NCBI GenBank assembly: GCA_913063125.1
Contig: CAJXZM010000001.1
Location: forward strand, 124,001 to 188,000
Length of the DNA: 64,000 nucleotides
Direction of reading: 5' to 3'
Source: an uncultured Gammaproteobacteria bacterium
GTDB taxonomy: Bacteria; Pseudomonadota; Gammaproteobacteria; Pseudomonadales; Ketobacteraceae
Shown here: piece by piece, positions 1-64,000 of the stretch
Layout: the number at the start of each line of letters is the position of its first letter
How positions within the stretch are numbered: the first letter of the stretch is position 1
Translations under genes and position numbers: made by a program
The notes under the pieces: model-generated
Seen by the model: the letters and a program-made list of their open reading frames with translations, nothing else
The model's database searches: none
Told to the model about the DNA's origin: nothing

Positions 1-516
1 CATCAAGTCTTTGATTAATACACGGTCAGCGCGCTTTCTGCGCATCTCATTGACTTGTTCAGGTGTTAACTTAGCTTTGGCACCAAATTTAACATTATTC
101 ATTTTTGCATTTTCGATACCAGACATTTGGCGATCTTTCCTTAGACTGGTCTCAAATTCTGCGATTGCTGCAAGCATAGTGAAAAGCAAACGACCTTCGT
201 TAGTCGTAGTATCGATGCTTTGATCCAGCACCTTAAACCCAACACCTCTATCATTAAGATCAGACACAATTTGATGAAGGTGCAATGTCGATCGAGCTAA
301 CCTGTCCATTTTGGTGATTACCAAAGTGTCACCGCGTCGAACAAATTTTAAACATTCCTGTAATTTTGGTCGCTGGGCAGTGGTACCACTGAGTTTATCC
401 ATGAAGATATGATCGTCAGAACAACCAAACTCTTTTAGTTGGGAAATCTGTACATCCAGCTTTTGCCCGGTTGTACTGACTCTCGCGTACCCGATCAACT
501 CACCTTTATTAATCAT
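1..516 (-). CDS. Serine recombinase (resolvase/invertase), 3' end outside window
   Basis: The reading frame is open from an ATG at 514-516 to the window edge, giving 172 residues. The N-terminus reads IGYARVSTTGQ, with the nucleophilic serine of the resolvase family at the VST motif. Further motifs are DKLSGTTAQRP, a KMDRLARS segment and the LLFTMLAAIAEFE helix start, all typical of Tn3-type resolvases and DNA invertases. A GGAGAT ribosome binding site precedes the start by about nine bases. The C-terminal helix-turn-helix begins near the edge (KLTPEQVNEMR). It probably resolves multimers of the element or inverts a segment. The family is certain, the exact role is not. Confidence 0.93.
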   Translation of the reverse strand, partial: MINKGELIGYARVSTTGQKLDVQISQLKEFGCSDDHIFMDKLSGTTAQRPKLQECLKFVRRGDTLVITKMDRLARSTLHLHQIVSDLNDRGVGFKVLDQSIDTTTNEGRLLFTMLAAIAEFETSLRKDRQMSGIENAKMNNVKFGAKAKLTPEQVNEMRRKRADRVLIKDLM

Positions 517-540
517 AATTGTCCAATATCTCCTAAGATG

Positions 541-603
541 TTATGAGAATTACATTATAAGACATGAAATGAGGCATATAAAGTGAATATCTCATAATGT
601 ATA
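541..603. promoter_or_regulatory. Candidate resolvase binding (res-like) site
   Basis: Imperfect inverted repeats lie just upstream of the recombinase gene: TTATGAGAAT at 541-550 against TATCTCATAA at 588-597. The nonamer TATAAGACA at 556-564 matches the Tn3/gamma-delta res half-site pattern at eight of nine positions. Resolvases usually bind next to their own gene, so this is a reasonable res or promoter-operator region. It is inferred from position and weak similarity only. Confidence 0.3.
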
Positions 604-639
604 CAATTTGAGACGCCGGGCATGTTCAAGCCCTTCGCA

Positions 640-3096
640 TTAAGCCGCAATATATTCGCATGCGCTGTTAACCACTTCAGGTATGCGACGAAGCATTTTT
701 TCTTCACCACCCACAACATGACATAGAGTGGATTCCATTTGGTATTGATCCATGTGATTGGATAACTGCAAAGCTAACTTGTTTAACCCGGCACGGCGCA
801 TTCCTGCCCCGGCAGGTATTCCGTGGTACTCCCCGATGTGCTGTTGTACCTTAGCGGCATTGGGTGTCACTTTCCGTTCCCGGTACATTGAAGGGAAGTC
901 CACTACATTCTTCATCGTCGATTCGACGTATTTGTATTGATCACTGCAAGGATCAAGGGCGCATCGTTGATATTCTCGTGTTTTACAACCAATGGCTTCA
1001 AAGAAAGTATATTCTTCATTATCTTGGTATTTGGCGTTAGTGCATGGGCAAAAATAATCTTGTACTGGAGTCCATGAGTTTTTGTCAATTAGCGCGCCAT
1101 CGGGGATACGCTCTGCCAAGGATGTTACAACCTGCTTATAGTGATCAATTGAGTAGATTGGGGACTTCAGTGGAAATATTAGACGGTAGCGGTTGGGCAT
1201 TTCTGGTGAGTTTCGAAATGAATTGCAAATGATAAAACTATGTTTTTTCCCATACCCAGCCTCTGACCAGAATTGTTTTGCACATTCATCCTTACAGACA
1301 GTCCCGCCATCAATATCAATGACAACAAGGTTTGCTTGTAGCATTTGTTTATGGCTTCGCAAACCACGCCCTGCGGTCGCGCCCTCGTCAGTAAAAATTG
1401 AAGGGTTGAACATCAGGGCATCATCTTTGTTAACTACAATGTCTTTTGACAAATCTCGAAATAGCCCAATTAGTTCGAGGTGTGAATCAAATGATTCAAT
1501 ATTCTGATTAAAGAAATCTCCACTAGCATTAAATCCCACGCACAGTGTGCTCCCTTGGCGGGGGCGATCATCGAAATGCACCTTACCTGCTATACTATTA
1601 AGAGGTGGGGTGCATTTCGATTTGATGGGAAGCTTGCTAGTGAAATCCAGTTCATCACCACCAATATAATTTACTTCATCTGCACCTAGACCGAATCGCG
1701 AAGCGATTCCCCGCGCTAGCGCGTCACCAATAACAATAATATCCACAACTTCGGCAGAGTTCTTGCGTAAATTGGTTCGCATCGCCGATTGAAACGCCCC
1801 TTCAACTACAGTCGCAATAGTCACAAATTCTTCATTAAAGCCCAAGTTGGTCAATAATTTGATGTGATTGCTATTCCTGTTCTGGGTTACATTGTGGAAA
1901 TAGATGGTCTCGTTATCGTATTCATTCAAACCATGTGATATTACTGGGATTCGATTGTCGTTGCCTAATACACCGCCATAAAAATTGTTTGCGGCATAAA
2001 TAAAATCACGCCCACCAATAAAATCCAATGCCTTTTGATCAATTGCCGCTTGATATTGGTTGCATAAATTCTTTGACCCGTATCCCGTATACCAACCTCG
2101 TGTTAAGTAATGTACTCGAACGCGGTCTTTCAGGTGATAAAGGTCATGGTATCGTAGTTTGCTTGTCATTGAGTGAGCCATAGTTTCAATCCCGTGATAA
2201 TGAGTGAACCAAAAATGCATCATGGATATACCGATGTTGGCACTCAATAGTGTCACACCTTTGAATTTTGATGGCTTCAGCATTGAAATCGCATTTAACC
2301 AATTGCCGCTATCGCCAAGCGAATCCCACACATCAGGTTCAACAAACATTTCTTGGTTGGGGTCAAGGATATCCCGAAGAAATTTAAGAAGCCCCTCAAC
2401 GCTTGTTAATACGTCATCAGGATTAGAAATTTCATCCTTCAACTTTGACTCATTCACTGAAAATAACGGAGCCATGCCACTGCTTGGGTTCACCGTCCCC
2501 ATAATTACCCGATCTTTTATAACCCCAACATTGCGACTTACATCAAACTCATGATAATGATCAATCTGCACACACTCATCAAAGTATATTTTCCAGTTAT
2601 CAACCTTGTGGAAATACGGCAATCTTAGGTATGCAGCGTGGGTTATTATTAATACATGACCAAATTTACTAGCCGCCTTCAAATATGCATCAATTACCAA
2701 GGTGGGCTTTCGGGTCTTGATGAGTTTTTTTACGGTGCTACGCATCAATCCCATATCCAGCAATGCACTAGCAATAGCCTTTACGTGTACATATTCATTT
2801 AACGAGTCTGTATCAATTAAAATAGGTTGGTGCCCCATGACCTGTACAAGGTTAGCTGTTTCTTTCATTACGACGTCGGTAGGCTGCACAATCATGTGAT
2901 TGTAACGTTTGGCACCACTTCCCATAATATTGCTGGTGATAAAGTTGCACATCTGATGGGTCTTCCCCGAACTCGGTGGGGCATCGACAAGTTGAAGGTG
3001 GTTTCGTTGCTCTTTAATCTTTTTCTTTTTTTTGCGGGAAATAAAGTGCCCATTTTTCGCACTTGTAGATGTATTGGTCATTGTGACGAAATCCAT
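640..3096 (-). CDS. Helicase/primase-like replication protein of the element
   Basis: This 818-residue protein has a Walker A motif (APPSSGKT, residues 39-46) and a Walker B motif (IYFDEC, about 170-175). A Q/R-rich segment near 434-443 resembles helicase motif VI. The C-terminal third has VVIDIDGG near 591-598, followed by a serine/arginine-rich strand and the RYRLIFPL segment near 636-643. This arrangement resembles archaeo-eukaryotic-type primase domains of plasmids and phages, with the DxD as metal ligands. I infer that it unwinds and primes the element's DNA. The order helicase-then-primase is the reverse of P4-type alpha proteins. The start is uncertain: ATG at residue 1 or residue 6, neither with a strong ribosome binding site. 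Confidence 0.6.
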   Translation of the reverse strand: MDFVTMTNTSTSAKNGHFISRKKKKKIKEQRNHLQLVDAPPSSGKTHQMCNFITSNIMGSGAKRYNHMIVQPTDVVMKETANLVQVMGHQPILIDTDSLNEYVHVKAIASALLDMGLMRSTVKKLIKTRKPTLVIDAYLKAASKFGHVLIITHAAYLRLPYFHKVDNWKIYFDECVQIDHYHEFDVSRNVGVIKDRVIMGTVNPSSGMAPLFSVNESKLKDEISNPDDVLTSVEGLLKFLRDILDPNQEMFVEPDVWDSLGDSGNWLNAISMLKPSKFKGVTLLSANIGISMMHFWFTHYHGIETMAHSMTSKLRYHDLYHLKDRVRVHYLTRGWYTGYGSKNLCNQYQAAIDQKALDFIGGRDFIYAANNFYGGVLGNDNRIPVISHGLNEYDNETIYFHNVTQNRNSNHIKLLTNLGFNEEFVTIATVVEGAFQSAMRTNLRKNSAEVVDIIVIGDALARGIASRFGLGADEVNYIGGDELDFTSKLPIKSKCTPPLNSIAGKVHFDDRPRQGSTLCVGFNASGDFFNQNIESFDSHLELIGLFRDLSKDIVVNKDDALMFNPSIFTDEGATAGRGLRSHKQMLQANLVVIDIDGGTVCKDECAKQFWSEAGYGKKHSFIICNSFRNSPEMPNRYRLIFPLKSPIYSIDHYKQVVTSLAERIPDGALIDKNSWTPVQDYFCPCTNAKYQDNEEYTFFEAIGCKTREYQRCALDPCSDQYKYVESTMKNVVDFPSMYRERKVTPNAAKVQQHIGEYHGIPAGAGMRRAGLNKLALQLSNHMDQYQMESTLCHVVGGEEKMLRRIPEVVNSACEYIAA

Positions 3097-3128
3097 TATT
3101 ATTTTCGGTTGTTTTTATCATTAGTTGT

Positions 3129-3380
3129 CAAATATCCACATATAAACAAATCCTACAATTGGTTCAGCATCCACCCATTAAAATAACGGGCACGCGAAAG
3201 CCGATAGAGAATGTTCCCTTTGGATTCATAATTTATGTGGGGATTTTTCAGCATAAAAAACATTACAAAGACATTCGATTCGGGTTGCCCAAAAAGAATT
3301 GGTCTTGATTTTTTATGCTGCATGCGCCTTTAGGGTTTCAACAAGGCGCTTGTGCTGGGCGAGTAATGTGTCGCCAGCAC
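3129..3380. other. Structured non-coding region, candidate replication origin or control RNA
   Basis: The stretch 3097-3578 between the helicase/primase gene and the next promoter shows no convincing gene. It contains a DnaA-box-like ATATCCACA at 3132-3140 and a perfect 12-bp inverted repeat at 3249-3260 and 3309-3320. A 7-bp stem lies at 3324-3330/3343-3349, and a 10-bp stem with one bulge at 3352-3362/3371-3380. Such clustering beside a replication gene suggests an origin, a primase loading site or a control RNA. Function is inferred from position and structure. Confidence 0.35.
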
Positions 3381-3578
3381 CAACATATTATTGTAATTCT
3401 CATTTTGACGCAAGAAAAAGTTGACCCTTGTCGAAATGCATGTTAGTTGACAGGATTCAACTGCTTTTATTTCACATTTGATTATCAGGCAACTATTTAA
3501 ATACATTTGATCAGGATGCGGGTTGAGCAAAACCTTATGTTTTATTTTGTCATTGGTGTTCGATAAAATCAGAAGAAA

Positions 3579-3607
3579 TTGTACCCGAAGCTCAATAATC
3601 GTATAAT
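3579..3607 (+). promoter_or_regulatory. Sigma-70 promoter for the 3675-4434 genes
   Basis: TTGTAC at 3579-3584 and a perfect TATAAT at 3602-3607 are separated by 17 bases, the ideal spacing. The interrupted reading frame starts 68 bases downstream. No other use for this motif is evident. Confidence 0.65.
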
Positions 3608-3674
3608 GGGTGTGTACTTTAGTGGTTATTGTTGGCAATTATTAGGCAAGCTAACAATCTGAAGGTACACGCCC

Positions 3675-4055
3675 ATGTTGCTCGACTTTGAGCCAATCCT
3701 GACTATCCATGGTTTTACCAACGCCAATTACGAATTCAATCTGACGACTATCGGATGGTCGTATGACCTCGAATTCGCATTTTTTGATTCTGATTCCTGC
3801 TTCGACATCAATCGATGAAAAATAATTCGCCAGTGGGGCAATCCTGATGCATTCATTCGTTGCGATCTGGTAACCCATGCCGGTGATATTTCAACAGCCA
3901 TTAGAATCTTCGATCAACAGTGGCGTAATGAATTGCGGTATGAGAACCCCACTCGTGAAATTATCGACAAACAGATTAATCAGTCATCCGCCACCATCCA
4001 TGTATTAACCATAAGTAAACACAACGCAATGACCGTTCTATTAACGATTAAGTAG
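3675..4055 (+). pseudogene. Small element protein interrupted by an in-frame TGA
   Basis: From ATG 3675 (GAAGG ribosome binding site nine bases before) the frame runs to TAG 4053-4055, broken only by TGA at 3816-3818 (codon 48 of 127). Both halves look coding. The product resembles the protein encoded at 6430-6822: both have an N-terminal HGFT and a C-terminal VLTISKH followed by a short beta strand, at nearly the same length. It lies ten bases before the next gene behind a good promoter. Either a nonsense mutation killed it, or TGA is read through, or only one half is made. The function of this family is unknown to me. Confidence 0.6.
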
Positions 4056-4065
4056 AGGGTATGTT

Positions 4066-4434
4066 ATGAATAGATATAAAAAGGAAGAATTCCTTAAACA
4101 CGAGGAAATTCGCAAAGGATTATCTACAGCTGAAATCAAACAGCAGGACAATGAAAAAGCCATTGAAGCAGAAATCAATCAACTTGCCCGTACGATCCAC
4201 ATTGAACAATTCCCAGAAGAATATGATTATCAACTCGACTCATTCGCCGATGCAAATGTCCGCCAGCGTGGAGTGAATCCGATGAATGATGGTTACATTG
4301 TAAAAACCAATGAGACCCGCATAAACAAAGGTGTCACGCCCCTTTCTGATGCGGGTTTAGCGGTATTGGATGACAGCTTCAAGCTAGCTTACGCGGAAGC
4401 TGAAGCCATCGTACGGGGTAGTGCCGACAAGTAG
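4066..4434 (+). CDS. Hypothetical protein of the element
   Basis: This is a 122-residue acidic soluble protein with a charged, helical N-terminal half rich in K, E and Q and no membrane segment. An AGAGGG ribosome binding site precedes the ATG, and the start lies ten bases after the stop of the interrupted gene, so the two form one operon from the promoter at 3579-3607. I recognise no domain. It may be a small DNA-binding or accessory protein of the element, but nothing in the sequence proves this. Confidence 0.6.
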   Translation: MNRYKKEEFLKHEEIRKGLSTAEIKQQDNEKAIEAEINQLARTIHIEQFPEEYDYQLDSFADANVRQRGVNPMNDGYIVKTNETRINKGVTPLSDAGLAVLDDSFKLAYAEAEAIVRGSADK

Positions 4435-4569
4435 ATACACTGGAGACCCTTGTGTTGTGTTCAAAGTCACCATCACCACATAGGGGCAAAAAACGAAAAA
4501 ACCCACATACAGACATATCACCGAATGCCGTGAATTATTCGATATATATTTGTGGCTTTATCGTACACG

Positions 4570-4634
4570 AAAGTTTGATTTCACCAATATTTTTTGAGGT
4601 GCAAACTTTGATTAGCCCTCACCTAAAAAATGTT
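4570..4634. repeat. Two overlapping inverted repeats in an intergenic region
   Basis: Within the 289-base gap 4435-4723, AAAGTTTG (4570-4577) pairs with CAAACTTT (4602-4609). AATATTTTTTGAGGTG (4586-4601) pairs, with one mismatch and one bulge, with 4620-4634. The arms interleave, so the hairpins could form a pseudoknot or compete. No gene is convincing in this gap. Confidence 0.35.
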
Positions 4635-4723
4635 GTGAATGTGACGAGGATGCACCTGACTTGTTTTAATTGCTGCTAGGCTCAATGGTATAGAAAAATA
4701 TATCTGCAATCGTGGAGCGGGTT

Positions 4724-5152
4724 ATGATCGAAGTGATACATGATAATGAACGAGAAAATAGAAATATCAAAGAGTTCTCTGAGATAGCCGTCCGCCAACT
4801 AAATTTTTCGGTAGATCGAGTAATAATCAGCTTCGTCGACACGAAAACAATTGGTGATAATCCTCGTTCAGATAAGAGAACGTTAGGTTCGTTGTTGTTG
4901 CTTCCTGATTGTTATAAAGTGGATATTGATAAGGATATACCGAGTTCAGTGCAGGCTCTGACCATTTGTCATGAATTGATTCATGTGAATCAAAACGTTT
5001 TGGGGCGATTAGCCCCTGTGGTCGATGGTTGGACGTGGGATGGTGAGTATTATGCAACTACATCAAATTATAGTGAGCGCCCTTGGGAGATTGAGGCAAG
5101 AGCCAAGGAGCGTGACTTGCTATACTCAGTATTGAAGGAGTACCGGTCATAA
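4724..5152 (+). CDS. Small HExxH metallopeptidase-like protein
   Basis: The 142-residue product carries a zinc-binding HELIH (H83, E84, H87) in the helix ICHELIHVNQ. A later glutamate-rich segment, PWEIEARAKERD (about 120-131), could supply the third ligand. This resembles short gluzincin-type metalloprotease domains of phages and plasmids. The ATG at 4724 is preferred over an upstream GTG at 4712 because GGAGCGG lies six to ten bases before it. No signal peptide is visible, so it should act in the cytoplasm. The substrate is unknown. Confidence 0.6.
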   Translation: MIEVIHDNERENRNIKEFSEIAVRQLNFSVDRVIISFVDTKTIGDNPRSDKRTLGSLLLLPDCYKVDIDKDIPSSVQALTICHELIHVNQNVLGRLAPVVDGWTWDGEYYATTSNYSERPWEIEARAKERDLLYSVLKEYRS

Positions 5153-5201
5153 AGGTTTTGGTATGGATTCCTTCGTAACAACTTTGATCGGTAAATATTT
5201 A

Positions 5202-5414
5202 TTAAATTGAATTATCAGGTTCAGCTTTCGAATAAAACAAATGACGCTCAAACACCAACAGCCCGATGGGGGCAAATACGATCACAATCAGCCGTAAGGG
5301 TAGTGCCATTGGTTCCAATGGTGTTGACCCATCCAGTTCGTTCATGGCTCTTGCTGCAAATATACCAACATTTAGCCAAATGATAATTAACGCAACTGAA
5401 AACACTATTGTCAT
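5202..5414 (-). CDS. Small two-helix membrane protein
   Basis: This 70-residue protein has one hydrophobic segment near residues 2-22 and a second near 40-55, separated by a polar loop containing MNELDGSTP. An AAAGGA ribosome binding site lies six bases before the ATG. It is the last gene of the minus-strand operon that starts with 6430-6822 and the phosphoesterase, 35 bases downstream of the latter. I do not recognise a family. It could anchor or modulate the phosphoesterase, or act alone at the inner membrane. Confidence 0.55.
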   Translation of the reverse strand: MTIVFSVALIIIWLNVGIFAARAMNELDGSTPLEPMALPLRLIVIVFAPIGLLVFERHLFYSKAEPDNSI

Positions 5415-5449
5415 GGTAAATCCTTTTTAAGTTATTTAGTGAGTATATT

Positions 5450-6415
5450 TTACGGGGACATGAATTTTGCTTTTGATAGCACGGCTTCTCCATCCCACCT
5501 GTATGCAACCAACTTGCCACCATTTGCAACGGAATAATCAAGGCAGGCGACATTGTTGGTTAATGGTGCGGGTTCACCGGTAAGCCAGTAGTGCCCAATA
5601 AAACACGGTGGTTGATCTTCGGTGTATGTTGGAATTATTTCTGGTATGTCGCAATGTGCTGCATCGCCTATGTCTATGCCGAATGGTAATGCCATGTCAC
5701 CAAGCGAACTGGCATCGCTTTTCCACCATTGCACTCGAACCGCTGTGCGCTCATGGCGATCTTTATCTTTAAATGACACACCATCGAGCAACTCAACTTC
5801 AACACCCTTCAGAAGGGTTTCTATGGCGTTGTAGGTGTCGGTGTCTTTAGTGGATGCTTCAACCAATAATTCTTCGGTAAGTAATTTATTGGGCGCAACA
5901 GTTTTAATGTGTTCAACGTGTTTATCGTCCCAACAAGCATGAATTACACGTAATCCATCCAGTTCCAACCATAGCGGTAATGTGTAGAAAAAGTCTAAGA
6001 CCGCCTGTTTTAACTCAAGGTCAGACTCATATTCATTTAAAAATGCTTGGTGTTGGCTGGTGTTCTTATCCGTGTGGGGTCTCAAATATGCACCATCATG
6101 AAGGGTATGGAATGCGAGCGCATTGAACTCGTGGTTGCCCATGACAGCGAGTGCGTGACCATTGCTTACCATTGGTATCACGGTGTCTAAAAGCTGCTTG
6201 TGCTGTCTCAAGTGCTCACCACGATCAATAAAATCACCAAGGAAGATTACCTTGCGATCTTCGTGTCGATAACCGGTGTCGCTCATCTGGTACTCAAGGC
6301 ACTCAAGCAGTTTGATTAATTCATCAGCATGCCCGTGAATGTCGCCAATGATGTCGTATTTTTGAGGCGTGTTTGGTTCGTGGTCAGCGCCTTGGTTGGC
6401 GTTCGATTTATCCAT
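5450..6415 (-). CDS. Calcineurin-like metallophosphoesterase (PP2A/ApaH type)
   Basis: The 321-residue protein has the ordered motifs of this superfamily: GDIHG (residues 24-28), GDFIDRG (60-66), GNHE (93-96), a later HACWD and GHYW. These bind two metal ions. Relatives include serine/threonine phosphatases, PrpE and diadenosine tetraphosphatase ApaH. The first 18 residues are polar and probably disordered. It lies in an operon 14 bases after the 6430-6822 gene. The substrate cannot be read from sequence; nucleic-acid ends, dinucleotides or phosphoproteins are all possible. On a mobile element a host-interaction role is plausible. Confidence 0.85.
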   Translation of the reverse strand: MDKSNANQGADHEPNTPQKYDIIGDIHGHADELIKLLECLEYQMSDTGYRHEDRKVIFLGDFIDRGEHLRQHKQLLDTVIPMVSNGHALAVMGNHEFNALAFHTLHDGAYLRPHTDKNTSQHQAFLNEYESDLELKQAVLDFFYTLPLWLELDGLRVIHACWDDKHVEHIKTVAPNKLLTEELLVEASTKDTDTYNAIETLLKGVEVELLDGVSFKDKDRHERTAVRVQWWKSDASSLGDMALPFGIDIGDAAHCDIPEIIPTYTEDQPPCFIGHYWLTGEPAPLTNNVACLDYSVANGGKLVAYRWDGEAVLSKAKFMSP

Positions 6416-6429
6416 AATGGAATTCCTTT

Positions 6430-6822
6430 TTAATTATTGTTAATGATTATGAACTCAATGGAGCAGGCGGTGTGTTTGGAAATGGTCAATACACGTACTC
6501 TAATACCACCGTTGTATCGCATGGTTTCAATATTCTCAAGTACCGGGCTTTTTTGTCGAAGCCATCTATACCACATGTTGATGAGATAACCAGTCGCTTC
6601 GTACATGCTTGCACCGGGTTTTAACGGTAGCGTGCATGATATTAAGCAGTTGAAATTACTTGGTTGCCGAAGTGTTTCTGATGTTTCAGCAATGAATGGT
6701 GAATTATCGTCAAACAGAACCCCGTTTATTTCATGGTCATATGCAGCAATGGTGTGATGCATATCATCAGTGATCGAAGTGAACCCATGGTCTTTGAGTA
6801 TGATGGCGTATTCAATTGACAC
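6430..6822 (-). CDS. Hypothetical protein, paralogue of the interrupted gene at 3675-4055
   Basis: This 130-residue protein of mixed alpha/beta character starts at a GTG (6820-6822) with AAGGA nine bases upstream. It shares with the interrupted gene at 3675-4055 the N-terminal HGFT, a central acidic FDD/FDS segment, a helix with W and R, and VLTISKH close to the C-terminus. The two therefore form a small family duplicated on the element. It heads the operon with the phosphoesterase and the membrane protein. No known domain is evident. Confidence 0.6.
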   Translation of the reverse strand: MSIEYAIILKDHGFTSITDDMHHTIAAYDHEINGVLFDDNSPFIAETSETLRQPSNFNCLISCTLPLKPGASMYEATGYLINMWYRWLRQKSPVLENIETMRYNGGIRVRVLTISKHTACSIEFIIINNN

Positions 6823-6895
6823 AATCGGTATTCCTTTATGTTGTGTCCAGTGCGGTGGGCGTCTGGAGCTGCCAGTATATCTAAAGCAGCCGTCC

Positions 6896-6923
6896 AGTAT
6901 AGCACGATATGCATGCGGCTCAA
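6896..6923 (-). promoter_or_regulatory. Candidate sigma-70 promoter of the phosphoesterase operon
   Basis: Reading the minus strand, TTGAGC (6923-6918) and TATACT (6901-6896) are separated by 16 bases, about 75 bases before the GTG start of the 6430-6822 gene. Position and motif quality support it. Confidence 0.45.
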
Positions 6924-6971
6924 TGGGGCTGCGTTGTCATCGTGTGTGCTTCCAAGTAGCAAAACTACTAC

Positions 6972-7011
6972 CCCCGTTGGTGTGATAAATACCTTCATCA
7001 CACCAACGGGG
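6972..7011. repeat. Perfect 15-bp inverted repeat between divergent genes
   Basis: CCCCGTTGGTGTGAT at 6972-6986 is repeated in perfect inversion at 6997-7011, with ten bases between. It lies between the divergent operons starting at 6822 (minus) and 7017 (plus), and the right arm ends five bases before the plus-strand ATG. It could be an operator, or an RNA hairpin that hides the start region of the 7017 gene. No T-run follows on the plus strand. Confidence 0.6.
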
Positions 7012-7016
7012 TCAAA

Positions 7017-7247
7017 ATGAGTAAGCCGAAAAAACTTTATGTAAGTGATTTACCCACCGAGTACCGGGAATTATTCGACAACCTTTGTAGTTTAATGGAG
7101 TTAACTCGAAGTGAACTATTAATGTTGTTGATGGTGGGGAGTGGGGTTGCTGGTGGCGGTGTTCAAGCTGTCATTCCGGATGCTGGAACTCGTGCTGAAT
7201 GGCGTTCGATGGTGGTCGAACGAGTATTTGAATTCGCCACATCTTAA
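7017..7247 (+). CDS. Small hypothetical protein, possibly a regulator
   Basis: The 76-residue product starts with a basic segment (MSKPKKLYV) followed by helices (LPTEYRELFDNLC, LTRSELLMLLM). This pattern could fit a small ribbon-helix-helix or helical DNA-binding protein, but no signature proves it. The start lacks a good ribosome binding site and follows the strong hairpin at 6972-7011, so translation may be controlled by the hairpin. The stop codon overlaps a perfect Shine-Dalgarno sequence (7245-7252). Confidence 0.5.
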   Translation: MSKPKKLYVSDLPTEYRELFDNLCSLMELTRSELLMLLMVGSGVAGGGVQAVIPDAGTRAEWRSMVVERVFEFATS

Positions 7248-7300
7248 GGAGGTTGTTTGGTTATTTGTGGCGGCGCAGCGGCTATTTTGTGTGTTTCTAC

Positions 7301-8827
7301 CTATGAGTTTTCATAGTAATAGTGCAATGCGTTCCGACCCTGCTTGTTTAGAGTCGAGTAAAACGAACCGGTTGCATCATTGTCGACTTCTGCTAGCGTA
7401 TCCAGCTTTTCATGAATATCCTTGCCGCGATTAAACTTGTCCCGGTCGACCGATTTCCGGGCTTTCGTGGAAGGTTTGGTTGTGTTGCTGGCACTTAAGG
7501 CATTGTCGAATATAAACTGTTCAGGGGTTTCTATGACGTGAAGTTCATCGTAGTACTGGTGGATTATTGCGGGGCTGTTTCCTACTTGTTTCGCCAGTTG
7601 CTGAATAGGTATGACGCCACTTTTTAAAGCGGTAGTAATGTATGCTTTTCTGAAGCAGCCAACATCTCGTTTCTTTCCGTCTTTGTCATACAGTAAACCT
7701 GCCGATGCCAAGTGTTTATTTATGGCGCCGCGGCGGCTTTTTACATAATTGCCGCGTTCGTCGACGAATAAATGTAGATCGTCATGAAATTCCCAGCCAA
7801 ATTCCTTGGCGTTATCCATATGAATGCTTCTCAAGTGTTTGATGACTTGGACGCATTCGGGTAAAGCAACCAAATAACGGCTTTGGTTTTTGCCCCATGC
7901 ATAAATCTTTGTGTAATTCTTTCCGTCGAGTTTGAACTCTTCACAATCACTAAATTTGATGTTTCCCGCCTCGGTGACCCGAACTCCTGTAGTGTACAAA
8001 AAAGAAATGTAGGAAATTAATGCGCGGTGGTTCCGCTTGTGTTTCGGATTGCTTTGGGACTTCATGGTCAGTGAAATTGTGTCCAGTAAATGACGTACTT
8101 CATTCCACGTTAATCCGGGTTTTTTTTGGGGTTTACCATTTGAGCTTTCGTTTTTTATAGTGGGTATTTGATTGCCTTCAATGATCCTTTTTGTTCGCGC
8201 GTGCTCAAAAATGGCTCTAAGGATAGTCAGCTCCTTGTTAATGGTGTTCCAGCTAGGTTCCTGATTTTCACGAGCTGATTTTTCCCGGGCGACCTTTTTT
8301 CCGTCCTTACGCCTGTATTGAATTTTATCCTTTTTTGAGCCGGGTCCGCTAATCCAATATGCTTTGCGCCATGATACAAATTGATCAATTTCGAAATCAG
8401 AAATGTCCCCGATATTTTGGGCGCCAAAATAGGGGCTTAGGTATGTGTCTACCGCATATTCCTTTGCGTGTAGTCTCTCGGTCTTGTGGTCTTGGTCTTT
8501 TTTAGGCTTGTGTGCCTGACGTTCTGTGTCGTCTCTTGTTTTCTGTATGTACGCATTAGCAATAAGCTCGAATCGCTTGTCGCTTAGCGACATGTTCCGT
8601 TTGTTGCGTTGTTTAAACTCAAAATAGAGGTCTTCAGCCTCTTGTTCAGCCTCGTTCGCATTTTTCGTTTTTAGTGAGCGATTAATTGCCCGACCTTTCT
8701 TGCCGGGAATTTTAAACTTCGCGTACCAAATGTCTGAAGGTTCCTTGCCGGTTGCGGCATCGTCACGTTGATATATTGTTACGCGCCCGTTTGATAGAAG
8801 GCGCTCATTGCGTCTAGTGTTTGCCAT
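7301..8827 (-). CDS. Tyrosine recombinase (element integrase)
   Basis: This 508-residue integrase has an N-terminal AP2-like arm-binding start (about residues 13-60), a core-binding helical domain and a C-terminal catalytic domain. Visible catalytic residues are R283 (TGVRVTEAGN), K313 (WGKNQSR), R393 (GCFRKAY) and Y425 or Y426 (HQYYDEL). The two usual histidines are not conserved: G390 stands at the HxxR position and N417 in place of the GH histidine. It ends the element next to arm-type sites and the split tRNA-Arg, so it very likely catalysed integration there. The long N-terminal part and degenerate motifs suggest a less common integrase subfamily. Confidence 0.92.
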   Translation of the reverse strand: MANTRRNERLLSNGRVTIYQRDDAATGKEPSDIWYAKFKIPGKKGRAINRSLKTKNANEAEQEAEDLYFEFKQRNKRNMSLSDKRFELIANAYIQKTRDDTERQAHKPKKDQDHKTERLHAKEYAVDTYLSPYFGAQNIGDISDFEIDQFVSWRKAYWISGPGSKKDKIQYRRKDGKKVAREKSARENQEPSWNTINKELTILRAIFEHARTKRIIEGNQIPTIKNESSNGKPQKKPGLTWNEVRHLLDTISLTMKSQSNPKHKRNHRALISYISFLYTTGVRVTEAGNIKFSDCEEFKLDGKNYTKIYAWGKNQSRYLVALPECVQVIKHLRSIHMDNAKEFGWEFHDDLHLFVDERGNYVKSRRGAINKHLASAGLLYDKDGKKRDVGCFRKAYITTALKSGVIPIQQLAKQVGNSPAIIHQYYDELHVIETPEQFIFDNALSASNTTKPSTKARKSVDRDKFNRGKDIHEKLDTLAEVDNDATGSFYSTLNKQGRNALHYYYENS

Positions 8828-8849
8828 GTGATGACCTGAAAAATGATAA

Positions 8850-8924
8850 TTGGTAACGCTTTGGTAACATCATAACGTTACCAAGCACGATGCATCAAGG
8901 GGTTGGTGACATTTTGGTTACCAA
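8850..8924. repeat. Cluster of integrase arm-type sites
   Basis: The octamer TTGGTAAC occurs at 8850-8857 and 8861-8868, inverted at 8877-8884, and as variants TTGGTGAC (8903-8910) and TTGGTTAC (8914-8921, overlapping an inverted GTTACCAA at 8917-8924). The cluster lies between the integrase start and the tRNA junction, where arm-binding sites of tyrosine integrases are normally found. It may also autoregulate the int promoter. Confidence 0.6.
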
Positions 8925-9009
8925 AAACAACGGTAATTAGAGAGGCTTGAAATGACAAAAAATACAATTAAAACAAATAGATAGGCGGATTTCTTATATT
9001 TGGCGCTTG

Positions 9010-9051
<42 letters not shown>

Positions 9052-9125
9052 TTTTTAACAGCTGACGATTCTAGCCTGTCGCTTTGTCATATTCCACTCT
9101 TTAATGCGTTAACAGCCTGAATTAT

Positions 9126-9142
9126 AACTATAGGCTATAGTT
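9126..9142. promoter_or_regulatory. Palindrome upstream of the acyl-CoA dehydrogenase gene
   Basis: AACTATAG at 9126-9133 and CTATAGTT at 9135-9142 form a perfect 8-bp inverted repeat with a one-base centre, 47 bases before the ATG at 9190. It is the right size for a dimeric repressor site. Which regulator binds is unknown. Confidence 0.4.
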
Positions 9143-9189
9143 GTCGGGTGTTATCGGCGTCTCCCTATTGGTTATTAAAGAGGTTCTCA

Positions 9190-10359
9190 ATGGATATACA
9201 GTTCACATCGGAAGATCTTGCTTTTCAAAAAGAGGTTCGGGCATTTTTCTCCGAAAATGTTACGGATGAAATCCGTCGTGGTTATACCGGAGGGGAGGTT
9301 GATCCTGCCATTATGGTTAAATGGCAAAAAATCTTGCATAAGCAAGGTTGGGTAGCTCCGAACTGGCCAGCGGACATTGGTGGCACCGGTTGGACAATTA
9401 CACAAAAGTATATCTTTGAAAATGAATGCGCGGAATCTGGTGCACCATCGGTGATTCCATTTGGTTTGAAAATGGTGGCTCCGGTTATTTATACGTTTGG
9501 CAGTGATGAACAGAAGAAACGCTTCTTGCCGGACATACTGGAAAGTAACGTGTGGTGGTGTCAGGGTTATTCAGAGCCTGGTGCAGGTTCTGATTTGGCT
9601 GCGTTACAAACCAAGGCAGAGCTGGATGGCGATCATTATGTGGTAAATGGTCAAAAGATTTGGACCACTTACGCTCAGGATGCTGACTGGATTTTCTGTT
9701 TAGTAAGAACCAGCTCAGAAGGTAAGCGCCAAGCAGGTATTTCATTTTTACTAATTGATATGAAAACACCTGGCGTAGAAGTGAGAAAGATTGACACCAT
9801 TGATAATCAACACACGTTGAATGAAGTGTTTTTTGATAATGTGCGGGTACCGGTTGAAAACCGCATTGGTGAGGAAAACAAAGGTTGGACGTACGCCAAA
9901 GTACTGTTAACGCATGAGCGTACAGCGATTGCCGGAGTCGCCCAGTCGAAAAAAGGCATCCAAAAGTTAAGAGAATTTGCTGCTCAGGAAAAGGTTGGAG
10001 CAGGTGTATTAGCGGATGATCCATTGTTTGCCGCTAAAATTGCAAAAGTTGAGATTGATTTGATGGCCCTGGAATATACCGAGCTGCGGGCGATTGCATC
10101 GGTATCGGCGGGTGGAGCACCCGGCCCAGAATCGTCTATCTTAAAAATTCGTGGTACTGAAATACAGCAAGCAGTATCTGAGTTAACCATCGAAGCTTGT
10201 GGCCATTACGCCCATGTTATTAACGATGGCGAGGCGATTGGCAACGATATGAGTTGGGTTGCATCGGCTAAATATTTATACGGTCGAGCCAGTACGATTT
10301 ATGGCGGTTCAAATGAAGTTCAGAAAAACATTATCGCTAAGATGGTTTTAGGGTTGTAG
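9190..10359 (+). CDS. Acyl-CoA dehydrogenase
   Basis: This flavoprotein of 389 residues should oxidise an acyl-CoA to the 2,3-enoyl-CoA in the cytoplasm, passing electrons to ETF. Family features include the central beta region (GAGSDLAALQT, QKIWTTYA), the helix with HERTAIAG and the C-terminal YGGSNEVQKNIIAK. I chose ATG 9190, which gives the usual N-terminus MDIQFTSED and has AAGAGG upstream, over a GTG at 9148. A second acyl-CoA dehydrogenase follows, and such pairs often act on branched, sterol-like or aromatic side chains, sometimes as a heteromer. The substrate is not determined. Confidence 0.93.
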   Translation: MDIQFTSEDLAFQKEVRAFFSENVTDEIRRGYTGGEVDPAIMVKWQKILHKQGWVAPNWPADIGGTGWTITQKYIFENECAESGAPSVIPFGLKMVAPVIYTFGSDEQKKRFLPDILESNVWWCQGYSEPGAGSDLAALQTKAELDGDHYVVNGQKIWTTYAQDADWIFCLVRTSSEGKRQAGISFLLIDMKTPGVEVRKIDTIDNQHTLNEVFFDNVRVPVENRIGEENKGWTYAKVLLTHERTAIAGVAQSKKGIQKLREFAAQEKVGAGVLADDPLFAAKIAKVEIDLMALEYTELRAIASVSAGGAPGPESSILKIRGTEIQQAVSELTIEACGHYAHVINDGEAIGNDMSWVASAKYLYGRASTIYGGSNEVQKNIIAKMVLGL

Positions 10360-10400
10360 GAATATTCGATTGGTGGATATTTGAATCTTGCTATCAGTGA

Positions 10401-10503
10401 AGTGTTCAGTATCCCCTTTCAGAAACGTCTGCGGCATGGAAGCCGCAGTCGAGTACGCATGGATGCGATCTTTTACGATTTATGAAAGGGGATACTGAAC
10501 ACT
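10401..10503. repeat. Structured palindromic repeat element, copy 1
   Basis: Perfect 21-bp arms at 10401-10421 and 10483-10503 enclose a 61-base core. Inside are a 7-bp hairpin (CTGCGGC 10429-10435 with GCCGCAG 10442-10448) and CGCAT-GG-ATGCG at 10456-10467. The core is closely similar to the one at 58895-59005, but the outer arms are different sequences that stay self-complementary. It lies between two same-direction genes. It may be an RNA structure, a terminator or processing element, or a small mobile repeat. Confidence 0.85.
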
Positions 10504-10566
10504 GAACGGTCTCCGGGATCTGCGAAATACCTACTCATTACATGCAATTTGAACAAGAGACATATT

Positions 10567-11703
10567 ATGAATTTTGATTTTTCTGAAGAGCAAACGCTAC
10601 TAAAAGACAGTGTTGCCAAGTTTATACAAAACGAATACAGCTACGAAGCGCGTCAAAAAAATAGCCAATCTGATATCGGCTATAGTGAACAAAACTGGTC
10701 AACCTTTGCTGAGTTGGGCTGGTTGTGTGTGCCCTTTACCGAAGAACAAGGTGGCATTGGTGGTGGGCCCGTAGAAATGATGATTATGATGGAAGAGTTT
10801 GGTAAAGGCTTAGTGGTTGAACCGTACTTTTCATCGGTTGTTTTGTCAGGCAGTTTACTGGCAAAAGCGGGGAATGAAAGCCAGCAAGCTGAATTGATAA
10901 CTGGCATTATCGATGGTTCGAAAAAAATCACCTTTGCTTACAACGAATCACAAGCGCGATTTGATTTACATAACGTTGTCACTAAGGCAGAGAAGAATGA
11001 TCAAGGTTATGTGATCAATGGTAATAAGAGCATTGTGTTACATGGTGCTTCTGCTGACCTGTTGATCGTGTCAGTGAGAACCGCTGGAGAGCCATTGGAT
11101 AATGATGGAATTACGTTGATGTTGGTTCCTGCAAGTGCGGACGGGGTAAGTATTAAGGCAACAAGAACATTGGATGGTCAGCGAGCAGCAGAAGTCCAGT
11201 TCACCAACGTACAGGTTGATAGTGATGCATTGTTAGGAGAGGAAGGTAATGCAGCATTGGTTATTGACCAAGTAGCGGATGAAGCAATGTTGGCGTTGTG
11301 TGCAGAAGCGGTTGGCTCTATGGAGAAGCTTTACAAAGATACAGTAGCGTATACCAAAGAACGTAAGCAGTTTGGTGTGGCTATTAGTGGTTTTCAAGCA
11401 TTGCAGCATCGTATGGTGGATATGTTTACGGCTCACGAGCAATGTAAATCGCTATTGTTACGGGCGGTATTGTCGTATGCCGCTGGTGATGCTGATGTGG
11501 CAAAAAATATTGCTGCGCTCAAATATCAAGTGGGTGTATCAGGTCAGAAAGTTGCACATGAAGCGGTTCAAATTCATGGTGGTATGGGTATGACGGATGA
11601 GATGAGTGTGGGGATGTATCTTAAACGCATTAATATGATCAATACCCTATTTGGCAATGCGGATTATCATTTACAACGCTTCACAGACCTGTCGGCAGCA
11701 TAA
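10567..11703 (+). CDS. Acyl-CoA dehydrogenase, second of a pair
   Basis: The 378-residue flavoprotein has the family's helical N-terminus (FDFSEEQTLLKD), a middle beta domain and a C-terminal helix bundle with YTKERKQFGV and QIHGGMGMTDE. It lacks the usual C-terminal GGTxEIxR motif of the first gene and ends with INTLFGNADYHLQRF, as in partner subunits of heteromeric dehydrogenases. ATG 10567 is preferred over an in-frame TTG at 10549 because it gives the family-typical start. It follows the first dehydrogenase with only the structured repeat between, so the two may be co-transcribed. Confidence 0.9.
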   Translation: MNFDFSEEQTLLKDSVAKFIQNEYSYEARQKNSQSDIGYSEQNWSTFAELGWLCVPFTEEQGGIGGGPVEMMIMMEEFGKGLVVEPYFSSVVLSGSLLAKAGNESQQAELITGIIDGSKKITFAYNESQARFDLHNVVTKAEKNDQGYVINGNKSIVLHGASADLLIVSVRTAGEPLDNDGITLMLVPASADGVSIKATRTLDGQRAAEVQFTNVQVDSDALLGEEGNAALVIDQVADEAMLALCAEAVGSMEKLYKDTVAYTKERKQFGVAISGFQALQHRMVDMFTAHEQCKSLLLRAVLSYAAGDADVAKNIAALKYQVGVSGQKVAHEAVQIHGGMGMTDEMSVGMYLKRINMINTLFGNADYHLQRFTDLSAA

Positions 11704-11786
11704 TGAGTGTTGCTAAGCCGGTGTGGCGTGGAAAGAACCTGATATTGGTCGTTTGAACCCCGGTATTCTTACAGTGGATCATTGAA

Positions 11787-11821
11787 AAAAGAGCCCTTTA
11801 ATGTAAATTAAGGGCTCTTTT
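11787..11821. terminator. Rho-independent terminator
   Basis: AAAAGAGCCCTT (11787-11798) pairs with AAGGGCTCTTTT (11810-11821). The A-run before and T-run after make it usable in both directions. It ends the acyl-CoA dehydrogenase transcript and insulates arsS. Confidence 0.85.
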
Positions 11822-11937
11822 CATTTTCACCTTAGTATTAATAGAAAATGCTTGAACTGGTATGGCAATTTATGGTCCTATTCGGCTTAACCTGATCGAA
11901 AATACAATCTTAAGAGACGCTACAGACAGACCATCCT

Positions 11938-12906
11938 ATGTTAGATACCAAGCCGTTATTGTTTAAAAGCTCCACTGATTTTCCCTCTATCAAACGTGCA
12001 AAATTAGAGATATTGCAAGTTAACCTAGGTTACTTATGTAATCTCAGTTGTACCCATTGTCATGTTAATGCGGGGCCAAAACGTACCGAATTAATGAGTG
12101 CATCAATGGTGGATAAAGTGATTGATGTGCTACGAGAGTTGAATGTTAAGGTCTTGGATTTAACCGGTGGTGCTCCTGAGATGAATCCCGAATTTCGGCG
12201 TTTAGTCAAAGCGGCACGAGCGTTAGATGTGAAGGTGATCGATCGTTGCAATCTTACTATTCTAAATGAGCCTGGGTATGAGGATCTTGCAGTGTTCCTC
12301 GCAGAGCAAAAGGTCGATGTTGTTGCCTCGCTACCTTGCTATACCGAAGATAATGTTGATAGTCAGAGAGGCAAGGGTGTTTTTGAATCCTCACTTGAAG
12401 GGTTGCTTAAGCTTAATGCATTAGGGTATGGAAAAGGTGACCCTTCATTAGTCTTAGATCTGGTATACAATCCTGGCGGCGCTTTTTTACCGCCGCCTCA
12501 AGCAGAACTAGCGCAAGATTATAAAAGAGAGTTAGGCGCTAACTACAGCATTGAATTTGACGGTCTATTAACCATTACCAATATGCCTATCAGCCGGTTT
12601 GGTAGTATGTTGATATCCAAAGGTCAGTTTGAGGAGTATATGACGTTATTGCGTGATAACTACTTAGCGGCCAATCTGGATAATATTATGTGCCGTAATA
12701 CACTCAGCGTGGACTGGGAAGGTAATGTGTTTGATTGTGATTTTAATCAGATGTTGTTATTACCTATAGAAAAAAATAATCAACCGTTAACACTTTCTCA
12801 AGTATTGGAGCAAAGCTTAGAAGGGCACTCGGTTGTTGTTGCAGACCATTGCTTTGGTTGCACCGCTGGGCAGGGAAGTAGTTGCGGTGGCGCGTTGGCA
12901 GAATAA
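11938..12906 (+). CDS. arsS: ArsS-type radical SAM protein (arsenosugar biosynthesis)
   Basis: The 322-residue protein has the radical SAM cluster motif C34xxxC38xxC41 (CNLSCTHC), the LDLTGGAPEMNP segment that binds SAM, and the C-terminal cysteine-rich CFGCTAGQGSSCGGA typical of ArsS. Family knowledge: ArsS attaches the 5'-deoxyadenosyl group of SAM to dimethylarsenite made by ArsM, giving an arsenosugar precursor. No arsM gene is visible in this window. The next two genes overlap or nearly touch it, forming the known rSAM/selenodomain-associated gene set. Assignment to the family is firm, the in vivo substrate less so. Confidence 0.88.
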   Translation: MLDTKPLLFKSSTDFPSIKRAKLEILQVNLGYLCNLSCTHCHVNAGPKRTELMSASMVDKVIDVLRELNVKVLDLTGGAPEMNPEFRRLVKAARALDVKVIDRCNLTILNEPGYEDLAVFLAEQKVDVVASLPCYTEDNVDSQRGKGVFESSLEGLLKLNALGYGKGDPSLVLDLVYNPGGAFLPPPQAELAQDYKRELGANYSIEFDGLLTITNMPISRFGSMLISKGQFEEYMTLLRDNYLAANLDNIMCRNTLSVDWEGNVFDCDFNQMLLLPIEKNNQPLTLSQVLEQSLEGHSVVVADHCFGCTAGQGSSCGGALAE

Positions 12907-12908
12907 GG

Positions 12909-13586
12909 GTGAGTGTTGGAAGCCTTATCGTTCCGGTATTAAACGAAAACAGTAATGTTGAGAGAATACTGCTGCCACTACAGCGCTTACGTCAGCGTGG
13001 TTGGAGTATTGTTGTTGTGGATGGTGGCAGTACGGACGATACGCCTCACAGAGCTAAACCTCTCGCGGATAACGTTATCTCATCGCTTCCTGGGCGAGCA
13101 AAGCAGATGAATGCGGGAGCGGCAGAGGCGATGGGCGACATACTTCTCTTTTTGCATGCGGATACGGTATTACCAACCGATTTTGAATCTGAAATACAAA
13201 AGTTCATTGAGAGCGACCTTCAATGGGGACGTTTTGACGTTACCCTGTCAGGTAATCAGTTAATGTTTTATGTCATTGCATGGTTTATTAATACCCGGTC
13301 CCGGCTTACGCGGGTGTCAACGGGCGACCAAGCATTATTTTTCAAACGCCAATTTTTTGAAGAGCTAAAGGGTTATGCTGACGTACCTCTGATGGAGGAC
13401 GTGGATATTTGTAAACGTAGTCGAATATTGTCAGAACCTTTTTTCAGTGACCTCAGAGTAATTACCTCTAGTCGACGTTGGGAAAAAAAGGGCACTTGGA
13501 AGACCATTTGGCTTATGTGGCGTTTGCGCTATGCCTATTACAAAGGTGAAGACCCAGCGGTGCTATATAGGAAATATTATTCGTGA
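12909..13586 (+). CDS. Glycosyltransferase family 2, rSAM/selenodomain-associated transferase 2
   Basis: The N-terminal GT-A fold shows SLIVPVLNE, VVVDGGSTDDT and FLHADTVLP, the nucleotide-sugar binding pattern of GT2 enzymes. A C-terminal EDVDICKR segment and a basic RRWEKKGTWKT tail follow, as in TIGR04283-type proteins. The length (about 225 residues) fits. The start is placed at GTG 12909, two bases after the arsS stop, implying translational coupling. An in-frame TTG at 12882 would overlap arsS. It probably glycosylates or extends the product of the ArsS pathway, but the true substrate of this family is not known to me. Confidence 0.8.
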   Translation: MSVGSLIVPVLNENSNVERILLPLQRLRQRGWSIVVVDGGSTDDTPHRAKPLADNVISSLPGRAKQMNAGAAEAMGDILLFLHADTVLPTDFESEIQKFIESDLQWGRFDVTLSGNQLMFYVIAWFINTRSRLTRVSTGDQALFFKRQFFEELKGYADVPLMEDVDICKRSRILSEPFFSDLRVITSSRRWEKKGTWKTIWLMWRLRYAYYKGEDPAVLYRKYYS

Positions 13587-14218
13587 AAAAACAACTCATT
13601 CAAGTTTTTTTTAAAGCGCCTGTTGAAGGTAAAGTAAAAACCCGTCTAATACCTGAGGTTGGCCTATTAAATAGTGTGGCAATTCATACGCGTTTGTGTG
13701 ACCAGGTTATTCAATGTGTTGCGGGGTATGCAGGGCAGAGTGAAGATGTTGCGGTTCAATTTTGGGTAGACCTTGATGTTGACCATACCTTTGTACAAGA
13801 AAATGCGGCACGTTATGGCGCTGAAGTTTTTCAACAGCAAGGGTGTGACCTTGGCGAACGAATGCAGTTTGCAATGACGCGTGGATTGATGGCGGCAGAT
13901 CAGGTCGTTATTGTAGGGGGAGATTGTCTTTCTTTATGCGATCGGTATTTAGCGCAAGCGTTTGAGATATTGGAAAATAGGGATTTGGTTTTCGGCCCGG
14001 CAGATGACGGTGGTTATATCCTTATTGGCTCTCACGGTTTGGAGGAAGGTTTTTTTAAAGGTGTTCAGTGGGGCGAAAGCACTGTGCTTGCATCATCGAT
14101 TGATTGTGCTTGTCAATCAGGTAAAAGCTATGGCTTATTAGAAGAACGTTGGGATATTGATACTTGGGAAGATATTCAGCGTAATGCGCCGCAGTTACTT
14201 GAGGGATTGGTGTTGTAA
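13583..14218 (+). CDS. rSAM/selenodomain-associated transferase 1 (nucleotidyltransferase-like)
   Basis: The 211-residue protein starts at GTG 13583 and overlaps the preceding stop by four bases, so the genes are coupled. It has the family start FFKAPVEGKVKTRL, a conserved QQGCDLGERM region, VIVGGDCLSL and FGPADDGGYILIG, a fold resembling CofC/MobA-type nucleotidyltransferases (TIGR04282). It completes the arsS operon. A nucleotidyl or glycosyl transfer is likely; the substrate is unknown. Confidence 0.82.
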   Translation: MKKQLIQVFFKAPVEGKVKTRLIPEVGLLNSVAIHTRLCDQVIQCVAGYAGQSEDVAVQFWVDLDVDHTFVQENAARYGAEVFQQQGCDLGERMQFAMTRGLMAADQVVIVGGDCLSLCDRYLAQAFEILENRDLVFGPADDGGYILIGSHGLEEGFFKGVQWGESTVLASSIDCACQSGKSYGLLEERWDIDTWEDIQRNAPQLLEGLVL

Positions 14219-14270
14219 TAGAATGGGGTACTAGTGATATACTATCGTTAGCAATTTGTATTTCCACCCT

Positions 14271-15059
14271 TTATATTTTTACACCGTGTTTTTCTTTACG
14301 TTGAAGCTGAGTGATATAACGGTTTAGTACTCTCTCATTTGCACCATCCATATCGGAAAACTTTATACCAAGATAGGTGCACTTATCTTTAGTGTCGTAT
14401 ATCCAGTGCATTAGTCTGGCGCCACTATGCATTGAGTAACCATCCGTTAATACCAGTTGGCATGATATATATTCTTCGCCCCGTTTAGGTCTGGGTTCGA
14501 TAAGCCCTGCCAATTTCATCCGGACCCCTTTGGAGGACAAATCGACAATAGTGCCAGAGATAACCGGGTTAATGGCATGGAGTAGGCTGATTTTTATGGG
14601 GGTGGCGCTACTGATGCGAACACGAAATGCATCACGTAGTTGAGTGTTCTCTACTCCTGGAGGAAACTTAACGATATGAGCATAGCCAGATTTTGTATTG
14701 ACAGTCTTTTGATATTCGCAGGTAAACTGACAATAGGTCCCTTCATGAGTAAGTGAAAAGTGAAGCAAGTCCCCGTGCTTTAAGTTTTCCTCATGCATGT
14801 TGGGAGAAAATTGGTCAAATGCAATGGTCCTTTTTTTCTCATCAAGCGTAATAATACCGGAATGAGCAATACCTGCTTTTTTATTAACAGAGCCATCCGC
14901 ATAACAGGTTTGTACCGTAATGAGATGGTTTTCGTGAGCAAAGCCACCTAAATGCCGAACAATGGCTTTGGCATTGTGGTTAATGTTTTTTTGAGAGCCT
15001 AGTTTGGGATTATCATCATCGTTCTTTGATAAAAAGCGCCCAATGAAAGGTATTTGCAT
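14271..15059 (-). CDS. YcgR-like PilZ-domain flagellar brake protein
   Basis: This 262-residue protein has an N-terminal YcgR-type beta domain (about residues 40-135) and a C-terminal PilZ domain with RDAFR (142-146, the RxxxR loop) and DLSSKG (173-178, the D/NxSxxG motif). These two motifs bind c-di-GMP. YcgR proteins slow or bias the flagellar motor when c-di-GMP is high. Its position beside flgN, flgM and flgA supports a flagellar role. It is transcribed in the same direction as flgN but is separated from it by a hairpin. Confidence 0.85.
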   Translation of the reverse strand: MQIPFIGRFLSKNDDDNPKLGSQKNINHNAKAIVRHLGGFAHENHLITVQTCYADGSVNKKAGIAHSGIITLDEKKRTIAFDQFSPNMHEENLKHGDLLHFSLTHEGTYCQFTCEYQKTVNTKSGYAHIVKFPPGVENTQLRDAFRVRISSATPIKISLLHAINPVISGTIVDLSSKGVRMKLAGLIEPRPKRGEEYISCQLVLTDGYSMHSGARLMHWIYDTKDKCTYLGIKFSDMDGANERVLNRYITQLQRKEKHGVKI

Positions 15060-15133
15060 ATAGGATTTATCTTGGTTTTGAGGTGGAGTAGGTCAGTTGA
15101 AACGCATTGTTACGTTATCAGTGTAGCAAAGTT

Positions 15134-15167
15134 ACGGCAGAAGGTTGCCGGGTGGCAACGCTGCCGT
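15134..15167 (-). terminator. Hairpin at the end of flgN
   Basis: On the minus strand ACGGCAG at 15167-15161 and GTTGCC at 15159-15154 pair with 15149-15144 and 15140-15134, giving a strong two-part stem with a four-base loop. It begins at the flgN stop codon. The following T-run is weak, so attenuation toward the PilZ gene is more likely than full termination. Confidence 0.55.
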
Positions 15168-15664
15168 TAGGCCATTGCTAGACAGCGGGTGGATTCAAGG
15201 GAACCTGTGCGTCCACTTTTGGTATAGATGCTTTGTTGAGGGGATTGGCCCTTCATTAGCCCCATTAAACGGTCAATGGCAATTTGTGAGTGAAGCAGTA
15301 TTTTCCCATTGATTTTGTTCAAACTGTCGCATTGCTGCAGGCTGCTTGTAAGTTGTTCCCAGAGCAATGTGAACTTCTTTTGCCATTGGTATGGAATAAG
15401 CTTTAAAAACGCTAAAAACCCTTCATTATCCCCTGCAAAGCCCATGGATTGCATCATTGTGCGCCGCTGTACATCGGTTGATTCAAGATCGACTAACGTG
15501 CGTTGTTTGCGGGCCAATATATCGCTATAAGTATTAAATTGGCGTAGCTCAAGAGATTCGCGCTCTTCTTTTAATAGTGATACTAGATGTGTACTGAGAT
15601 TGCGATCTCTCTCTAGTATCTTTAATAACGATTGTGCTTGAGTCGGATCTATTTTTGTCGCCAT
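15167..15664 (-). CDS. flgN: FlgN, export chaperone for hook-filament junction proteins
   Basis: The 165-residue, mostly helical protein fits FlgN in length and heptad pattern (LLKILERDRNLSTHLVSLLKEE near the N-terminus). FlgN binds FlgK and FlgL in the cytoplasm and delivers them to the flagellar export gate. I chose the ATG at 15664, which has GGAGAG four bases before it, over an ATG six codons upstream. flgM lies upstream on the same strand. A 235-base gap separates them, but no terminator with a T-run is visible there. Confidence 0.85.
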   Translation of the reverse strand: MATKIDPTQAQSLLKILERDRNLSTHLVSLLKEERESLELRQFNTYSDILARKQRTLVDLESTDVQRRTMMQSMGFAGDNEGFLAFLKLIPYQWQKKFTLLWEQLTSSLQQCDSLNKINGKILLHSQIAIDRLMGLMKGQSPQQSIYTKSGRTGSLESTRCLAMA

Positions 15665-15899
15665 GAGGCTCTCCAAGATCATATTAGTAAAACTAATACA
15701 TTAGAAAGCAAGGAGTGTGCCGACTGCCTGTGTCAGATTGGAGAATAAGTGTTTTTTTTGCTAGAAATACGGTCTAAGGGAAAGCTATGGGGAAAGGGGG
15801 TACTAAAGAGCCGCAAAACGTGAGTTGAGTTAAGTGGGTATCGGAGGCATCCGATAATGCGACTCTTTGTATGTACTGTTCGTATTTAAAAACGCGTAT

Positions 15900-16211
15900 T
15901 TAGAATAAGTCATCCGTGCCGATAAGCTTATTGGCGATACTTTCCGCGTTGGGCTTAAAAGACCCATCGTTAATAGCTGCCCTAATCGCATCGACTTTGG
16001 CCTGATTTATGGGTGCTTCCGTACTGACTTCAGTTGCCAGTTTGCTAAGTGACTTAGCTTCTGCACTGATAACCACAGTCTCTTTACCCAAAGAGGGGGG
16101 GCTTGATGGTTGCTCGGGCTTGCTTTCAGCTTTGCTGGTTTGCCCGACCGTTTTTGCTTTACTACTACTACCGGCGTGACCGGTATTTAAACCGTTGATT
16201 TCCATGCTCAT
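15900..16211 (-). CDS. flgM: FlgM, anti-sigma-28 factor
   Basis: This is a 103-residue, largely disordered protein. A serine- and lysine-rich N-terminal half is followed by VISAEAKSLSKL, and a helical C-terminus (VDAIRAAINDGSFKPNAESIANKLI) is the signature that binds FliA. FlgM holds FliA inactive until the hook is finished and FlgM is exported. A FliA promoter lies at 16252-16278, so FlgM is under negative feedback from its own sigma factor. The start is taken at the ATG with GAGG nine bases upstream. Confidence 0.92.
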   Translation of the reverse strand: MSMEINGLNTGHAGSSSKAKTVGQTSKAESKPEQPSSPPSLGKETVVISAEAKSLSKLATEVSTEAPINQAKVDAIRAAINDGSFKPNAESIANKLIGTDDLF

Positions 16212-16251
16212 TTCGGAATGCCTCAAAAAATATTGTTTTAACTCATAAATT

Positions 16252-16278
16252 GTATCGGCGTCTTGAGTTAAAGCTTTA
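16252..16278 (-). promoter_or_regulatory. FliA (sigma-28) promoter of flgM
   Basis: On the minus strand TAAAGCTT (16278-16271) and GCCGATAC (16259-16252) are separated by 11 bases. The consensus is TAAAGTTT-N11-GCCGATAA, so there is one mismatch in each half. It lies about 40 bases before the flgM start. Confidence 0.85.
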
Positions 16279-16440
16279 GCATAAAGTTTAATATTTTCAT
16301 GGAAAATAACAAATTTTTAGCACTACTTGCTTATTCTTTTTGCCGACTATGTTGTTGTTAGCGTAATAAATTCACACGGTTTCTTTTTTTTGTCGTTATA
16401 AGTTATTGTTATAGTAGGGTATCCATAAAATAGTAACGTG

Positions 16441-17190
16441 TTATAAATTAATGGTTATTTGTCCAGGAGCTGATATTCGACCCTCTACTATTCGCCGTGT
16501 TTTACTATTTTTCACTTGAATCAGGTCACCAAGACTGCCATCGGTGAGGGCAACTCCCATTGCTTTTATGGATAGGCCTGAGCCTATCGCTTGGATTGAA
16601 ATACTTTCTCCCTTATTTACCAGTTTTGGTGTGCTAAGGGATTGCGGCAGGATTACTCGATGAGAAGCAATGCTACGTTTTGCAATGGAGCCTATAACAA
16701 GAGCGGGTTTTGAGAAGTACCCTTGATTTAATCGGGTAATATCCCGCTCTTCTTTAGCAACGTTGCCGGCGGTAATAATTTGCCCCCTTAGAATGTGTTG
16801 TGTGGCAACAACGACACTCTCATACGCTTTCAACTCAAGAGGGACGTGGAGCGACCAGTTCTTCTGATCAAAGCAGGATATCTTTAAGGTAAGTCTGCCG
16901 AGTTTTTTACGTGTAGATGTTGGTTTTACGTCAAGTGGTGTATTGCAGGTGGCGAGCTTAAGTCGCGGATCTAAGTGCGGAAAAGTAGTGTCTATTCGGC
17001 TATATCGTTGATTTTCAGTAAGTTTTTTTGAAAAGGCGGTAACAGCAGAAAGAATTTGAGTTTTGGCGTTGGTTTTTTCTTCCGAATTGGCGTTGAGAGG
17101 TAAAATAAGTACGCCACAGATTATATAGATGCAAGAGGCCATAGAAAGTAATGCTCTACGCCGTATTAAATTTACCCAGAATCTGTTCAT
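16441..17190 (-). CDS. flgA: FlgA, periplasmic P-ring assembly chaperone
   Basis: The 249-residue protein has an N-terminal basic region and hydrophobic segment (about residues 10-35), consistent with Sec export. A cysteine-containing beta domain and an SAF domain follow in the C-terminal half (ATQHILRGQIITAGNV, LNQGYFSK). FlgA helps FlgI assemble into the P ring. It is the first gene of the minus-strand flgA-flgM-flgN run, divergent from cheV. Confidence 0.93.
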   Translation of the reverse strand: MNRFWVNLIRRRALLSMASCIYIICGVLILPLNANSEEKTNAKTQILSAVTAFSKKLTENQRYSRIDTTFPHLDPRLKLATCNTPLDVKPTSTRKKLGRLTLKISCFDQKNWSLHVPLELKAYESVVVATQHILRGQIITAGNVAKEERDITRLNQGYFSKPALVIGSIAKRSIASHRVILPQSLSTPKLVNKGESISIQAIGSGLSIKAMGVALTDGSLGDLIQVKNSKTRRIVEGRISAPGQITINL

Positions 17191-17365
17191 TTAACTGTTT
17201 TCGCCTATGCTCAAAAGTATGTGACGGTTTTCAGAATGTGTTTTGTCAAAAAGCCTTGATATAGTCAATTTTATGACATATCTGGTGGCATTGCCCTCAT
17301 TATTCTGAAGATGATAAAAGCTTAAGCAAAGCTTGTGCCGACTTACAGATTGATGGAGTCAAATT

Positions 17366-18310
17366 ATGGCTGGTGTTTTAGACGCAGTCGATCAACGTAC
17401 CCAATTGGTGGGACAGAATCGATTGGAGTTATTGTTGTTTAGACTTGGCGGAACCCAGATGTACGGTATAAACGTATTTAAGGTTCGCGAGGTACTGCAG
17501 TGTCCCAAGCTTACGGAGTTGCCTAAACGTAATCCTGTAGTAAGAGGTATTGCCCATATTCGTGGGGGAACTATTTCTGTGATGGATATGGCTCTTGCTA
17601 TGGGGAGTGCACCGTTAGAAAATATGGACGACTGCTTTGTTATTATTTCTGAATACAATATGGCGGTGCAAGGGTTTCTTGTAAAAGGCGTTGAACGTAT
17701 TGTTAACCTCAACTGGAAGGATGTACATCCACCACCACGGGGGACGGGTAAAAATAACTACCTGACTGCAGTAACAGAAGTTGATGATAAAATTGTTGAA
17801 ATTATTGACGTGGAAAAAATTCTTGCGGAAGTTTCGCCGATGAATGAAGTAATTGGCGAAGGTATTGTTCGGGAAGAAAAAGTTGCTGTAACGAAGACAA
17901 AAGCGCTTTCTGTACTTATTGCGGATGATTCCAGTGTTGCAAGAAAGCAGATAAAACGCTGTGTAGAAAAGTTGGGGATTGCTACCCATGTAGTAAACGA
18001 TGGCAAACAAGCACTTGACCATTTGAAAGCATTGATAGAGGAGGGGGTTGATCCGAGCGAGCGATATGTCTTACTGATTTCTGATATTGAAATGCCAGAA
18101 ATGGACGGGTATACGTTAACGGCGTCCATTCGAAGTGATCCTATGCTTTCTAACTTATATGTCGTTCTGCATACGTCTCTAAGTGGTATTTTTAACCAGG
18201 CTATGGTTGAAAAAGTGGGTGCTAATGATTTTCTTGCGAAGTTTAAACCGGATGAGCTGGCGACACTTGTACAAAGTCGTATTGATGCAGTATTGGATGT
18301 GGATGCATAA
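17366..18310 (+). CDS. cheV: CheV, chemotaxis coupling protein with receiver domain
   Basis: The 314-residue protein has a CheW-like domain (about 20-165, with the VFKVREVLQ and PVVRGIAHIRGG segments) fused to a CheY-like receiver (about 185-312). The receiver shows acidic residues in IADDSS, the phosphorylation aspartate in LLISDIEMPEMDG and the conserved lysine in FLAKFKPDEL. It couples chemoreceptors to CheA and adapts by phosphorylation. cheR follows two bases after its stop, an operon arrangement seen in many polarly flagellated bacteria. Confidence 0.96.
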   Translation: MAGVLDAVDQRTQLVGQNRLELLLFRLGGTQMYGINVFKVREVLQCPKLTELPKRNPVVRGIAHIRGGTISVMDMALAMGSAPLENMDDCFVIISEYNMAVQGFLVKGVERIVNLNWKDVHPPPRGTGKNNYLTAVTEVDDKIVEIIDVEKILAEVSPMNEVIGEGIVREEKVAVTKTKALSVLIADDSSVARKQIKRCVEKLGIATHVVNDGKQALDHLKALIEEGVDPSERYVLLISDIEMPEMDGYTLTASIRSDPMLSNLYVVLHTSLSGIFNQAMVEKVGANDFLAKFKPDELATLVQSRIDAVLDVDA

Positions 18311-18312
18311 CG

Positions 18313-19158
18313 ATGGTATTTAAAACAGGATCGGCCTCGGCGTATAGCGACAGTGAATACCGCAGTTTTCGCGAGTTTTTAGAAAAAAGTTGTGGCATCG
18401 TATTGGGTGAAAATAAAAATTACCTTATTGATAGTCGGCTAAGGCGGATTATACGGGATAATGGTATTACATCCCTGTCCGATCTTGTGCGTAAAGTGGA
18501 TCGTGCGGGGAAAGATCCTTTAAAACAGAAGGTGATTGATGCGATGACGACAAATGAGACCTTATGGTTTCGTGATCGTCACCCGTTTGAGTTCTTTGGG
18601 AATGTTTTGTTGCCAGAATTAGCAGAGACGGGGCAGCCTGTGAACATTTGGTGTGCCGCTAGCTCGTCTGGACAAGAACCTTACACCATATCAATCTGTG
18701 CGGAAGAGTTCAAAAAGAGGAATGCAACAAAGTCTGGGAAAGATGTGTCTGTTATTGCTACTGATATTTGTACGGAAATATTGGAACAAGCAAAGTCTGG
18801 TGTGTATGAAATGCTGGCGCTTAATAGAGGTATGTCAAACGACCGTCTGAACCGCTATTTCATAGAGAATCAGCAGGGTCAATGGAAAGTTAAACCAGAA
18901 ATACAGCGCCGTGTTGAATTCAAGCAATTGAATTTGAAAGAAAGTTTTAGTGGGTTGGGGCGTTTTGATGTGGTGTTTTGTAGAAATGTACTTATTTACT
19001 TTTCATCAGAATTACAAAATCAGATTCTAAAAAATATTTATGGAGTACTAAAGCCAGGAGGTTATTTGTTTTTAGGAGGGTCAGAAACACCGCGTGGTCT
19101 GAATGATTATTTTGAAGTGCGTTATTATACTCCGGGTGTTGTATATAAGAAGAAGTAA
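18313..19158 (+). CDS. cheR: CheR, chemoreceptor methyltransferase
   Basis: The 281-residue protein has the CheR N-terminal helical domain (FREFLEKSCGI, LIDSRLRR, TTNETLWFRD) and the SAM-binding domain with NIWCAASSSGQEPYT and VIATDI. The later CRNVLIYFS and LKPGGYLFLGGSE segments are also typical. It methylates glutamates of chemoreceptors with SAM. The start follows the cheV stop by two bases, so the two are coupled. Confidence 0.96.
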   Translation: MVFKTGSASAYSDSEYRSFREFLEKSCGIVLGENKNYLIDSRLRRIIRDNGITSLSDLVRKVDRAGKDPLKQKVIDAMTTNETLWFRDRHPFEFFGNVLLPELAETGQPVNIWCAASSSGQEPYTISICAEEFKKRNATKSGKDVSVIATDICTEILEQAKSGVYEMLALNRGMSNDRLNRYFIENQQGQWKVKPEIQRRVEFKQLNLKESFSGLGRFDVVFCRNVLIYFSSELQNQILKNIYGVLKPGGYLFLGGSETPRGLNDYFEVRYYTPGVVYKKK

Positions 19159-19365
19159 GATCCTTCTTTAACGTATATTTTTTCCTCTTTTCTCCCTGCC
19201 TATTTTCCCCCCGGTAATTCGTTGCCTCCTCTACTGCCATAAAGTTGCCCATTAGGTTGCCGCTTTTACGCCTTCATCCGCACGACCTCTTTATATTCTG
19301 TTCAAATTGCATGGATTTTGATAAGAAACTAGCACTTATAGAAAAGTAATCGTTGTTTTTGTTCT

Positions 19366-19381
19366 TGGCACACAGGTTGCA
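19366..19381 (+). promoter_or_regulatory. Sigma-54 promoter of the flgB operon
   Basis: TGGCAC at 19366-19371 and TTGCA at 19377-19381, with five bases between, match the -24/-12 consensus perfectly. The site lies 91 bases before flgB in the 313-base gap after cheR. FleQ or FleR, both encoded at the right end of the window, would activate it. Confidence 0.92.
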
Positions 19382-19471
19382 TTATTAATTGCGAGGATGA
19401 GGAAAGGACAGTTTTCCAAGGATGGGGCCTCACTAATTTAATGAAGCTTGGTGTAAAAAGAGGGTGGTATT

Positions 19472-19876
19472 ATGGGAATTAGTTTCGATAAAGCGTTTGG
19501 TATACGTGATGATGCCCTTACTCTCAGGTCTGAGAGAGCATCAGTATTGGCAAGCAATATTGCCAACGCTGATACCCCAGGTTACAAGGCAAGAGATATT
19601 GATTTTCAACAAGTGTTGAAGACGATGACGGGAAAGCCGGGTGGAAGTTTGCCTATGACCTCCTCGAACAGCGGACACACCAACGGTTTACTGAGTGCAG
19701 ATTCCATTAATGGCTTGCAATATCGTGCTGAGGTTCAGCCCTCTATTGATGGCAATACGGTAGATCTTCAAAAAGAAAGAACTGAATTTGCACGAAATAC
19801 CATGGAATTTAATGCTGCTTTTACCTTTGTTAATGGTAGCGTTCGCGGTTTGATGAGCGCGATTCGGGGAGAATAA
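19472..19876 (+). CDS. flgB: FlgB, proximal rod protein
   Basis: The 134-residue protein has the N-terminal rod motif LASNIANADTPGYKARDIDF shared by rod and hook proteins, and a C-terminal amphipathic helix. It is exported by the flagellar type III system and forms the base of the rod in the periplasm. It is the first gene of the flgBCDE run, with flgC starting two bases after its stop. Confidence 0.97.
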   Translation: MGISFDKAFGIRDDALTLRSERASVLASNIANADTPGYKARDIDFQQVLKTMTGKPGGSLPMTSSNSGHTNGLLSADSINGLQYRAEVQPSIDGNTVDLQKERTEFARNTMEFNAAFTFVNGSVRGLMSAIRGE

Positions 19877-19878
19877 TT

Positions 19879-20319
19879 ATGTCATTGATGGATGTATTTG
19901 ATATTGCCGGTAGTGGCATGAGCGCACAAACGGTCCGCTTAAATACCACAAGCTCCAATATTGCCAATGCTGAAAGTGTTAGTAGTAATATGGGGGACAC
20001 CTACCGAGCACGACAGCCTGTATTTGCCACCCAGTTTCAAAATGAATTAAAGAAAGATTCTTTTGCATTTAACAATGGGTTAAATGCGGGAGGTGGCGTT
20101 AGAGTTGCCGGTATCGTAGAAAGTGATGCCCCTTACCAATTACGGCATGAGCCTCACCACCCAATGGCAAATGATGATGGTTACGTTGCTTATCCTAATG
20201 TCAACGTAGTGGAAGAGATGACGAATATGATCAGTGCCTCTCGTTCATTTCAAACCAACGCAGACATGATGCAGTCTGCGAAAGATATGATGCAACGAGT
20301 ACTGCAGTTAGGCCAATAG
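19879..20319 (+). CDS. flgC: FlgC, proximal rod protein
   Basis: The 146-residue rod protein has the N-terminal helix with TTSSNIANAESVSS and a C-terminal VNVVEEMTNMISASRSFQTN heptad region typical of FlgC. It stacks on FlgB in the rod. Closely spaced with flgB and followed by flgD. Confidence 0.97.
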   Translation: MSLMDVFDIAGSGMSAQTVRLNTTSSNIANAESVSSNMGDTYRARQPVFATQFQNELKKDSFAFNNGLNAGGGVRVAGIVESDAPYQLRHEPHHPMANDDGYVAYPNVNVVEEMTNMISASRSFQTNADMMQSAKDMMQRVLQLGQ

Positions 20320-20381
20320 CGAATACTAAACACATTTAAATACCTAATGCCCTTATAACAAGGGTGCAGGGGAGAAAAGCA

Positions 20382-21059
20382 ATGAGTATCAGCGGAGTAG
20401 ACAGTCAGAATCCAGCACTTTCAGGTCTGTCCATTGATAATGTGCAGGTTGAGGAAGAAGAAACCGATCAGGATATGTTTCTGAAATTAATGCTTGCTCA
20501 ATTGGAAAATCAAGATCCTTTAAAACCACAAGATGGAACGGAATTTTTGTCACAGATGGCTCAGTTCAGCACGGTAGAAGGTATTGGTAATTTAAATAAA
20601 GGTATCGATGAACTCAACGGATTATACCGTTCGAATCAGGCGCTTCAGGCAACTGCGTTAGTAGGACGAGATGTCTTGGTGAGTGGTAACGTGGGTTACT
20701 TGGATGCTGCAAATTCGCTTAGTGGTGTCATTCACCCTGATGGTGTTGCTGCAACGGATGTTCTTGTGTCTATTAAAGATGCAAGCGGCCAAATAGTTAA
20801 ACAAGTAAATATTGGCTCAGTGTCTTCTGATGATGAACCTTTTGAATGGGATGGTACTGATGAAAACGGCCAACGTTTGCCGGTTGGGGCTTATACCATG
20901 GACATTACTGGCCGAGTTGCCGGTGATGTAGAAGTAATGCGAACCAGTATGTATGCAAATGTAAACAGTGTCAGTATCGTGAACAACAATGGTGACATGT
21001 TATTAAATCTTAGCGGCCTTGGCCAAATAAGCTCAAACAGTATTCAACAGGTACGGTAA
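20382..21059 (+). CDS. flgD: FlgD, hook-cap (scaffold) protein
   Basis: The 225-residue protein has the export-signal region with DMFLKLMLAQLENQDPLKP, then a tudor/FnIII-like part with FEWDGTDENGQRLPVGAYTM, all characteristic of FlgD. It caps the growing hook and is lost on completion. ATG 20382 with GGGGAG upstream is preferred over a start six codons earlier. Confidence 0.96.
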   Translation: MSISGVDSQNPALSGLSIDNVQVEEEETDQDMFLKLMLAQLENQDPLKPQDGTEFLSQMAQFSTVEGIGNLNKGIDELNGLYRSNQALQATALVGRDVLVSGNVGYLDAANSLSGVIHPDGVAATDVLVSIKDASGQIVKQVNIGSVSSDDEPFEWDGTDENGQRLPVGAYTMDITGRVAGDVEVMRTSMYANVNSVSIVNNNGDMLLNLSGLGQISSNSIQQVR

Positions 21060-21138
21060 TTTATGCTGCTATTGATGATGTAATATACATCTCAATCGTA
21101 ATGTAGAAAAACTGTCTTGTTGTTGGAGGGAGTAGAAT

Positions 21139-22479
21139 ATGTCATTTAATACCGCACTGAGTGGGCTTAATGCCGCTCAATCTGAACTTGAAATTCTTAG
21201 TAACAACATCGCCAACGTTTCAACGGCAGGTTTTAAAGGGTCAAGGGCAGAGTTTGGGGATATTTTTGCCTCCTCTGCATTTGGAGGGGGCAGTACTGCG
21301 GTTGGTAATGGTACGTTATTGCAGTCGGTGAGCCAGCAGTTTACCCAGGGTAATATGAACTTCACATCCAATACCTTGGATATCGCGATCAGTGGCCAGG
21401 GTTTTTTCGTGATGGCGCCTAATCAAGGAAGCTCTGAACGAGTGTTCACTCGTGCGGGAGCGTTTGGTGTAGATGCAAGTGGTAATGTGGTAAATACATC
21501 GGGTCAGTTATTGCAGGTATTTCCCGTAAATGAGAATGATGGCACAGTACAGTCGACGTCATTAAGCAGTACGCAAAATTTACGATTACCTGAGTCGGCG
21601 GGTATACCGCAGCAAACGGGACAGGTGTCACTTGGCGTAAATTTACCATCGGATACTGCAGGTTTGGATATTACACTGTTTAATCCCAGTGATAATTCTA
21701 CCTATAGTTCATCGACTTCGGCGAACGTATTTGATTCGCAAGGCGAAAGTCATGTGGCTACCGTGTATTACGTTAAAGATGCGGCTTCAGCAACGGGTAA
21801 TGAGTGGCATATGTTTCATTATATTGACAATGAAGCAGTTGATATTGTTGGTGGGGATATTACGGCTCAAACTGCAAACGCTGCGTTGCCGCGCTCTGCC
21901 ATCATAGAATTTGAAACCAATGGTTCATTTGACCCATCAATTAGTCCAACGGTGCCAGCAACAATCACAACGGTAGCATTAGGTACAACAGGGGCCAATC
22001 TTACTGAATGGCAGGCGGGTGTTGATGGGACGCAACAAATAACCTTCAATTATGACCGAACAAGCACAACACAATTTGCTTCTGCATTTACCGTAAACAC
22101 GTTGTCACAAGATGGTTTTGCTATAGGGCGGCTAACGGGGTTAGATGTCAGTGATACCGGGGTCATTCGTGCAACTTATACGAACGGCCAATCAACGGCC
22201 GTTGGAAAAATAGCCTTGGCGCGTTTTCCAAATAGCCAAGGTCTAGCGCAAATCGGTAATACAGCCTGGACACAAACAACCAACTCCGGCGAAGCATTGC
22301 CGGGTGAGTCAGGGACCGGTACATTTGGGTTGATTCGGTCTGGGGCGCTAGAGCAGTCTAACGTGGACCTTACTGCTGAGTTGGTAGGATTGATAACGGC
22401 GCAGCGAAACTTTCAGGCTAACGCAAAATCTATTGAAACGGCCAATGCGATAACGCAGACAATTCTCCAGATCAGGTAA
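21139..22479 (+). CDS. flgE: FlgE, hook protein
   Basis: The 446-residue protein starts with the LSGLNAAQSELEILSNNIAN rod/hook motif and ends with VDLTAELVGLITAQRNFQAN and a NAITQTILQI helix. The central domains are variable and rich in T, S and N, as usual for hook proteins. It polymerises into the hook under the FlgD cap. Two GC-rich hairpins follow in the 278-base gap before flgF. Confidence 0.97.
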   Translation: MSFNTALSGLNAAQSELEILSNNIANVSTAGFKGSRAEFGDIFASSAFGGGSTAVGNGTLLQSVSQQFTQGNMNFTSNTLDIAISGQGFFVMAPNQGSSERVFTRAGAFGVDASGNVVNTSGQLLQVFPVNENDGTVQSTSLSSTQNLRLPESAGIPQQTGQVSLGVNLPSDTAGLDITLFNPSDNSTYSSSTSANVFDSQGESHVATVYYVKDAASATGNEWHMFHYIDNEAVDIVGGDITAQTANAALPRSAIIEFETNGSFDPSISPTVPATITTVALGTTGANLTEWQAGVDGTQQITFNYDRTSTTQFASAFTVNTLSQDGFAIGRLTGLDVSDTGVIRATYTNGQSTAVGKIALARFPNSQGLAQIGNTAWTQTTNSGEALPGESGTGTFGLIRSGALEQSNVDLTAELVGLITAQRNFQANAKSIETANAITQTILQIR

Positions 22480-22652
22480 CGTTATTTTTGAAATAAGCCG
22501 GTGCATAGCGCCGGCCTATCATGCGTTGTATATTGCATGATGGTGTCCAATTCTTCTTGGTTTTTTACTTCTTAATCTTTTACTTCCTAATAATTGAAAT
22601 CGCGAAATTATGCCATCAGCTATTGCGAATTAATTTTCATGTAACAGGAAGT

Positions 22653-22668
22653 TGGCAAAGTCTTTGCA
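22653..22668 (+). promoter_or_regulatory. Sigma-54 promoter of the flgF operon
   Basis: TGGCAA at 22653-22658 and TTGCA at 22664-22668 with five bases between match the sigma-54 consensus, differing only at the last -24 base. It lies 90 bases before flgF and would drive flgFGHIJ and perhaps flgKL. Confidence 0.85.
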
Positions 22669-22757
22669 GCTTACTCATTAATAGTCACATTAAGTCAGGA
22701 TCATGGCGCGAGGTTTACTGAACGCGAACAGTGGTTCCAAATGTAACAGGGTGAGTA

Positions 22758-23501
22758 ATGGATAAGTTTCTGTATATATCAATGACGGGTGCCAAAGAGG
22801 CGATGACGTCGATGACGGTGCGAGCGAACAATCTAGCCAATTCATCAACGACCGGATTTAAATCAGATTATAACCAGTATCGTACTATGGCTGTGTTTGG
22901 CGGTGAGTTGCCTAGTAGAGCCTATGCCATGTCTGAGCGCCCAGGGACCGATACCACAGAGGGTTCCTATATTACGACGGGTCGAGACTTAGATGTAGCC
23001 ATCAATGGTAAAGGTTGGTTTGCGGTGCAAACCGCCGAAGGGAAAGAAGCCTATACAAGGGGAGGTGACCTTAAGCGTTCACGCGACGGAATTGTTACCA
23101 CGAGTACCGGGTTACCTGTGATGGGAAATGGTGGTCCAATTTTTTTACCAGAATATGAAAAGTTGGTTATAGGTACAGACGGCACTATTTCTATTCGTGG
23201 GTTGGGTGAAGATCCGTTAGCGTTAACCCAAATTGATCGTTTAAAATTGGTGAATGGTAGTGACGGATTGCTAGAGAAAGGTCTCGACGGATTGTTTCAT
23301 TTGAAAGATAAGAATGCGGGCGAGCTGGATGCAGATATTGGCGTCACTCTTGTTAGTGGTGTGTTGGAAGGCTCTAATGTGAATGCTGTTGGTGAACTAA
23401 CCGAGATGATTTCTGCATCTCGGTTGTTTGAGATGAATATAAAGATGATGGAAAATGCAAAAAGTAATGACGAAGCTGCGGCACGGATCCTGCAGGGATA
23501 A
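22758..23501 (+). CDS. flgF: FlgF, proximal rod protein
   Basis: The 247-residue protein has VRANNLANSSTTGFKSDYNQ near the N-terminus and LTEMISASRLFEMNIKMMEN near the C-terminus, both typical of FlgF. It connects the proximal and distal rod. It is followed by flgG after 52 bases. Confidence 0.96.
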   Translation: MDKFLYISMTGAKEAMTSMTVRANNLANSSTTGFKSDYNQYRTMAVFGGELPSRAYAMSERPGTDTTEGSYITTGRDLDVAINGKGWFAVQTAEGKEAYTRGGDLKRSRDGIVTTSTGLPVMGNGGPIFLPEYEKLVIGTDGTISIRGLGEDPLALTQIDRLKLVNGSDGLLEKGLDGLFHLKDKNAGELDADIGVTLVSGVLEGSNVNAVGELTEMISASRLFEMNIKMMENAKSNDEAAARILQG

Positions 23502-23553
23502 TTGATATTGAATAAAAGCGCCAAAAAAATAAAGATGTTGAGAGGAGAGTGTT

Positions 23554-24339
23554 ATGAACAGTGCATTATGGGTGAGTAAATCTGGATTGAGTGCTCAAAA
23601 TACCCGTCTAACGACAATATCCAATAACTTGGCAAACGTATCAACCAACGGCTTTAAACGAGATCGTGCGGCTTTTCAAGATTTATTGTATCAAATAGAT
23701 CGTCAACCAGGTGGGCAGTCGTCGCAAGATACTGAATTGCCATCAGGTTTGCAACTAGGAACGGGTGTTCGTGTCGTTGCTACACAAAAGCAATTCACCG
23801 AAGGTAATATTGAAATCACGGAACAGGCATTGGACGTAGCTGTTAATGGTCGCGGTTTTTTTCAGGTACTTAACCCAGACGGCTCAATTTCTTATACGCG
23901 TGATGGGCAATTTCAATTAAATAATGCTGGGCAGTTAGTTAATGCGCAGGGGTTAACGATTGAACCTGCTATAACGATTCCTGATGGAACGCAGAGTATC
24001 ACCATTGGAGTGGATGGGGTTGTTGGTGTTGTTGATGCCGCAACGGGAACAACAACACAAGTTGGTAATTTGACGTTGGCAGATTTTTCTAATCCTGCAG
24101 GATTAGAAGCTCAAGGTGGAAATCTTTTTCGAGAAACGGCAGCAAGTGGTGCGCCTGTTCAAGGTGAGGCGAGTCAAGGTGGATTCGGTTCGTTGATACA
24201 GGGAGCAATAGAAGGGTCAAACGTTAATGTTGTTGAAGAAATGGTAAACATGATTGAAACACAGCGTGCTTATGAAATGAATTCAAAAGTTATTTCAACC
24301 GTTGATCAAATGCTTCAATTTGCGAGTCAGAATTTATAA
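23554..24339 (+). CDS. flgG: FlgG, distal rod protein
   Basis: The 261-residue protein has the NTRLTTISNNLANVSTNGFK start and the C-terminal VNVVEEMVNMIETQRAYEMN helix characteristic of FlgG, with the usual family length near 260 residues. It forms the distal rod reaching the outer membrane. Confidence 0.97.
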   Translation: MNSALWVSKSGLSAQNTRLTTISNNLANVSTNGFKRDRAAFQDLLYQIDRQPGGQSSQDTELPSGLQLGTGVRVVATQKQFTEGNIEITEQALDVAVNGRGFFQVLNPDGSISYTRDGQFQLNNAGQLVNAQGLTIEPAITIPDGTQSITIGVDGVVGVVDAATGTTTQVGNLTLADFSNPAGLEAQGGNLFRETAASGAPVQGEASQGGFGSLIQGAIEGSNVNVVEEMVNMIETQRAYEMNSKVISTVDQMLQFASQNL

Positions 24340-24350
24340 GCGAGGGCAAG

Positions 24351-25100
24351 ATGATGGCTATGCTAACAATCATAAAACGATTAAAACATGGAGCGTTAAA
24401 TGTGGTTCGATTATTAACGCTCTCAATGTTCTTTGTGATTGTTGTTGGCTGTTCAGTACAACACCCTGCGCCAAATGATCCTCGTTATGCTCCTGTTGCC
24501 CCAATAATTCCGAGTCCAAGCATGCACTCTGTGGGTTCCATTTATGCCAGTGGGTCAGGTGTAGCATTATGGGAAGATAAACGAGCAAGAAGAGTAGGGG
24601 ATATTGTTACCATCCTACTGGAAGAAAAAACGTCCACCAAAAAGTCCGCAAAAACAGGGATTACCAAAGATGATACAAACGATATGTCTGTGGCATCTTT
24701 GTTAGGTACGGTGCCAAAATTCACTTTGCCAGGATTTATTAACAATAATGTGACACTTACACCAACTACCTCAACATCCAATAAACGAGATTTTGAAGGG
24801 GACGCTAGCGCGGATCAAAGTAATCAGCTTAGTGGCAGTATTACGGTGACAGTCATTGATGTGTTAAGTAATAGCAATTTGGTGGTGAGAGGTGAAAAGT
24901 GGATGACCTTCTCTGAAGGAGATGAATTTATTCGAATAGAAGGCATTATACGAGCATCCGATGTAAATCCTGATAATACCGTGCTATCCACTCGACTAGC
25001 AGATGCGCGAATCACCTATAGCGGGCACGGCCAATTGGCCAATGCACAGCGTCAAGGTTGGTTGTCAGAGTTCTTTAGCGGTAAATACTGGCCATTTTGA
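24351..25100 (+). CDS. flgH: FlgH, L-ring lipoprotein
   Basis: The 249-residue protein has a lipoprotein signal with the lipobox VVGC near residues 31-34, then [25 protein letters not shown] and a C-terminal [16 protein letters not shown] region typical of FlgH. It forms the L ring in the outer membrane. The gene overlaps no neighbour but flgI follows 17 bases after its stop. Confidence 0.96.
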
Positions 25101-25117
25101 TGGAAAAGGGGGGCAGC

Positions 25118-26251
25118 ATGAGAGTATTTAAAACCAATGTATTGCAGCGATTATTGTTTGTTGTTTTCGGTGTTTTTCTGTGGGGTGTGGCTAGTCAGTC
25201 TGCATTGGCTGATCGTTTAAAGGACATAACACAAGTGCAGGGTGTTCGGTCTAATCCTTTGATTGGCTACGGCCTTGTTGTTGGTTTGAATGGAACCGGT
25301 GATAAAACCAGCGGTACACCCTTTACTACGCAAACCTTTAAAAACATGATGTCCCAGTTTGGTATTTCTGTGCCAGAAAACCTTAATCCTAAGTTAGAAA
25401 ATGTAGCCGCTGTTGCCATTCATGCAAAATTAGCTCCCTTTGCCAAGCCAGGGCAGTTATTTGATATTACCGTGTCATCTATTGGTAACTCAAAAAGCTT
25501 GCGGGGCGGAACATTATTAATGACACCCTTGAAAGGCGCTGATGGAAAGGTTTATGCATTGGCCCAGGGTGATCTGGTTGTTGGCGGCTTTGGTGCTGAG
25601 GGCAGTGACGGGTCAAAAATCACGGTGAATATCCCTAGTGTGGGGCGTATTCCTAATGGGGCAAGTGTTGAACGCGCGGGTCCAAACCCGTTCATCAATG
25701 CCAGTACCTTAACATTTAATTTACATCAACCTGATTTTACGACATCTAAGCGCGTGACAGAACAGATTAATCGTTTACTGGGACCGGGTGTTGCAAAATC
25801 ATTAGATGCAACATCTATCATTGTGTCGTCCCCTAGAGATCCGTCTCAACGTGTTATCTTTTTGTCCGTATTAGAAAATCTGGAAATAAAACCAGCGGAA
25901 CCTAAGGCTAAAATTATTATTAATTCTCGAACGGGAACCATTGTCATTGGAAAAAATGTTCGAGTATCACCTGCGGCAGTCAGTCATGGTAGTTTGATTG
26001 TAACAATTGCTGAGAAGAAAAATGTAACACAACCTGATGCATTTGGTGGTGGTGATACAGCAGTGACAGACGAATCACAAGTGGGTATTACGCAAGGTGA
26101 TAATCGTATGTTTTTATTTGAACCTGGCATTTCTTTGTCAGAAATTGTTAGGGCGGTAAATCGCGTTGGTGCTGCGCCAGGAGACTTGATGGCGATTTTG
26201 GAAGCACTCAAACAAGCCGGTGCGTTACGTGCTGAAATTGTCGTGATTTAG
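25118..26251 (+). CDS. flgI: FlgI, P-ring protein
   Basis: A 377-residue protein with a Sec signal peptide (hydrophobic stretch to about residue 28, likely cut after SALA), followed by the near-invariant FlgI start [20 protein letters not shown]. The NGTGDKT and [10 protein letters not shown] segments also match. It forms the P ring with help from FlgA. ATG 25118 is chosen because AAGGGGGG precedes it; an upstream TTG at 25097 overlaps flgH. Confidence 0.97.
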
Positions 26252-26262
26252 CCGTATTTGAT

Positions 26263-27423
26263 ATGGATAACAAATATCTTAGCAGTACGCATGGTTATAA
26301 CGATGTTTCTGGACTTCAGAAGCTGCGTACCGGTGCGAAGAATAATGATGACAAGGCCTTGGAAGCCGTTGCCAAGCAGCTGGAAGGTGTGTTTCTCAAT
26401 ATGATGCTGAAAAGCATGAGAGAAGCCAACAGCATGTTTGGTGAAGATAACCCTCTTAATAGTAAAGAAACGGAATTCTATCAAGGTATGTATGATCAGC
26501 AGATCAGCTTGTCGATGGCAGAGGGTAAAGGTATTGGTTTGGCGGATGTTATTATTCGGCAAATGCGCGGAGTTGGTGGTGATTCACAAAAAATTGACGA
26601 GTTATTGGAGAAAAATCAGGCTCAAGGTGAAGCGAGAGAGGCAGGTTTTCCTTTAAATAATGAAGCCGTAGGTGAGAAGAAAGGCTTTCCGCTTAATATT
26701 CAGCAACAAGGATTACCTTTACCTGAAAAGAAAACCGAATATTTGTTGCCGCTAGAACGTGTGCGTTCGGTAGCGTGGGGTAATAACCTTGCCAGAAATA
26801 CAGACGTGACACCGAATACCATTACTACGTCACTGAGTGCACCGGATGTTACGGGTCAGAATAAAATCGTAGCGACTAATACCGCAGAAAATAGCACTGT
26901 AGCGACTAGCTCTCAAGAATCATCTCCCTTAGAGTCCGCTTTGCGACATGCTTTCCCAACGGCTGCAGCATTTGTAAGTGTGATTACCCCTTACGCTAAA
27001 GCAGCTGCGAATGAATTAGGTATTGATGTTAATGCTATTGTCGCACAAGCTGCTCTGGAAACAGGGTGGGGAAATCACATTATAAAAGGCAGTGACGGAA
27101 AACCGTCGTTGAACCTTTTCGGTATTAAATCTAACCAGAATTGGACGGGTGATAGTACAACAGTAAAAACACTAGAATACAAAAATGGAATTGCCGCCAA
27201 AGAAACGGCAGATTTTCGTTCCTACAAAAGCATGGATGAAGCGTTTCAAGATTATATTTCCTTCCTTAAAAATAACCCTCGTTATAAGCACGCGTTAGAG
27301 AACACTAATACGGCAAAAGACTGGGGTTTTCAGCTACAAAAAGCCGGATATGCAACTGACCCGAATTATGGCAAGAAGATTGCAAGTATCGTATCAAGGC
27401 TTAGTAGTAGCGACAAAAAATAG
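26263..27423 (+). CDS. flgJ: FlgJ, rod cap and peptidoglycan hydrolase
   Basis: The 386-residue protein has the N-terminal rod-binding domain (KQLEGVFLNMMLKSMREAN, QISLSMAEGKGIGLADV). A C-terminal glucosaminidase domain (about 235-380) carries the catalytic glutamate in QAALETGWGNH and the FGIKSNQNW segment. It opens the peptidoglycan for the growing rod. A glycine-poor linker of about 110 residues joins the domains. A strong hairpin follows the gene. Confidence 0.96.
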   Translation: MDNKYLSSTHGYNDVSGLQKLRTGAKNNDDKALEAVAKQLEGVFLNMMLKSMREANSMFGEDNPLNSKETEFYQGMYDQQISLSMAEGKGIGLADVIIRQMRGVGGDSQKIDELLEKNQAQGEAREAGFPLNNEAVGEKKGFPLNIQQQGLPLPEKKTEYLLPLERVRSVAWGNNLARNTDVTPNTITTSLSAPDVTGQNKIVATNTAENSTVATSSQESSPLESALRHAFPTAAAFVSVITPYAKAAANELGIDVNAIVAQAALETGWGNHIIKGSDGKPSLNLFGIKSNQNWTGDSTTVKTLEYKNGIAAKETADFRSYKSMDEAFQDYISFLKNNPRYKHALENTNTAKDWGFQLQKAGYATDPNYGKKIASIVSRLSSSDKK

Positions 27424-27428
27424 TCAAA

Positions 27429-27458
27429 GCGGCAATTATCTATACCAATAATTGCCGC
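27429..27458. terminator. Hairpin between flgJ and flgK
   Basis: GCGGCAATTAT (27429-27439) pairs perfectly with ATAATTGCCGC (27448-27458) around an eight-base loop. No T-run follows on the plus strand, so it may attenuate or stabilise the flgJ message rather than end it fully. Confidence 0.6.
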
Positions 27459-27528
27459 CTAAACAAAAAACTGCCGCTCTACAAAATCCGTTAAATATAT
27501 CATCCTGATATTACCGAGACGATTGGTT

Positions 27529-29532
27529 ATGGCAGATTTAATGAACATTGCAGTATCTTCACTGGTGTCGCAGAAAACTGCGCTTGGCACCGTGGGGCAC
27601 AATATTGCCAATGTGAATACGCCTGGTTATAGCCGTCAAAATGTACAGTTTGGAACCAATCAAGCCGATGTTTTTGGTGGGGAATTTTTCGGTACAGGTA
27701 CGAATGTTAGTGCTATTCGTAGAATCGCTAACGAATTCATTACAGAACAATCTCGACGTGACACACAAAATAATTCATCCTTTAATGCGTACTATGAATA
27801 TGCAATACGTGTAGATACGTTGTTGGGCGATGATGCCACAGCAATCACCCCAACATTGTCAAACTTTTTTGATTCGGTGAATGATGTATCGAATGATCCT
27901 GCATCAGTACCCGCCCGCCAGGTATTACTCAGTGAAGGCGAGGCGTTAGCCAATCGTTTTAATTCCGTTTATTCCCAAGTCGCTTTACAGAACGATACGC
28001 TAAATGCAGATTTGGTAAGTACCACTGCACAGATTACCGCTATTGCAGCACAAATAGGGAATTTAAATAACTCCATTCAAACCTCTGGCTCTGTCGGAGG
28101 TGTTGGTGGTACCCCAAATGATTTGTTGGATGCCAGAGATGAAAAATTAAGAGAATTGTCTGAGCTGGTTGGTATCAGTGTTATTAATAATGATGATGGT
28201 ACGGTGAATGTAACGTTGGGTACAGGCCAGGCATTGGTTGTTGGTGTTCAGTCATTTCAGTTAAATGCAAGCAGTACAATGACGGGTGTTACTCGACATG
28301 AGATTTCATTATCATCTGGAAATAGTACTGTGTTAATTGGCCAGGGATTAAGTGGTGGTCGTTTGGGTGGATTACTTGCGGTGAGAGAGCAGTTAATTGA
28401 TCCGGTATTTAATGAATTGGGTCGTATGGGGCTTGCTATTTCTGATGCCTTTAACAGCCAGCATCAACTTGGTGTGGACCTTAACGGGAATTTAGGTAAA
28501 GATTTTTTTAGCGATATTAACGCTAATTCATCTGAATTATCTCGGGTATCAGTAAGCTCAACAAACGTAGGCACTACTTCACTTTCAGTAACCATTGATG
28601 ATACCAATGCGCTTAGTACAAACAACTATGAATTGCGTTATAGCGCGAGTACGGGCAACTACACCTTGCGTGAAACTGCAAGCAATACGGTAGTTTCTAC
28701 CATTGCTGCACCTGCTATTATCCCTGCAACGGTAGCATTGGCGGGGGAAGGTTTTTCGGTTAACTTTTTAAACGGAACTCCCGCAGATGGTGATTTATAT
28801 CTAATAACCCCTGTGCGGTTTGGTGCCTCGACCATTGGTGCTGAAATTTCGAACACCAGTGAAGTCGCAGTAGGATTACCCGTTAAGGCCTCTGCGCCTT
28901 TTACTAATACCGGTACAACGAAAATTGATGCGGTACAGGTAACTGATGTTAGTACCGCTGACTTCACTTTAGCGTCTAAGCAGTTAAGTCCACCTTATGA
29001 AATTCGATTTGTAACACCATCAACCTATGATGTGTATGACGTATCAAACCCAGCCGCCCCTGTATTAATTACTGGAGCACCTGTTGCGTTTAACCCAGAT
29101 GAACCAAATAACATATTAGCAAATGCAGGTTTAACACCTGGGTATGAAGTGGTTGTGAATGGTAGGCCTGGAACAGGCGATATCGTAACGATCGCCTATA
29201 ACGGGTCAGGTCTTGGTGACAACCGCAACGCGTTATTGCTTGCAGATCTGCAGGCAGCAAAAACCATGTCCAATGGAACCACCAACTTTCAAGGTTCTTA
29301 CGCTCAGGTAGTAGGAGGTGTTGGAACGCGAACTCGAGACTCTTTGATTGGGAAGGAGGCGTCAGAGAGTGTTTTACGGCAAACGATTGCGCAAAGGGAG
29401 GCGGTTTCCGGTGTAAATCTGGATGAGGAAGCGGCTGATTTGATGAAGTTTCAACAAGCTTATGAGGCCTCTGCACGCATCATCCAAGTATCAACAGAGT
29501 TGTTTGATACATTATTGAATTCGGTGCAATAA
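27529..29532 (+). CDS. flgK: FlgK, first hook-filament junction protein
   Basis: The 667-residue protein has the N-terminal MADLMNIAVSSLVSQ and GHNIANVNTPGYSRQ motifs and the C-terminal VNLDEEAADLMKFQQAYEAS helix of FlgK. It is at the long end of the family because of enlarged central domains. It joins hook to filament together with FlgL and is carried to the export gate by FlgN. ATG 27529 is favoured over a TTG two codons earlier. Confidence 0.96.
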   Translation: MADLMNIAVSSLVSQKTALGTVGHNIANVNTPGYSRQNVQFGTNQADVFGGEFFGTGTNVSAIRRIANEFITEQSRRDTQNNSSFNAYYEYAIRVDTLLGDDATAITPTLSNFFDSVNDVSNDPASVPARQVLLSEGEALANRFNSVYSQVALQNDTLNADLVSTTAQITAIAAQIGNLNNSIQTSGSVGGVGGTPNDLLDARDEKLRELSELVGISVINNDDGTVNVTLGTGQALVVGVQSFQLNASSTMTGVTRHEISLSSGNSTVLIGQGLSGGRLGGLLAVREQLIDPVFNELGRMGLAISDAFNSQHQLGVDLNGNLGKDFFSDINANSSELSRVSVSSTNVGTTSLSVTIDDTNALSTNNYELRYSASTGNYTLRETASNTVVSTIAAPAIIPATVALAGEGFSVNFLNGTPADGDLYLITPVRFGASTIGAEISNTSEVAVGLPVKASAPFTNTGTTKIDAVQVTDVSTADFTLASKQLSPPYEIRFVTPSTYDVYDVSNPAAPVLITGAPVAFNPDEPNNILANAGLTPGYEVVVNGRPGTGDIVTIAYNGSGLGDNRNALLLADLQAAKTMSNGTTNFQGSYAQVVGGVGTRTRDSLIGKEASESVLRQTIAQREAVSGVNLDEEAADLMKFQQAYEASARIIQVSTELFDTLLNSVQ

Positions 29533-29556
29533 GATGAAGAGCGGAGGTGAAATGAC

Positions 29557-30798
29557 ATGAGAATATCGACATCACATATTTATAACACCGGCTTGAATTC
29601 TATGCTGGATCAGCAGTCGAAGCTTAATACAACGCAGCTTCAGTTGGCTTCGGGTAAGCGAATTATTAAACCCTCTGATGACCCCATAGGAGCAGGTATT
29701 GCGCTTGGCCTTAAGCAGCTTATTCAAACGTCTGAACAATACGTTAGTAATGGTGAGACAGCGCAATCAAAATTAGAGGTAGTGGAAAGCTCATTTACTA
29801 GTGTGATAGATATTCTAAATAGAGCGCGTGATCTTCTTTTGCAAGGCTCCAACGGGACTCTTAATTCAGAGGATCGAAATTCAATAGCCTTGGAACTTGA
29901 GTCGAGACTGGAAGAAATGTTGAGTCTTGCGAATACGCAGACGTCAACGGGCGAATTTATATTCTCTGGTTATGCGACAAACATTGTTCCGTACACTAAA
30001 GATATTGCTGGAAATTATATTTATAACGGTGACCAGGGAAAGCAGTTTGTGGATGTTAATTCCAGTTTGGAAATTCAGTCAAATTTTTCAGGGTCAGAGA
30101 TATTTTCAGAAATACCGACAGGTAATGGCACGTTCCAAACACTGGGAAGTAATACAAATACAGGGCTTGGTATTATCAGTAGCGGTAGTTTAATTGATAG
30201 CGCAGCGTATATAACGGATACCTATACGGTTAGCATTTTTAGCAGCCCCTCTGGTGTGCAATCTTACCGAGTGGATGGTGCTAATACCGGGCAAGTGATA
30301 CCGGCACTTCCGGCCGTGCCTGCGACGGATTCTCCGCGTTATGTGGATGGAGCAAATATTGAATTTAATGGCGTACAGATACATATAGATGGCCGAGTTG
30401 AGGCGGGTGATACCTTTACGGTTGAGCCAAGTAGTAGCCAAGATATATTTACCACAATGCAACATTCCATTGACGCATTGCGAGCATCGGACCAATCCTC
30501 CACATTGCAGGCGCAAATGAATGACAGACTCAATAACGGCTTGATTAATTTAGATCAAGCCCTGTCTCACTTGAACAAAGGGCGTTCTTCTGTTGGTACA
30601 CGGCTTAATGTTATCGAAAGTGAGAAAGCAATTAACCAAAATATTGTGGTTCAGGCACAAAGTTCATTATCTCTTGTAGAAGATTTGGACTACGCCTCAG
30701 CCATTACCGATCTTAATAAACAGTCGGTAGCACTCCAGGCGGCCCAACAAAGTTTTGTGCAAATTCAAGGGCTATCACTGTTTCAATTTATACGATGA
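29557..30798 (+). CDS. flgL: FlgL, second hook-filament junction protein
   Basis: The 413-residue protein has the flagellin-like start RISTSHIYNTGLNSM and LASGKRIIKPSDDPIGAGIA. The C-terminal helix SLVEDLDYASAITDLNKQSV is also typical of FlgL. It follows flgK by 24 bases. Confidence 0.95.
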   Translation: MRISTSHIYNTGLNSMLDQQSKLNTTQLQLASGKRIIKPSDDPIGAGIALGLKQLIQTSEQYVSNGETAQSKLEVVESSFTSVIDILNRARDLLLQGSNGTLNSEDRNSIALELESRLEEMLSLANTQTSTGEFIFSGYATNIVPYTKDIAGNYIYNGDQGKQFVDVNSSLEIQSNFSGSEIFSEIPTGNGTFQTLGSNTNTGLGIISSGSLIDSAAYITDTYTVSIFSSPSGVQSYRVDGANTGQVIPALPAVPATDSPRYVDGANIEFNGVQIHIDGRVEAGDTFTVEPSSSQDIFTTMQHSIDALRASDQSSTLQAQMNDRLNNGLINLDQALSHLNKGRSSVGTRLNVIESEKAINQNIVVQAQSSLSLVEDLDYASAITDLNKQSVALQAAQQSFVQIQGLSLFQFIR

Positions 30799-30861
30799 TG
30801 ATACATAAAATGAATAGTTATCAGAAAGAACGCGTGGGTAGAACCGCCAAAAAATCCCTTG

Positions 30862-30887
30862 GCCAATGTGTTTTCAAAAACATTGGC
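30862..30887. repeat. Hairpin after flgL
   Basis: GCCAATGT (30862-30869) pairs with ACATTGGC (30880-30887) around a ten-base loop, and outer CCGCC/GGCGG bases at 30844-30848 and 30892-30896 can extend it. It lies in the 287-base gap before the first flagellin gene and may end or attenuate the flgKL transcript. Confidence 0.5.
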
Positions 30888-31005
30888 GCATGGCGGGGAG
30901 GTTAGTATGAGAAAAATCATAAGCATTCCTATTTCATGTTAACGCTAATAGTAATGTTCACGAGAACAACAACTATAGCGGTTAATGTTGAAACATAAGC
31001 TTTTT

Positions 31006-31032
31006 GAAAAATCATTTTACTTTCCCCGATCT
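31006..31032 (+). promoter_or_regulatory. Weak FliA-like promoter of the first flagellin gene
   Basis: GAAAAATC (31006-31013) and CCCGATCT (31025-31032), separated by 11 bases, align with the FliA consensus but with about four mismatches in the -35 and three in the -10. No sigma-54 motif is visible in the gap. This gene may be expressed less, or under other control. Confidence 0.3.
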
Positions 31033-31085
31033 AATGAGGCATTAAACGCCGAGATCAAGAGGGATGGCAGTTAGGAGATAGCATC

Positions 31086-32750
31086 ATGCCACAGATTATA
31101 AATACCAATATTTCGTCAATTAACGCACAACGAAACCTGAACAAATCACAAGGTGCGTTACAAACCTCCCTTCAACGATTGTCGTCGGGTTTGCGGATTA
31201 ACAGCGCCAAAGATGATGCGGCGGGTCTTGCCATATCCAATCGTTTTACCACGCAAGTGCGAGGACTCAATGTGGCGGTTCGAAATGCTAACGATGGTAT
31301 TTCGTTTGCGCAAACCACAGAAAGTGCCTTGGAAGAAATTTCCACAGCGTTGCAACGGATGCGTGATCTTGGTGTTCAATCAGCCAACGATACAAACAGC
31401 GCATCAGATCGATTGTCTTTACAAGCGGAAGTATCGCAATTGGTGGCAGAGATCGAGCGTATCGCTCAGACCACCACATTTAACAATCGGCCAGTATTGG
31501 ATGGGTCGAACGCTACACTGAGTTTTCAAATTGGAGCAAACGCTAACCAAACGGTATCGGTGAGTGGAGTAAATGCGAAAACCAGTGCGTTGGGTTCGCA
31601 GCCAGGTATGGTGCAGTCTACGGGTGACCGGGTCGATTTTCTTGCCACCGGCATAGATCTTGGTACACAAGGACTCCAAGAGTCAGGGGCATTGGCCTCA
31701 GCTGCCCCTGTATCCAATTTTACTATTCGATTAGATAGCGTTAGTGCGGCTGATGCTGTTGATATTACCGATACGGTGTATGGCGGAAATATTTCAACTG
31801 TAGGTACTGGAAACCTGCTGGATCGGTTTGATGATAACTATGGTGGTGGTTTAGCGAAGGCGATTGCTGAGCGAGTTAACGCGGTAAGGTTGAGAGGTGA
31901 GGAGTCGTTACAGGGTGTGTATGCAACTGCGGCTACCAGTTTTAGAGGTAGTGATCTTGTGACAGCAGATTATTCCGGTACGGTGGATTCAGTCAATGCA
32001 CCGGATACCAATGTGGGTCAAGGCGTACTGGAAAATGGAGATCTAACGATTAATGGTGTGGATGTTGGCCCTGTTAATTTTCAAGAAAATGATGCTTCAG
32101 GAACACTTATTACTGCCATTAATGCAAAGTCAGATATTACGGGTGTCACTGCAACGGTCGATAGGAATGGCGAGCTTGTGTTGGATGCATCTGATGGTCG
32201 AGATATTATTATTAATACCTCAACGCCAGGCGTGACCAATGATCTATTTGGTGGTGGAGATGAGGCAGCAATAGACCGCTTTGATCAAAACTTAGCGAAT
32301 TTAAGAGTATCAGGCCGAATTACCGTTACCGGACAAGATACACTTAATTTTACGGGTACCAATAATATTGAACTTGGCTTGGATACGGCAGGTTTGGCGG
32401 CTAGCGGTTCTGAAGATAATGTTCAGGCGGTAGGCACCATCGCAAATGCAGATGTTACCACACGAGAATCATCAAACATCTTAATACAATCAGTGGATAG
32501 TGCATTGGATCAAATTAACGGTATTCGAGGTGAGCTCGGTGCGATACAAAACCGGTTTGAATCGACGATTCGAAACCTATCAAGTATCTCCGAATCACTT
32601 GCTGCTGCGAACTCTCGGATTTTGGATGCTGATTTTGCTGCAGAAACAGCAGAGCTGTCTAAAAACCAAGTTTTACAACAAGCGGGTATCTCTGTATTGG
32701 CTCAAGCTAATGGGTTACCGCAACAGATCCTGTCTCTATTACAAGGTTAA
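31086..32750 (+). CDS. fliC: Flagellin, first copy
   Basis: The 554-residue protein has conserved flagellin D0/D1 ends: N-terminal INTNISSINAQRNLNKSQ and LSSGLRINSAKDDAAGLAIS, C-terminal SRILDADFAAETAELSKNQV and LAQANGLPQQILSLLQG. The central part holds a flagellin hook-IN-type motif (LTINGVDVGPVNF). It is exported by FliS and polymerises into the filament. Several N-x-S/T sequons (NDT, NAT, NQT, NFT) occur, which could matter for the HMW1C-like transferase downstream. It is about 40 residues longer than the second copy. Confidence 0.97.
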   Translation: MPQIINTNISSINAQRNLNKSQGALQTSLQRLSSGLRINSAKDDAAGLAISNRFTTQVRGLNVAVRNANDGISFAQTTESALEEISTALQRMRDLGVQSANDTNSASDRLSLQAEVSQLVAEIERIAQTTTFNNRPVLDGSNATLSFQIGANANQTVSVSGVNAKTSALGSQPGMVQSTGDRVDFLATGIDLGTQGLQESGALASAAPVSNFTIRLDSVSAADAVDITDTVYGGNISTVGTGNLLDRFDDNYGGGLAKAIAERVNAVRLRGEESLQGVYATAATSFRGSDLVTADYSGTVDSVNAPDTNVGQGVLENGDLTINGVDVGPVNFQENDASGTLITAINAKSDITGVTATVDRNGELVLDASDGRDIIINTSTPGVTNDLFGGGDEAAIDRFDQNLANLRVSGRITVTGQDTLNFTGTNNIELGLDTAGLAASGSEDNVQAVGTIANADVTTRESSNILIQSVDSALDQINGIRGELGAIQNRFESTIRNLSSISESLAAANSRILDADFAAETAELSKNQVLQQAGISVLAQANGLPQQILSLLQG

Positions 32751-32956
32751 AAATAAAGGTGTATAGAAGATAAACATAGAAAAAGGACAGGTTCTCCCTA
32801 TAAGAATAAGGGGTTGCACGCCTTCTTAGATAAAATCTACAAAATTTAGGCTAAAAATAATAATGCGATGGGTACTAAAAAAATGTAAATAAAACAAAGT
32901 GTTATAAAAAAGTTTTCTGTTAAAAAAACTTTCCATAAAAAGAGTTACGAAATCTC

Positions 32957-32983
32957 TAAAGGTTATTTTTCCTGCGCCGATAA
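32957..32983 (+). promoter_or_regulatory. FliA (sigma-28) promoter of the second flagellin gene
   Basis: TAAAGGTT (32957-32964) and GCCGATAA (32976-32983) with an 11-base spacer match the consensus with one mismatch in total. It lies 110 bases before the second flagellin ATG. Confidence 0.92.
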
Positions 32984-33092
32984 GATTCTTGTAGGCAAAT
33001 TAGTCTTTCAGGTCTCTCAGCAGGGGCCAGGAGAATCTCGTATCCTCATGGCGATTAAGCTGAGGTCGGAAAGAACATAGCAGGAGACCACC

Positions 33093-34640
33093 ATGGCACT
33101 GTCCATTAATACAAACGTATCTTCATTAAACGCGCAGAGAAACCTGAGTCGATCTCAGGGTGATTTGCAAACATCCTTTCAGCGTCTGTCTTCTGGTCTT
33201 CGTATCAACGGAGCAAAAGATGACGCAGCCGGCTTAGCAATATCCAATCGTTTTACCACCCAAGTTCGTGGTTTAAATGTGGCGGTACGTAATGCTAATG
33301 ACGGTATATCATTCGCTCAAACAACTGAAGGAGCGCTGACGGAAGTTAGTACTGCGCTTCAACGTATACGTGATCTGGCGGTGCAGTCAGCGAACGATAC
33401 GAACAGTGCGTCTGACCGTGAATCACTTCAGGCAGAAGTTAGTCAGCTGGTTGCAGAGATTGACCGGATTTCCAGCACCACTGAATTTAACGGCACTAGT
33501 GTTTTAAATGGAAGCAAGGACAGCTTGAACTTTCACATTGGAGCGAATGCTAATCAAACGATTAGTGTTGCTGGTGTTGATGCAAGGGCGAGTGCGCTAG
33601 GATCTCAGCCTGGTGCGGTTCAGACAACAACGGATTCAGTGGGTACTGTTGCTGGTACTGCATTAAGTGGAGCTACTTTCACTATCCAAGCGGGTGGTGG
33701 AGATGTCGTTGATGCTCTTTCAACTGCAAATGGTGGCAACGTTAATACCGCTACCGCAGCAAATTTGGCGAATACTTCTGCTGTAGATTATGGTTCGGGT
33801 CAGGCAAAAAACTTAGCAGATCGGATTAATAGTTTGCGTCAGGATGGCGTTGCAGGGACCGAAGGTATTTATGCAACAGCAACAACAACGTATGATTATG
33901 AAGATGCTGGTGTAGCACCAGCGAACGCAGCCAATGCAAATGTGGGCGCGGGCACGCTGGCAAATGGTGGCCTGACTATTAATGGAGTGGATGTTGGACC
34001 TGTTGATGTTCTGAAGAACGATAGTGATGGCGCGTTAACGACGGCTATTAATGCTAAGTCAGATGTTACGGGTGTAGCTGCTAGTATAAATAATGACGGA
34101 CAACTAATTTTGACAGCTTCAGATGGTAGAGACATATTGGTTGATACTGCGGCGGCGGCTGATGCTGATGTTCTGTTTGGTGGCGGTACTGCGGATGTTT
34201 TTGCCGCAGGGAACTTAACCGCTGATTTGAAAGTTGGTGAGGTGACCATCTCTGCACAAGATACGTTGGCTTTGGGGCTTGGGTTCCTGAATACCGACAC
34301 ATCGGATGATAACTTGCAGGCTGTCGGTGCTATTTCGAATGCTGATGTTACAACGGTAGCTGCATCGAATATCACCATCGAATCGGTGGATAGTGCCCTT
34401 GCTCAAGTTAACTCCTTCCGAGCTGATTTGGGTGCGGTACAAAACCGCTTTGAATCAACGATTCGTAACTTATCCAGTGTATCTGAATCACTGTCTGCTG
34501 CGAACTCTCGAATCTTGGATGCGGATTTTGCGTCGGAAACAGCAGCATTGTCTAAAAACCAAGTATTGCAGCAAGCAGGCATCTCGGTTCTCGCTCAAGC
34601 GAACGCCTTACCACAGCAAGCGCTATCTCTATTAGGGTAA
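33093..34640 (+). CDS. fliC: Flagellin, second copy
   Basis: The 515-residue protein shares the D0/D1 ends with the first copy (SINTNVSSLNAQRNLSRSQ; SRILDADFASETAALSKNQV) but has a diverged, alanine- and aspartate-rich middle. The hook-IN-type LTINGVDVGPVDV is retained. It has the near-consensus FliA promoter and is probably the main filament subunit. An AGCAGGAGA ribosome binding site precedes the ATG. Confidence 0.97.
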   Translation: MALSINTNVSSLNAQRNLSRSQGDLQTSFQRLSSGLRINGAKDDAAGLAISNRFTTQVRGLNVAVRNANDGISFAQTTEGALTEVSTALQRIRDLAVQSANDTNSASDRESLQAEVSQLVAEIDRISSTTEFNGTSVLNGSKDSLNFHIGANANQTISVAGVDARASALGSQPGAVQTTTDSVGTVAGTALSGATFTIQAGGGDVVDALSTANGGNVNTATAANLANTSAVDYGSGQAKNLADRINSLRQDGVAGTEGIYATATTTYDYEDAGVAPANAANANVGAGTLANGGLTINGVDVGPVDVLKNDSDGALTTAINAKSDVTGVAASINNDGQLILTASDGRDILVDTAAAADADVLFGGGTADVFAAGNLTADLKVGEVTISAQDTLALGLGFLNTDTSDDNLQAVGAISNADVTTVAASNITIESVDSALAQVNSFRADLGAVQNRFESTIRNLSSVSESLSAANSRILDADFASETAALSKNQVLQQAGISVLAQANALPQQALSLLG

Positions 34641-34713
34641 AATCCTTTTAGAATAGGCGCCTGAGATAAGGCAAACAAGGAATAGTCGCACAAGGACGTG
34701 CAGCAACGTAAAA

Positions 34714-34747
34714 GCGAGCCCCGAGGTTAACCCCCTTGGGCGCTCGC
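34714..34747. terminator. Hairpin after the second flagellin gene
   Basis: GCGAGC at 34714-34719 pairs with GCTCGC at 34742-34747, with further CC/GG pairs inside, followed by GTTTGTATT. It probably ends most flagellin transcripts, with some read-through into flaG. Confidence 0.65.
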
Positions 34748-34770
34748 GTTTGTATTGGAAAGGTGATGGT

Positions 34771-35256
34771 ATGATCAATAATGACACTTCATCCATTGGG
34801 TCTAGAACCGTTAGGCCTGACAAACCTACTGCTCCACCGGCAAAGCGTGACGCTATGCCGGTGGAGAAAGCTTCGTCCGGTGTTGATATGGGAATACCGT
34901 CTGCGACGGTGAAGGGTGCCTCTGAGGTGAACGCGAGGGTAAATGTCACTGACATTGATACTGTTGCTGATGGACCTCCTGTTGCTAAGGAGGATGCTCA
35001 GGTTCTCAATGAGGAGCAGAAAAAGGAGGTTTCTGAGGCGATTTTTGAAGTTGAAGCGTTTATGCAAGACAATCAGCGTACGCTTAATTTTGAGATGGCG
35101 GAAAAGGATAACCGGGTGATCATTACTGTAATTGATCAAGAAACAAAAGAAGTGATTCGGCAAATACCACCGGACGATCTCGTGCGAATGTCAGATGCCA
35201 TTAGAAGCGGCGACTCATTGGCAAATGGCGGTATATTGATTCAATCAAAAGCGTAA
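34771..35256 (+). CDS. flaG: FlaG family protein
   Basis: The 161-residue protein has a disordered N-terminal half rich in P, A and K and a C-terminal FlaG domain (about 85-158). That domain shows LNFEMAEKDNRVIITVIDQET, EVIRQIPPDDLVRMS and a glycine-rich end. FlaG influences filament length or flagellin handling in polarly flagellated bacteria. It sits between fliC and fliD as in Pseudomonas and Vibrio. The ATG at 34771 has AAGGTGATGG upstream. Confidence 0.9.
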   Translation: MINNDTSSIGSRTVRPDKPTAPPAKRDAMPVEKASSGVDMGIPSATVKGASEVNARVNVTDIDTVADGPPVAKEDAQVLNEEQKKEVSEAIFEVEAFMQDNQRTLNFEMAEKDNRVIITVIDQETKEVIRQIPPDDLVRMSDAIRSGDSLANGGILIQSKA

Positions 35257-35297
35257 CGGCACGACCTAAGCAAACTTAGGGTCAAACCTAATTAAGT

Positions 35298-35313
35298 TGG
35301 TCTAATATTTGCA
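35298..35313 (+). promoter_or_regulatory. Sigma-54-like promoter of fliD
   Basis: TGGTCT (35298-35303) and TTGCA (35309-35313) keep the essential GG and GC at correct spacing, with mismatches in the -24 element. A small perfect hairpin, CCTAAG-CAAA-CTTAGG at 35265-35280, ends the flaG message just before. It lies 81 bases before fliD. Confidence 0.55.
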
Positions 35314-35393
35314 ATTTAATTCACTGCTACTATAAAGGAGTACAGGAATCGGACGATATAGAAGTATAGCGTCCTTATATTTGAGGTATTATC

Positions 35394-36803
35394 ATGGCGA
35401 CAATTCAGGTTGGAGGGTTAGGCTCAGGTATTGATGTTGACCTGTTAGTCAAAACCTTAACTGCTGCTGAAGAGGCTCCCGTCAAGAGCCGTTTAGACTT
35501 GAAGGAAATTCAGCTTCAAGCGGATATCTCTGCCTACTCTTCGCTAAAAGGTGCGCTGAGCAGTTTTCAAAGTGCCTTAAGCGGGCTTACTTCCCTTAAA
35601 GACTTCTCTTCTAGAACCGCCACTTCCAGTCAAGATAGCGTGTTCACAGCCGATGCATCAAATGCTGCTGTTCCCAGTTCTACCGATATTGAAGTACTCG
35701 CTTTGGCTAGCGCCCAGAAGATGAACTCTGGGGATTATGCTGATTCTGCTGCCATTGTCGGTGCCGGAGATCTTACTATTGGCGTGGGTGCTGAATCCTT
35801 TAGCGTAACCATTTCAGGAGGGGATAATAATTCATTAATAGGGATTCGTGATGCCATTAATGATGCAGCGGACAATAAAGGCGTCACAGCCAGTATATTA
35901 ACTGTAGACGACCCGCTAAATGCGGGGCAAACCGTTTCAAAACTTGTGCTTACTTCGGATAAAACGGGGGAGGATAATGGGTTTACGGTAACGGTAACCG
36001 GTGATGCAGATGGCAACGATACGGATGACGTTGGATTGTCGGCATTAATTAACGCAAACCTTAATTCATTGGATTTAGCGGTAGATGCATCCATTAAGGT
36101 GGATGGTTTTACGGCATCTAGCGCCACGAATGTATTTATTGGGGTGATTTCCGGAGTAACCTTAACGGCGGTATCTGCTGATCCTGGTAATATTCATGAT
36201 TTAAATGTTGCATCTGATATTGCTGATGTAAAAGATAAAATTTCCAGTTTTGTTGATGCCTTTAACGCATTTAACCAGACCTATGAATTTCTAACAGCGG
36301 TTGACTTAGAAAAGAAGGAGGCGGGTTTATTAACCGGGGATGTCACTGCGCGATCTGTAGAATTGCAGATGCGACGAGCGCTTCAAACGGTTACTGGCGA
36401 TGCCGCTAATGATACCTATACAAGTTTGGCGAGAATTGGCATCACAGTAGGCGAAGAAGGCGAACTAAAACTAGATAGTACTGTATTGTCTAAAGCGTTG
36501 GATGAAGAGTTTGATGAAGTTGCCAACCTTATCGCTGGCGATGACGGTGTCGCTAAAAATATGGATGTAGTGTTGAATCAGTTTTTGAAGTCTGGCGGGG
36601 TTATTCCCACTCGTGAAACGACATTTAAAGCGCAGCTTGTTGATATTACTGAGCAACGAGCAGCCCTTGCGGATCGTTTGACCTCTGTAGAAGAAAGGCT
36701 TCGACGACAATTTTCAGTCATGGATGCTATTGTGGCGCAATTTAACAGCACCGGTGATTTTATAAAGCAGCAATTTGATGCACTTAATAATGCAAACAAA
36801 TAG
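35394..36803 (+). CDS. fliD: FliD, filament cap
   Basis: The 469-residue protein starts with the family signature IQVGGLGSGIDVDLLVKTL. It has coiled-coil ends, including the C-terminal RLTSVEERLRRQFSVMDAIV region. It caps the filament and guides flagellin folding. A flagellin hook-IN-type segment and variable T/S/D-rich domains occupy the middle. fliS follows after 62 bases. Confidence 0.96.
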   Translation: MATIQVGGLGSGIDVDLLVKTLTAAEEAPVKSRLDLKEIQLQADISAYSSLKGALSSFQSALSGLTSLKDFSSRTATSSQDSVFTADASNAAVPSSTDIEVLALASAQKMNSGDYADSAAIVGAGDLTIGVGAESFSVTISGGDNNSLIGIRDAINDAADNKGVTASILTVDDPLNAGQTVSKLVLTSDKTGEDNGFTVTVTGDADGNDTDDVGLSALINANLNSLDLAVDASIKVDGFTASSATNVFIGVISGVTLTAVSADPGNIHDLNVASDIADVKDKISSFVDAFNAFNQTYEFLTAVDLEKKEAGLLTGDVTARSVELQMRRALQTVTGDAANDTYTSLARIGITVGEEGELKLDSTVLSKALDEEFDEVANLIAGDDGVAKNMDVVLNQFLKSGGVIPTRETTFKAQLVDITEQRAALADRLTSVEERLRRQFSVMDAIVAQFNSTGDFIKQQFDALNNANK

Positions 36804-36865
36804 CCTAAAGAGTAGTTGATCAATTGATTGAGTTATTAATGTAGTGACTGATTTAGGAGAACACC

Positions 36866-37273
36866 ATGTACGTAAATAAAGCAGCCAGTCAATATGCTGC
36901 GGTGAATAAGCAAACAGGCGTTGAGGGAGCTAACCCTCATCAGCTTATTCAGATGCTCTATGATGGCGCTATTGAAAGTATGGCAAAGGCAAAAGGTTGC
37001 ATGGCGCGGAAAGATTTTTCCGGTAAAGGGGAAACGTTGGGCCGGGCGATTAATATTATCGGTGGGCTTCAGAGTTTCCTGGATAAAGAAAAAGGTGGGG
37101 AGGTAGCAGAAAACCTTGATGCATTATATGACTATATGGGTCGACGATTGTTTGAAGCATCGATGGATAATGATATAGCGATTGTTGATGAAGTCATTGG
37201 CCTTGTGCGAGAGATTAAAACGGGTTGGGAAGGTATTAAGGATGAAGCTAACCAAATTTTTGAAACTTCTTAG
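36866..37273 (+). CDS. fliS: FliS, flagellin export chaperone
   Basis: The 135-residue helical protein has the typical NPHQLIQMLYDGAIESMAKAK start and KGETLGRAINIIGGLQSFLD segment of FliS. It binds the C-terminal helix of flagellin and prevents early polymerisation. Confidence 0.96.
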   Translation: MYVNKAASQYAAVNKQTGVEGANPHQLIQMLYDGAIESMAKAKGCMARKDFSGKGETLGRAINIIGGLQSFLDKEKGGEVAENLDALYDYMGRRLFEASMDNDIAIVDEVIGLVREIKTGWEGIKDEANQIFETS

Positions 37274-37299
37274 GTTGCGTTGTCAGTAGAAGGGGTGTT

Positions 37300-37620
37300 A
37301 TGAATTCGATTGGTGAGCTTAGTGTGTTAAGGGGTGACCTGGTATTGGCATTGGATATGCAACGATATCATGAGTTGCTGAATGTTGACGACAGAGTTAG
37401 AGCGCAGGTACAGAGTGCTATGGAGTACGCTAACAGTACGCGCTGCACAGCAGTGGATAAACAGGCAATAAAAATTGAATTATCTGAATTGATGTCAGTT
37501 TATCAAAATGTTGTTGGGAAATGTGAATCACGATCTAATGAATTGAAAAAAGAATGTCTACGTTTGGGGTTAAGCAAAAAGAAAACAGATCAATATCTTG
37601 ATGTGGCAGGGCGGGCATAG
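37300..37620 (+). CDS. fliT: FliT-like flagellar chaperone
   Basis: This 106-residue helical protein follows fliS by 26 bases, where FliT or FlaI-type chaperones for FliD are normally encoded. It begins MNSIGELSVLRGDL and ends with a basic helix (KKKTDQYLD). Sequence similarity across this family is low, so the call rests on position, length and helical pattern. It marks the end of the core filament operon before the accessory island. Confidence 0.65.
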   Translation: MNSIGELSVLRGDLVLALDMQRYHELLNVDDRVRAQVQSAMEYANSTRCTAVDKQAIKIELSELMSVYQNVVGKCESRSNELKKECLRLGLSKKKTDQYLDVAGRA

Positions 37621-37671
37621 CGATTACAGCTATAGTCACTTCAGCTATAGATACTACAACTGGAGTATTGT

Positions 37672-38880
37672 ATGGATGGTGATATAACCGCAAGACAGAA
37701 AATATCGTATTTGATACCCGATATGCCTGAATACTATCAGTTGGCAAGGTTCCTACAACGTACCGATAAACAGCATTGGTACAGCAATTTCGGACCACTC
37801 ATTAAAGAGCTTGAGCAAGGTCTTTGTGCTCAATTCTTCCCCAAGGCAAATAACCGTATTGTAACCTGTTCCTCTGGTACTGCAGCGATAGAGTTAGCCA
37901 TTAAATGTTTAGAGCTAAAATCTGGCGCTCGTATACTGGTCCCCTCTTTTACTTTTCCTGCAACGGTAATTGCAATACTCAATTGTGGCTATGAGCCAGT
38001 ATTTAGTGATGTTAGTGAGCAATCGTGGTTATTAACAGCAGACATTGCGAAAGAGATTGTTAGTAAGCATGCCGTTGATGCGGTGTTACCGGTTTCAACG
38101 ATGGGCATGCCTCAAAATATTCAGGAGTGGGAGGGTTTTTATAACGATACGGGTATTCTTGTTGTGATTGATGCCGCCCCAGCGATAGAGCTGCAGGAGG
38201 CCAGTGAGCACATATCGGTTTGTTTTAGCTTGCATGCAACAAAATCGTTTGGTGTCGGTGAAGGAGGCTTTGTCGTTTTTCCGAATGAAAGCCTTGCGGT
38301 AAAAGGCCGAAGATTAACAAATTTTGGATTTGAAGGTGGAGTGATTCGTGATGTTGGTGGAAACTATAAGCTAAGTGAATATCATGGGGCGGTAGGGTTA
38401 GCCCAACTGGAAAGAGTTGATGAAATTAGGGAAAGACGAGGTATTGTAAAGGCTCATTATCACCTCGAATTGGAAAGATTACGGGGATATGTTGATTTTC
38501 AAAAAAATGATGGTATGTCATTCGGTGCGGAAGTGGTGCAGTTCCATCAAAATACTATTTATAGTAATTGCGTCTTAAAGCTCAAGTATGAAGATGTAGC
38601 GTATACACAGCATGTCGTGACCGCCTTGTTGTCTAGCGGTATCGAGTCAAGACCGTGGTATCAACCAGCTCACTGTCACCCTGCCTTTAAGGCATACCAA
38701 ACCGTCGGATATAACGGCAGTGATAACCTGGATGTTACGCAGAGGCTAGGTTGCCAATTGTTAAGTTTACCCTTTCATAATTATCTAAGCCGTGACGATA
38801 TTTCTTTTGTTTGTGAACGCTTGTCAGGCATTCTGGTGGGTGATTATCGTAATGTGACGTCAGCCTTGAGGAAAACATAA
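37672..38880 (+). CDS. DegT/DnrJ/EryC1/StrS sugar aminotransferase
   Basis: The 402-residue PLP enzyme has the internal-aldimine lysine K191 in LHATKSFGVGEGG, the cofactor aspartate D167 in VVIDAAP and the PSFTFPATV segment. The family transaminates keto-sugars linked to a nucleotide, giving amino sugars such as viosamine. It opens the island directly after fliT, the usual place for flagellin glycan genes. Two direct repeats CAGCTATAG at 37627-37635 and 37642-37650 lie just before it. The likely role is to make an amino sugar for flagellin. The exact sugar is not determined. Confidence 0.88.
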   Translation: MDGDITARQKISYLIPDMPEYYQLARFLQRTDKQHWYSNFGPLIKELEQGLCAQFFPKANNRIVTCSSGTAAIELAIKCLELKSGARILVPSFTFPATVIAILNCGYEPVFSDVSEQSWLLTADIAKEIVSKHAVDAVLPVSTMGMPQNIQEWEGFYNDTGILVVIDAAPAIELQEASEHISVCFSLHATKSFGVGEGGFVVFPNESLAVKGRRLTNFGFEGGVIRDVGGNYKLSEYHGAVGLAQLERVDEIRERRGIVKAHYHLELERLRGYVDFQKNDGMSFGAEVVQFHQNTIYSNCVLKLKYEDVAYTQHVVTALLSSGIESRPWYQPAHCHPAFKAYQTVGYNGSDNLDVTQRLGCQLLSLPFHNYLSRDDISFVCERLSGILVGDYRNVTSALRKT

Positions 38881-39034
38881 TTCATTTTTACCTGCTTTTT
38901 TACATTAACTGCCCTCTTCGAATAGAAAAATCTGTTAGATAACAATGACCTTGAGTGAAAATCGACTATAACTATAGGGTGTGGCAGGAAAATTAAGGGT
39001 GGCCTGGGTATAAAGCTGAAGGGTAGGTTGAATA

Positions 39035-40981
39035 ATGACCGATAATAATGATTTACTGACAGATCATGTTGAACCGGAAGTGGGCAATTCCGAAGAGGAT
39101 ATAAAGCGTGAGATTTCTGAAACAGAAAAAGAATTAGATAAGTTAGATGCGGAGATTGCGGTACAAGATTATCGTGCAGCCTTTAATTCAGTGTTGGATT
39201 TTTTGTCCAAAACATCGGTTCATCATGCAGTAGAAGAAAAGGTTTTTTCAGGCTTTAGTGAAAATCAGGCTCAATATATAGCAACGCGTTTTGTTGCAGC
39301 TGTGAACTTTTTGTTCTTGCAAAAGAACTTTAGACTGAATGAAGAAGGGTTTCGTTATCTTTCGCCTTATCACTCGAATTATTCAACAATGGTTTATCTG
39401 ACGCCATTTGTTAATAGTGACCATATAATTCGCCGGGTATTAAATATGGATGAAAACGGCCATTATAGTGATGATATTGATCTCCCAAGTTTCTTGAAAC
39501 TACTCTTCTTATGGTCACCTTACTCAAATGTCCAGTTACCCTTTAGAGAGTTTCTTGAGGCATACCCTCAATACATGACTCCCATAATATTAACATCGTT
39601 GCGGTCATTAAATTATTTTGAAGAACACAGTCACGCTAATCGAGAACAGATCATTCAAACCTTGGTTGATCTAGGTGAGTACGACTTGCAATTTTCAACG
39701 GATTATCTGGCGTCAAATGCAGGGTCTTCTTGGATGAATATTAGTTATTCAACCGCAGCCAATAAGTATGATGCAAAATATGCGCTAAATTTTTCTTATA
39801 AGCAATGGATGAAGCGACATGGTGTAAAGGAACCTTCTTTTCCTGTGGTCAGGGGTATCAAGGAAAAACCTGTGTTAGGAATAATGAATGAGATTTTGAA
39901 TAAAAATCATGCGATGTTCCGTTGTTTTGGTAATACATTAATTGAGCTAGGGAAACGATTTCATACCATTGGATTTTTTTTCGAGGGTTTGGGTAGTGAG
40001 GATGTGTTTGATATATTTGATGAGGTAGTGGTTTTTCCTCACCAGCAAGATGCCGTTAAAAAAATTGCTGGTGGGGTTATAAAGAAAAAACTAGATATGC
40101 TGCTTTATACTAGTATAGGCATGAATAATATAATCATAGCGTTATCGAATGTTAGGTTGGCACCTATACAAATGGCATTTATGGGGCATCCAAGTTCAAC
40201 GCGTTCTGATGTGATGGATTATATTGGCGTGGCTGATTGTCAAATGCAGTATACAAAAGCGTTTAGTGAAAAAATTGTTAATGTTTCGTCTTCTACGCCA
40301 ATAATTATGTTAGATGAGCATAGGGATATTGTAAAAAAGGGTATAAAAAAAAATAAGAAACAACTTGATATCGTTGTTCCTTCAATGGTCATGAAGTTAA
40401 ATTATGAATTCTTAAGTGTTCTTGGTCGGATTAAGAGTAATGTGAGTCGAAATATTTGCTATCATTTTTTTCCCAATGTTTCAGGGATATCTTTGCTTAA
40501 CGCAAGAAAAATTATGCGTTCCATTTTGCCAAATTCAGTGGTCCATCCACCCTATGGTTATCAGAAATATCTGGACAAACTATGTGAGTGTGATATTCAC
40601 TTTGGGCCGTTCCCTTTTAATAACACGAACGGAAACGTGGATTCGTTGGTTGCAGGTCTACCTATGGTGGTGTTAAGAGGAGATCCAGAAAAAGATGGTG
40701 TTGAGAGTGTGGCAGACGTGATTGTATTGAAAAATGCTGGCGCACCAGAAGAAATGATTGCGAATACTGTGGATGAATATTTCGATTTAGCTTGTCGAAT
40801 GATCGATGATAACGAATTTCGTGAAAGCATTGTAGAAAAACTGAATAATTTGGATCTTGAATCCTCACTTTTTGATAATGACGGGGCAGTGGAGGCGACG
40901 AATGCCCTTTGGGATGTGTATGTTAATCATGACAAGTATCAAGAGAGTGATGTCAAATACATTAATATAAAAGACGTCTAA
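39035..40981 (+). CDS. HMW1C-like (GT41) protein glycosyltransferase
   Basis: The 648-residue protein resembles HMW1C and bacterial NGT enzymes. It has an acidic N-terminal stretch and a helical domain, then MGHPSSTRSDVMDYIGV (around 383-400), a VVPSMVMKLNYEFL strand and GPFPFNNTNGNVDSL (around 524-538), which matches the nucleotide-sugar binding segment of that family. Those enzymes put glucose or galactose on asparagine of N-x-S/T sequons in the cytoplasm. Here it sits in a flagellar island and both flagellins have sequons, so flagellin is the expected substrate (inference). No signal peptide. Confidence 0.75.
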   Translation: MTDNNDLLTDHVEPEVGNSEEDIKREISETEKELDKLDAEIAVQDYRAAFNSVLDFLSKTSVHHAVEEKVFSGFSENQAQYIATRFVAAVNFLFLQKNFRLNEEGFRYLSPYHSNYSTMVYLTPFVNSDHIIRRVLNMDENGHYSDDIDLPSFLKLLFLWSPYSNVQLPFREFLEAYPQYMTPIILTSLRSLNYFEEHSHANREQIIQTLVDLGEYDLQFSTDYLASNAGSSWMNISYSTAANKYDAKYALNFSYKQWMKRHGVKEPSFPVVRGIKEKPVLGIMNEILNKNHAMFRCFGNTLIELGKRFHTIGFFFEGLGSEDVFDIFDEVVVFPHQQDAVKKIAGGVIKKKLDMLLYTSIGMNNIIIALSNVRLAPIQMAFMGHPSSTRSDVMDYIGVADCQMQYTKAFSEKIVNVSSSTPIIMLDEHRDIVKKGIKKNKKQLDIVVPSMVMKLNYEFLSVLGRIKSNVSRNICYHFFPNVSGISLLNARKIMRSILPNSVVHPPYGYQKYLDKLCECDIHFGPFPFNNTNGNVDSLVAGLPMVVLRGDPEKDGVESVADVIVLKNAGAPEEMIANTVDEYFDLACRMIDDNEFRESIVEKLNNLDLESSLFDNDGAVEATNALWDVYVNHDKYQESDVKYINIKDV

Positions 40982-41023
40982 TGTTGCATGATATGTTTCT
41001 TATAAGGATGGGGTTTTCTAGCA

Positions 41024-42145
41024 ATGAGAGTGTTGGTTTTTCCGTTGGATATGGACAAAGTTATAGGGTTTATCAAAAATGCAAATGCATTAAATATTGA
41101 GGTTGTCGGGGCAAGCTCAGTCATGAACAATGGCGACGGTTTTCAAATACATGCTTTTCATAAGCTACCCTTTGTAACCGATGCAGGCTTTGAAGCAATA
41201 TTTTGTGAGTTAATATCTACATATTCGATCACCCATGTTTATACACCACATGGGGCAGTTTGGTCATATTTGTCAAATCTAAAAAAAAAACATGTTGAGC
41301 ACTTACCTTTTTCTCTCTGTGAACCGTCCCCCTATAATTCGGATTGGTTAGATCTTCAGCCGAGCTATAAATGGGCCGAATGTCTTCTTGCTGATGATAT
41401 CGTTGAACAAATTGAGCTTCCAGGAAAAGTGAATGTACATAAAAAGTTAACCAAAGGTCAATATGCTAGCTTACATAGACAATTCTTGAGTATTTCTGGA
41501 CAATGTGATGAATTAAAACTATTGGCACTTTCACATATTTTCAGAGTATTGCCAAAAGGTGATTTGGTTGAAATAGGGTCGTTTTCTGGGCGTTCTGCTT
41601 TTGCAATAGGTTGGTTGGCAAGTGTGTACAAGATCGGGAATTTGGTTAGCGTTGACCCTTGGGACAATAGTAAATTGGAGGACCAAGGAGAGGGTGCTGA
41701 AATTCTTAATAAGGAGCTGAACAAAGGCAGCGAGGTTATTGATCTCAATAAAATATTCTGGAGCTATATAGGGGCAATTTCGTTGCTTAATAATGCCGGG
41801 TATATAAAAGATATTTCAGAAAAGGCTATTGATGATTACACAAAGGCGTCAAGTGTAGGTTTTTTAGATAGCCCAGAGCTTGGTAGAATATCATTAACCG
41901 GAAAGATCGCTATGCTCCATATTGATGGTAATCATCGTTATGATTATGTGTGTAAAGATATCGATGCATGGGAGCCTTTTGTAATGCCGGGTGGATGGGT
42001 TCTACTTGATGATTATGTATGGGCTTTTGGCGATGGTCCAAAAAAAACAGGAGATGAACTTTTATTGACTGAAAAATTCGATGTGGCTTTTACTATGAGC
42101 GACACGTTATTTTTACGTAAATGCCAGCAAAAGGGGGAGGTGTGA
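41024..42145 (+). CDS. SAM-dependent methyltransferase with an extra N-terminal domain
   Basis: The C-terminal two-thirds is a class I methyltransferase: VEIGSFSGRSAFAIG (about 182-196) is the SAM loop, and HIDGNHRYDYVCKDIDAW with PGGWVLLDDY follows. This resembles the Methyltransf_24 group that works on sugars and polyketides. The first 150 residues form a separate alpha/beta domain resembling pre-ATP-grasp or Rossmann folds (MRVLVFPLDMDK, THVYTPHGAVWSYL), of unknown role. It lies 42 bases after the glycosyltransferase and overlaps the transketolase gene, so it belongs to the same operon and probably methylates the glycan. Confidence 0.8.
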   Translation: MRVLVFPLDMDKVIGFIKNANALNIEVVGASSVMNNGDGFQIHAFHKLPFVTDAGFEAIFCELISTYSITHVYTPHGAVWSYLSNLKKKHVEHLPFSLCEPSPYNSDWLDLQPSYKWAECLLADDIVEQIELPGKVNVHKKLTKGQYASLHRQFLSISGQCDELKLLALSHIFRVLPKGDLVEIGSFSGRSAFAIGWLASVYKIGNLVSVDPWDNSKLEDQGEGAEILNKELNKGSEVIDLNKIFWSYIGAISLLNNAGYIKDISEKAIDDYTKASSVGFLDSPELGRISLTGKIAMLHIDGNHRYDYVCKDIDAWEPFVMPGGWVLLDDYVWAFGDGPKKTGDELLLTEKFDVAFTMSDTLFLRKCQQKGEV

Positions 42146-42954
42146 CAGGTTCACTTAGTAACCGTATTCGAAGAGACATCGTAGAGGCTGGTTACCATTG
42201 TGGAGAAAGTGCTCACTTTGGGGGCGGGCTTTCCATTGTCGATCTATTAGCCGTGCTTTATGAAAAACACTTGCGCTTTGATAAAAACGATCCTTTATGG
42301 TCGGAACGAGATGTCTTTATACTCAGCAAAGGGCACGGTGTTCTCGGCTATTTTGCAACGTTGAAAAATATAGGACTCATTTCTTCGGATTGTTTTCGAA
42401 CATTCCAGAAAAATGGCAGTGATTTAATTGCTCACCCCGTATTGAATTTACCACTAGGTATTGAGTCCTCAAATGGGAGTTTGGGACAAGGGTTATCTTT
42501 TGGGTGTGGCATTGCATTGGCCGCCAAGAAGAAATTAATGGGTAAGCGAATATATATTATGCTTGGCGATGGAGAATGTAATGAAGGCTCTGTTTGGGAA
42601 GCCGCTATGTTTGCCGCGCAGTATGAATTGGATAATCTCATTGCCATTATTGATGTTAATGGGTTTCAAAATGATGGTCCTACGGCTGTGGTATCGAATA
42701 AAGCGAATATGGCTGCTAAATGGTCAGCTTTTGGATGGAATACCATAGAAATCGACGGGCATTCAACCGAACAGATTAGCAATGCGTATAAGTACGCAGA
42801 AAATACAACAGGGAAACCTACCGCAATTATCGCGAATACCATTAAAGGCAAAGGTGTTTCGTTCATGGAGAATAACAATGAATGGCACCATAACCGATTA
42901 ACCGAAAAAAATTATCTTATCGCTATCGATGAACTGGAGAATAGTAGTGATTGA
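42121..42954 (+). CDS. Transketolase-like protein, N-terminal (TPP-binding) subunit
   Basis: The 277-residue protein is the first half of a split transketolase. It has SKGHGVLGYFATL, SLGQGLSFGCGIALA and the thiamine diphosphate motif GDGECNEGSVWEAA (from about residue 148), with ANTIKGKGVSFMEN near the end. The start is either ATG 42121, overlapping the methyltransferase gene, or GTG 42142 with GGGGGAGG directly upstream. Split transketolases are frequent in sugar and antibiotic clusters, where they transfer two-carbon units to aldehydes. Confidence 0.9.
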   Translation: MPAKGGGVTGSLSNRIRRDIVEAGYHCGESAHFGGGLSIVDLLAVLYEKHLRFDKNDPLWSERDVFILSKGHGVLGYFATLKNIGLISSDCFRTFQKNGSDLIAHPVLNLPLGIESSNGSLGQGLSFGCGIALAAKKKLMGKRIYIMLGDGECNEGSVWEAAMFAAQYELDNLIAIIDVNGFQNDGPTAVVSNKANMAAKWSAFGWNTIEIDGHSTEQISNAYKYAENTTGKPTAIIANTIKGKGVSFMENNNEWHHNRLTEKNYLIAIDELENSSD

Positions 42955-43927
42955 GATTAATAAGAAAAATACGAGAACATGGTCACGTATAGGCGTTCGT
43001 GCTACTTACGGCATGGCCTTGCTAGAGGCGGCCAAAGATGATCCTTTAGTGCTCGCGATGTCTGCAGATTTAGGACGATCTTCAGGGCTAAATCAATTTA
43101 TATCCAAATTCCCTGATCAATTTGTTAATGCCGGTATTGCAGAACAAAATATGGTTGGTGTTGCGGCAGGTATGGCGCGAGAAGGTTTTTCTGTGTTTGC
43201 GTCGTCTTTTGCGCCTTTTATTTCAATGCGAGCCAGTGAACAAGTTAGGATGAACTTAGGTTACATGAATATCCCTGTGAAGTTGGTTGCCCTTGGCAGT
43301 GGATTATCCATGGGGTTTCTTGGCAATTCCCATTACGGGCTGGAGGATGCTGCGGTTATGCGAGCGATTCCCGGTTTGACAGTGGTTTCCCCTGCGGACT
43401 GTGCGGAAGTATTTAAGGTGATTCGAGCCAGTATAAATTATCCTCATCCGGTGTATATTCGATTAACGGGTGGTGTTAATAATCCTATTGTTTATCAGGA
43501 TGATTATGAGTTTGAATTCGGAAAAGCGGTTTGTGTAAAAGAAGGGAAGGATCTTTGTATTGTTGCAACGGGTTCAATGGTGGCTATTGCCATAACGGTT
43601 GCTAATGAAATTGAGGCTTTGAAAGGGATGTCGGTGAAAGTGGTTAATATGCATACGTTAAAACCCCTTGATGAAAAATACCTTTCTGAGTTATTTGGCT
43701 TATTTACTACTATTGTCTCACTGGAAGAGCATTCCGTTGTTGGTGGGCTTGGTAGTGCAATATCAGAATTCAAAGCAAGAGAGAATTATCTTGCACGTCA
43801 TGTATCTATTGGTATTGAAGATTGCTACGTGAAAGCAGGGGATTATCAATATGCACTCGCTGAGGCGGGACTGACGAAAGACAAAATAATTTCAAATATA
43901 CTCAATAAATTATGCATCCCATTGTGA
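42947..43927 (+). CDS. Transketolase-like protein, C-terminal subunit
   Basis: This 326-residue protein is the second half of the transketolase pair. It has the pyrimidine-binding domain with the activating glutamate in FVNAGIAEQNMVGVAAGMA, and the C-terminal domain with LEEHSVVGGLGSAISE. GTG 42947 is preferred because GGAG lies eight bases upstream; it overlaps the first subunit by eight bases, implying equal production. Together they could add a ketol group to an aldehyde, perhaps one made by the LuxC-like enzyme in the same island (inference). Confidence 0.88.
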   Translation: MIEINKKNTRTWSRIGVRATYGMALLEAAKDDPLVLAMSADLGRSSGLNQFISKFPDQFVNAGIAEQNMVGVAAGMAREGFSVFASSFAPFISMRASEQVRMNLGYMNIPVKLVALGSGLSMGFLGNSHYGLEDAAVMRAIPGLTVVSPADCAEVFKVIRASINYPHPVYIRLTGGVNNPIVYQDDYEFEFGKAVCVKEGKDLCIVATGSMVAIAITVANEIEALKGMSVKVVNMHTLKPLDEKYLSELFGLFTTIVSLEEHSVVGGLGSAISEFKARENYLARHVSIGIEDCYVKAGDYQYALAEAGLTKDKIISNILNKLCIPL

Positions 43928-44032
43928 TATGGAATATACGGCCATTGTTTTACTGCAAACAAAAGATGATTACCTTTGTAGCATATGAGGACTTTCTTAG
44001 GAAAGAATGTTTTTTCTGTGAGTGACGTACCC

Positions 44033-44197
44033 TTAAATATTTCTTAGTACATGTGTTGCATTCTGATAAAAATCTACAATACTTCTTGGGCATCTTTCAA
44101 TGATGTCTCGCCACTCAATGGCAAGTTTCTCGCCCTGCTCAGGAAGTTGCAGAGTCAGAAATTGTTCAAAAACATATTTACCTTGTAAATGGAGCAT
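44033..44197 (-). pseudogene. Remnant of the 3' end of an unknown gene
   Basis: In the gap after the transketolase genes a minus-strand frame of 54 codons encodes a natural-looking sequence ending LPEQGEKLAIEWRD, then IIERCPRS and a helical tail before TAA at 44033-44035. It has no ribosome binding site and overlaps the start of the next plus-strand gene, so it looks like the tail of a gene truncated when that gene arrived. I do not recognise the parent family. It could be a short real gene. Confidence 0.35.
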
Positions 44198-44200
44198 TAC

Positions 44201-45337
44201 ATGATCAAAAAAACCATACAGTTACTTGCATTATCTTGCATCATACCTCCCTCTTTAGTTACCGCAGATGTTGGCCAATACATAGATCAGGCTGGCGGAA
44301 TAAACATCAATACTATTACTCCTGGGGCTTATATTTTCGATAGTGTATCAATATTTTCATCTGACATTACTGTAAGCGGAAGTAAATTCACCGTTAATAA
44401 GTCTGGAATATATCGCATCAATTATCAATTAAACTGGGAGTCGATTGACAACCACACTCGCAAAGAAATAAACACCTATATTATGAAGAATGGCAATACT
44501 GTTCTGGATGGTTCAGGGGCGTACGGAAATGCCCGAAAGCCAGCATTTCAACCAGGCAACGCCAGTAACGGGGCTCACTTTTACGCTCACATGGATGATG
44601 GTGACTACATTGAACTTTTTTATATGCAAAGTCATGCTGCGGTAGCGGGGGATGCTTGGTCTATACCGGAGGAATCCTCATTATCTTTGCAACTTGTTAC
44701 TCCAGATATACCAACTCCAGAGAGCTGTGCCGATATCCTTCTGGCGATCCCTTCTTCATTAAGCGGTTCCTATAGTATTGACCCTGATGGCTCAGGCCCA
44801 ATATCGAGTATTGATTTATATTGTGATATGACGACAGATGGTGGTGGCTGGACACTCATATCTAAGTTCAGCGGAGCACCTGGATCTTGCAATTATGGAG
44901 GAGAATCAGCTTGCTCAATTGAGCAGCTTTCTAATTCAACAGCAGATACCAATGCAAAATTAAGCCATGCGGCAGTTTACGCACTCGTAGACAACAGAAC
45001 AAACGTTGAATTTAGGGCTGTAAGTAATACAGATGACACAGTGATTAGTAGAACTGATGGGGGGAATGCTTTTGATATTGTGTTGAATGGAAATGCTTAT
45101 CGATGTAGAGATATTGATTCAACGAATTGGCATAGCTACACCATAATTAATTTACCATCTTCTCAAAATAGAGTAACTACCTGGACCAATGGTTTTGGGT
45201 ATGTCGGACATGGAGACGGCGTTACACAATGTGGTAATGGTATAAGCTATCAATCTGATCATTTCTATATTCAACAAATTGATTCAGGGTATGCAGGAGC
45301 TGGCTCTTCTAGCCCTGGCGTATTTTATGTCAGGTAG
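44201..45337 (+). CDS. Secreted C1q-like/fibrinogen-like domain protein
   Basis: This 378-residue protein has a signal peptide (MIKKTIQLLALSC to about residue 22, likely cut after VTA). A C1q/TNF-like jelly roll follows (about 27-155, with SGIYRINYQLNWES), then a fibrinogen-like domain (about 160-378, with ADILLAIPSSLSGSYSIDPDG, IDLYCDMTTDGGGWTL and paired cysteines). Both folds are common in animal lectins and rarer in bacteria. ATG 44201 is set by GGAG six bases before. It may bind carbohydrate outside the cell, perhaps host or prey glycans or the flagellar glycan (inference). It ends at a strong terminator. Confidence 0.72.
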   Translation: MIKKTIQLLALSCIIPPSLVTADVGQYIDQAGGININTITPGAYIFDSVSIFSSDITVSGSKFTVNKSGIYRINYQLNWESIDNHTRKEINTYIMKNGNTVLDGSGAYGNARKPAFQPGNASNGAHFYAHMDDGDYIELFYMQSHAAVAGDAWSIPEESSLSLQLVTPDIPTPESCADILLAIPSSLSGSYSIDPDGSGPISSIDLYCDMTTDGGGWTLISKFSGAPGSCNYGGESACSIEQLSNSTADTNAKLSHAAVYALVDNRTNVEFRAVSNTDDTVISRTDGGNAFDIVLNGNAYRCRDIDSTNWHSYTIINLPSSQNRVTTWTNGFGYVGHGDGVTQCGNGISYQSDHFYIQQIDSGYAGAGSSSPGVFYVR

Positions 45338-45345
45338 ATAATTCT

Positions 45346-45374
45346 CAGCCATCATTTGCAACAAATGATGGCTG
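45346..45374 (+). terminator. Rho-independent terminator
   Basis: CAGCCATCATTTG (45346-45358) pairs perfectly with CAAATGATGGCTG (45362-45374) around a three-base loop and is followed by AATTTATTTTT. It ends the transcript of the secreted lectin-like gene. Confidence 0.93.
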
Positions 45375-45642
45375 AATTTATTTTTAATGAAAAGGAATCC
45401 GTAAAAAATAGTGGGTAGTCCGACCACAAAATTATAAACAATCGAGTAACATTTGGAAACATGCCACTATTCGTTGCGTATCCAATGATATGCAATATCA
45501 GACCACGACATACATAGGGAAAGCGGACGGATTATCGTGTTTTCTTTGCCCGTTTGGTTGGGACTTAATGAATGTCACAATGGTTAAACAGCACAAGTCA
45601 ATATCTACGGGAGATATGGTAGGTTACCAATGAATAGTGTTA
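45375..45642. other. Intergenic region, no gene recognised
   Basis: This gap between converging genes holds no convincing reading frame on either strand, only short open frames such as a 21-codon plus-strand frame ending near 45633. No repeat or promoter stands out. Confidence 0.5.
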
Positions 45643-46608
45643 TCAATTCCTGTGGAGTATGTAATTGTGTTCTCCAAAGTAATTTTGAACACGAATTTTA
45701 TTCTCAATTGTAAATCCCTTATTTTTCAGAACTTCTAATGTTTCTTCGGACTCTCTATTCTTTTCAAGAATCTCAATAAATATGTATCGTATTCTTTCAT
45801 TTGAGAGTGAATCCTCCATACCCTTTATAAATTTCCCTTCAGAGCCGTCTATATCAATTTTTATATGTGTTGGTAATTGCATTTTAGTCAATTTGATGAA
45901 AGTGTCGAAGCGAAGAGTAAAAACGCTTTGCTTGAACTCAGCAGGGAACTCTTTGCTGCTTCCTCTTGCTAAAGGTTTTCCCAGTATTTTTAGATGACCA
46001 GCTTCTTCAAATTTACTAATGTACATGTTGCTTACGCCGTCAGTGTCAGATAGCGCAATGTTAAAGTTGTTTATTTTTCCATCTATCTGTTTTCTATTTA
46101 GGTATGAGTTGAAATTTAGGAGGTTGAAATTCTGTACTTCTGGTTCAAAGCAAACGGTTTCAATACCCTTTGCTGCAGCATAGATAGAAAATACTCCAGT
46201 GCTTGAGCCTATGTCGAAATATGTGTCACCAATTCCCATATCATCAATGAAGTCCAACAATTCTGGCTCAATATATTCTTGTCCAACAGATTGCCATAAG
46301 GCTCTTCTATTGGGTGTTTTATATTGTAGAGTGATGTTTCGCAGTGTTGATTCAGTAATGTCAGAAATATTTTCAGCGTCCATTGTTGATTCATATTGGG
46401 AGCTTCCGACAATTGACTCTAAATCGACATGTGGTACAAGTTTTTTTGGGTTTAGCCCTGCCTGCTGTTGTCGGGTAAATTCTTTTTGTTGTTGTTTTTG
46501 TTGTTCAGAGGGATTAAATTCAACCTGCTTTCTGCTTTCTCTTTTTATATTCTTGATTTTTTGTTCTAGATCATGTTTCTGTTGTTCAAGTTCTTCAAGT
46601 ATTGTCAT
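45643..46608 (-). CDS. FkbM-family methyltransferase with coiled-coil N-terminus
   Basis: With ATG 46608 the protein has 321 residues. The first 60 form a glutamine- and lysine-rich coiled coil (ILEELEQQKHDLEQKI). A methyltransferase domain follows with FDIGSSTGVFSIYAA as the SAM loop, ETVCFEPE, and HIKIDIDGSEGKFIKGM, the FkbM signature. FkbM enzymes O-methylate sugars or polyketides. Upstream ATGs at 46686-46689 would overlap the preceding gene and lack a ribosome binding site. It ends the minus-strand operon of the island and probably methylates the glycan. Confidence 0.82.
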   Translation of the reverse strand: MTILEELEQQKHDLEQKIKNIKRESRKQVEFNPSEQQKQQQKEFTRQQQAGLNPKKLVPHVDLESIVGSSQYESTMDAENISDITESTLRNITLQYKTPNRRALWQSVGQEYIEPELLDFIDDMGIGDTYFDIGSSTGVFSIYAAAKGIETVCFEPEVQNFNLLNFNSYLNRKQIDGKINNFNIALSDTDGVSNMYISKFEEAGHLKILGKPLARGSSKEFPAEFKQSVFTLRFDTFIKLTKMQLPTHIKIDIDGSEGKFIKGMEDSLSNERIRYIFIEILEKNRESEETLEVLKNKGFTIENKIRVQNYFGEHNYILHRN

Positions 46609-46663
46609 TGTTATCTCTGTTCTTGTGACCCTTGATGGAGGGGTAGCGAAACTAAGTTGATCG

Positions 46664-47314
46664 TTACTTGAATACTTTGCGATCATCATTTTTTTTAACA
46701 GGTCTGGCTGGATTCCCTAGGGCGATGTAACCATCGTTGATGTCATTAAATACAGAAGAACCCATGCCAATTACGCACCGATTTCCAATTTTTAATTTAT
46801 CCTTAACGGTACAGTTTAGGCCGATAAATGTCTCATCGCCAATATCGGTTGCTCCGCCTATTACAGTGCAACTAGAAATGACGGAATGTTTTCCAATGCT
46901 AATGTCGTGACCGACAATGGTATTAACTTCAAGCATGGTGTTTTCTTTTATTTTGGAATTGCTTGAGATGAATGACCGGGAGCCAATAATACACCCTTGA
47001 CCAATGGATGCTGATGGTGATATTTCAGCACTTGGATCAATGAGCGTTGCGAAAGGTACGTTATGGCTGGCAAGCTTTTCATAAAGAGATTGTCTGTGCA
47101 GGGGTTCCCCAAGTGAAATTATGCATTCGTATTCATGCTTATCCGCTAACATTTCATCAAAACGATATACTTTTCGACCGTACCAGCTTCTTTCTTCTCT
47201 TATGTCGTCAACAAAAAACACATTTTTCCAACGCTCTTTTTGGGAGTTTACACGTTCTGCGATATCACATAGTTCACAGCCATTACCCCCCGATCCGTAA
47301 ATATATAAATTCAT
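46664..47314 (-). CDS. PglD/NeuD-like sugar O- or N-acyltransferase
   Basis: The 216-residue protein has an N-terminal Rossmann-like domain (LYIYGSGGNGCELCDIA) and a C-terminal left-handed beta-helix made of hexapeptide repeats (ISPSASIGQGCIIG, TIVGHDISIGKHSVIS), ending GNPARPVKK. Such enzymes acylate amino sugars of nucleotide-sugars with acetyl-CoA or longer acyl donors. In this island it may transfer the acyl group prepared by the ACP and ligase genes to the amino sugar made by the aminotransferase (inference). It follows the radical SAM gene by 15 bases. Confidence 0.85.
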   Translation of the reverse strand: MNLYIYGSGGNGCELCDIAERVNSQKERWKNVFFVDDIREERSWYGRKVYRFDEMLADKHEYECIISLGEPLHRQSLYEKLASHNVPFATLIDPSAEISPSASIGQGCIIGSRSFISSNSKIKENTMLEVNTIVGHDISIGKHSVISSCTVIGGATDIGDETFIGLNCTVKDKLKIGNRCVIGMGSSVFNDINDGYIALGNPARPVKKNDDRKVFK

Positions 47315-47329
47315 TAAAATATTCTTCGG

Positions 47330-49009
47330 TTAAAGCGGTTCTTCAGTTAAAGGTATCCTGCTAAAAGGAATCCACTTACTCGTGGAGGGTGTCTCAACAG
47401 TCTCTTTACTATTCGTAAGGTATGCAAGCCCTTTTATCGTACTTAGTGTGTCTTCTGAAGGGTACTTGTTGTTGTTTTCAATCATTCCCTTAATGATTTC
47501 TTCATTGGTGATTTCCCCCTCGCCAATGACTACTGCTTGAATATCATTTTCTCGAAGTACATTTTCGTAGTCAATGGTTGGGTGAGGGCCACCAGCGATA
47601 ATAGGTGTGTTTGGAAAATATTTTCTAATATGCTGAACCGTATCCGTAAAAAGATTTTTATAGTAGGACATCGTTCGGATGCCGATCAAGTCTGGTTTGA
47701 ACGTATTTAAGATTTCGATAAATTCCGCATAGCTGTCATAATCAACCATTGATTTTATTATTTTTCCTTCCACCTTGTCTTGAAATTTTTCATTCATGTA
47801 GGTCAATAGAGCCAGCATTCCTAGTGGCGGTTCAACGATTCTCAGTTCAGATCGGTCGTCATCTGTAAAAAACTGAGTGGCATCAATGTAGAGTATTTTA
47901 AGAGGAAGGACTTCTTTTGAACGAATTTTTTTCAATTCCCGAGGTGAAGGGTATTGAATGTTTTGCCCCACTTCTTTCGGTTGTTTACTGATATCAATGT
48001 CGTCCCTTTTTAGCCTTGCAAGCTTTAAGATATCGTCGAGAGAGTTTATTTGGCTGGGAAAGTATGATTGATATTTGAACATGATTTCTTTTTCTGTACA
48101 TATCTCAAGCTGTTTCTTTAATACGTATTTGAGTCGCTCTTGATTCATGACGTAATTACGCACAAAATCAAAACGTAACCTTTTTGAAAAGTCGTGATCA
48201 AATGGACTCGTGGTAGGAATCAAATGATAAGGCATCGTTAGCGATTCCTCTATTTGTTCCTTGGTGACATTGTTCTCAAGCGCTATTTTTTCAATAGGGG
48301 AGTTTGGGAATATACGGACATTGTGTAATTGGGCGAAATGAATCCACTTTATATCCTTAATGAACTCAACCGTTGCTTTGGCTTCTTCTTCCGTTTCTGT
48401 CGGGAAACCGTGCATAGCATTAAGACCAACAATGATTTCTGGATGTTGATCGACGATGTAATCCAAATTCACTTTGAATTTATCAATATCCAGGTTTTTT
48501 TTCATTAGCTTTTGAAGTCTCGGGGAGGCACTCTCTAATGAGAGGTTCGCACTTTTTACCCCGCCTTCTGCCATCACATCGATGGCTTCAGCGGTAAGAA
48601 TGTCACCCCTTAAACCACTTTGGAAGTAGAAGTTGAGTTTCAATTTATTCTTGATAACGAGTTTAAAAAACAATATGAACAGCTTTTTGTTAACGTTGAA
48701 TATGTCGTCAATAAATTCAATATGTCGAACACCTATGCTGTATAGGTATTTGACTTCATCTAGTAGGTGTTCTGCGGAACGTCGATAGATTTGAGGGGTT
48801 AAGCTAATAACGTCGCAATAGACACAACGGTAGGGGCAGCCACGGCTACCTTGGACGGTGAAGCAGTTTTGTATGCCACTTTGCCCTATGTATTGATGAT
48901 ATTTTTTATAGTCGATGAGGCCACGGTCAAGCTGTGGTAGCGTGTCAAGGTCGGCAATCTGTGGTCGGCCTTCTGTCACAATTAATCTATTAGGTCTTGG
49001 CACGGACAT
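47330..49009 (-). CDS. Cobalamin-binding radical SAM protein with permuted domains
   Basis: With the ATG at 49009 (AAGGA seven bases upstream) this is a 559-residue protein. It starts in the linker motif ADLDTLPQLDRGLIDY. The radical SAM cluster CPYRCVYC (C58, C62, C65) follows, with DDIFNVN after it. The B12-binding domain comes last, about 367-511, with PPLGMLALLTYM, GGPHPT and IGEGE. Class B radical SAM enzymes normally carry the B12 domain first, so the order is reversed. They methylate or rearrange unactivated carbons. In this island a methylated or rearranged sugar or acyl group is plausible (inference). Confidence 0.88.
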   Translation of the reverse strand: MSVPRPNRLIVTEGRPQIADLDTLPQLDRGLIDYKKYHQYIGQSGIQNCFTVQGSRGCPYRCVYCDVISLTPQIYRRSAEHLLDEVKYLYSIGVRHIEFIDDIFNVNKKLFILFFKLVIKNKLKLNFYFQSGLRGDILTAEAIDVMAEGGVKSANLSLESASPRLQKLMKKNLDIDKFKVNLDYIVDQHPEIIVGLNAMHGFPTETEEEAKATVEFIKDIKWIHFAQLHNVRIFPNSPIEKIALENNVTKEQIEESLTMPYHLIPTTSPFDHDFSKRLRFDFVRNYVMNQERLKYVLKKQLEICTEKEIMFKYQSYFPSQINSLDDILKLARLKRDDIDISKQPKEVGQNIQYPSPRELKKIRSKEVLPLKILYIDATQFFTDDDRSELRIVEPPLGMLALLTYMNEKFQDKVEGKIIKSMVDYDSYAEFIEILNTFKPDLIGIRTMSYYKNLFTDTVQHIRKYFPNTPIIAGGPHPTIDYENVLRENDIQAVVIGEGEITNEEIIKGMIENNNKYPSEDTLSTIKGLAYLTNSKETVETPSTSKWIPFSRIPLTEEPL

Positions 49010-49283
49010 ATACAATTCCTTGAACGAAGCAATCTCTATCGAGAACAACACGAATTATGGGCATTATTAAATAAATCGGCTTCTTCGCCAGAAGCTTTAG
49101 ATAAACCGGTCATTTAATGCTATGCAGTTTCAATGCGAGTGTCAGTAACCACATGGCAATAATGGTTAAAAATGAAGAGGTTATGATTAAAAATATAGTT
49201 CATGAGTCCAGCGGTGTCTAATCAGTTTAGAGATATCCGAAAGCTTGGTGAATATGTCGTTACTTTTTAAATTAGCTTTTAAG

Positions 49284-49649
49284 TTACCTTTTAAAATACC
49301 CAAGGCGGTACTGTTCTGCAAACTCATCAATTGAGTCGTTTTGAAGTAAATGAGGCGTTTTAAAGGTAAGCTGCCCAATAGTATCTATGAACAAAAAATC
49401 GATGATTGCATCCTTTAAGTGGGGTTGGCTGTACTTGTCGATATAAAGGTTAAAATCCTTAAGCTTTATTGCTCTATCTGTCGTTTCTTGATGGCCTTTT
49501 GGACAATAGGCCATGCAGCACTCTGCATCCGGTGTACCTGCCCCTGTCACGAATATTCGAATACCGATATTGTCGCCAACCTCTTCTGATAAGCATTTTT
49601 TCAAATAGGTGTGAGCGGTGTCCGTTATGGTTATGAACGTCTTTTTCAT
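49284..49649 (-). CDS. NfuA N-terminal (A-type-like) domain protein
   Basis: The 121-residue protein resembles the first half of NfuA: ITITDTAHTYLKKCL, then GIRIFVTGAGTPDAECCMAYCP, then DAIIDFLFID and QLTFKTPH. It lacks the C-terminal Nfu domain with the CxxC that carries the iron-sulfur cluster. In NfuA the N-terminal domain directs delivery to client proteins such as LipA. Standing alone and just upstream of the B12-radical-SAM gene, it may help supply or repair that enzyme's [4Fe-4S] cluster (inference). A divergent promoter region of 284 bases separates it from the ACP operon. Confidence 0.72.
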   Translation of the reverse strand: MKKTFITITDTAHTYLKKCLSEEVGDNIGIRIFVTGAGTPDAECCMAYCPKGHQETTDRAIKLKDFNLYIDKYSQPHLKDAIIDFLFIDTIGQLTFKTPHLLQNDSIDEFAEQYRLGYFKR

Positions 49650-49933
49650 GGTATTTACCTACATACAGATAGTATGTTTTTTGTTCATCAATAACGCATG
49701 TAAATGCAAAAAATGATGTTTAACTCACTAAAAACACTTGGTTTTTTTAAATCTTGAACTAGGATCTTGTCTATACTCAATATGCTAGCTCCTCATTAAT
49801 TCATCGTATCATCTCTGTATCAGATAGAAAGATAGAACTGAAACAAAGAACAGAAACGAAAAACTGAAAAGCAGTAGGGGTTATTTCTACGTCATATTAT
49901 AGTTCTGACTTTTGTTCGGCCAAGGGGAATTCT

Positions 49934-50176
49934 ATGTCAAATAGAGAAAAATACGATAACGCTTTTATTGAGTCATTTGAAATAAAGAAAGAGGCATTAA
50001 ATAAAGGACTAGAATATCAAAGCATTCCACAATGGGATTCGGTTGGTCACATGTCGCTTGTTGCGGCACTAGAAGATACGTTTGATATTATGATGGAAAT
50101 GGATGATATCGTCGATTTTGGCTCTTATGAGACAGGGATTGGTACGTTAAAGAAGTATGGTGTTGATGTTGCTTAA
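49934..50176 (+). CDS. Acyl carrier protein
   Basis: This 80-residue acidic protein has the phosphopantetheine attachment serine S36 in WDSVGHMSLVAALED and an acidic helix after it. An AAGGGGAA ribosome binding site precedes the ATG. It heads the acyl-processing operon and is followed three bases later by the AMP ligase, its probable loading enzyme. It carries the acyl chain handled by the following genes. Confidence 0.9.
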   Translation: MSNREKYDNAFIESFEIKKEALNKGLEYQSIPQWDSVGHMSLVAALEDTFDIMMEMDDIVDFGSYETGIGTLKKYGVDVA

Positions 50177-50179
50177 ATC

Positions 50180-51634
50180 ATGAGCTTCTGGGATCAGCTC
50201 GATGCTTTTGGTAATGCTTCCTGTATTGAAGGAGAGATGACGTTATCGTATGGCGATGTTGCTGGGTTAGCCGATGGTATTTTTTCTGAAGTACTTCGGG
50301 AGAACAACAAAAAAGCCCTCGCGCTGATAGTCTGTGGCAGAGACGTGGCAACGTTATTGGGCTATTTAGGGTGTCTGAGGTCTGGTGTTACAACTATACA
50401 TCTACCAGATGATATGAGTTATGCGGGTATTTCTGACTATATAACACGCTATAAACCACAGTATTTATGGTGTAAAAAAAAGCTGTATAGTGAGTTTTTG
50501 GCTAATGAAAAAACGGCATTATATTCGTTGTATGATTATGCGTTAGTTGATTTACGATTTGATGACGATGGCGTTGATGGCTATGAAATTGATGAGAATG
50601 AAATTTCTGAGAGTGAAATCAATGATGAGTTGGCGCTACTATTAACAACATCAGGAACAACAGCGGACCCAAAATTAGTTCGACTGTCTTATGAAAATCT
50701 CCAAGCTAATGCTGATTCAATTTCACAATGTCTGGAAATAAGCCCTGATTCTAAACCTATAACACTCTTACCGTTTAACTACTCATTTGGATTGTCGGTA
50801 ATAAATTCGCACCTCAATAGCGGATCTGCGATCGTTTTTAGTAATGAAGGGTTAACTTCTCGTGGTTTTTGGGATGTTTTTAAGGCGTTAGGTGTGACTT
50901 CATTTTACGGTGTGCCTTATCATTATGAGATTTTAAAGAAATTCAGATTTACACGTCTAGATTTTCCAAGCCTATCCTTAATGGCGCAAGCTGGAGGTAG
51001 GATGCCGGATTCATTAAAACAAGAATTTTATGATCTGAGCAAAACAAAAGGGTACCGGTTTGTCTGTATGTATGGTCAAACAGAAGCCACAGCGCGTATA
51101 ACCTATCTTCCCTCTAGTAGATATGAATTAAAATCTAAGAGTGTTGGTATTGCTATCCCTGGTGGGGTGCTGTCTATTAAAAACCCTGATAAAAACAATG
51201 TTGGAGAGGTGCATTATCAAGGTGCCAACGTGTCTCTTGGATACGCAAGCTGTACTCAAGATCTGGTGGAGAACAATGTCAACCAAGGGGAGTTAGATAC
51301 CGGGGATTTTGGCTATTTAGATGCGGACGGCTATCTGTTTCTAACGGGTAGGAAAAAGCGCTATATTAAGGTATTTGGAAATAGCGTCAATCTTGATCAT
51401 GTGGAAAAAATAGCGTGTGAGATTTCTGCTATGGCTGCTGTCATTGGTCGAGATAATGAAATAAGGGTGTTAACTATTGATGGCCAAACTGAAAGTGTTA
51501 AAGCCAAGATTCTTAGCATGACAACCATTCATCCTAAGGCATTGAGTGTTGTGGCCATAGATGGATTGCTCTATAAATCTTCTGGAAAAATTGATTATGG
51601 TGAACTTAGTAAACGGTATTTAGAGAATGATTAG
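50180..51634 (+). CDS. AMP-binding acyl ligase (acyl-ACP or acyl-CoA synthetase-like)
   Basis: The 484-residue adenylate-forming enzyme has LLTTSGTTADPKLVRL (the phosphate-binding loop), MYGQTEATARITYLP and DTGDFGYLDADGYLFLTGRK. The C-terminal lysine of SSGKIDYGEL completes the set of A-motifs. It should activate a carboxylic acid as acyl-AMP and load it on the ACP encoded next to it. It overlaps the LuxE-like gene by eight bases. The substrate acid is unknown. Confidence 0.9.
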   Translation: MSFWDQLDAFGNASCIEGEMTLSYGDVAGLADGIFSEVLRENNKKALALIVCGRDVATLLGYLGCLRSGVTTIHLPDDMSYAGISDYITRYKPQYLWCKKKLYSEFLANEKTALYSLYDYALVDLRFDDDGVDGYEIDENEISESEINDELALLLTTSGTTADPKLVRLSYENLQANADSISQCLEISPDSKPITLLPFNYSFGLSVINSHLNSGSAIVFSNEGLTSRGFWDVFKALGVTSFYGVPYHYEILKKFRFTRLDFPSLSLMAQAGGRMPDSLKQEFYDLSKTKGYRFVCMYGQTEATARITYLPSSRYELKSKSVGIAIPGGVLSIKNPDKNNVGEVHYQGANVSLGYASCTQDLVENNVNQGELDTGDFGYLDADGYLFLTGRKKRYIKVFGNSVNLDHVEKIACEISAMAAVIGRDNEIRVLTIDGQTESVKAKILSMTTIHPKALSVVAIDGLLYKSSGKIDYGELSKRYLEND

Positions 51635-52673
51635 GCCTCCGTTTGAATTGAATGCCATAAAAAAAAGTGAATTGATCTTAGCGCAATTGAATAAGTTGAC
51701 GTGTCATCACGCAGACAATTGTGACACATATAAGCGGTATTTGGATGCTTACGGGGTGGATATTGGCGGAGCCAACGACCTTGCTGAATTACCTTATCTT
51801 CCAGCCCGTGCTTTTAAGGAGTTGGATCTTAAAAGTGTGGTAGACAAAAGTATCACCAAGACCCTTACATCTTCAGGCACATCGGGTTTACGCTCAAGAA
51901 TACATATTGATGGACGAACTTCCATTAAACAATCTAGAGCATTGTCTGAAATACTGAAAAGCTATATCGGTGTGAAGAAGCTTCCTCTTCTTATAATAGA
52001 CGCACCTAGCATGGGGGATAATGCGTCGGTTTTTTCTGCAAGAAGTGCGGGAACCCTGGGGTTTTCTGGTTTGGCGAGTGATAAAGTTTTTGCATTGGAT
52101 GAAGATTTTAACCTTAATATTAAAGAAATAGAGCGTTTTTTGACACGTTTTGGCGATTCTGAATTTATGATATTTGGATTTACTTTTTTGATTTGGCAGT
52201 CACTGGTGATCAATGACGTTCCCGATGCTCTATTAAGACGTATGGCAAATGGTCGGTTATTTCATGGGGGCGGGTGGAAGAAGTTATCGTCACTAGGGAT
52301 ATCAGATAGTACTTTCAAAAACGAGCTGTTTTCGCGGTTTGGATTGATAAATATTCATAATTATTACGGTATGGCTGAGCAAACAGGCTCTGTTTTTATT
52401 GAGTGTGAACATGGCAGAATGCATGCTTCAAAGTATTCTGAGGTGTTAATTCGAAACCTTAATGATTTTGAAGTTTTACAAGCCGGAGAAAAAGGCGTCA
52501 TACAAGTCTTTTCTTCTCTTCCTGAGAGCTATCCTGGTCATAGCATTTTGACTGAGGATTTAGGGTGGATAGAACATGATGTTTTGTGTCAGTGCGGTCG
52601 AAATGGTACAGCTATTCATGTTGAGGGGCGTATAGAAAGAGCGGAAATAAGGGGGTGTAGTGATGTCTACTGA
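51627..52673 (+). CDS. LuxE-like acyl-protein synthetase
   Basis: The 348-residue protein has the LuxE-type adenylation loop LTSSGTSGLRSRIHIDG, the FGFTFLIWQ segment, HNYYGMAEQTGSVF and a C-terminal LGWIEHDVLCQCGRNG. LuxE activates a fatty acid as acyl-AMP and passes it to its own cysteine, then to LuxC. It overlaps both neighbours, so it is co-translated with the ligase and LuxC-like genes. No luciferase (luxA, luxB) or luxD gene is present nearby, so the aldehyde must be used for something other than light. Confidence 0.85.
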   Translation: MIRPPFELNAIKKSELILAQLNKLTCHHADNCDTYKRYLDAYGVDIGGANDLAELPYLPARAFKELDLKSVVDKSITKTLTSSGTSGLRSRIHIDGRTSIKQSRALSEILKSYIGVKKLPLLIIDAPSMGDNASVFSARSAGTLGFSGLASDKVFALDEDFNLNIKEIERFLTRFGDSEFMIFGFTFLIWQSLVINDVPDALLRRMANGRLFHGGGWKKLSSLGISDSTFKNELFSRFGLINIHNYYGMAEQTGSVFIECEHGRMHASKYSEVLIRNLNDFEVLQAGEKGVIQVFSSLPESYPGHSILTEDLGWIEHDVLCQCGRNGTAIHVEGRIERAEIRGCSDVY

Positions 52674-53871
52674 TCCTTTGGCTGATGTGACTTACTTGTG
52701 TGGTAATGAGCAGGTACTTGAAAGCGAGTATTGTGATAGGCCGTTTTCGGATCTTATAATTGCATTTCTCTCTGAGCTCTCGCTCAAAATGTTGTCAGAC
52801 TCTGAGGCAAAAAAATACGCGGATTTGGCTACATTTGCGTTCTATTGCCGCCGATCCAATTTGGAGAAAATGAAGGCTAATATCTCATCCATTGATAGTC
52901 GGTTGGGGTGGGGGAGAGCGCTTCATATCGCACCTTCAAATATACCTATTAACGTTGCGTATTCGTTTCTTTTTGGCCTGCTTGCGGGGAATTCAAATGT
53001 TGTAAGGTTACCTTCGAAGAACTTTCCTCAAATAACAGTATTCTGTGATTTAGTTTATGAGGTTTTAGAAAATCCAAGGTATCTTTTAATCAAGAATAGT
53101 AATGCCTTTGTGAGGTTTTCCCGAGAGTCCGTGTTTCTAAAAAATAATCTCGCTAATTTTGATGCTGTGTTGATTTGGGGCGGGGATCAAACAGTGCGCA
53201 AACTTCGAGAATTGCCTAGGGCACCAAGATCAATAGAGATTGCGTTTTCCGATAGGTATTCGTTTGCAGTTATTAGTGCTGATGAAGTATTGGATTTGGG
53301 TAATGAGGATCTTGAAAAGTTATGTGCTCGTTTTTATAACGATACGTATCTTGTCGATCAAAATGCATGTTCATCACCCAATTTGATAAGTTGGCAAGGG
53401 CTGTCTGAGTCTATTGAACCCGCTAAGGCTCGATTTTGGAGAACACTAGAAGAATACTTAAGAAATCATTATGAATTGAACGCAGTTCATTCAATGGATA
53501 AACAGATCAAAGTTTTGAAATACCTTGATAGATACCCGGTTGACATGAACATCGTTGCTTATGGTCCTGCAATCGTTGCTGCAACGCTGAATGACATTAG
53601 CGTGTTTAATCATGAGTTAACAGGGATTTTTGGATTGTTTTTCGAGTTAGACCATGTGCCGTTAGAAGGTGTTATCGGTGTTGTTAATAACAAATATCAA
53701 ACGCTATCTTATTTTGGTATGGATCCTCATGAAATCAGAGGTATGTTGTTTGATCTGCGGTGTAAAGGTATTGATAGGGTTGTTCCCATCGGTTCTGCAC
53801 TTGATATTGGTATTGTTTGGGATGGGTATGATCTGATTGGTACTTTATCCAGAATAGTATCCATACGTTAA
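52663..53871 (+). CDS. LuxC-like acyl reductase
   Basis: The 402-residue protein resembles LuxC fatty-acyl reductase. It has a Rossmann-type NAD(P)H domain (RALHIAPSNIPINVAYSF, LLAGNSNVVRLPSKNF) and the catalytic cysteine in VDQNACSSPNLI, near residue 235, of the aldehyde-dehydrogenase-like fold. It reduces an acyl group on LuxE or a thioester to the aldehyde with NADPH. The ATG at 52663 has AAGGGGG upstream and overlaps the LuxE gene. The aldehyde is probably an intermediate of the modification made by the island (inference). Confidence 0.88.
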   Translation: MSTDPLADVTYLCGNEQVLESEYCDRPFSDLIIAFLSELSLKMLSDSEAKKYADLATFAFYCRRSNLEKMKANISSIDSRLGWGRALHIAPSNIPINVAYSFLFGLLAGNSNVVRLPSKNFPQITVFCDLVYEVLENPRYLLIKNSNAFVRFSRESVFLKNNLANFDAVLIWGGDQTVRKLRELPRAPRSIEIAFSDRYSFAVISADEVLDLGNEDLEKLCARFYNDTYLVDQNACSSPNLISWQGLSESIEPAKARFWRTLEEYLRNHYELNAVHSMDKQIKVLKYLDRYPVDMNIVAYGPAIVAATLNDISVFNHELTGIFGLFFELDHVPLEGVIGVVNNKYQTLSYFGMDPHEIRGMLFDLRCKGIDRVVPIGSALDIGIVWDGYDLIGTLSRIVSIR

Positions 53872-53918
53872 AAAATACTAACAATACGTTAAAAATGGAA
53901 TAAATGAAGGAAAGGTTA

Positions 53919-54380
53919 ATGGAAAGTTTCAGACTAAGCGCTACTGAACTATTAAAATATCAACCCAATCGTTATCCGTTTCTTATGATTGATGTTGTTG
54001 AGGATGTTTTGCCTGGTAAGTATGCTAGAGGCTATAAGAACCTAACCATGAATGAGTGGTATTTCCCTCAGCATTTCCCCGATGGACCCAATATGCCTGG
54101 AGCTCTGCAATTAGAAGCATTGGCGCAGATGCTGACGGTCGCTATCACGACACAGGAGGGATTGCAGGGAAAAATAACACACGCGTTAGAACATAAAGTT
54201 CGCTTTAGAAAAGAAGTGGTACCTGGGGATAAATTTGAGATACATACGGAAGTACTCTCATGGCGGCGTGGTGTATGTAAAGGCAAAGGTGTGGGGATAA
54301 CCAATGGTGAAGTCGCTTGCGAAGCCGTGATGTTAATCACTATCCCTGAGATATTGGAGCAGTACTTGCCTAAACGCTAA
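53919..54380 (+). CDS. FabZ-like 3-hydroxyacyl-ACP dehydratase
   Basis: The 153-residue hot-dog-fold protein has the FabZ catalytic histidine H52 and glutamate E66 within QHFPDGPNMPGALQLEALAQ. It removes water from 3-hydroxyacyl-ACP to give the enoyl-ACP. Its substrate is probably the chain carried by the ACP of this operon. ATG 53919 is preferred for GGAAAGG upstream; an ATG five codons earlier is possible. Direct repeats ATACGTTAAAAA lie in the gap before it. Confidence 0.9.
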   Translation: MESFRLSATELLKYQPNRYPFLMIDVVEDVLPGKYARGYKNLTMNEWYFPQHFPDGPNMPGALQLEALAQMLTVAITTQEGLQGKITHALEHKVRFRKEVVPGDKFEIHTEVLSWRRGVCKGKGVGITNGEVACEAVMLITIPEILEQYLPKR

Positions 54381-54392
54381 TGTGAGGCTGTT

Positions 54393-56012
54393 ATGGAATA
54401 TGATGTCATTGTTGTGGGTAGTGGTGCGGGAGGTAGTGCAGCCGCGTGGCGATTGACCAAGCTCGGTTTACGCGTTGCTTGTTTTGAGCGGGGTGATTGG
54501 CAAACCCCGGATAACTACCCGTCTACAGGGCTTGATTGGGAGATTAAGAAGCGTAAGGCGTTTTCCCCAAACCCCTCAATCCGGAACATGAAATCGGATT
54601 ACACCATCGATACGAGTGAATCGGATATAGATATTGCCAATTTTAATGGTGTAGGAGGTGCCACTGTACTTTTTTCCGGACACTTTCCACGGTTTCATCC
54701 TAGTGATTTTTGTACATACACTCTTGATGGCGTTGGTGTCGACTGGCCGATAACGTACTCGGATTTGGAACCGTATTTTAACGTTAATGATAAAGTCATG
54801 AGAGTATCCGGGTTGGCTGGTGACCCTGCATACCCTGAAATGAAGGGCTTTCTTCCTCCTATACCGATTGGCGAATATGGAGAAATGATTGCAGAAGGCT
54901 TTAATCGTTTGGGCTGGCATTGGTGGCCTTCTTATTCTGCGATTTCTACGGGCTCAAGATCTGACAGCCCTTGCTTGAACCTAGGCCCTTGTAATACGGG
55001 GTGTCCTCAGGGCGCAAAATCAAGCACAGACGTGACGTATTTACCTGATGCAATGCGGAGCGGGTTAGAGGTTGTTACCCATTCGGTTGTGGTTAAAGTA
55101 GAGGTTACTTCTGCAGGAAAAGCAAAAGGCATATGGGTATTGGAGAGTACCGGTAACCGACGTTTTATTGCTTCAAAAGTTGTCGTTTTGGCTTGTAATG
55201 CGATAGGAACTGCACGGTTGCTCCTAGCATCGAAAAGCGATGATCAACCACAAGGCGCGGCGAATAGCTCTGGTTTGGTTGGAAAGAATCTAATGTTGCA
55301 CCCTCTAGGGTACGCTGAAGGGTTATTTGATCGGGCTATTGATCTTGATAAAGGGCCGCAGGGTTGTTGCATTTATAGCCACGAGTTTTATGAAACAGAT
55401 GAGGAAAGAAATTTTAAAAGGGGTTATACCCTGCATGTACTTCGGGGCGGAGGTGTTCTTGAAACCGCGTTGGCAGGATTGGATCGACGAGAGGTTCATT
55501 GGGGAAGTTCATTAGTTAAAGATGTTGTGGCTATGCATCGTCGCCGAGGCAGTATTGCGGTGATTTGTGAAGATTTACCCGAAACAAGCAATCAAGTCCT
55601 GTTAGATGAAAGCCGTATCGATAACGACGGTATGCCCGTTGTTATCGTTAAATACCGCCTAGGAGGAAACTCAAAAGCCATGATGTCTCATGGCTTAACT
55701 CAAGCCAGGCGAGTATTAAAAGTTGCTGCTTTGAAGAAGGTTATGGCATTCGGGCCGGTTAGAGAGGCAGGTTGGCATATATTGGGAACAGCAAGAATGG
55801 GTAATGATCCAGCGACGTCGGTTGTCAATATGAGAGGGGAGACTCATGATGTTGACGGTCTTTTTATTGCTGATGGTAGCGTTTTTCCAACCTCTAGCGG
55901 GGTGAATCCTGCTTCGACGATTCAAGCCGTTGCGCTTTATATTGCTGATCAGATATATGAAACACACTTTGGGGTATTAACGGATGGAAATGCAATTGAA
56001 AATTTTTGTTGA
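54393..56012 (+). CDS. GMC-family FAD oxidoreductase
   Basis: The 539-residue flavoprotein has the N-terminal FAD loop VIVVGSGAGGSAAAWRL, NGVGGATVLFSGHFPRF and a cysteine-rich CLNLGPCNTGCPQGAK. The C-terminal GLFIADGSVFPTSSGVNPAS completes the GMC pattern. Family members oxidise alcohols or sugars to aldehydes, ketones or lactones. It overlaps the next gene by 29 bases; that gene's product resembles the small subunit of gluconate dehydrogenase-type enzymes. No signal peptide is visible, so it should act in the cytoplasm. Confidence 0.9.
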   Translation: MEYDVIVVGSGAGGSAAAWRLTKLGLRVACFERGDWQTPDNYPSTGLDWEIKKRKAFSPNPSIRNMKSDYTIDTSESDIDIANFNGVGGATVLFSGHFPRFHPSDFCTYTLDGVGVDWPITYSDLEPYFNVNDKVMRVSGLAGDPAYPEMKGFLPPIPIGEYGEMIAEGFNRLGWHWWPSYSAISTGSRSDSPCLNLGPCNTGCPQGAKSSTDVTYLPDAMRSGLEVVTHSVVVKVEVTSAGKAKGIWVLESTGNRRFIASKVVVLACNAIGTARLLLASKSDDQPQGAANSSGLVGKNLMLHPLGYAEGLFDRAIDLDKGPQGCCIYSHEFYETDEERNFKRGYTLHVLRGGGVLETALAGLDRREVHWGSSLVKDVVAMHRRRGSIAVICEDLPETSNQVLLDESRIDNDGMPVVIVKYRLGGNSKAMMSHGLTQARRVLKVAALKKVMAFGPVREAGWHILGTARMGNDPATSVVNMRGETHDVDGLFIADGSVFPTSSGVNPASTIQAVALYIADQIYETHFGVLTDGNAIENFC

Positions 56013-56424
56013 TAGTTTGATACCTGGAGATGAGGCGCTGGGTGCTCCAAAATTTTCTGCAGTGGCTTGGCCTCTGTTGCAAGAATCGCGCGATTTGATT
56101 GCACATGTCAGTGTTGTCATCAAAGAATTTCGAAATAGTGCTACTGGCTGCGTTATTAGTGAGAGCAATGAGAGTATTGAAAGCAATGAGGCTATGGCGA
56201 AGTCATTTTCTTCCTTTTTTAAGGAGAAGCATAACGTACTCTATGTTGAGTTTAGGGAGATTGTTATGGGGTTGTATTTTTCCTCCCCAGCGGTACTGGT
56301 AGCGATGGGTGAAGAAGAAATGCCCCTCTTTCCAAGGGGGCAGTCATTACCCACATTTAATACCGATATGCTTGAGAGTGTATACAGTCGTGGAGAGATT
56401 TGGCGCAGAGTTAATGGAGGATAA
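55984..56424 (+). CDS. Gluconate-2-dehydrogenase subunit-3-like small protein
   Basis: The 146-residue protein resembles the small subunit of FAD-type gluconate 2-dehydrogenase: IFVDSLIPGDEALGAP at the start and YVEFREIVMGLYFSSPAVLVAMG followed by a proline-rich end. These subunits support folding or export of the flavoprotein partner, and normally carry a Tat signal. None is seen here. The overlap with the GMC gene supports a partnership. Confidence 0.6.
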   Translation: MEMQLKIFVDSLIPGDEALGAPKFSAVAWPLLQESRDLIAHVSVVIKEFRNSATGCVISESNESIESNEAMAKSFSSFFKEKHNVLYVEFREIVMGLYFSSPAVLVAMGEEEMPLFPRGQSLPTFNTDMLESVYSRGEIWRRVNGG

Positions 56425-56428
56425 ATTG

Positions 56429-57160
56429 ATGAAAGCAGTATTGACGGGTGCATCAGGAGGGATTGGTCACGAGCTTTTTAAAGCCATGTCTGATATGGGG
56501 TTTGATGTGGCATGTTGCTCTAGAAGTAAGCCAAAAGAGCTGTTGCGATTAGTAGAGGAAAAAAACGAACAAGGTTCACATCATGACGTTTTCAATTTAG
56601 ATTTGGAATCAGATGAGAGTATAGAAAATTGTTTAAAGGAGATTGAGTTTTGGGGGGGTAAACGTATTGATGTATTGGTAAATTGTGCAGGGATACCCTA
56701 TGGAGGTCTCATTAATATGACCAAAATGGATGATTTGAGGCAGGTTTTTCAGGTCAATTTTTTTGGCCAAATTATGATGACACAAAAAATATCTCGATAT
56801 ATTGCCAAAAATGGTGGTGGAAGAATTGTTAATATTGCATCCAATGCAGGATTAAGAGCGGATAAAGGTACGTTAGCGTATGGGTCTAGTAAGGCTGCTA
56901 TGATTCATGCCACTCGTATAATGGCAGCAGAGTATGCTGTAAACAACATTGCAGTCAATGCAGTGGCTCCCTCGGTTATTGAAACTGACATGGCGTCGGA
57001 AATGGACCCCAAAGTAACTCAAAAGATACTTAATCTTACCAACATCGATAGATTAGTTGCTGTAGAGGAAGTAGTAAAAATTGTCGTTTTTCTTGTTGGG
57101 GAGGCGCCATTGGCATTGACTGGGGAAGTGCTCAAAGTGGATGGGTGCATGTCTTTATAG
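56429..57160 (+). CDS. Short-chain dehydrogenase/reductase, FabG-like
   Basis: The 243-residue SDR has the cofactor loop TGASGGIGHE at the N-terminus, VNCAGIPYGG, and the catalytic triad S138, Y151, K155 (NIASNAG, AYGSSKAA). It should reduce a 3-keto or oxidise a hydroxyl group with NAD(P)H. Its role could be the ketoreduction before the FabZ-like dehydration, or a step on the sugar. ATG 56429 is chosen because GGAGG lies eight bases upstream. It is the last gene of the operon, followed by the fleQ promoter. Confidence 0.9.
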   Translation: MKAVLTGASGGIGHELFKAMSDMGFDVACCSRSKPKELLRLVEEKNEQGSHHDVFNLDLESDESIENCLKEIEFWGGKRIDVLVNCAGIPYGGLINMTKMDDLRQVFQVNFFGQIMMTQKISRYIAKNGGGRIVNIASNAGLRADKGTLAYGSSKAAMIHATRIMAAEYAVNNIAVNAVAPSVIETDMASEMDPKVTQKILNLTNIDRLVAVEEVVKIVVFLVGEAPLALTGEVLKVDGCMSL

Positions 57161-57310
57161 GGTACTATTTTGCCAGATTGGCAGTATTTACACCTCAGTA
57201 GACTTCATATAGAAATAATCTCATTTTTTTCACGTCATAAATTTGACCAAACAGGGGTTTCTGACCTTTAATTGATGTAAAAGCGATCAAATAACGTCAC
57301 TTTGATCATT

Positions 57311-57338
57311 TTGCAGTCTAAATGATCCCTGACATAAT
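57311..57338 (+). promoter_or_regulatory. Candidate sigma-70 promoter of fleQ
   Basis: TTGCAG (57311-57316) and CATAAT (57333-57338) are 16 bases apart, 33 bases before the fleQ ATG. This suits the top-level regulator of the flagellar cascade, which is not expected to depend on sigma-54. Confidence 0.5.
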
Positions 57339-57370
57339 AATAATCATTCCGTGGAGCAGGCATTCCCCAT

Positions 57371-58810
57371 ATGTGGAAAGAGATTAAAGTTCTTGTAATT
57401 GACGATGACGAAAAACGACGTCACGATCTGAAAGTGATATTGGACTTTGTGGGCGAGGTCGCTATTGGTACGACTGGTGATAACTGGAAGGAAGCAGTTG
57501 AAAGTGAGGACAAGGAGAATGTTGGTTGCCTGATTTTGGGAACAACAAAGGATGTGGCAAAGGTCATTATCGATGTGTTGGAATGGGAACCCAGTTTACC
57601 GGTGATTTTACTGGATGATGCGACGATAGTAGATGATGCTGAAGATCGTGTTAAGAAAGTTGTCATTGCTCGAATGGAAACCCCGCCCAATTACACCAAA
57701 CTGATGGATACCTTACATCGGGCACAGGTATATCAAAGTCAATTTAAAGCCAATAGCGCTAGAGGACTGCGAAGAGATACTCAGTTGTTTCGTAGCTTGG
57801 TAGGAACCAGTCGCTCCGTTGCTAAAGTACGTGAGTTGATGACCCAAGTGGCGGATAAAGACGTCAATGTACTGATTACAGGCGAGTCGGGTACCGGTAA
57901 AGAGGTGGTTGCAAGAAACTTGCATTATCATTCTCATCGTCGACATAAGCCATTTGTCCCCGTTAACTGTGGAGCAATCCCTCAAGAATTATTAGAAAGC
58001 GAGTTGTTCGGGCACGAGAAAGGAGCATTTACTGGCGCTGTAACGAGTCGACCTGGACGTTTTGAAATGGCGGAAGGTGGCACGATCTTTTTGGATGAGA
58101 TCGGAGATATGCCATTGCATATGCAAGTAAAATTATTACGGGTGTTGCAAGAGCGAACATTTGAGCGAGTGGGCGGAACCAAAACGCTAAATGCGGATGT
58201 ACGTGTAATAGCAGCAACGCACCAAAACCTTGAAACAATGATTGAAGGAGGGACGTTTCGAGAAGATCTATATTATCGGATTAATGTATTTCCCCTTGAA
58301 ATGCCGCCATTACGAGAGCGAACAGAAGATATCCCATTGTTACTTAATGAGCTGGTTTCTCGTATCGAAAATGAAAAACGTGGCTCTATTCGTTTTAACT
58401 CTACAGCGATTATGGCGTTATGCCGACATGATTTTCCTGGCAACGTGCGGGAGATGGCAAACTTGGTGGAACGCCTCGTTATTACCCATCCTTATGGTGT
58501 AATCGGAGTGTCTGATCTACCCAAACGTTTCCGTCATATAGATGACCTGGACGAAAACATGGTATTACCCGATACGGGTAATAGTGAAAATGGCACCCCT
58601 GGGTTTGTAAATATGGATGCCCCAGCACTTCTACCGGTAAGCGGCATTGACCTAAAAGAATATCTAAGCAATTTAGAGTGTAACTTAATTCGCCAAGCGT
58701 TAGATGATTGTAATGGTGTTGTCGCACGAGCTGCAGAGAAGTTACGTATTCGTCGAACCACATTAGTGGAAAAAATGCGTAAGTACGATTTACATCGTGT
58801 TGCATCATAG
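57371..58810 (+). CDS. fleQ: FleQ, master sigma-54 activator of flagellar genes
   Basis: The 479-residue protein has an N-terminal atypical receiver-like domain (about 1-120), a AAA+ domain with Walker A GESGTGKE (171-178) and GAFTGA, and a C-terminal Fis-type helix-turn-helix (ARAAEKLRIRRTTLVEKMRK). The LFRS motif (139-142) and R182-N183 that bind c-di-GMP in Pseudomonas FleQ are present. FleQ activates fleSR and structural operons through sigma-54, and c-di-GMP switches it off. It lies directly after the island and before fleSR, as in Pseudomonas. Confidence 0.96.
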   Translation: MWKEIKVLVIDDDEKRRHDLKVILDFVGEVAIGTTGDNWKEAVESEDKENVGCLILGTTKDVAKVIIDVLEWEPSLPVILLDDATIVDDAEDRVKKVVIARMETPPNYTKLMDTLHRAQVYQSQFKANSARGLRRDTQLFRSLVGTSRSVAKVRELMTQVADKDVNVLITGESGTGKEVVARNLHYHSHRRHKPFVPVNCGAIPQELLESELFGHEKGAFTGAVTSRPGRFEMAEGGTIFLDEIGDMPLHMQVKLLRVLQERTFERVGGTKTLNADVRVIAATHQNLETMIEGGTFREDLYYRINVFPLEMPPLRERTEDIPLLLNELVSRIENEKRGSIRFNSTAIMALCRHDFPGNVREMANLVERLVITHPYGVIGVSDLPKRFRHIDDLDENMVLPDTGNSENGTPGFVNMDAPALLPVSGIDLKEYLSNLECNLIRQALDDCNGVVARAAEKLRIRRTTLVEKMRKYDLHRVAS

Positions 58811-58894
58811 TTCTTAAGGCCGAGTTAGACACAAAAAATACTGGCTTATGCATTTTATAATCTGCTAATTCCCATAAGGTATAACCTCAGAAAA

Positions 58895-59005
58895 GTTCAT
58901 AAACCCTTATCTTCGGTCAGAAACGTCTGAGGCAAGGACGCCGAAGTCGAGCTAGCATGGATGCTGTCTTTTGCGATTTCTGACCGAAGATAAGGGTTTA
59001 TGAAC
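58895..59005. repeat. Structured palindromic repeat element, copy 2
   Basis: Perfect 29-bp arms at 58895-58923 and 58977-59005 enclose a core closely similar to the one at 10401-10503, including GTCGAG and GCATGGATGC. The outer arms differ in sequence from copy 1 but remain self-complementary. The inner AGCAT-GG-ATGCT replaces CGCAT-GG-ATGCG of copy 1, a compensatory change. It lies downstream of fleQ. Confidence 0.88.
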
Positions 59006-59026
59006 GCTTCCAGCCAAAACTACAAA

Positions 59027-59130
59027 CTCACCTCAATCAAAACTACAATCAAAAACTCACCTCAATCAAAACTACAATCAAAAACTCACCTCAATCAAAA
59101 CTATAATCAAAAACTTACCTTAACCAAAAC
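59027..59130. repeat. 29-bp tandem repeat between fleQ and fleS
   Basis: A 29-base unit starting CTCACCTCAATCAAAA is repeated at 59027, 59056 and 59085, with a fourth decayed copy at 59114. The first two units are identical and the third differs by one base. The unit is not a multiple of three, and no gene covers it. The surrounding gap (58811-59355) otherwise holds the structured repeat and the fleSR promoter. Possible roles are a binding array, a spacer or replication slippage. Confidence 0.9.
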
Positions 59131-59284
59131 AACCAGCGCATCTCAATAAAGTAACAAACCCACCTCAACAAAAACAACATATCCACTCCAATTCACATAC
59201 ATCGACTTAACTTAGTCGCCAAATCTTTGACCACTAATTTTGTTACCCCACCTAACACACTGAAAGAAAACCATAAATCAAACC

Positions 59285-59300
59285 TGGCCTAGCCCTTGCA
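59285..59300 (+). promoter_or_regulatory. Sigma-54 promoter of fleSR
   Basis: TGGCCT (59285-59290) and TTGCA (59296-59300) with five bases between keep the invariant GG and GC, with two mismatches in the -24 element. It lies 56 bases before fleS, where FleQ is expected to activate. Confidence 0.7.
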
Positions 59301-59355
59301 CTAAACATGATAACTGTTTTATAGGTGTCATTAAATTAACGGCTAGGGTCATGAC

Positions 59356-60651
59356 ATGGTTGCATACGCAGAAAACCAAAACACCAGATTTGAATCAGAT
59401 TTACACGAAACACTGGCGCTCTTTCAAAACCTTTCAGAAAAGTTAACAACCTCCTATCACGAATTGGAAGGAAAGGTAACGGAACTGCAAGGTGAGCTAG
59501 AAGTAACGGATACTGCACTTTCACAAGAAGTCTCTGACAAAAGGAAACTAGAGACGCGAGTTGATTCGATCCTTAGTGCAATGCCTGTTGGTGTGGTAAT
59601 TCTAGATGGGGCAGGTGAAGTGACTGAGGCCAACGGCGCTGCAAGAGATATTTTAGGAGACCCGTTAGAAGGGCAATCATGGATAGCGATTATACATCGT
59701 TGCTTTTCACCGACAATGGCCGACGGCCACGAGATTTCACTAAAAAATGGCCGTTTTGTTAGTCTAGCGACGCAGTCTATAGCGAATGAGCCGGGGCAAA
59801 TCATTGTTATTAACGACCTGACAGAAACTCGAGCGTTGCAAAAAAAGGTTAATCACAATCTTAAATTATCAGAGATGGGAAAGATGACGGCATCATTGGC
59901 TCATCAAATTCGTACTCCGTTATCGACTGCACTGCTTTATGCAGACCATCTATCGGGTAAGACGTTAGATGAAGAGCGTCAGAAACGTTATGCAGGAAAA
60001 CTCAAAGATCGTTTGTTGCAGCTCGAAAGTCAGGTTAATGACATGCTGATTTTTTCTAAAGGTGGCATCATTATTGAGAATAGAGTTGATGTGAATTGGT
60101 TCCTACAGGAACTGGTACGTCGATATACAGATTTGGCGGGTCAGCAGGGTGTTGTGTTGACAGCTCAGCCCGTCAAAATACCGGTTTCATTAAAATGTAA
60201 TATTGACTTATTAGCCAGTGCGTATGGGAACCTTATTGAAAATGCTTTACATGCTTTATCTAATCGGCCAGAGAATAAGGCTACTGTCAAAAAAGTTTCG
60301 TTAGCGGCAAAGTTGGATCGTCATGGTCGAATCATTATCGCGGTATTGGATAACGGTGGTGGTATCGATGAAGCAATTTTGAATAATGTTTGGGAGCCAT
60401 TTTTTACTACAAAATCTACAGGTACTGGTTTAGGTTTGGCTGTTGTAAATTTGATTACTAAGTCTCATGGGGCAGAACACAAAATCAAAAACCGTATTGA
60501 TGAGAATGGCCGGGTAACAGGGCTTTCTGTTGCAATAGCATTTCCAGTGATTGCCGATGCCGTACCTGAAAATGTACTGAATATTCATAAAAACGCTACT
60601 CCAGGAGCCGGTGTGCAGCAGAAGCCCGCTCCGGCTGTTGCGGTGGGTTAG
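59356..60651 (+). CDS. fleS: FleS, flagellar sensor kinase
   Basis: The 431-residue kinase has an N-terminal coiled coil, then a PAS domain (about 75-160, with AMPVGVVILDGAGEVTEANG). The dimerisation domain follows, with the phosphorylated histidine in MTASLAHQIRTPLS. The ATP-binding domain shows NLIENALHAL, DNGGGIDEA and GTGLGLAVVNLI. No membrane segment is visible, so it is cytoplasmic. It phosphorylates FleR, encoded just downstream. Confidence 0.95.
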   Translation: MVAYAENQNTRFESDLHETLALFQNLSEKLTTSYHELEGKVTELQGELEVTDTALSQEVSDKRKLETRVDSILSAMPVGVVILDGAGEVTEANGAARDILGDPLEGQSWIAIIHRCFSPTMADGHEISLKNGRFVSLATQSIANEPGQIIVINDLTETRALQKKVNHNLKLSEMGKMTASLAHQIRTPLSTALLYADHLSGKTLDEERQKRYAGKLKDRLLQLESQVNDMLIFSKGGIIIENRVDVNWFLQELVRRYTDLAGQQGVVLTAQPVKIPVSLKCNIDLLASAYGNLIENALHALSNRPENKATVKKVSLAAKLDRHGRIIIAVLDNGGGIDEAILNNVWEPFFTTKSTGTGLGLAVVNLITKSHGAEHKIKNRIDENGRVTGLSVAIAFPVIADAVPENVLNIHKNATPGAGVQQKPAPAVAVG

Positions 60652-60705
60652 TTTTTGTTAAACAATTTTTTAGGTTTTTTCGTTTAAAGGTTTGGAGGAT
60701 GTACG

Positions 60706-62121
60706 ATGCAAAATACACTTGTGATGGTCGTAGAAGATGACGCCAGTTTGCGAGAAGCCATTGTTGATACATTGGAGATGGATGATATCTCAGTGATCGA
60801 GGCGTCAGACGGAGAAGAGGCGTTAGCGTTATTGAAGCAGAACAATGTTTCTTTAGTGGTATCTGATGTCAATATGCCTCGTTTAGATGGCTACCAGTTG
60901 TTGCGAAAAATGGCGACAGAGTGGCCAGAGTTACCGGTACTGATCATGACGGCTTATGGAAGTATTTCTAATGCTGTAGAAGCTATCCAAAATGGTGCTA
61001 TTGATTATATGGAAAAGCCATTTTCTACCCAGACATTGTTAGGTACAGTTCGACGACACCTACCGATAGAAAAACCAGAAAATAGCGATGATCCTGTGGC
61101 GGTAGATCCCGAGACGGTTCGCTTGTTTCAGCTCGCAAAAAAAGTTGCAAGTACAGACTCAACAGTGATGATTATGGGGGAAAGTGGGACGGGTAAAGAA
61201 GTACTTGCCCGATTTATCCACAATAATTCAAGTCGATTGGATAAACCGTTTATCGCCATTAATTGTGCAGCCATTCCTGAGAATATGATGGAAGCTATGT
61301 TATTTGGGCATGAAAAAGGAGCCTTTACTGGTGCTCACCAAAGCCATGCAGGTAAGTTTGAGTTAGCGAACGGAGGTACCTTACTGTTAGATGAGATCTC
61401 TGAAATGGATGTGAACCTACAAGCGAAACTGCTTCGAGTGTTGCAAGAGCGTGAAGTAGAGCGTATAGGGGGCAAAAAACCGATTCCATTAGATGTTCGT
61501 GTGTTAGCCACAACCAACCGAAATCTAAAAGAATCCGTTGAAGACGGCTCGTTTCGCGAAGATTTATTTTATCGCTTAAATGTATTCCCTTTGCGCTGGA
61601 AGCCTCTACGTGAAAGAAAGGGGGACATTGTTCCATTAGCGGAGCGGATCCTATTGGATAAGTATTCAGTTTCTACAGCCGCGTCAAAAAATGGACATAT
61701 GCCATTATCGTGGTCTTTGGATGAATCTGCTAAGAAGCGGCTGATTGCTCACCAGTGGCCAGGAAATATTCGCGAATTAGATAATGTGATGCAGCGAGCA
61801 ATGATCTTGGCAACAGGGGCAGTTATCAAAGAAGACGATATCTTTATACCGGAAGATGACTTGCCATTTCAGAATGCCTCCCAGGCGGCAATGCCAACAA
61901 ATGTTACAACACTGGTTGGGGCCCCTTTACATGCGGTACCTGCAGCCAGTGGCTTGGGTGAGGACTTAAAACAACGCGAATTTGAAGTGATATTGGAAAC
62001 CTTAAGGGAGGAGGGGGGAAGTAAAAAGAATACGGCTAGCAAGTTGGGTATAAGCCCGCGAACGTTACGTTACAAATTAGCACGTATGAGAGAGTCAGGC
62101 ATTGATTTTGAGGTAGCCTAA
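60706..62121 (+). CDS. fleR: FleR, sigma-54 response regulator
   Basis: The 471-residue NtrC-type regulator has a receiver with the phosphorylation aspartate in VVSDVNMPRLDG, a AAA+ domain with GESGTGKEVL and GAFTGAH, and a C-terminal Fis-type helix-turn-helix (NTASKLGISPRTLRYKLARM). Phosphorylated FleR activates class III flagellar promoters such as flgB, flgF and fliE. It follows fleS by 54 bases. Confidence 0.95.
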   Translation: MQNTLVMVVEDDASLREAIVDTLEMDDISVIEASDGEEALALLKQNNVSLVVSDVNMPRLDGYQLLRKMATEWPELPVLIMTAYGSISNAVEAIQNGAIDYMEKPFSTQTLLGTVRRHLPIEKPENSDDPVAVDPETVRLFQLAKKVASTDSTVMIMGESGTGKEVLARFIHNNSSRLDKPFIAINCAAIPENMMEAMLFGHEKGAFTGAHQSHAGKFELANGGTLLLDEISEMDVNLQAKLLRVLQEREVERIGGKKPIPLDVRVLATTNRNLKESVEDGSFREDLFYRLNVFPLRWKPLRERKGDIVPLAERILLDKYSVSTAASKNGHMPLSWSLDESAKKRLIAHQWPGNIRELDNVMQRAMILATGAVIKEDDIFIPEDDLPFQNASQAAMPTNVTTLVGAPLHAVPAASGLGEDLKQREFEVILETLREEGGSKKNTASKLGISPRTLRYKLARMRESGIDFEVA

Positions 62122-62127
62122 GAGTTG

Positions 62128-62143
62128 TGGCACGGATATTGAA
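62128..62143 (+). promoter_or_regulatory. Sigma-54-like promoter of fliE
   Basis: TGGCAC (62128-62133) is a perfect -24 element. The -12 element TTGAA (62139-62143) has A in place of the important C. The spacing is correct. It lies between fleR and fliE and may be a weak or activator-dependent promoter. Confidence 0.5.
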
Positions 62144-62208
62144 CCTATCGAGTTAAGAATCAATAAACTGTAAGTTTTTTGACACACATAACCAGAGCGG
62201 TGAATAAG

Positions 62209-62562
62209 ATGGATGTATCCACAAAGATGAACAGTATGCTTGCCCAAATGAAAGCGATGGAGCAAGCCGCATCTATGGACAAGGCACCCAATATTGGCGG
62301 TGGCCTGAATCCTGTCTCTCCGACATCACAAAGCTCTCCGTCTGATTTTGCCAATGTATTTAAAAGCGCCATTGATAGCGTCAATGAGATCCAAAAGGAA
62401 TCGGGTGCGCTAAGCACGGGTTATATCAATGGCGACCCAACTATAGATATAACCCGTGTTATGGTTGCAAATCAAAAGTCGGGACTAGCGTTTCAATCAA
62501 TGCTTCAAGTTAGAAATAAATTAGTTGAGTCTTATAAAGAAGTCATGAATATGTCTATTTAG
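62209..62562 (+). CDS. fliE: FliE, MS-ring to rod junction protein
   Basis: The 117-residue protein is helical, with FANVFKSAIDSVNEIQKES and a C-terminal FQSMLQVRNKLVESYKEVMNM helix typical of FliE. It joins the MS ring made by FliF to the rod. The start is uncertain: ATG 62209 gives the expected length, and an in-frame GTG at 62200 is possible. fliF follows. Confidence 0.95.
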   Translation: MDVSTKMNSMLAQMKAMEQAASMDKAPNIGGGLNPVSPTSQSSPSDFANVFKSAIDSVNEIQKESGALSTGYINGDPTIDITRVMVANQKSGLAFQSMLQVRNKLVESYKEVMNMSI

Positions 62563-62639
62563 TTAGAACATATTTAGCTGCTTTATCCCTTCTCTATTGT
62601 TATTAATGTTTTTTTTCTAGTAGTAAAGCGAGTATTACC

Positions 62640-64000
62640 ATGGCTGATGATTTAATCGATGAACCCAATAAATCCCCCTCTGCATCATTTGCCGTTATGG
62701 AAGGGTTTGGTGATTTGGGTGGGTTGAAACAAGTTGGGTTAATGGTTGGGCTCGCATTTAGCGTGGCGTTTGGTTTTTGGATAGTGTTGTGGTCACAGGA
62801 AGCGGATTACCGCCCGTTTTATACAGATATTAGTCATTTGGAAGCAGGACAAGTTGCTGACCTTCTGCAAAAAGAAGAGATTAAATTTAAGATTGATACC
62901 AACAGTAATATGTTAATGGTCGAAGCTTCTCGGATTCATGATGCGCGTTTACTACTTGCTGCAGAGGGCTTCCCCTCTGGAAATACATTGGGTTATGAAT
63001 TATTAGATAAAGAGCAGTCTTTTGGTACTAGTCAGTTTATGGAAAAGGCACGTTATTATCGCAGCATTGAAGGGGAGTTAGCGCGCACTGTTGCCAGCAT
63101 GAATCGCGTGAGAGCGGCGCGAGTGCATTTGGCCATTCCTAAACGCTCTGTTTTTCTTGGTGACAACCGAAAAACAACCGCATCAGTTTTTTTGGAGCTA
63201 TATTCTGGACATTCATTGGAAAAAATGAATGTCGCGGCCATTGTGCATATGGTGGCATCCAGTGTTCCAGAGTTACGAGAATCTGATGTTACGGTGGTTG
63301 ACCAGCGAGGGCAGCTGTTATCACAAGATGATGAGAATACAGACATCGCTTTAGCCGCTAAGAATTTTGAATATTCTCGCAATGTAGAAAAATTATATAA
63401 TGATCGTATCAACGGTATTTTGGAACCCATATTAGGGTATGGCAATTATCGCGTGCAGGTTTCTACGGAGATTGATTTTAGTGTTACGGAACAGACGGCA
63501 GAATTGTTCAACCCTGATTTACCGGCTATGCGAAGTGAACAAACACTCAATGAATTTTCGGGTTCTGGTGGCGCAGCAGGTATTCCTGGAGCTTTATCCA
63601 ATCAACCACCAGGAGCGGTAACCGTACCTGAACAGGCAGGAGCAGGTGGTGCGGCGGCGGGTGCTGGCGATGGTAATGTTAGAAGACAAGCAACGCGTAA
63701 TTTCGAATTAGATCGAACTATTAGCCATACAAAAAATCAAGTAGGGAAATTGGTACGATTATCGGTAGCCGTTGTCGTAGATGATCGTCTGGTGCCTCAA
63801 GCCCCCGGAACGGATGGCAAATCTTCACCCGTAAAACAGCGTTTAGCAGACTCAGAAATTGAACGTATAAATATTTTGGTTAAAAATGCGGTAGGTTATA
63901 GCGCAGCGAGAGGGGATAGTATCTCGATAGTTAATCAAGCATTTGCTCCGATTGTAGAAAGAACCCAGGCAGACATTCCTCCTATTGAATGGTATGAGAA
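62640..64000 (+). CDS. fliF: FliF, MS-ring protein, 3' end outside window
   Basis: The frame is open from ATG 62640 to the window edge, about 453 residues. It has an N-terminal membrane helix (VGLMVGLAFSVAFGFWIVLW, about 33-52), then YRPFYTDISHLEAGQVADLL, the ring-building domains and VHLAIPKRSVF. A long glycine/alanine-rich loop follows. FliF forms the MS ring in the inner membrane. The second membrane helix and the FliG-binding tail lie beyond the window. Confidence 0.97.
   Translation, partial: MADDLIDEPNKSPSASFAVMEGFGDLGGLKQVGLMVGLAFSVAFGFWIVLWSQEADYRPFYTDISHLEAGQVADLLQKEEIKFKIDTNSNMLMVEASRIHDARLLLAAEGFPSGNTLGYELLDKEQSFGTSQFMEKARYYRSIEGELARTVASMNRVRAARVHLAIPKRSVFLGDNRKTTASVFLELYSGHSLEKMNVAAIVHMVASSVPELRESDVTVVDQRGQLLSQDDENTDIALAAKNFEYSRNVEKLYNDRINGILEPILGYGNYRVQVSTEIDFSVTEQTAELFNPDLPAMRSEQTLNEFSGSGGAAGIPGALSNQPPGAVTVPEQAGAGGAAAGAGDGNVRRQATRNFELDRTISHTKNQVGKLVRLSVAVVVDDRLVPQAPGTDGKSSPVKQRLADSEIERINILVKNAVGYSAARGDSISIVNQAFAPIVERTQADIPPIEWYE

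Follow-up and report, generated by a model that had tools for sequence, protein, structure and literature searches.

Our analysis leads us to favor, with moderate confidence, the view that two palindromes in the window (the whole stretch of DNA analysed here, 64,000 nucleotides long) are copies of a dispersed, probably mobile element of the TwoAYGGAY kind, in which one arm is copied onto the other and this, together with selection, preserves the pairing of a long rod, and which offers a predicted docking site for CsrA. The known part is the core, which is a described kind of RNA; what is new is that it occurs dispersed and at high copy number, with a rod whose sequence changes freely and whose two arms keep matching each other.

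A first-pass annotation of the window had proposed that 10401-10503 and 58895-59005 share a core while their arms differ and still pair, and the arm and core coordinates bear this out. In the first copy, the left arm (10401-10422, on the + strand like all features given here) pairs with the right arm (10482-10503) over 22 bp, of which the outer 21 bp are perfectly paired, as had been claimed, and the sole slip is a G.A mismatch at the inner end, beside the core. The core itself (10423-10481, 59 nt) is conserved in the family and holds hairpin 1 (10429-10448, loop AUGGAA at 10436-10441) and hairpin 2 (10456-10467, loop AUGGAU at 10459-10464). The arms of the second copy (58895-58920 and 58980-59005) are paired at 26 of 26 bp around a core at 58921-58979 with the loops AAGGAC (58934-58939) and AUGGAU (58957-58962), and its hairpin 1 carries a tandem G.A. 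Folding energies lie 8.7 sd (first copy) and 10.9 sd (second copy) below those of shuffled sequences. Beyond the palindrome, the first copy has a left outer flank (10361-10400) that begins right after the TAG that ends the upstream gene (ORF 9148-10359), follows a weak consensus, AAATCTnGCnATAA, across 63 copies and is absent at the unoccupied site in genome G003, and a right outer flank (10504-10525, consensus GnTCTnnagATCCGCtAA) whose boundary was estimated by alignment with that same site. Between the second copy and the next gene, the window holds a short tandem array at 59010-59140 with several imperfect units of AAAACTACAATCAAAAACTCACCTCAATC.

Further copies, which the first-pass annotation had advised collecting, were found in the host genome (a 6.6-Mb draft in 311 contigs) by BLAST with each window copy; their cores are of two types, 59 and 57 nt long, and the family is present also in other species of the genus. 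The copy number in this genome rests on a search with a covariance model, R1, built from 39 copies in an alignment that includes both window copies: a manual count over the matches, with second-strand hits removed, puts the element at no fewer than 27 distinct places. R1 matches number in the tens in G001, G002 and G004 and two in G003, and two other genera of the same family also carry copies; the 10401 and 58895 copies scored 111.7 and 114.7 bits, both being among R1's source sequences. Throughout, a conserved core of 57-60 nt with two hairpins is closed by a stem whose length is 26 bp in the genus and 23-35 bp in the sister genera, and related cores were found in other gammaproteobacterial MAGs (JALSSC01, WGBK01 and JAKRWE01). 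We conclude that the element is dispersed and probably mobile. A phage or plasmid origin was rejected, as the window copy had no match in either the phage or the plasmid collection. In some copies (L038, L039, L047, L082, L083, L087, L088, L108 and L192), a separate REP-like repeat of ~36 bp (GAGCCTGCCCCGCGAGCAACGCGAGTGCATTGGGT) is inserted in one or other hairpin of the element and can point either way. Decayed copies (L022/L023 at contig ends, L018 and L081) have lost an internal part of the core, have one side replaced or no longer pair at the arms.

The identity of the core, like its CsrA-type loops, had gone unrecognized in the first-pass annotation. At the gathering threshold, Rfam reports nothing in the window; the 58895 copy reaches 41.4 bits against the TwoAYGGAY family (RF01731), 1.6 below the cut-off of 43, and the 10401 copy has no match at E<=1. 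The gathering cut-off is passed by two sibling copies, L069 (48.4 bits) and L017 (44.7 bits), and most of the siblings tested score 35-43 bits or are unlisted. The tandem G.A reported for TwoAYGGAY (PMC4333381) is present in one stem of the type-2 copies and of the 58895 copy, and was counted in 19 of the 39 aligned sequences. A poorly conserved external stem was also noted for TwoAYGGAY (PMC4333381), and this stem is the variable arm pair of the first-pass annotation. RF01731 occurs in other gammaproteobacteria as well, often with at least 6-7 copies per genome among the matches listed.

CsrA binding was proposed for TwoAYGGAY in an earlier motif survey (PMC4333381). In our copies, GGA persists in the two hairpin loops in 53/54 and 52/54 cases, with a variable preceding base; at least two ANGGA motifs are present in 130 of 136 copies and are spaced by 22-24 nt in 121/129. 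The hairpin 2 motif TACANGGATGT, found in 41/136 copies, fits the CsrA SELEX consensus RUACARGGAUGU, which lies in a hairpin (PMC4347634), and all five genomes of the genus carry a csrA gene (5/5). The loops match the CsrA/RsmA site, and on the strength of these motifs the element is probably a CsrA docking site. In other families (G213, G323, G416, G201 and G080; L228-L253), the second loop is often CGA for GGA (CACGACG next to CAGGACG), a pattern that would fit the loss of one CsrA site or its switching from copy to copy. Two copies in MAG Adamantis Mar_7 (L155 at 6820-6922 and L141 at 2048-2154) gave weak opposite-strand matches to Rfam Ysr224 (Yersinia sRNA 224) of 37.2 and 27.4 bits against a cut-off of 70, which perhaps reflect only hairpin symmetry.

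Chance is excluded as the source of the arm pairing. Among 39 copies chosen for well-paired arms, 96.5% of cells were paired, against 73.2% after shuffling and 35-44% with partners slid; without that choice, 1572 of 1638 arm pairs in 63 elements were Watson-Crick. For the inner 19 bp of the arms, the proportion is ~98% (126 copies, both sets), and since the arms differ between copies and are still Watson-Crick at this level, pairing is kept while sequence is free. In the sister genera, arms are close to random from one copy to the next (33% identity in G010) but still pair, and cores average 83% identity. A statistical check for covariation, also advised earlier, gave 346 two-sided changes versus 88 by chance in the 39 selected copies. 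Among family copies, arms are not fixed in sequence, and unpaired arms, the other pattern that the first-pass annotation had named as telling against its reading, are confined to a few decayed copies, such as L041 and L113. Its statement that inner-stem bases change in pairs is right in part: there is true covariation in hairpin 2, and hairpin 1 alternates between C-G/G-C pairs and tandem G.A (CTGCGGC/GCCGCAG versus CTGAGGC/GCCGAAG).

The pattern of substitution points to how this pairing is kept. Same-site pairs from different species of the genus showed 53 two-sided Watson-Crick changes versus 9 one-sided changes over 361 bp, some of these pairs possibly being separate insertions. We compared this with a selection-only model (weak-mutation substitution with selection on pairing, fitted to the observed mismatch level), which, at the divergence of the flanks, gives double changes at 0.4% versus 14.7% observed. 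This is a ~35-fold excess over a model in which mutation is taken to be weak and population-level tunnelling is left out. Because several same-site pairs have flank divergence of at least 0.30, within the range of unrelated copies, the count was repeated on the ten surest orthologous pairs, whose flanks are too alike for unrelated copies, and it gave 13 versus 2 over 190 bp, against a model expectation of 0.25-0.8.

This excess bears on a reading by ordinary compensatory evolution, which we regard as possible but doubtful, whereby the arms mutate independently, purifying selection acts on an RNA stem with no copying, and copies seem young only through core constraint. Consistent with it, G.U is the favored mismatch, same-site arm divergence follows outer-flank divergence (r=0.75; 0.197 versus 0.215) with the core slower (0.077), and double changes are unclustered (9 adjacent pairs versus 9.75 expected), whereas multi-base template switches would be expected to cluster them. 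However, two-sided changes stand ~35-fold above what selection alone allows at the observed mismatch level, G.U pairs, which should be common if tolerated, make up only ~1%, and transversion-type doubles, for which no G.U intermediate exists, occur as often as transitions (29:24, with 63% transitions among flank changes). Template switching is a known way in which RNA stems and inverted repeats become perfect (PMC8794818, PMC8604942), and bacterial data in which it favors transversions are cited in PMC8604942.

A second asymmetry concerns the strand. On the + strand, G.T mismatches outnumber A.C by 28:5 when outer arm positions are included (p=7e-5), and the bias recurs in copies that lie antisense to their neighbours (11:1), in the sister genera (36:11) and in the strict inner 19 bp of both sets (27:8); in the inner region of the g1 set alone it is not significant (8:4, p=0.39). 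This bias indicates that it is the + single strand that matters, as RNA or, less likely, as DNA. Together, the excess of two-sided changes and the bias of G.U over A.C point to arm-to-arm copying by template switching plus selection on one strand. Of the two interpretations offered in the first-pass annotation, selection on structure is thus supported by the paired changes, the strand-specific tolerance of G.U and the conserved GGA loops, and the 35-fold excess supports an element that copies its arms, if this is taken to mean copying from arm to arm.

A single-stranded DNA fold of one strand would be compatible with the same strand asymmetry, and a DNA-only, MITE-like mobile element, with a hairpin for transposition, GGA loops as transposase contacts and no RNA function, would also account for the dispersal, the presence and absence at orthologous sites, the two orientations and the conserved outer ends with their partial inverted symmetry. 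We consider this reading unlikely, given that the loops match the CsrA ligand consensus and that the core matches an Rfam family predicted as RNA.

The first-pass annotation had also allowed that the element acquires its arms, and this found no support. Some 20 arms of G010, queried against the genome that they come from, matched their own partner only, the best other hits being 17-mers at E=0.7; no arm 9-mer was found in an alignment of four unoccupied or decayed G008 sites (one a possible decayed remnant), and no arm sequence was seen at three other sites without the full element. With no other genomic match and no arms at these seven sites, the arms seem to travel with the element rather than being taken from the target. 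Inverted target duplication and capture of an existing hairpin were rejected, as the sites without the full element carry no arm. Arms made anew at each insertion, whether in one of these two ways from the target or by rewriting during transposition, would fit near-identical cores with unrelated arms: where cores diverge by less than 0.02, arm divergence is 0.39 in the g1 set and ~0.65 in the sister genera, whereas at the same site arms and cores diverge similarly (0.056 and 0.051, n=6). Most of this contrast between core and arm divergence is explained by strong core constraint and old copies. The arms also keep a weak consensus and show graded similarity between some copies, so that they look inherited, and together with the empty sites and the self-only matches this makes arms made anew improbable. 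The long perfect stems with private sequences might also suggest antisense guides to genomic targets, with the stem cut into siRNA-like pieces, but the same ~20 arms of G010 match only themselves in their genome, and we give this idea almost no credence.

The genomic positions speak to both mobility and function. At the 10401 site, the element is absent in G003 and the insertion starts directly after the TAG stop codon; sites without the full element in G001, G003, G004 and G008 amount to presence/absence polymorphism at orthologous positions. Alignment with the unoccupied G003 site places the element boundaries to within a few bases, and the conserved outer flanks extend the unit beyond the palindrome, to roughly 165 bp. 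Within the genus, most arms begin 30-60 bp past a stop codon, in the contexts +E+ 28, -E- 19, +E- 8 and -E+ 4; the sister genera give +E+ 12, -E- 17, +E- 13 and -E+ 3, with 19 calls that overlap a predicted ORF under rough gene calling. Divergent gene pairs are under-represented around the element. Its orientation to genes is free (+E+ 40, -E- 36 over both sets), and a sense 3'-UTR role is therefore ill-suited. An intrinsic terminator was rejected, as the consensus that follows the right arm has no T run, and so was an integron attC site, as sequence inspection revealed no array and no matching core motif. At some junctions, different species carry the element in opposite orientations (L001/L062, L002/L069, L007/L084, L008/L059 and L021/L075), which suggests strong insertion hot spots. 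Inversion in place was rejected for these sites: their outer flanks differ by 0.32-0.41, as much as those of unrelated copies, which makes repeated insertion at the same spot the likelier course.

In the mechanism that we favor, the + strand would fold into a 26-bp rod tipped by two ANGGA-loop hairpins 22-24 nt apart, a pair that may fit one CsrA/RsmA dimer. The letters of the rod are free, with pairing kept by DNA-level copying of one arm onto the other, presumably through template switching on the hairpin during replication, as the substitution pattern suggests; on top of this, selection acts against badly paired + strand folds, as the bias of G.U over A.C shows. Copies just past stop codons, in either orientation, would when transcribed provide many small CsrA docking sites. 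Their role might be that of decoys or local mRNA tags, which is the weakest step of the proposal. We also put forward, at rather low probability, a bolder version in which this is a mobile CsrA-docking RNA family with hairpin-templated synthesis as part of its propagation, so that each move rewrites the rod but spares the core, and a genome displays the same CsrA site on dozens of private, perfect rods.

If the favored mechanism is true, the dozens of independent copies in each genome, whose orthologs span a gradation of distances, would form a natural test of a question in RNA evolution, namely, whether long stems are kept via mismatched intermediates under selection or by templated copying of arms. 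It would also suggest that certain bacteria spread CsrA sites behind their genes in the form of a repeat family, and models of CsrA titration in them would have to change.

Among known systems, REP/BIME and Correia/NEMIS repeats resemble the element in being intergenic, near gene 3' ends, palindromic and present in many copies. In those repeats, stem sequence is kept between copies, whereas in our element it is the core that is kept, and the stem may vary freely in sequence. The homogenized arms, the two-sided changes without intermediates and transversions no rarer than transitions recall quasipalindrome correction and template-switch mutation (PMC8794818, PMC8604942); what differs here is that dozens of copies of one RNA element would be involved, with stems of 26-35 bp, and that the changes are unclustered. 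With the CsrA-sponge RNAs CsrB/CsrC/RsmX/Y/Z, the element shares ANGGA in hairpin loops and site pairs spaced for a CsrA dimer, but it would present many scattered single-pair units of predicted sites rather than one RNA with many sites. The element also resembles TwoAYGGAY itself (Rfam RF01731; Weinberg 2010, PMC2864571), which likewise has two hairpins with AYGGAY-type loops, a linker, a junction and an external stem that closes the structure, as well as the tandem G.A in one stem, and whose cut-off is exceeded by sibling copies. In the literature that we searched, we found no description of TwoAYGGAY as a repeat family. The window copies depart from TwoAYGGAY in scoring under its cut-off or not matching at all, and the family departs from it in that the external stem is a long rod private to each of dozens of dispersed copies.
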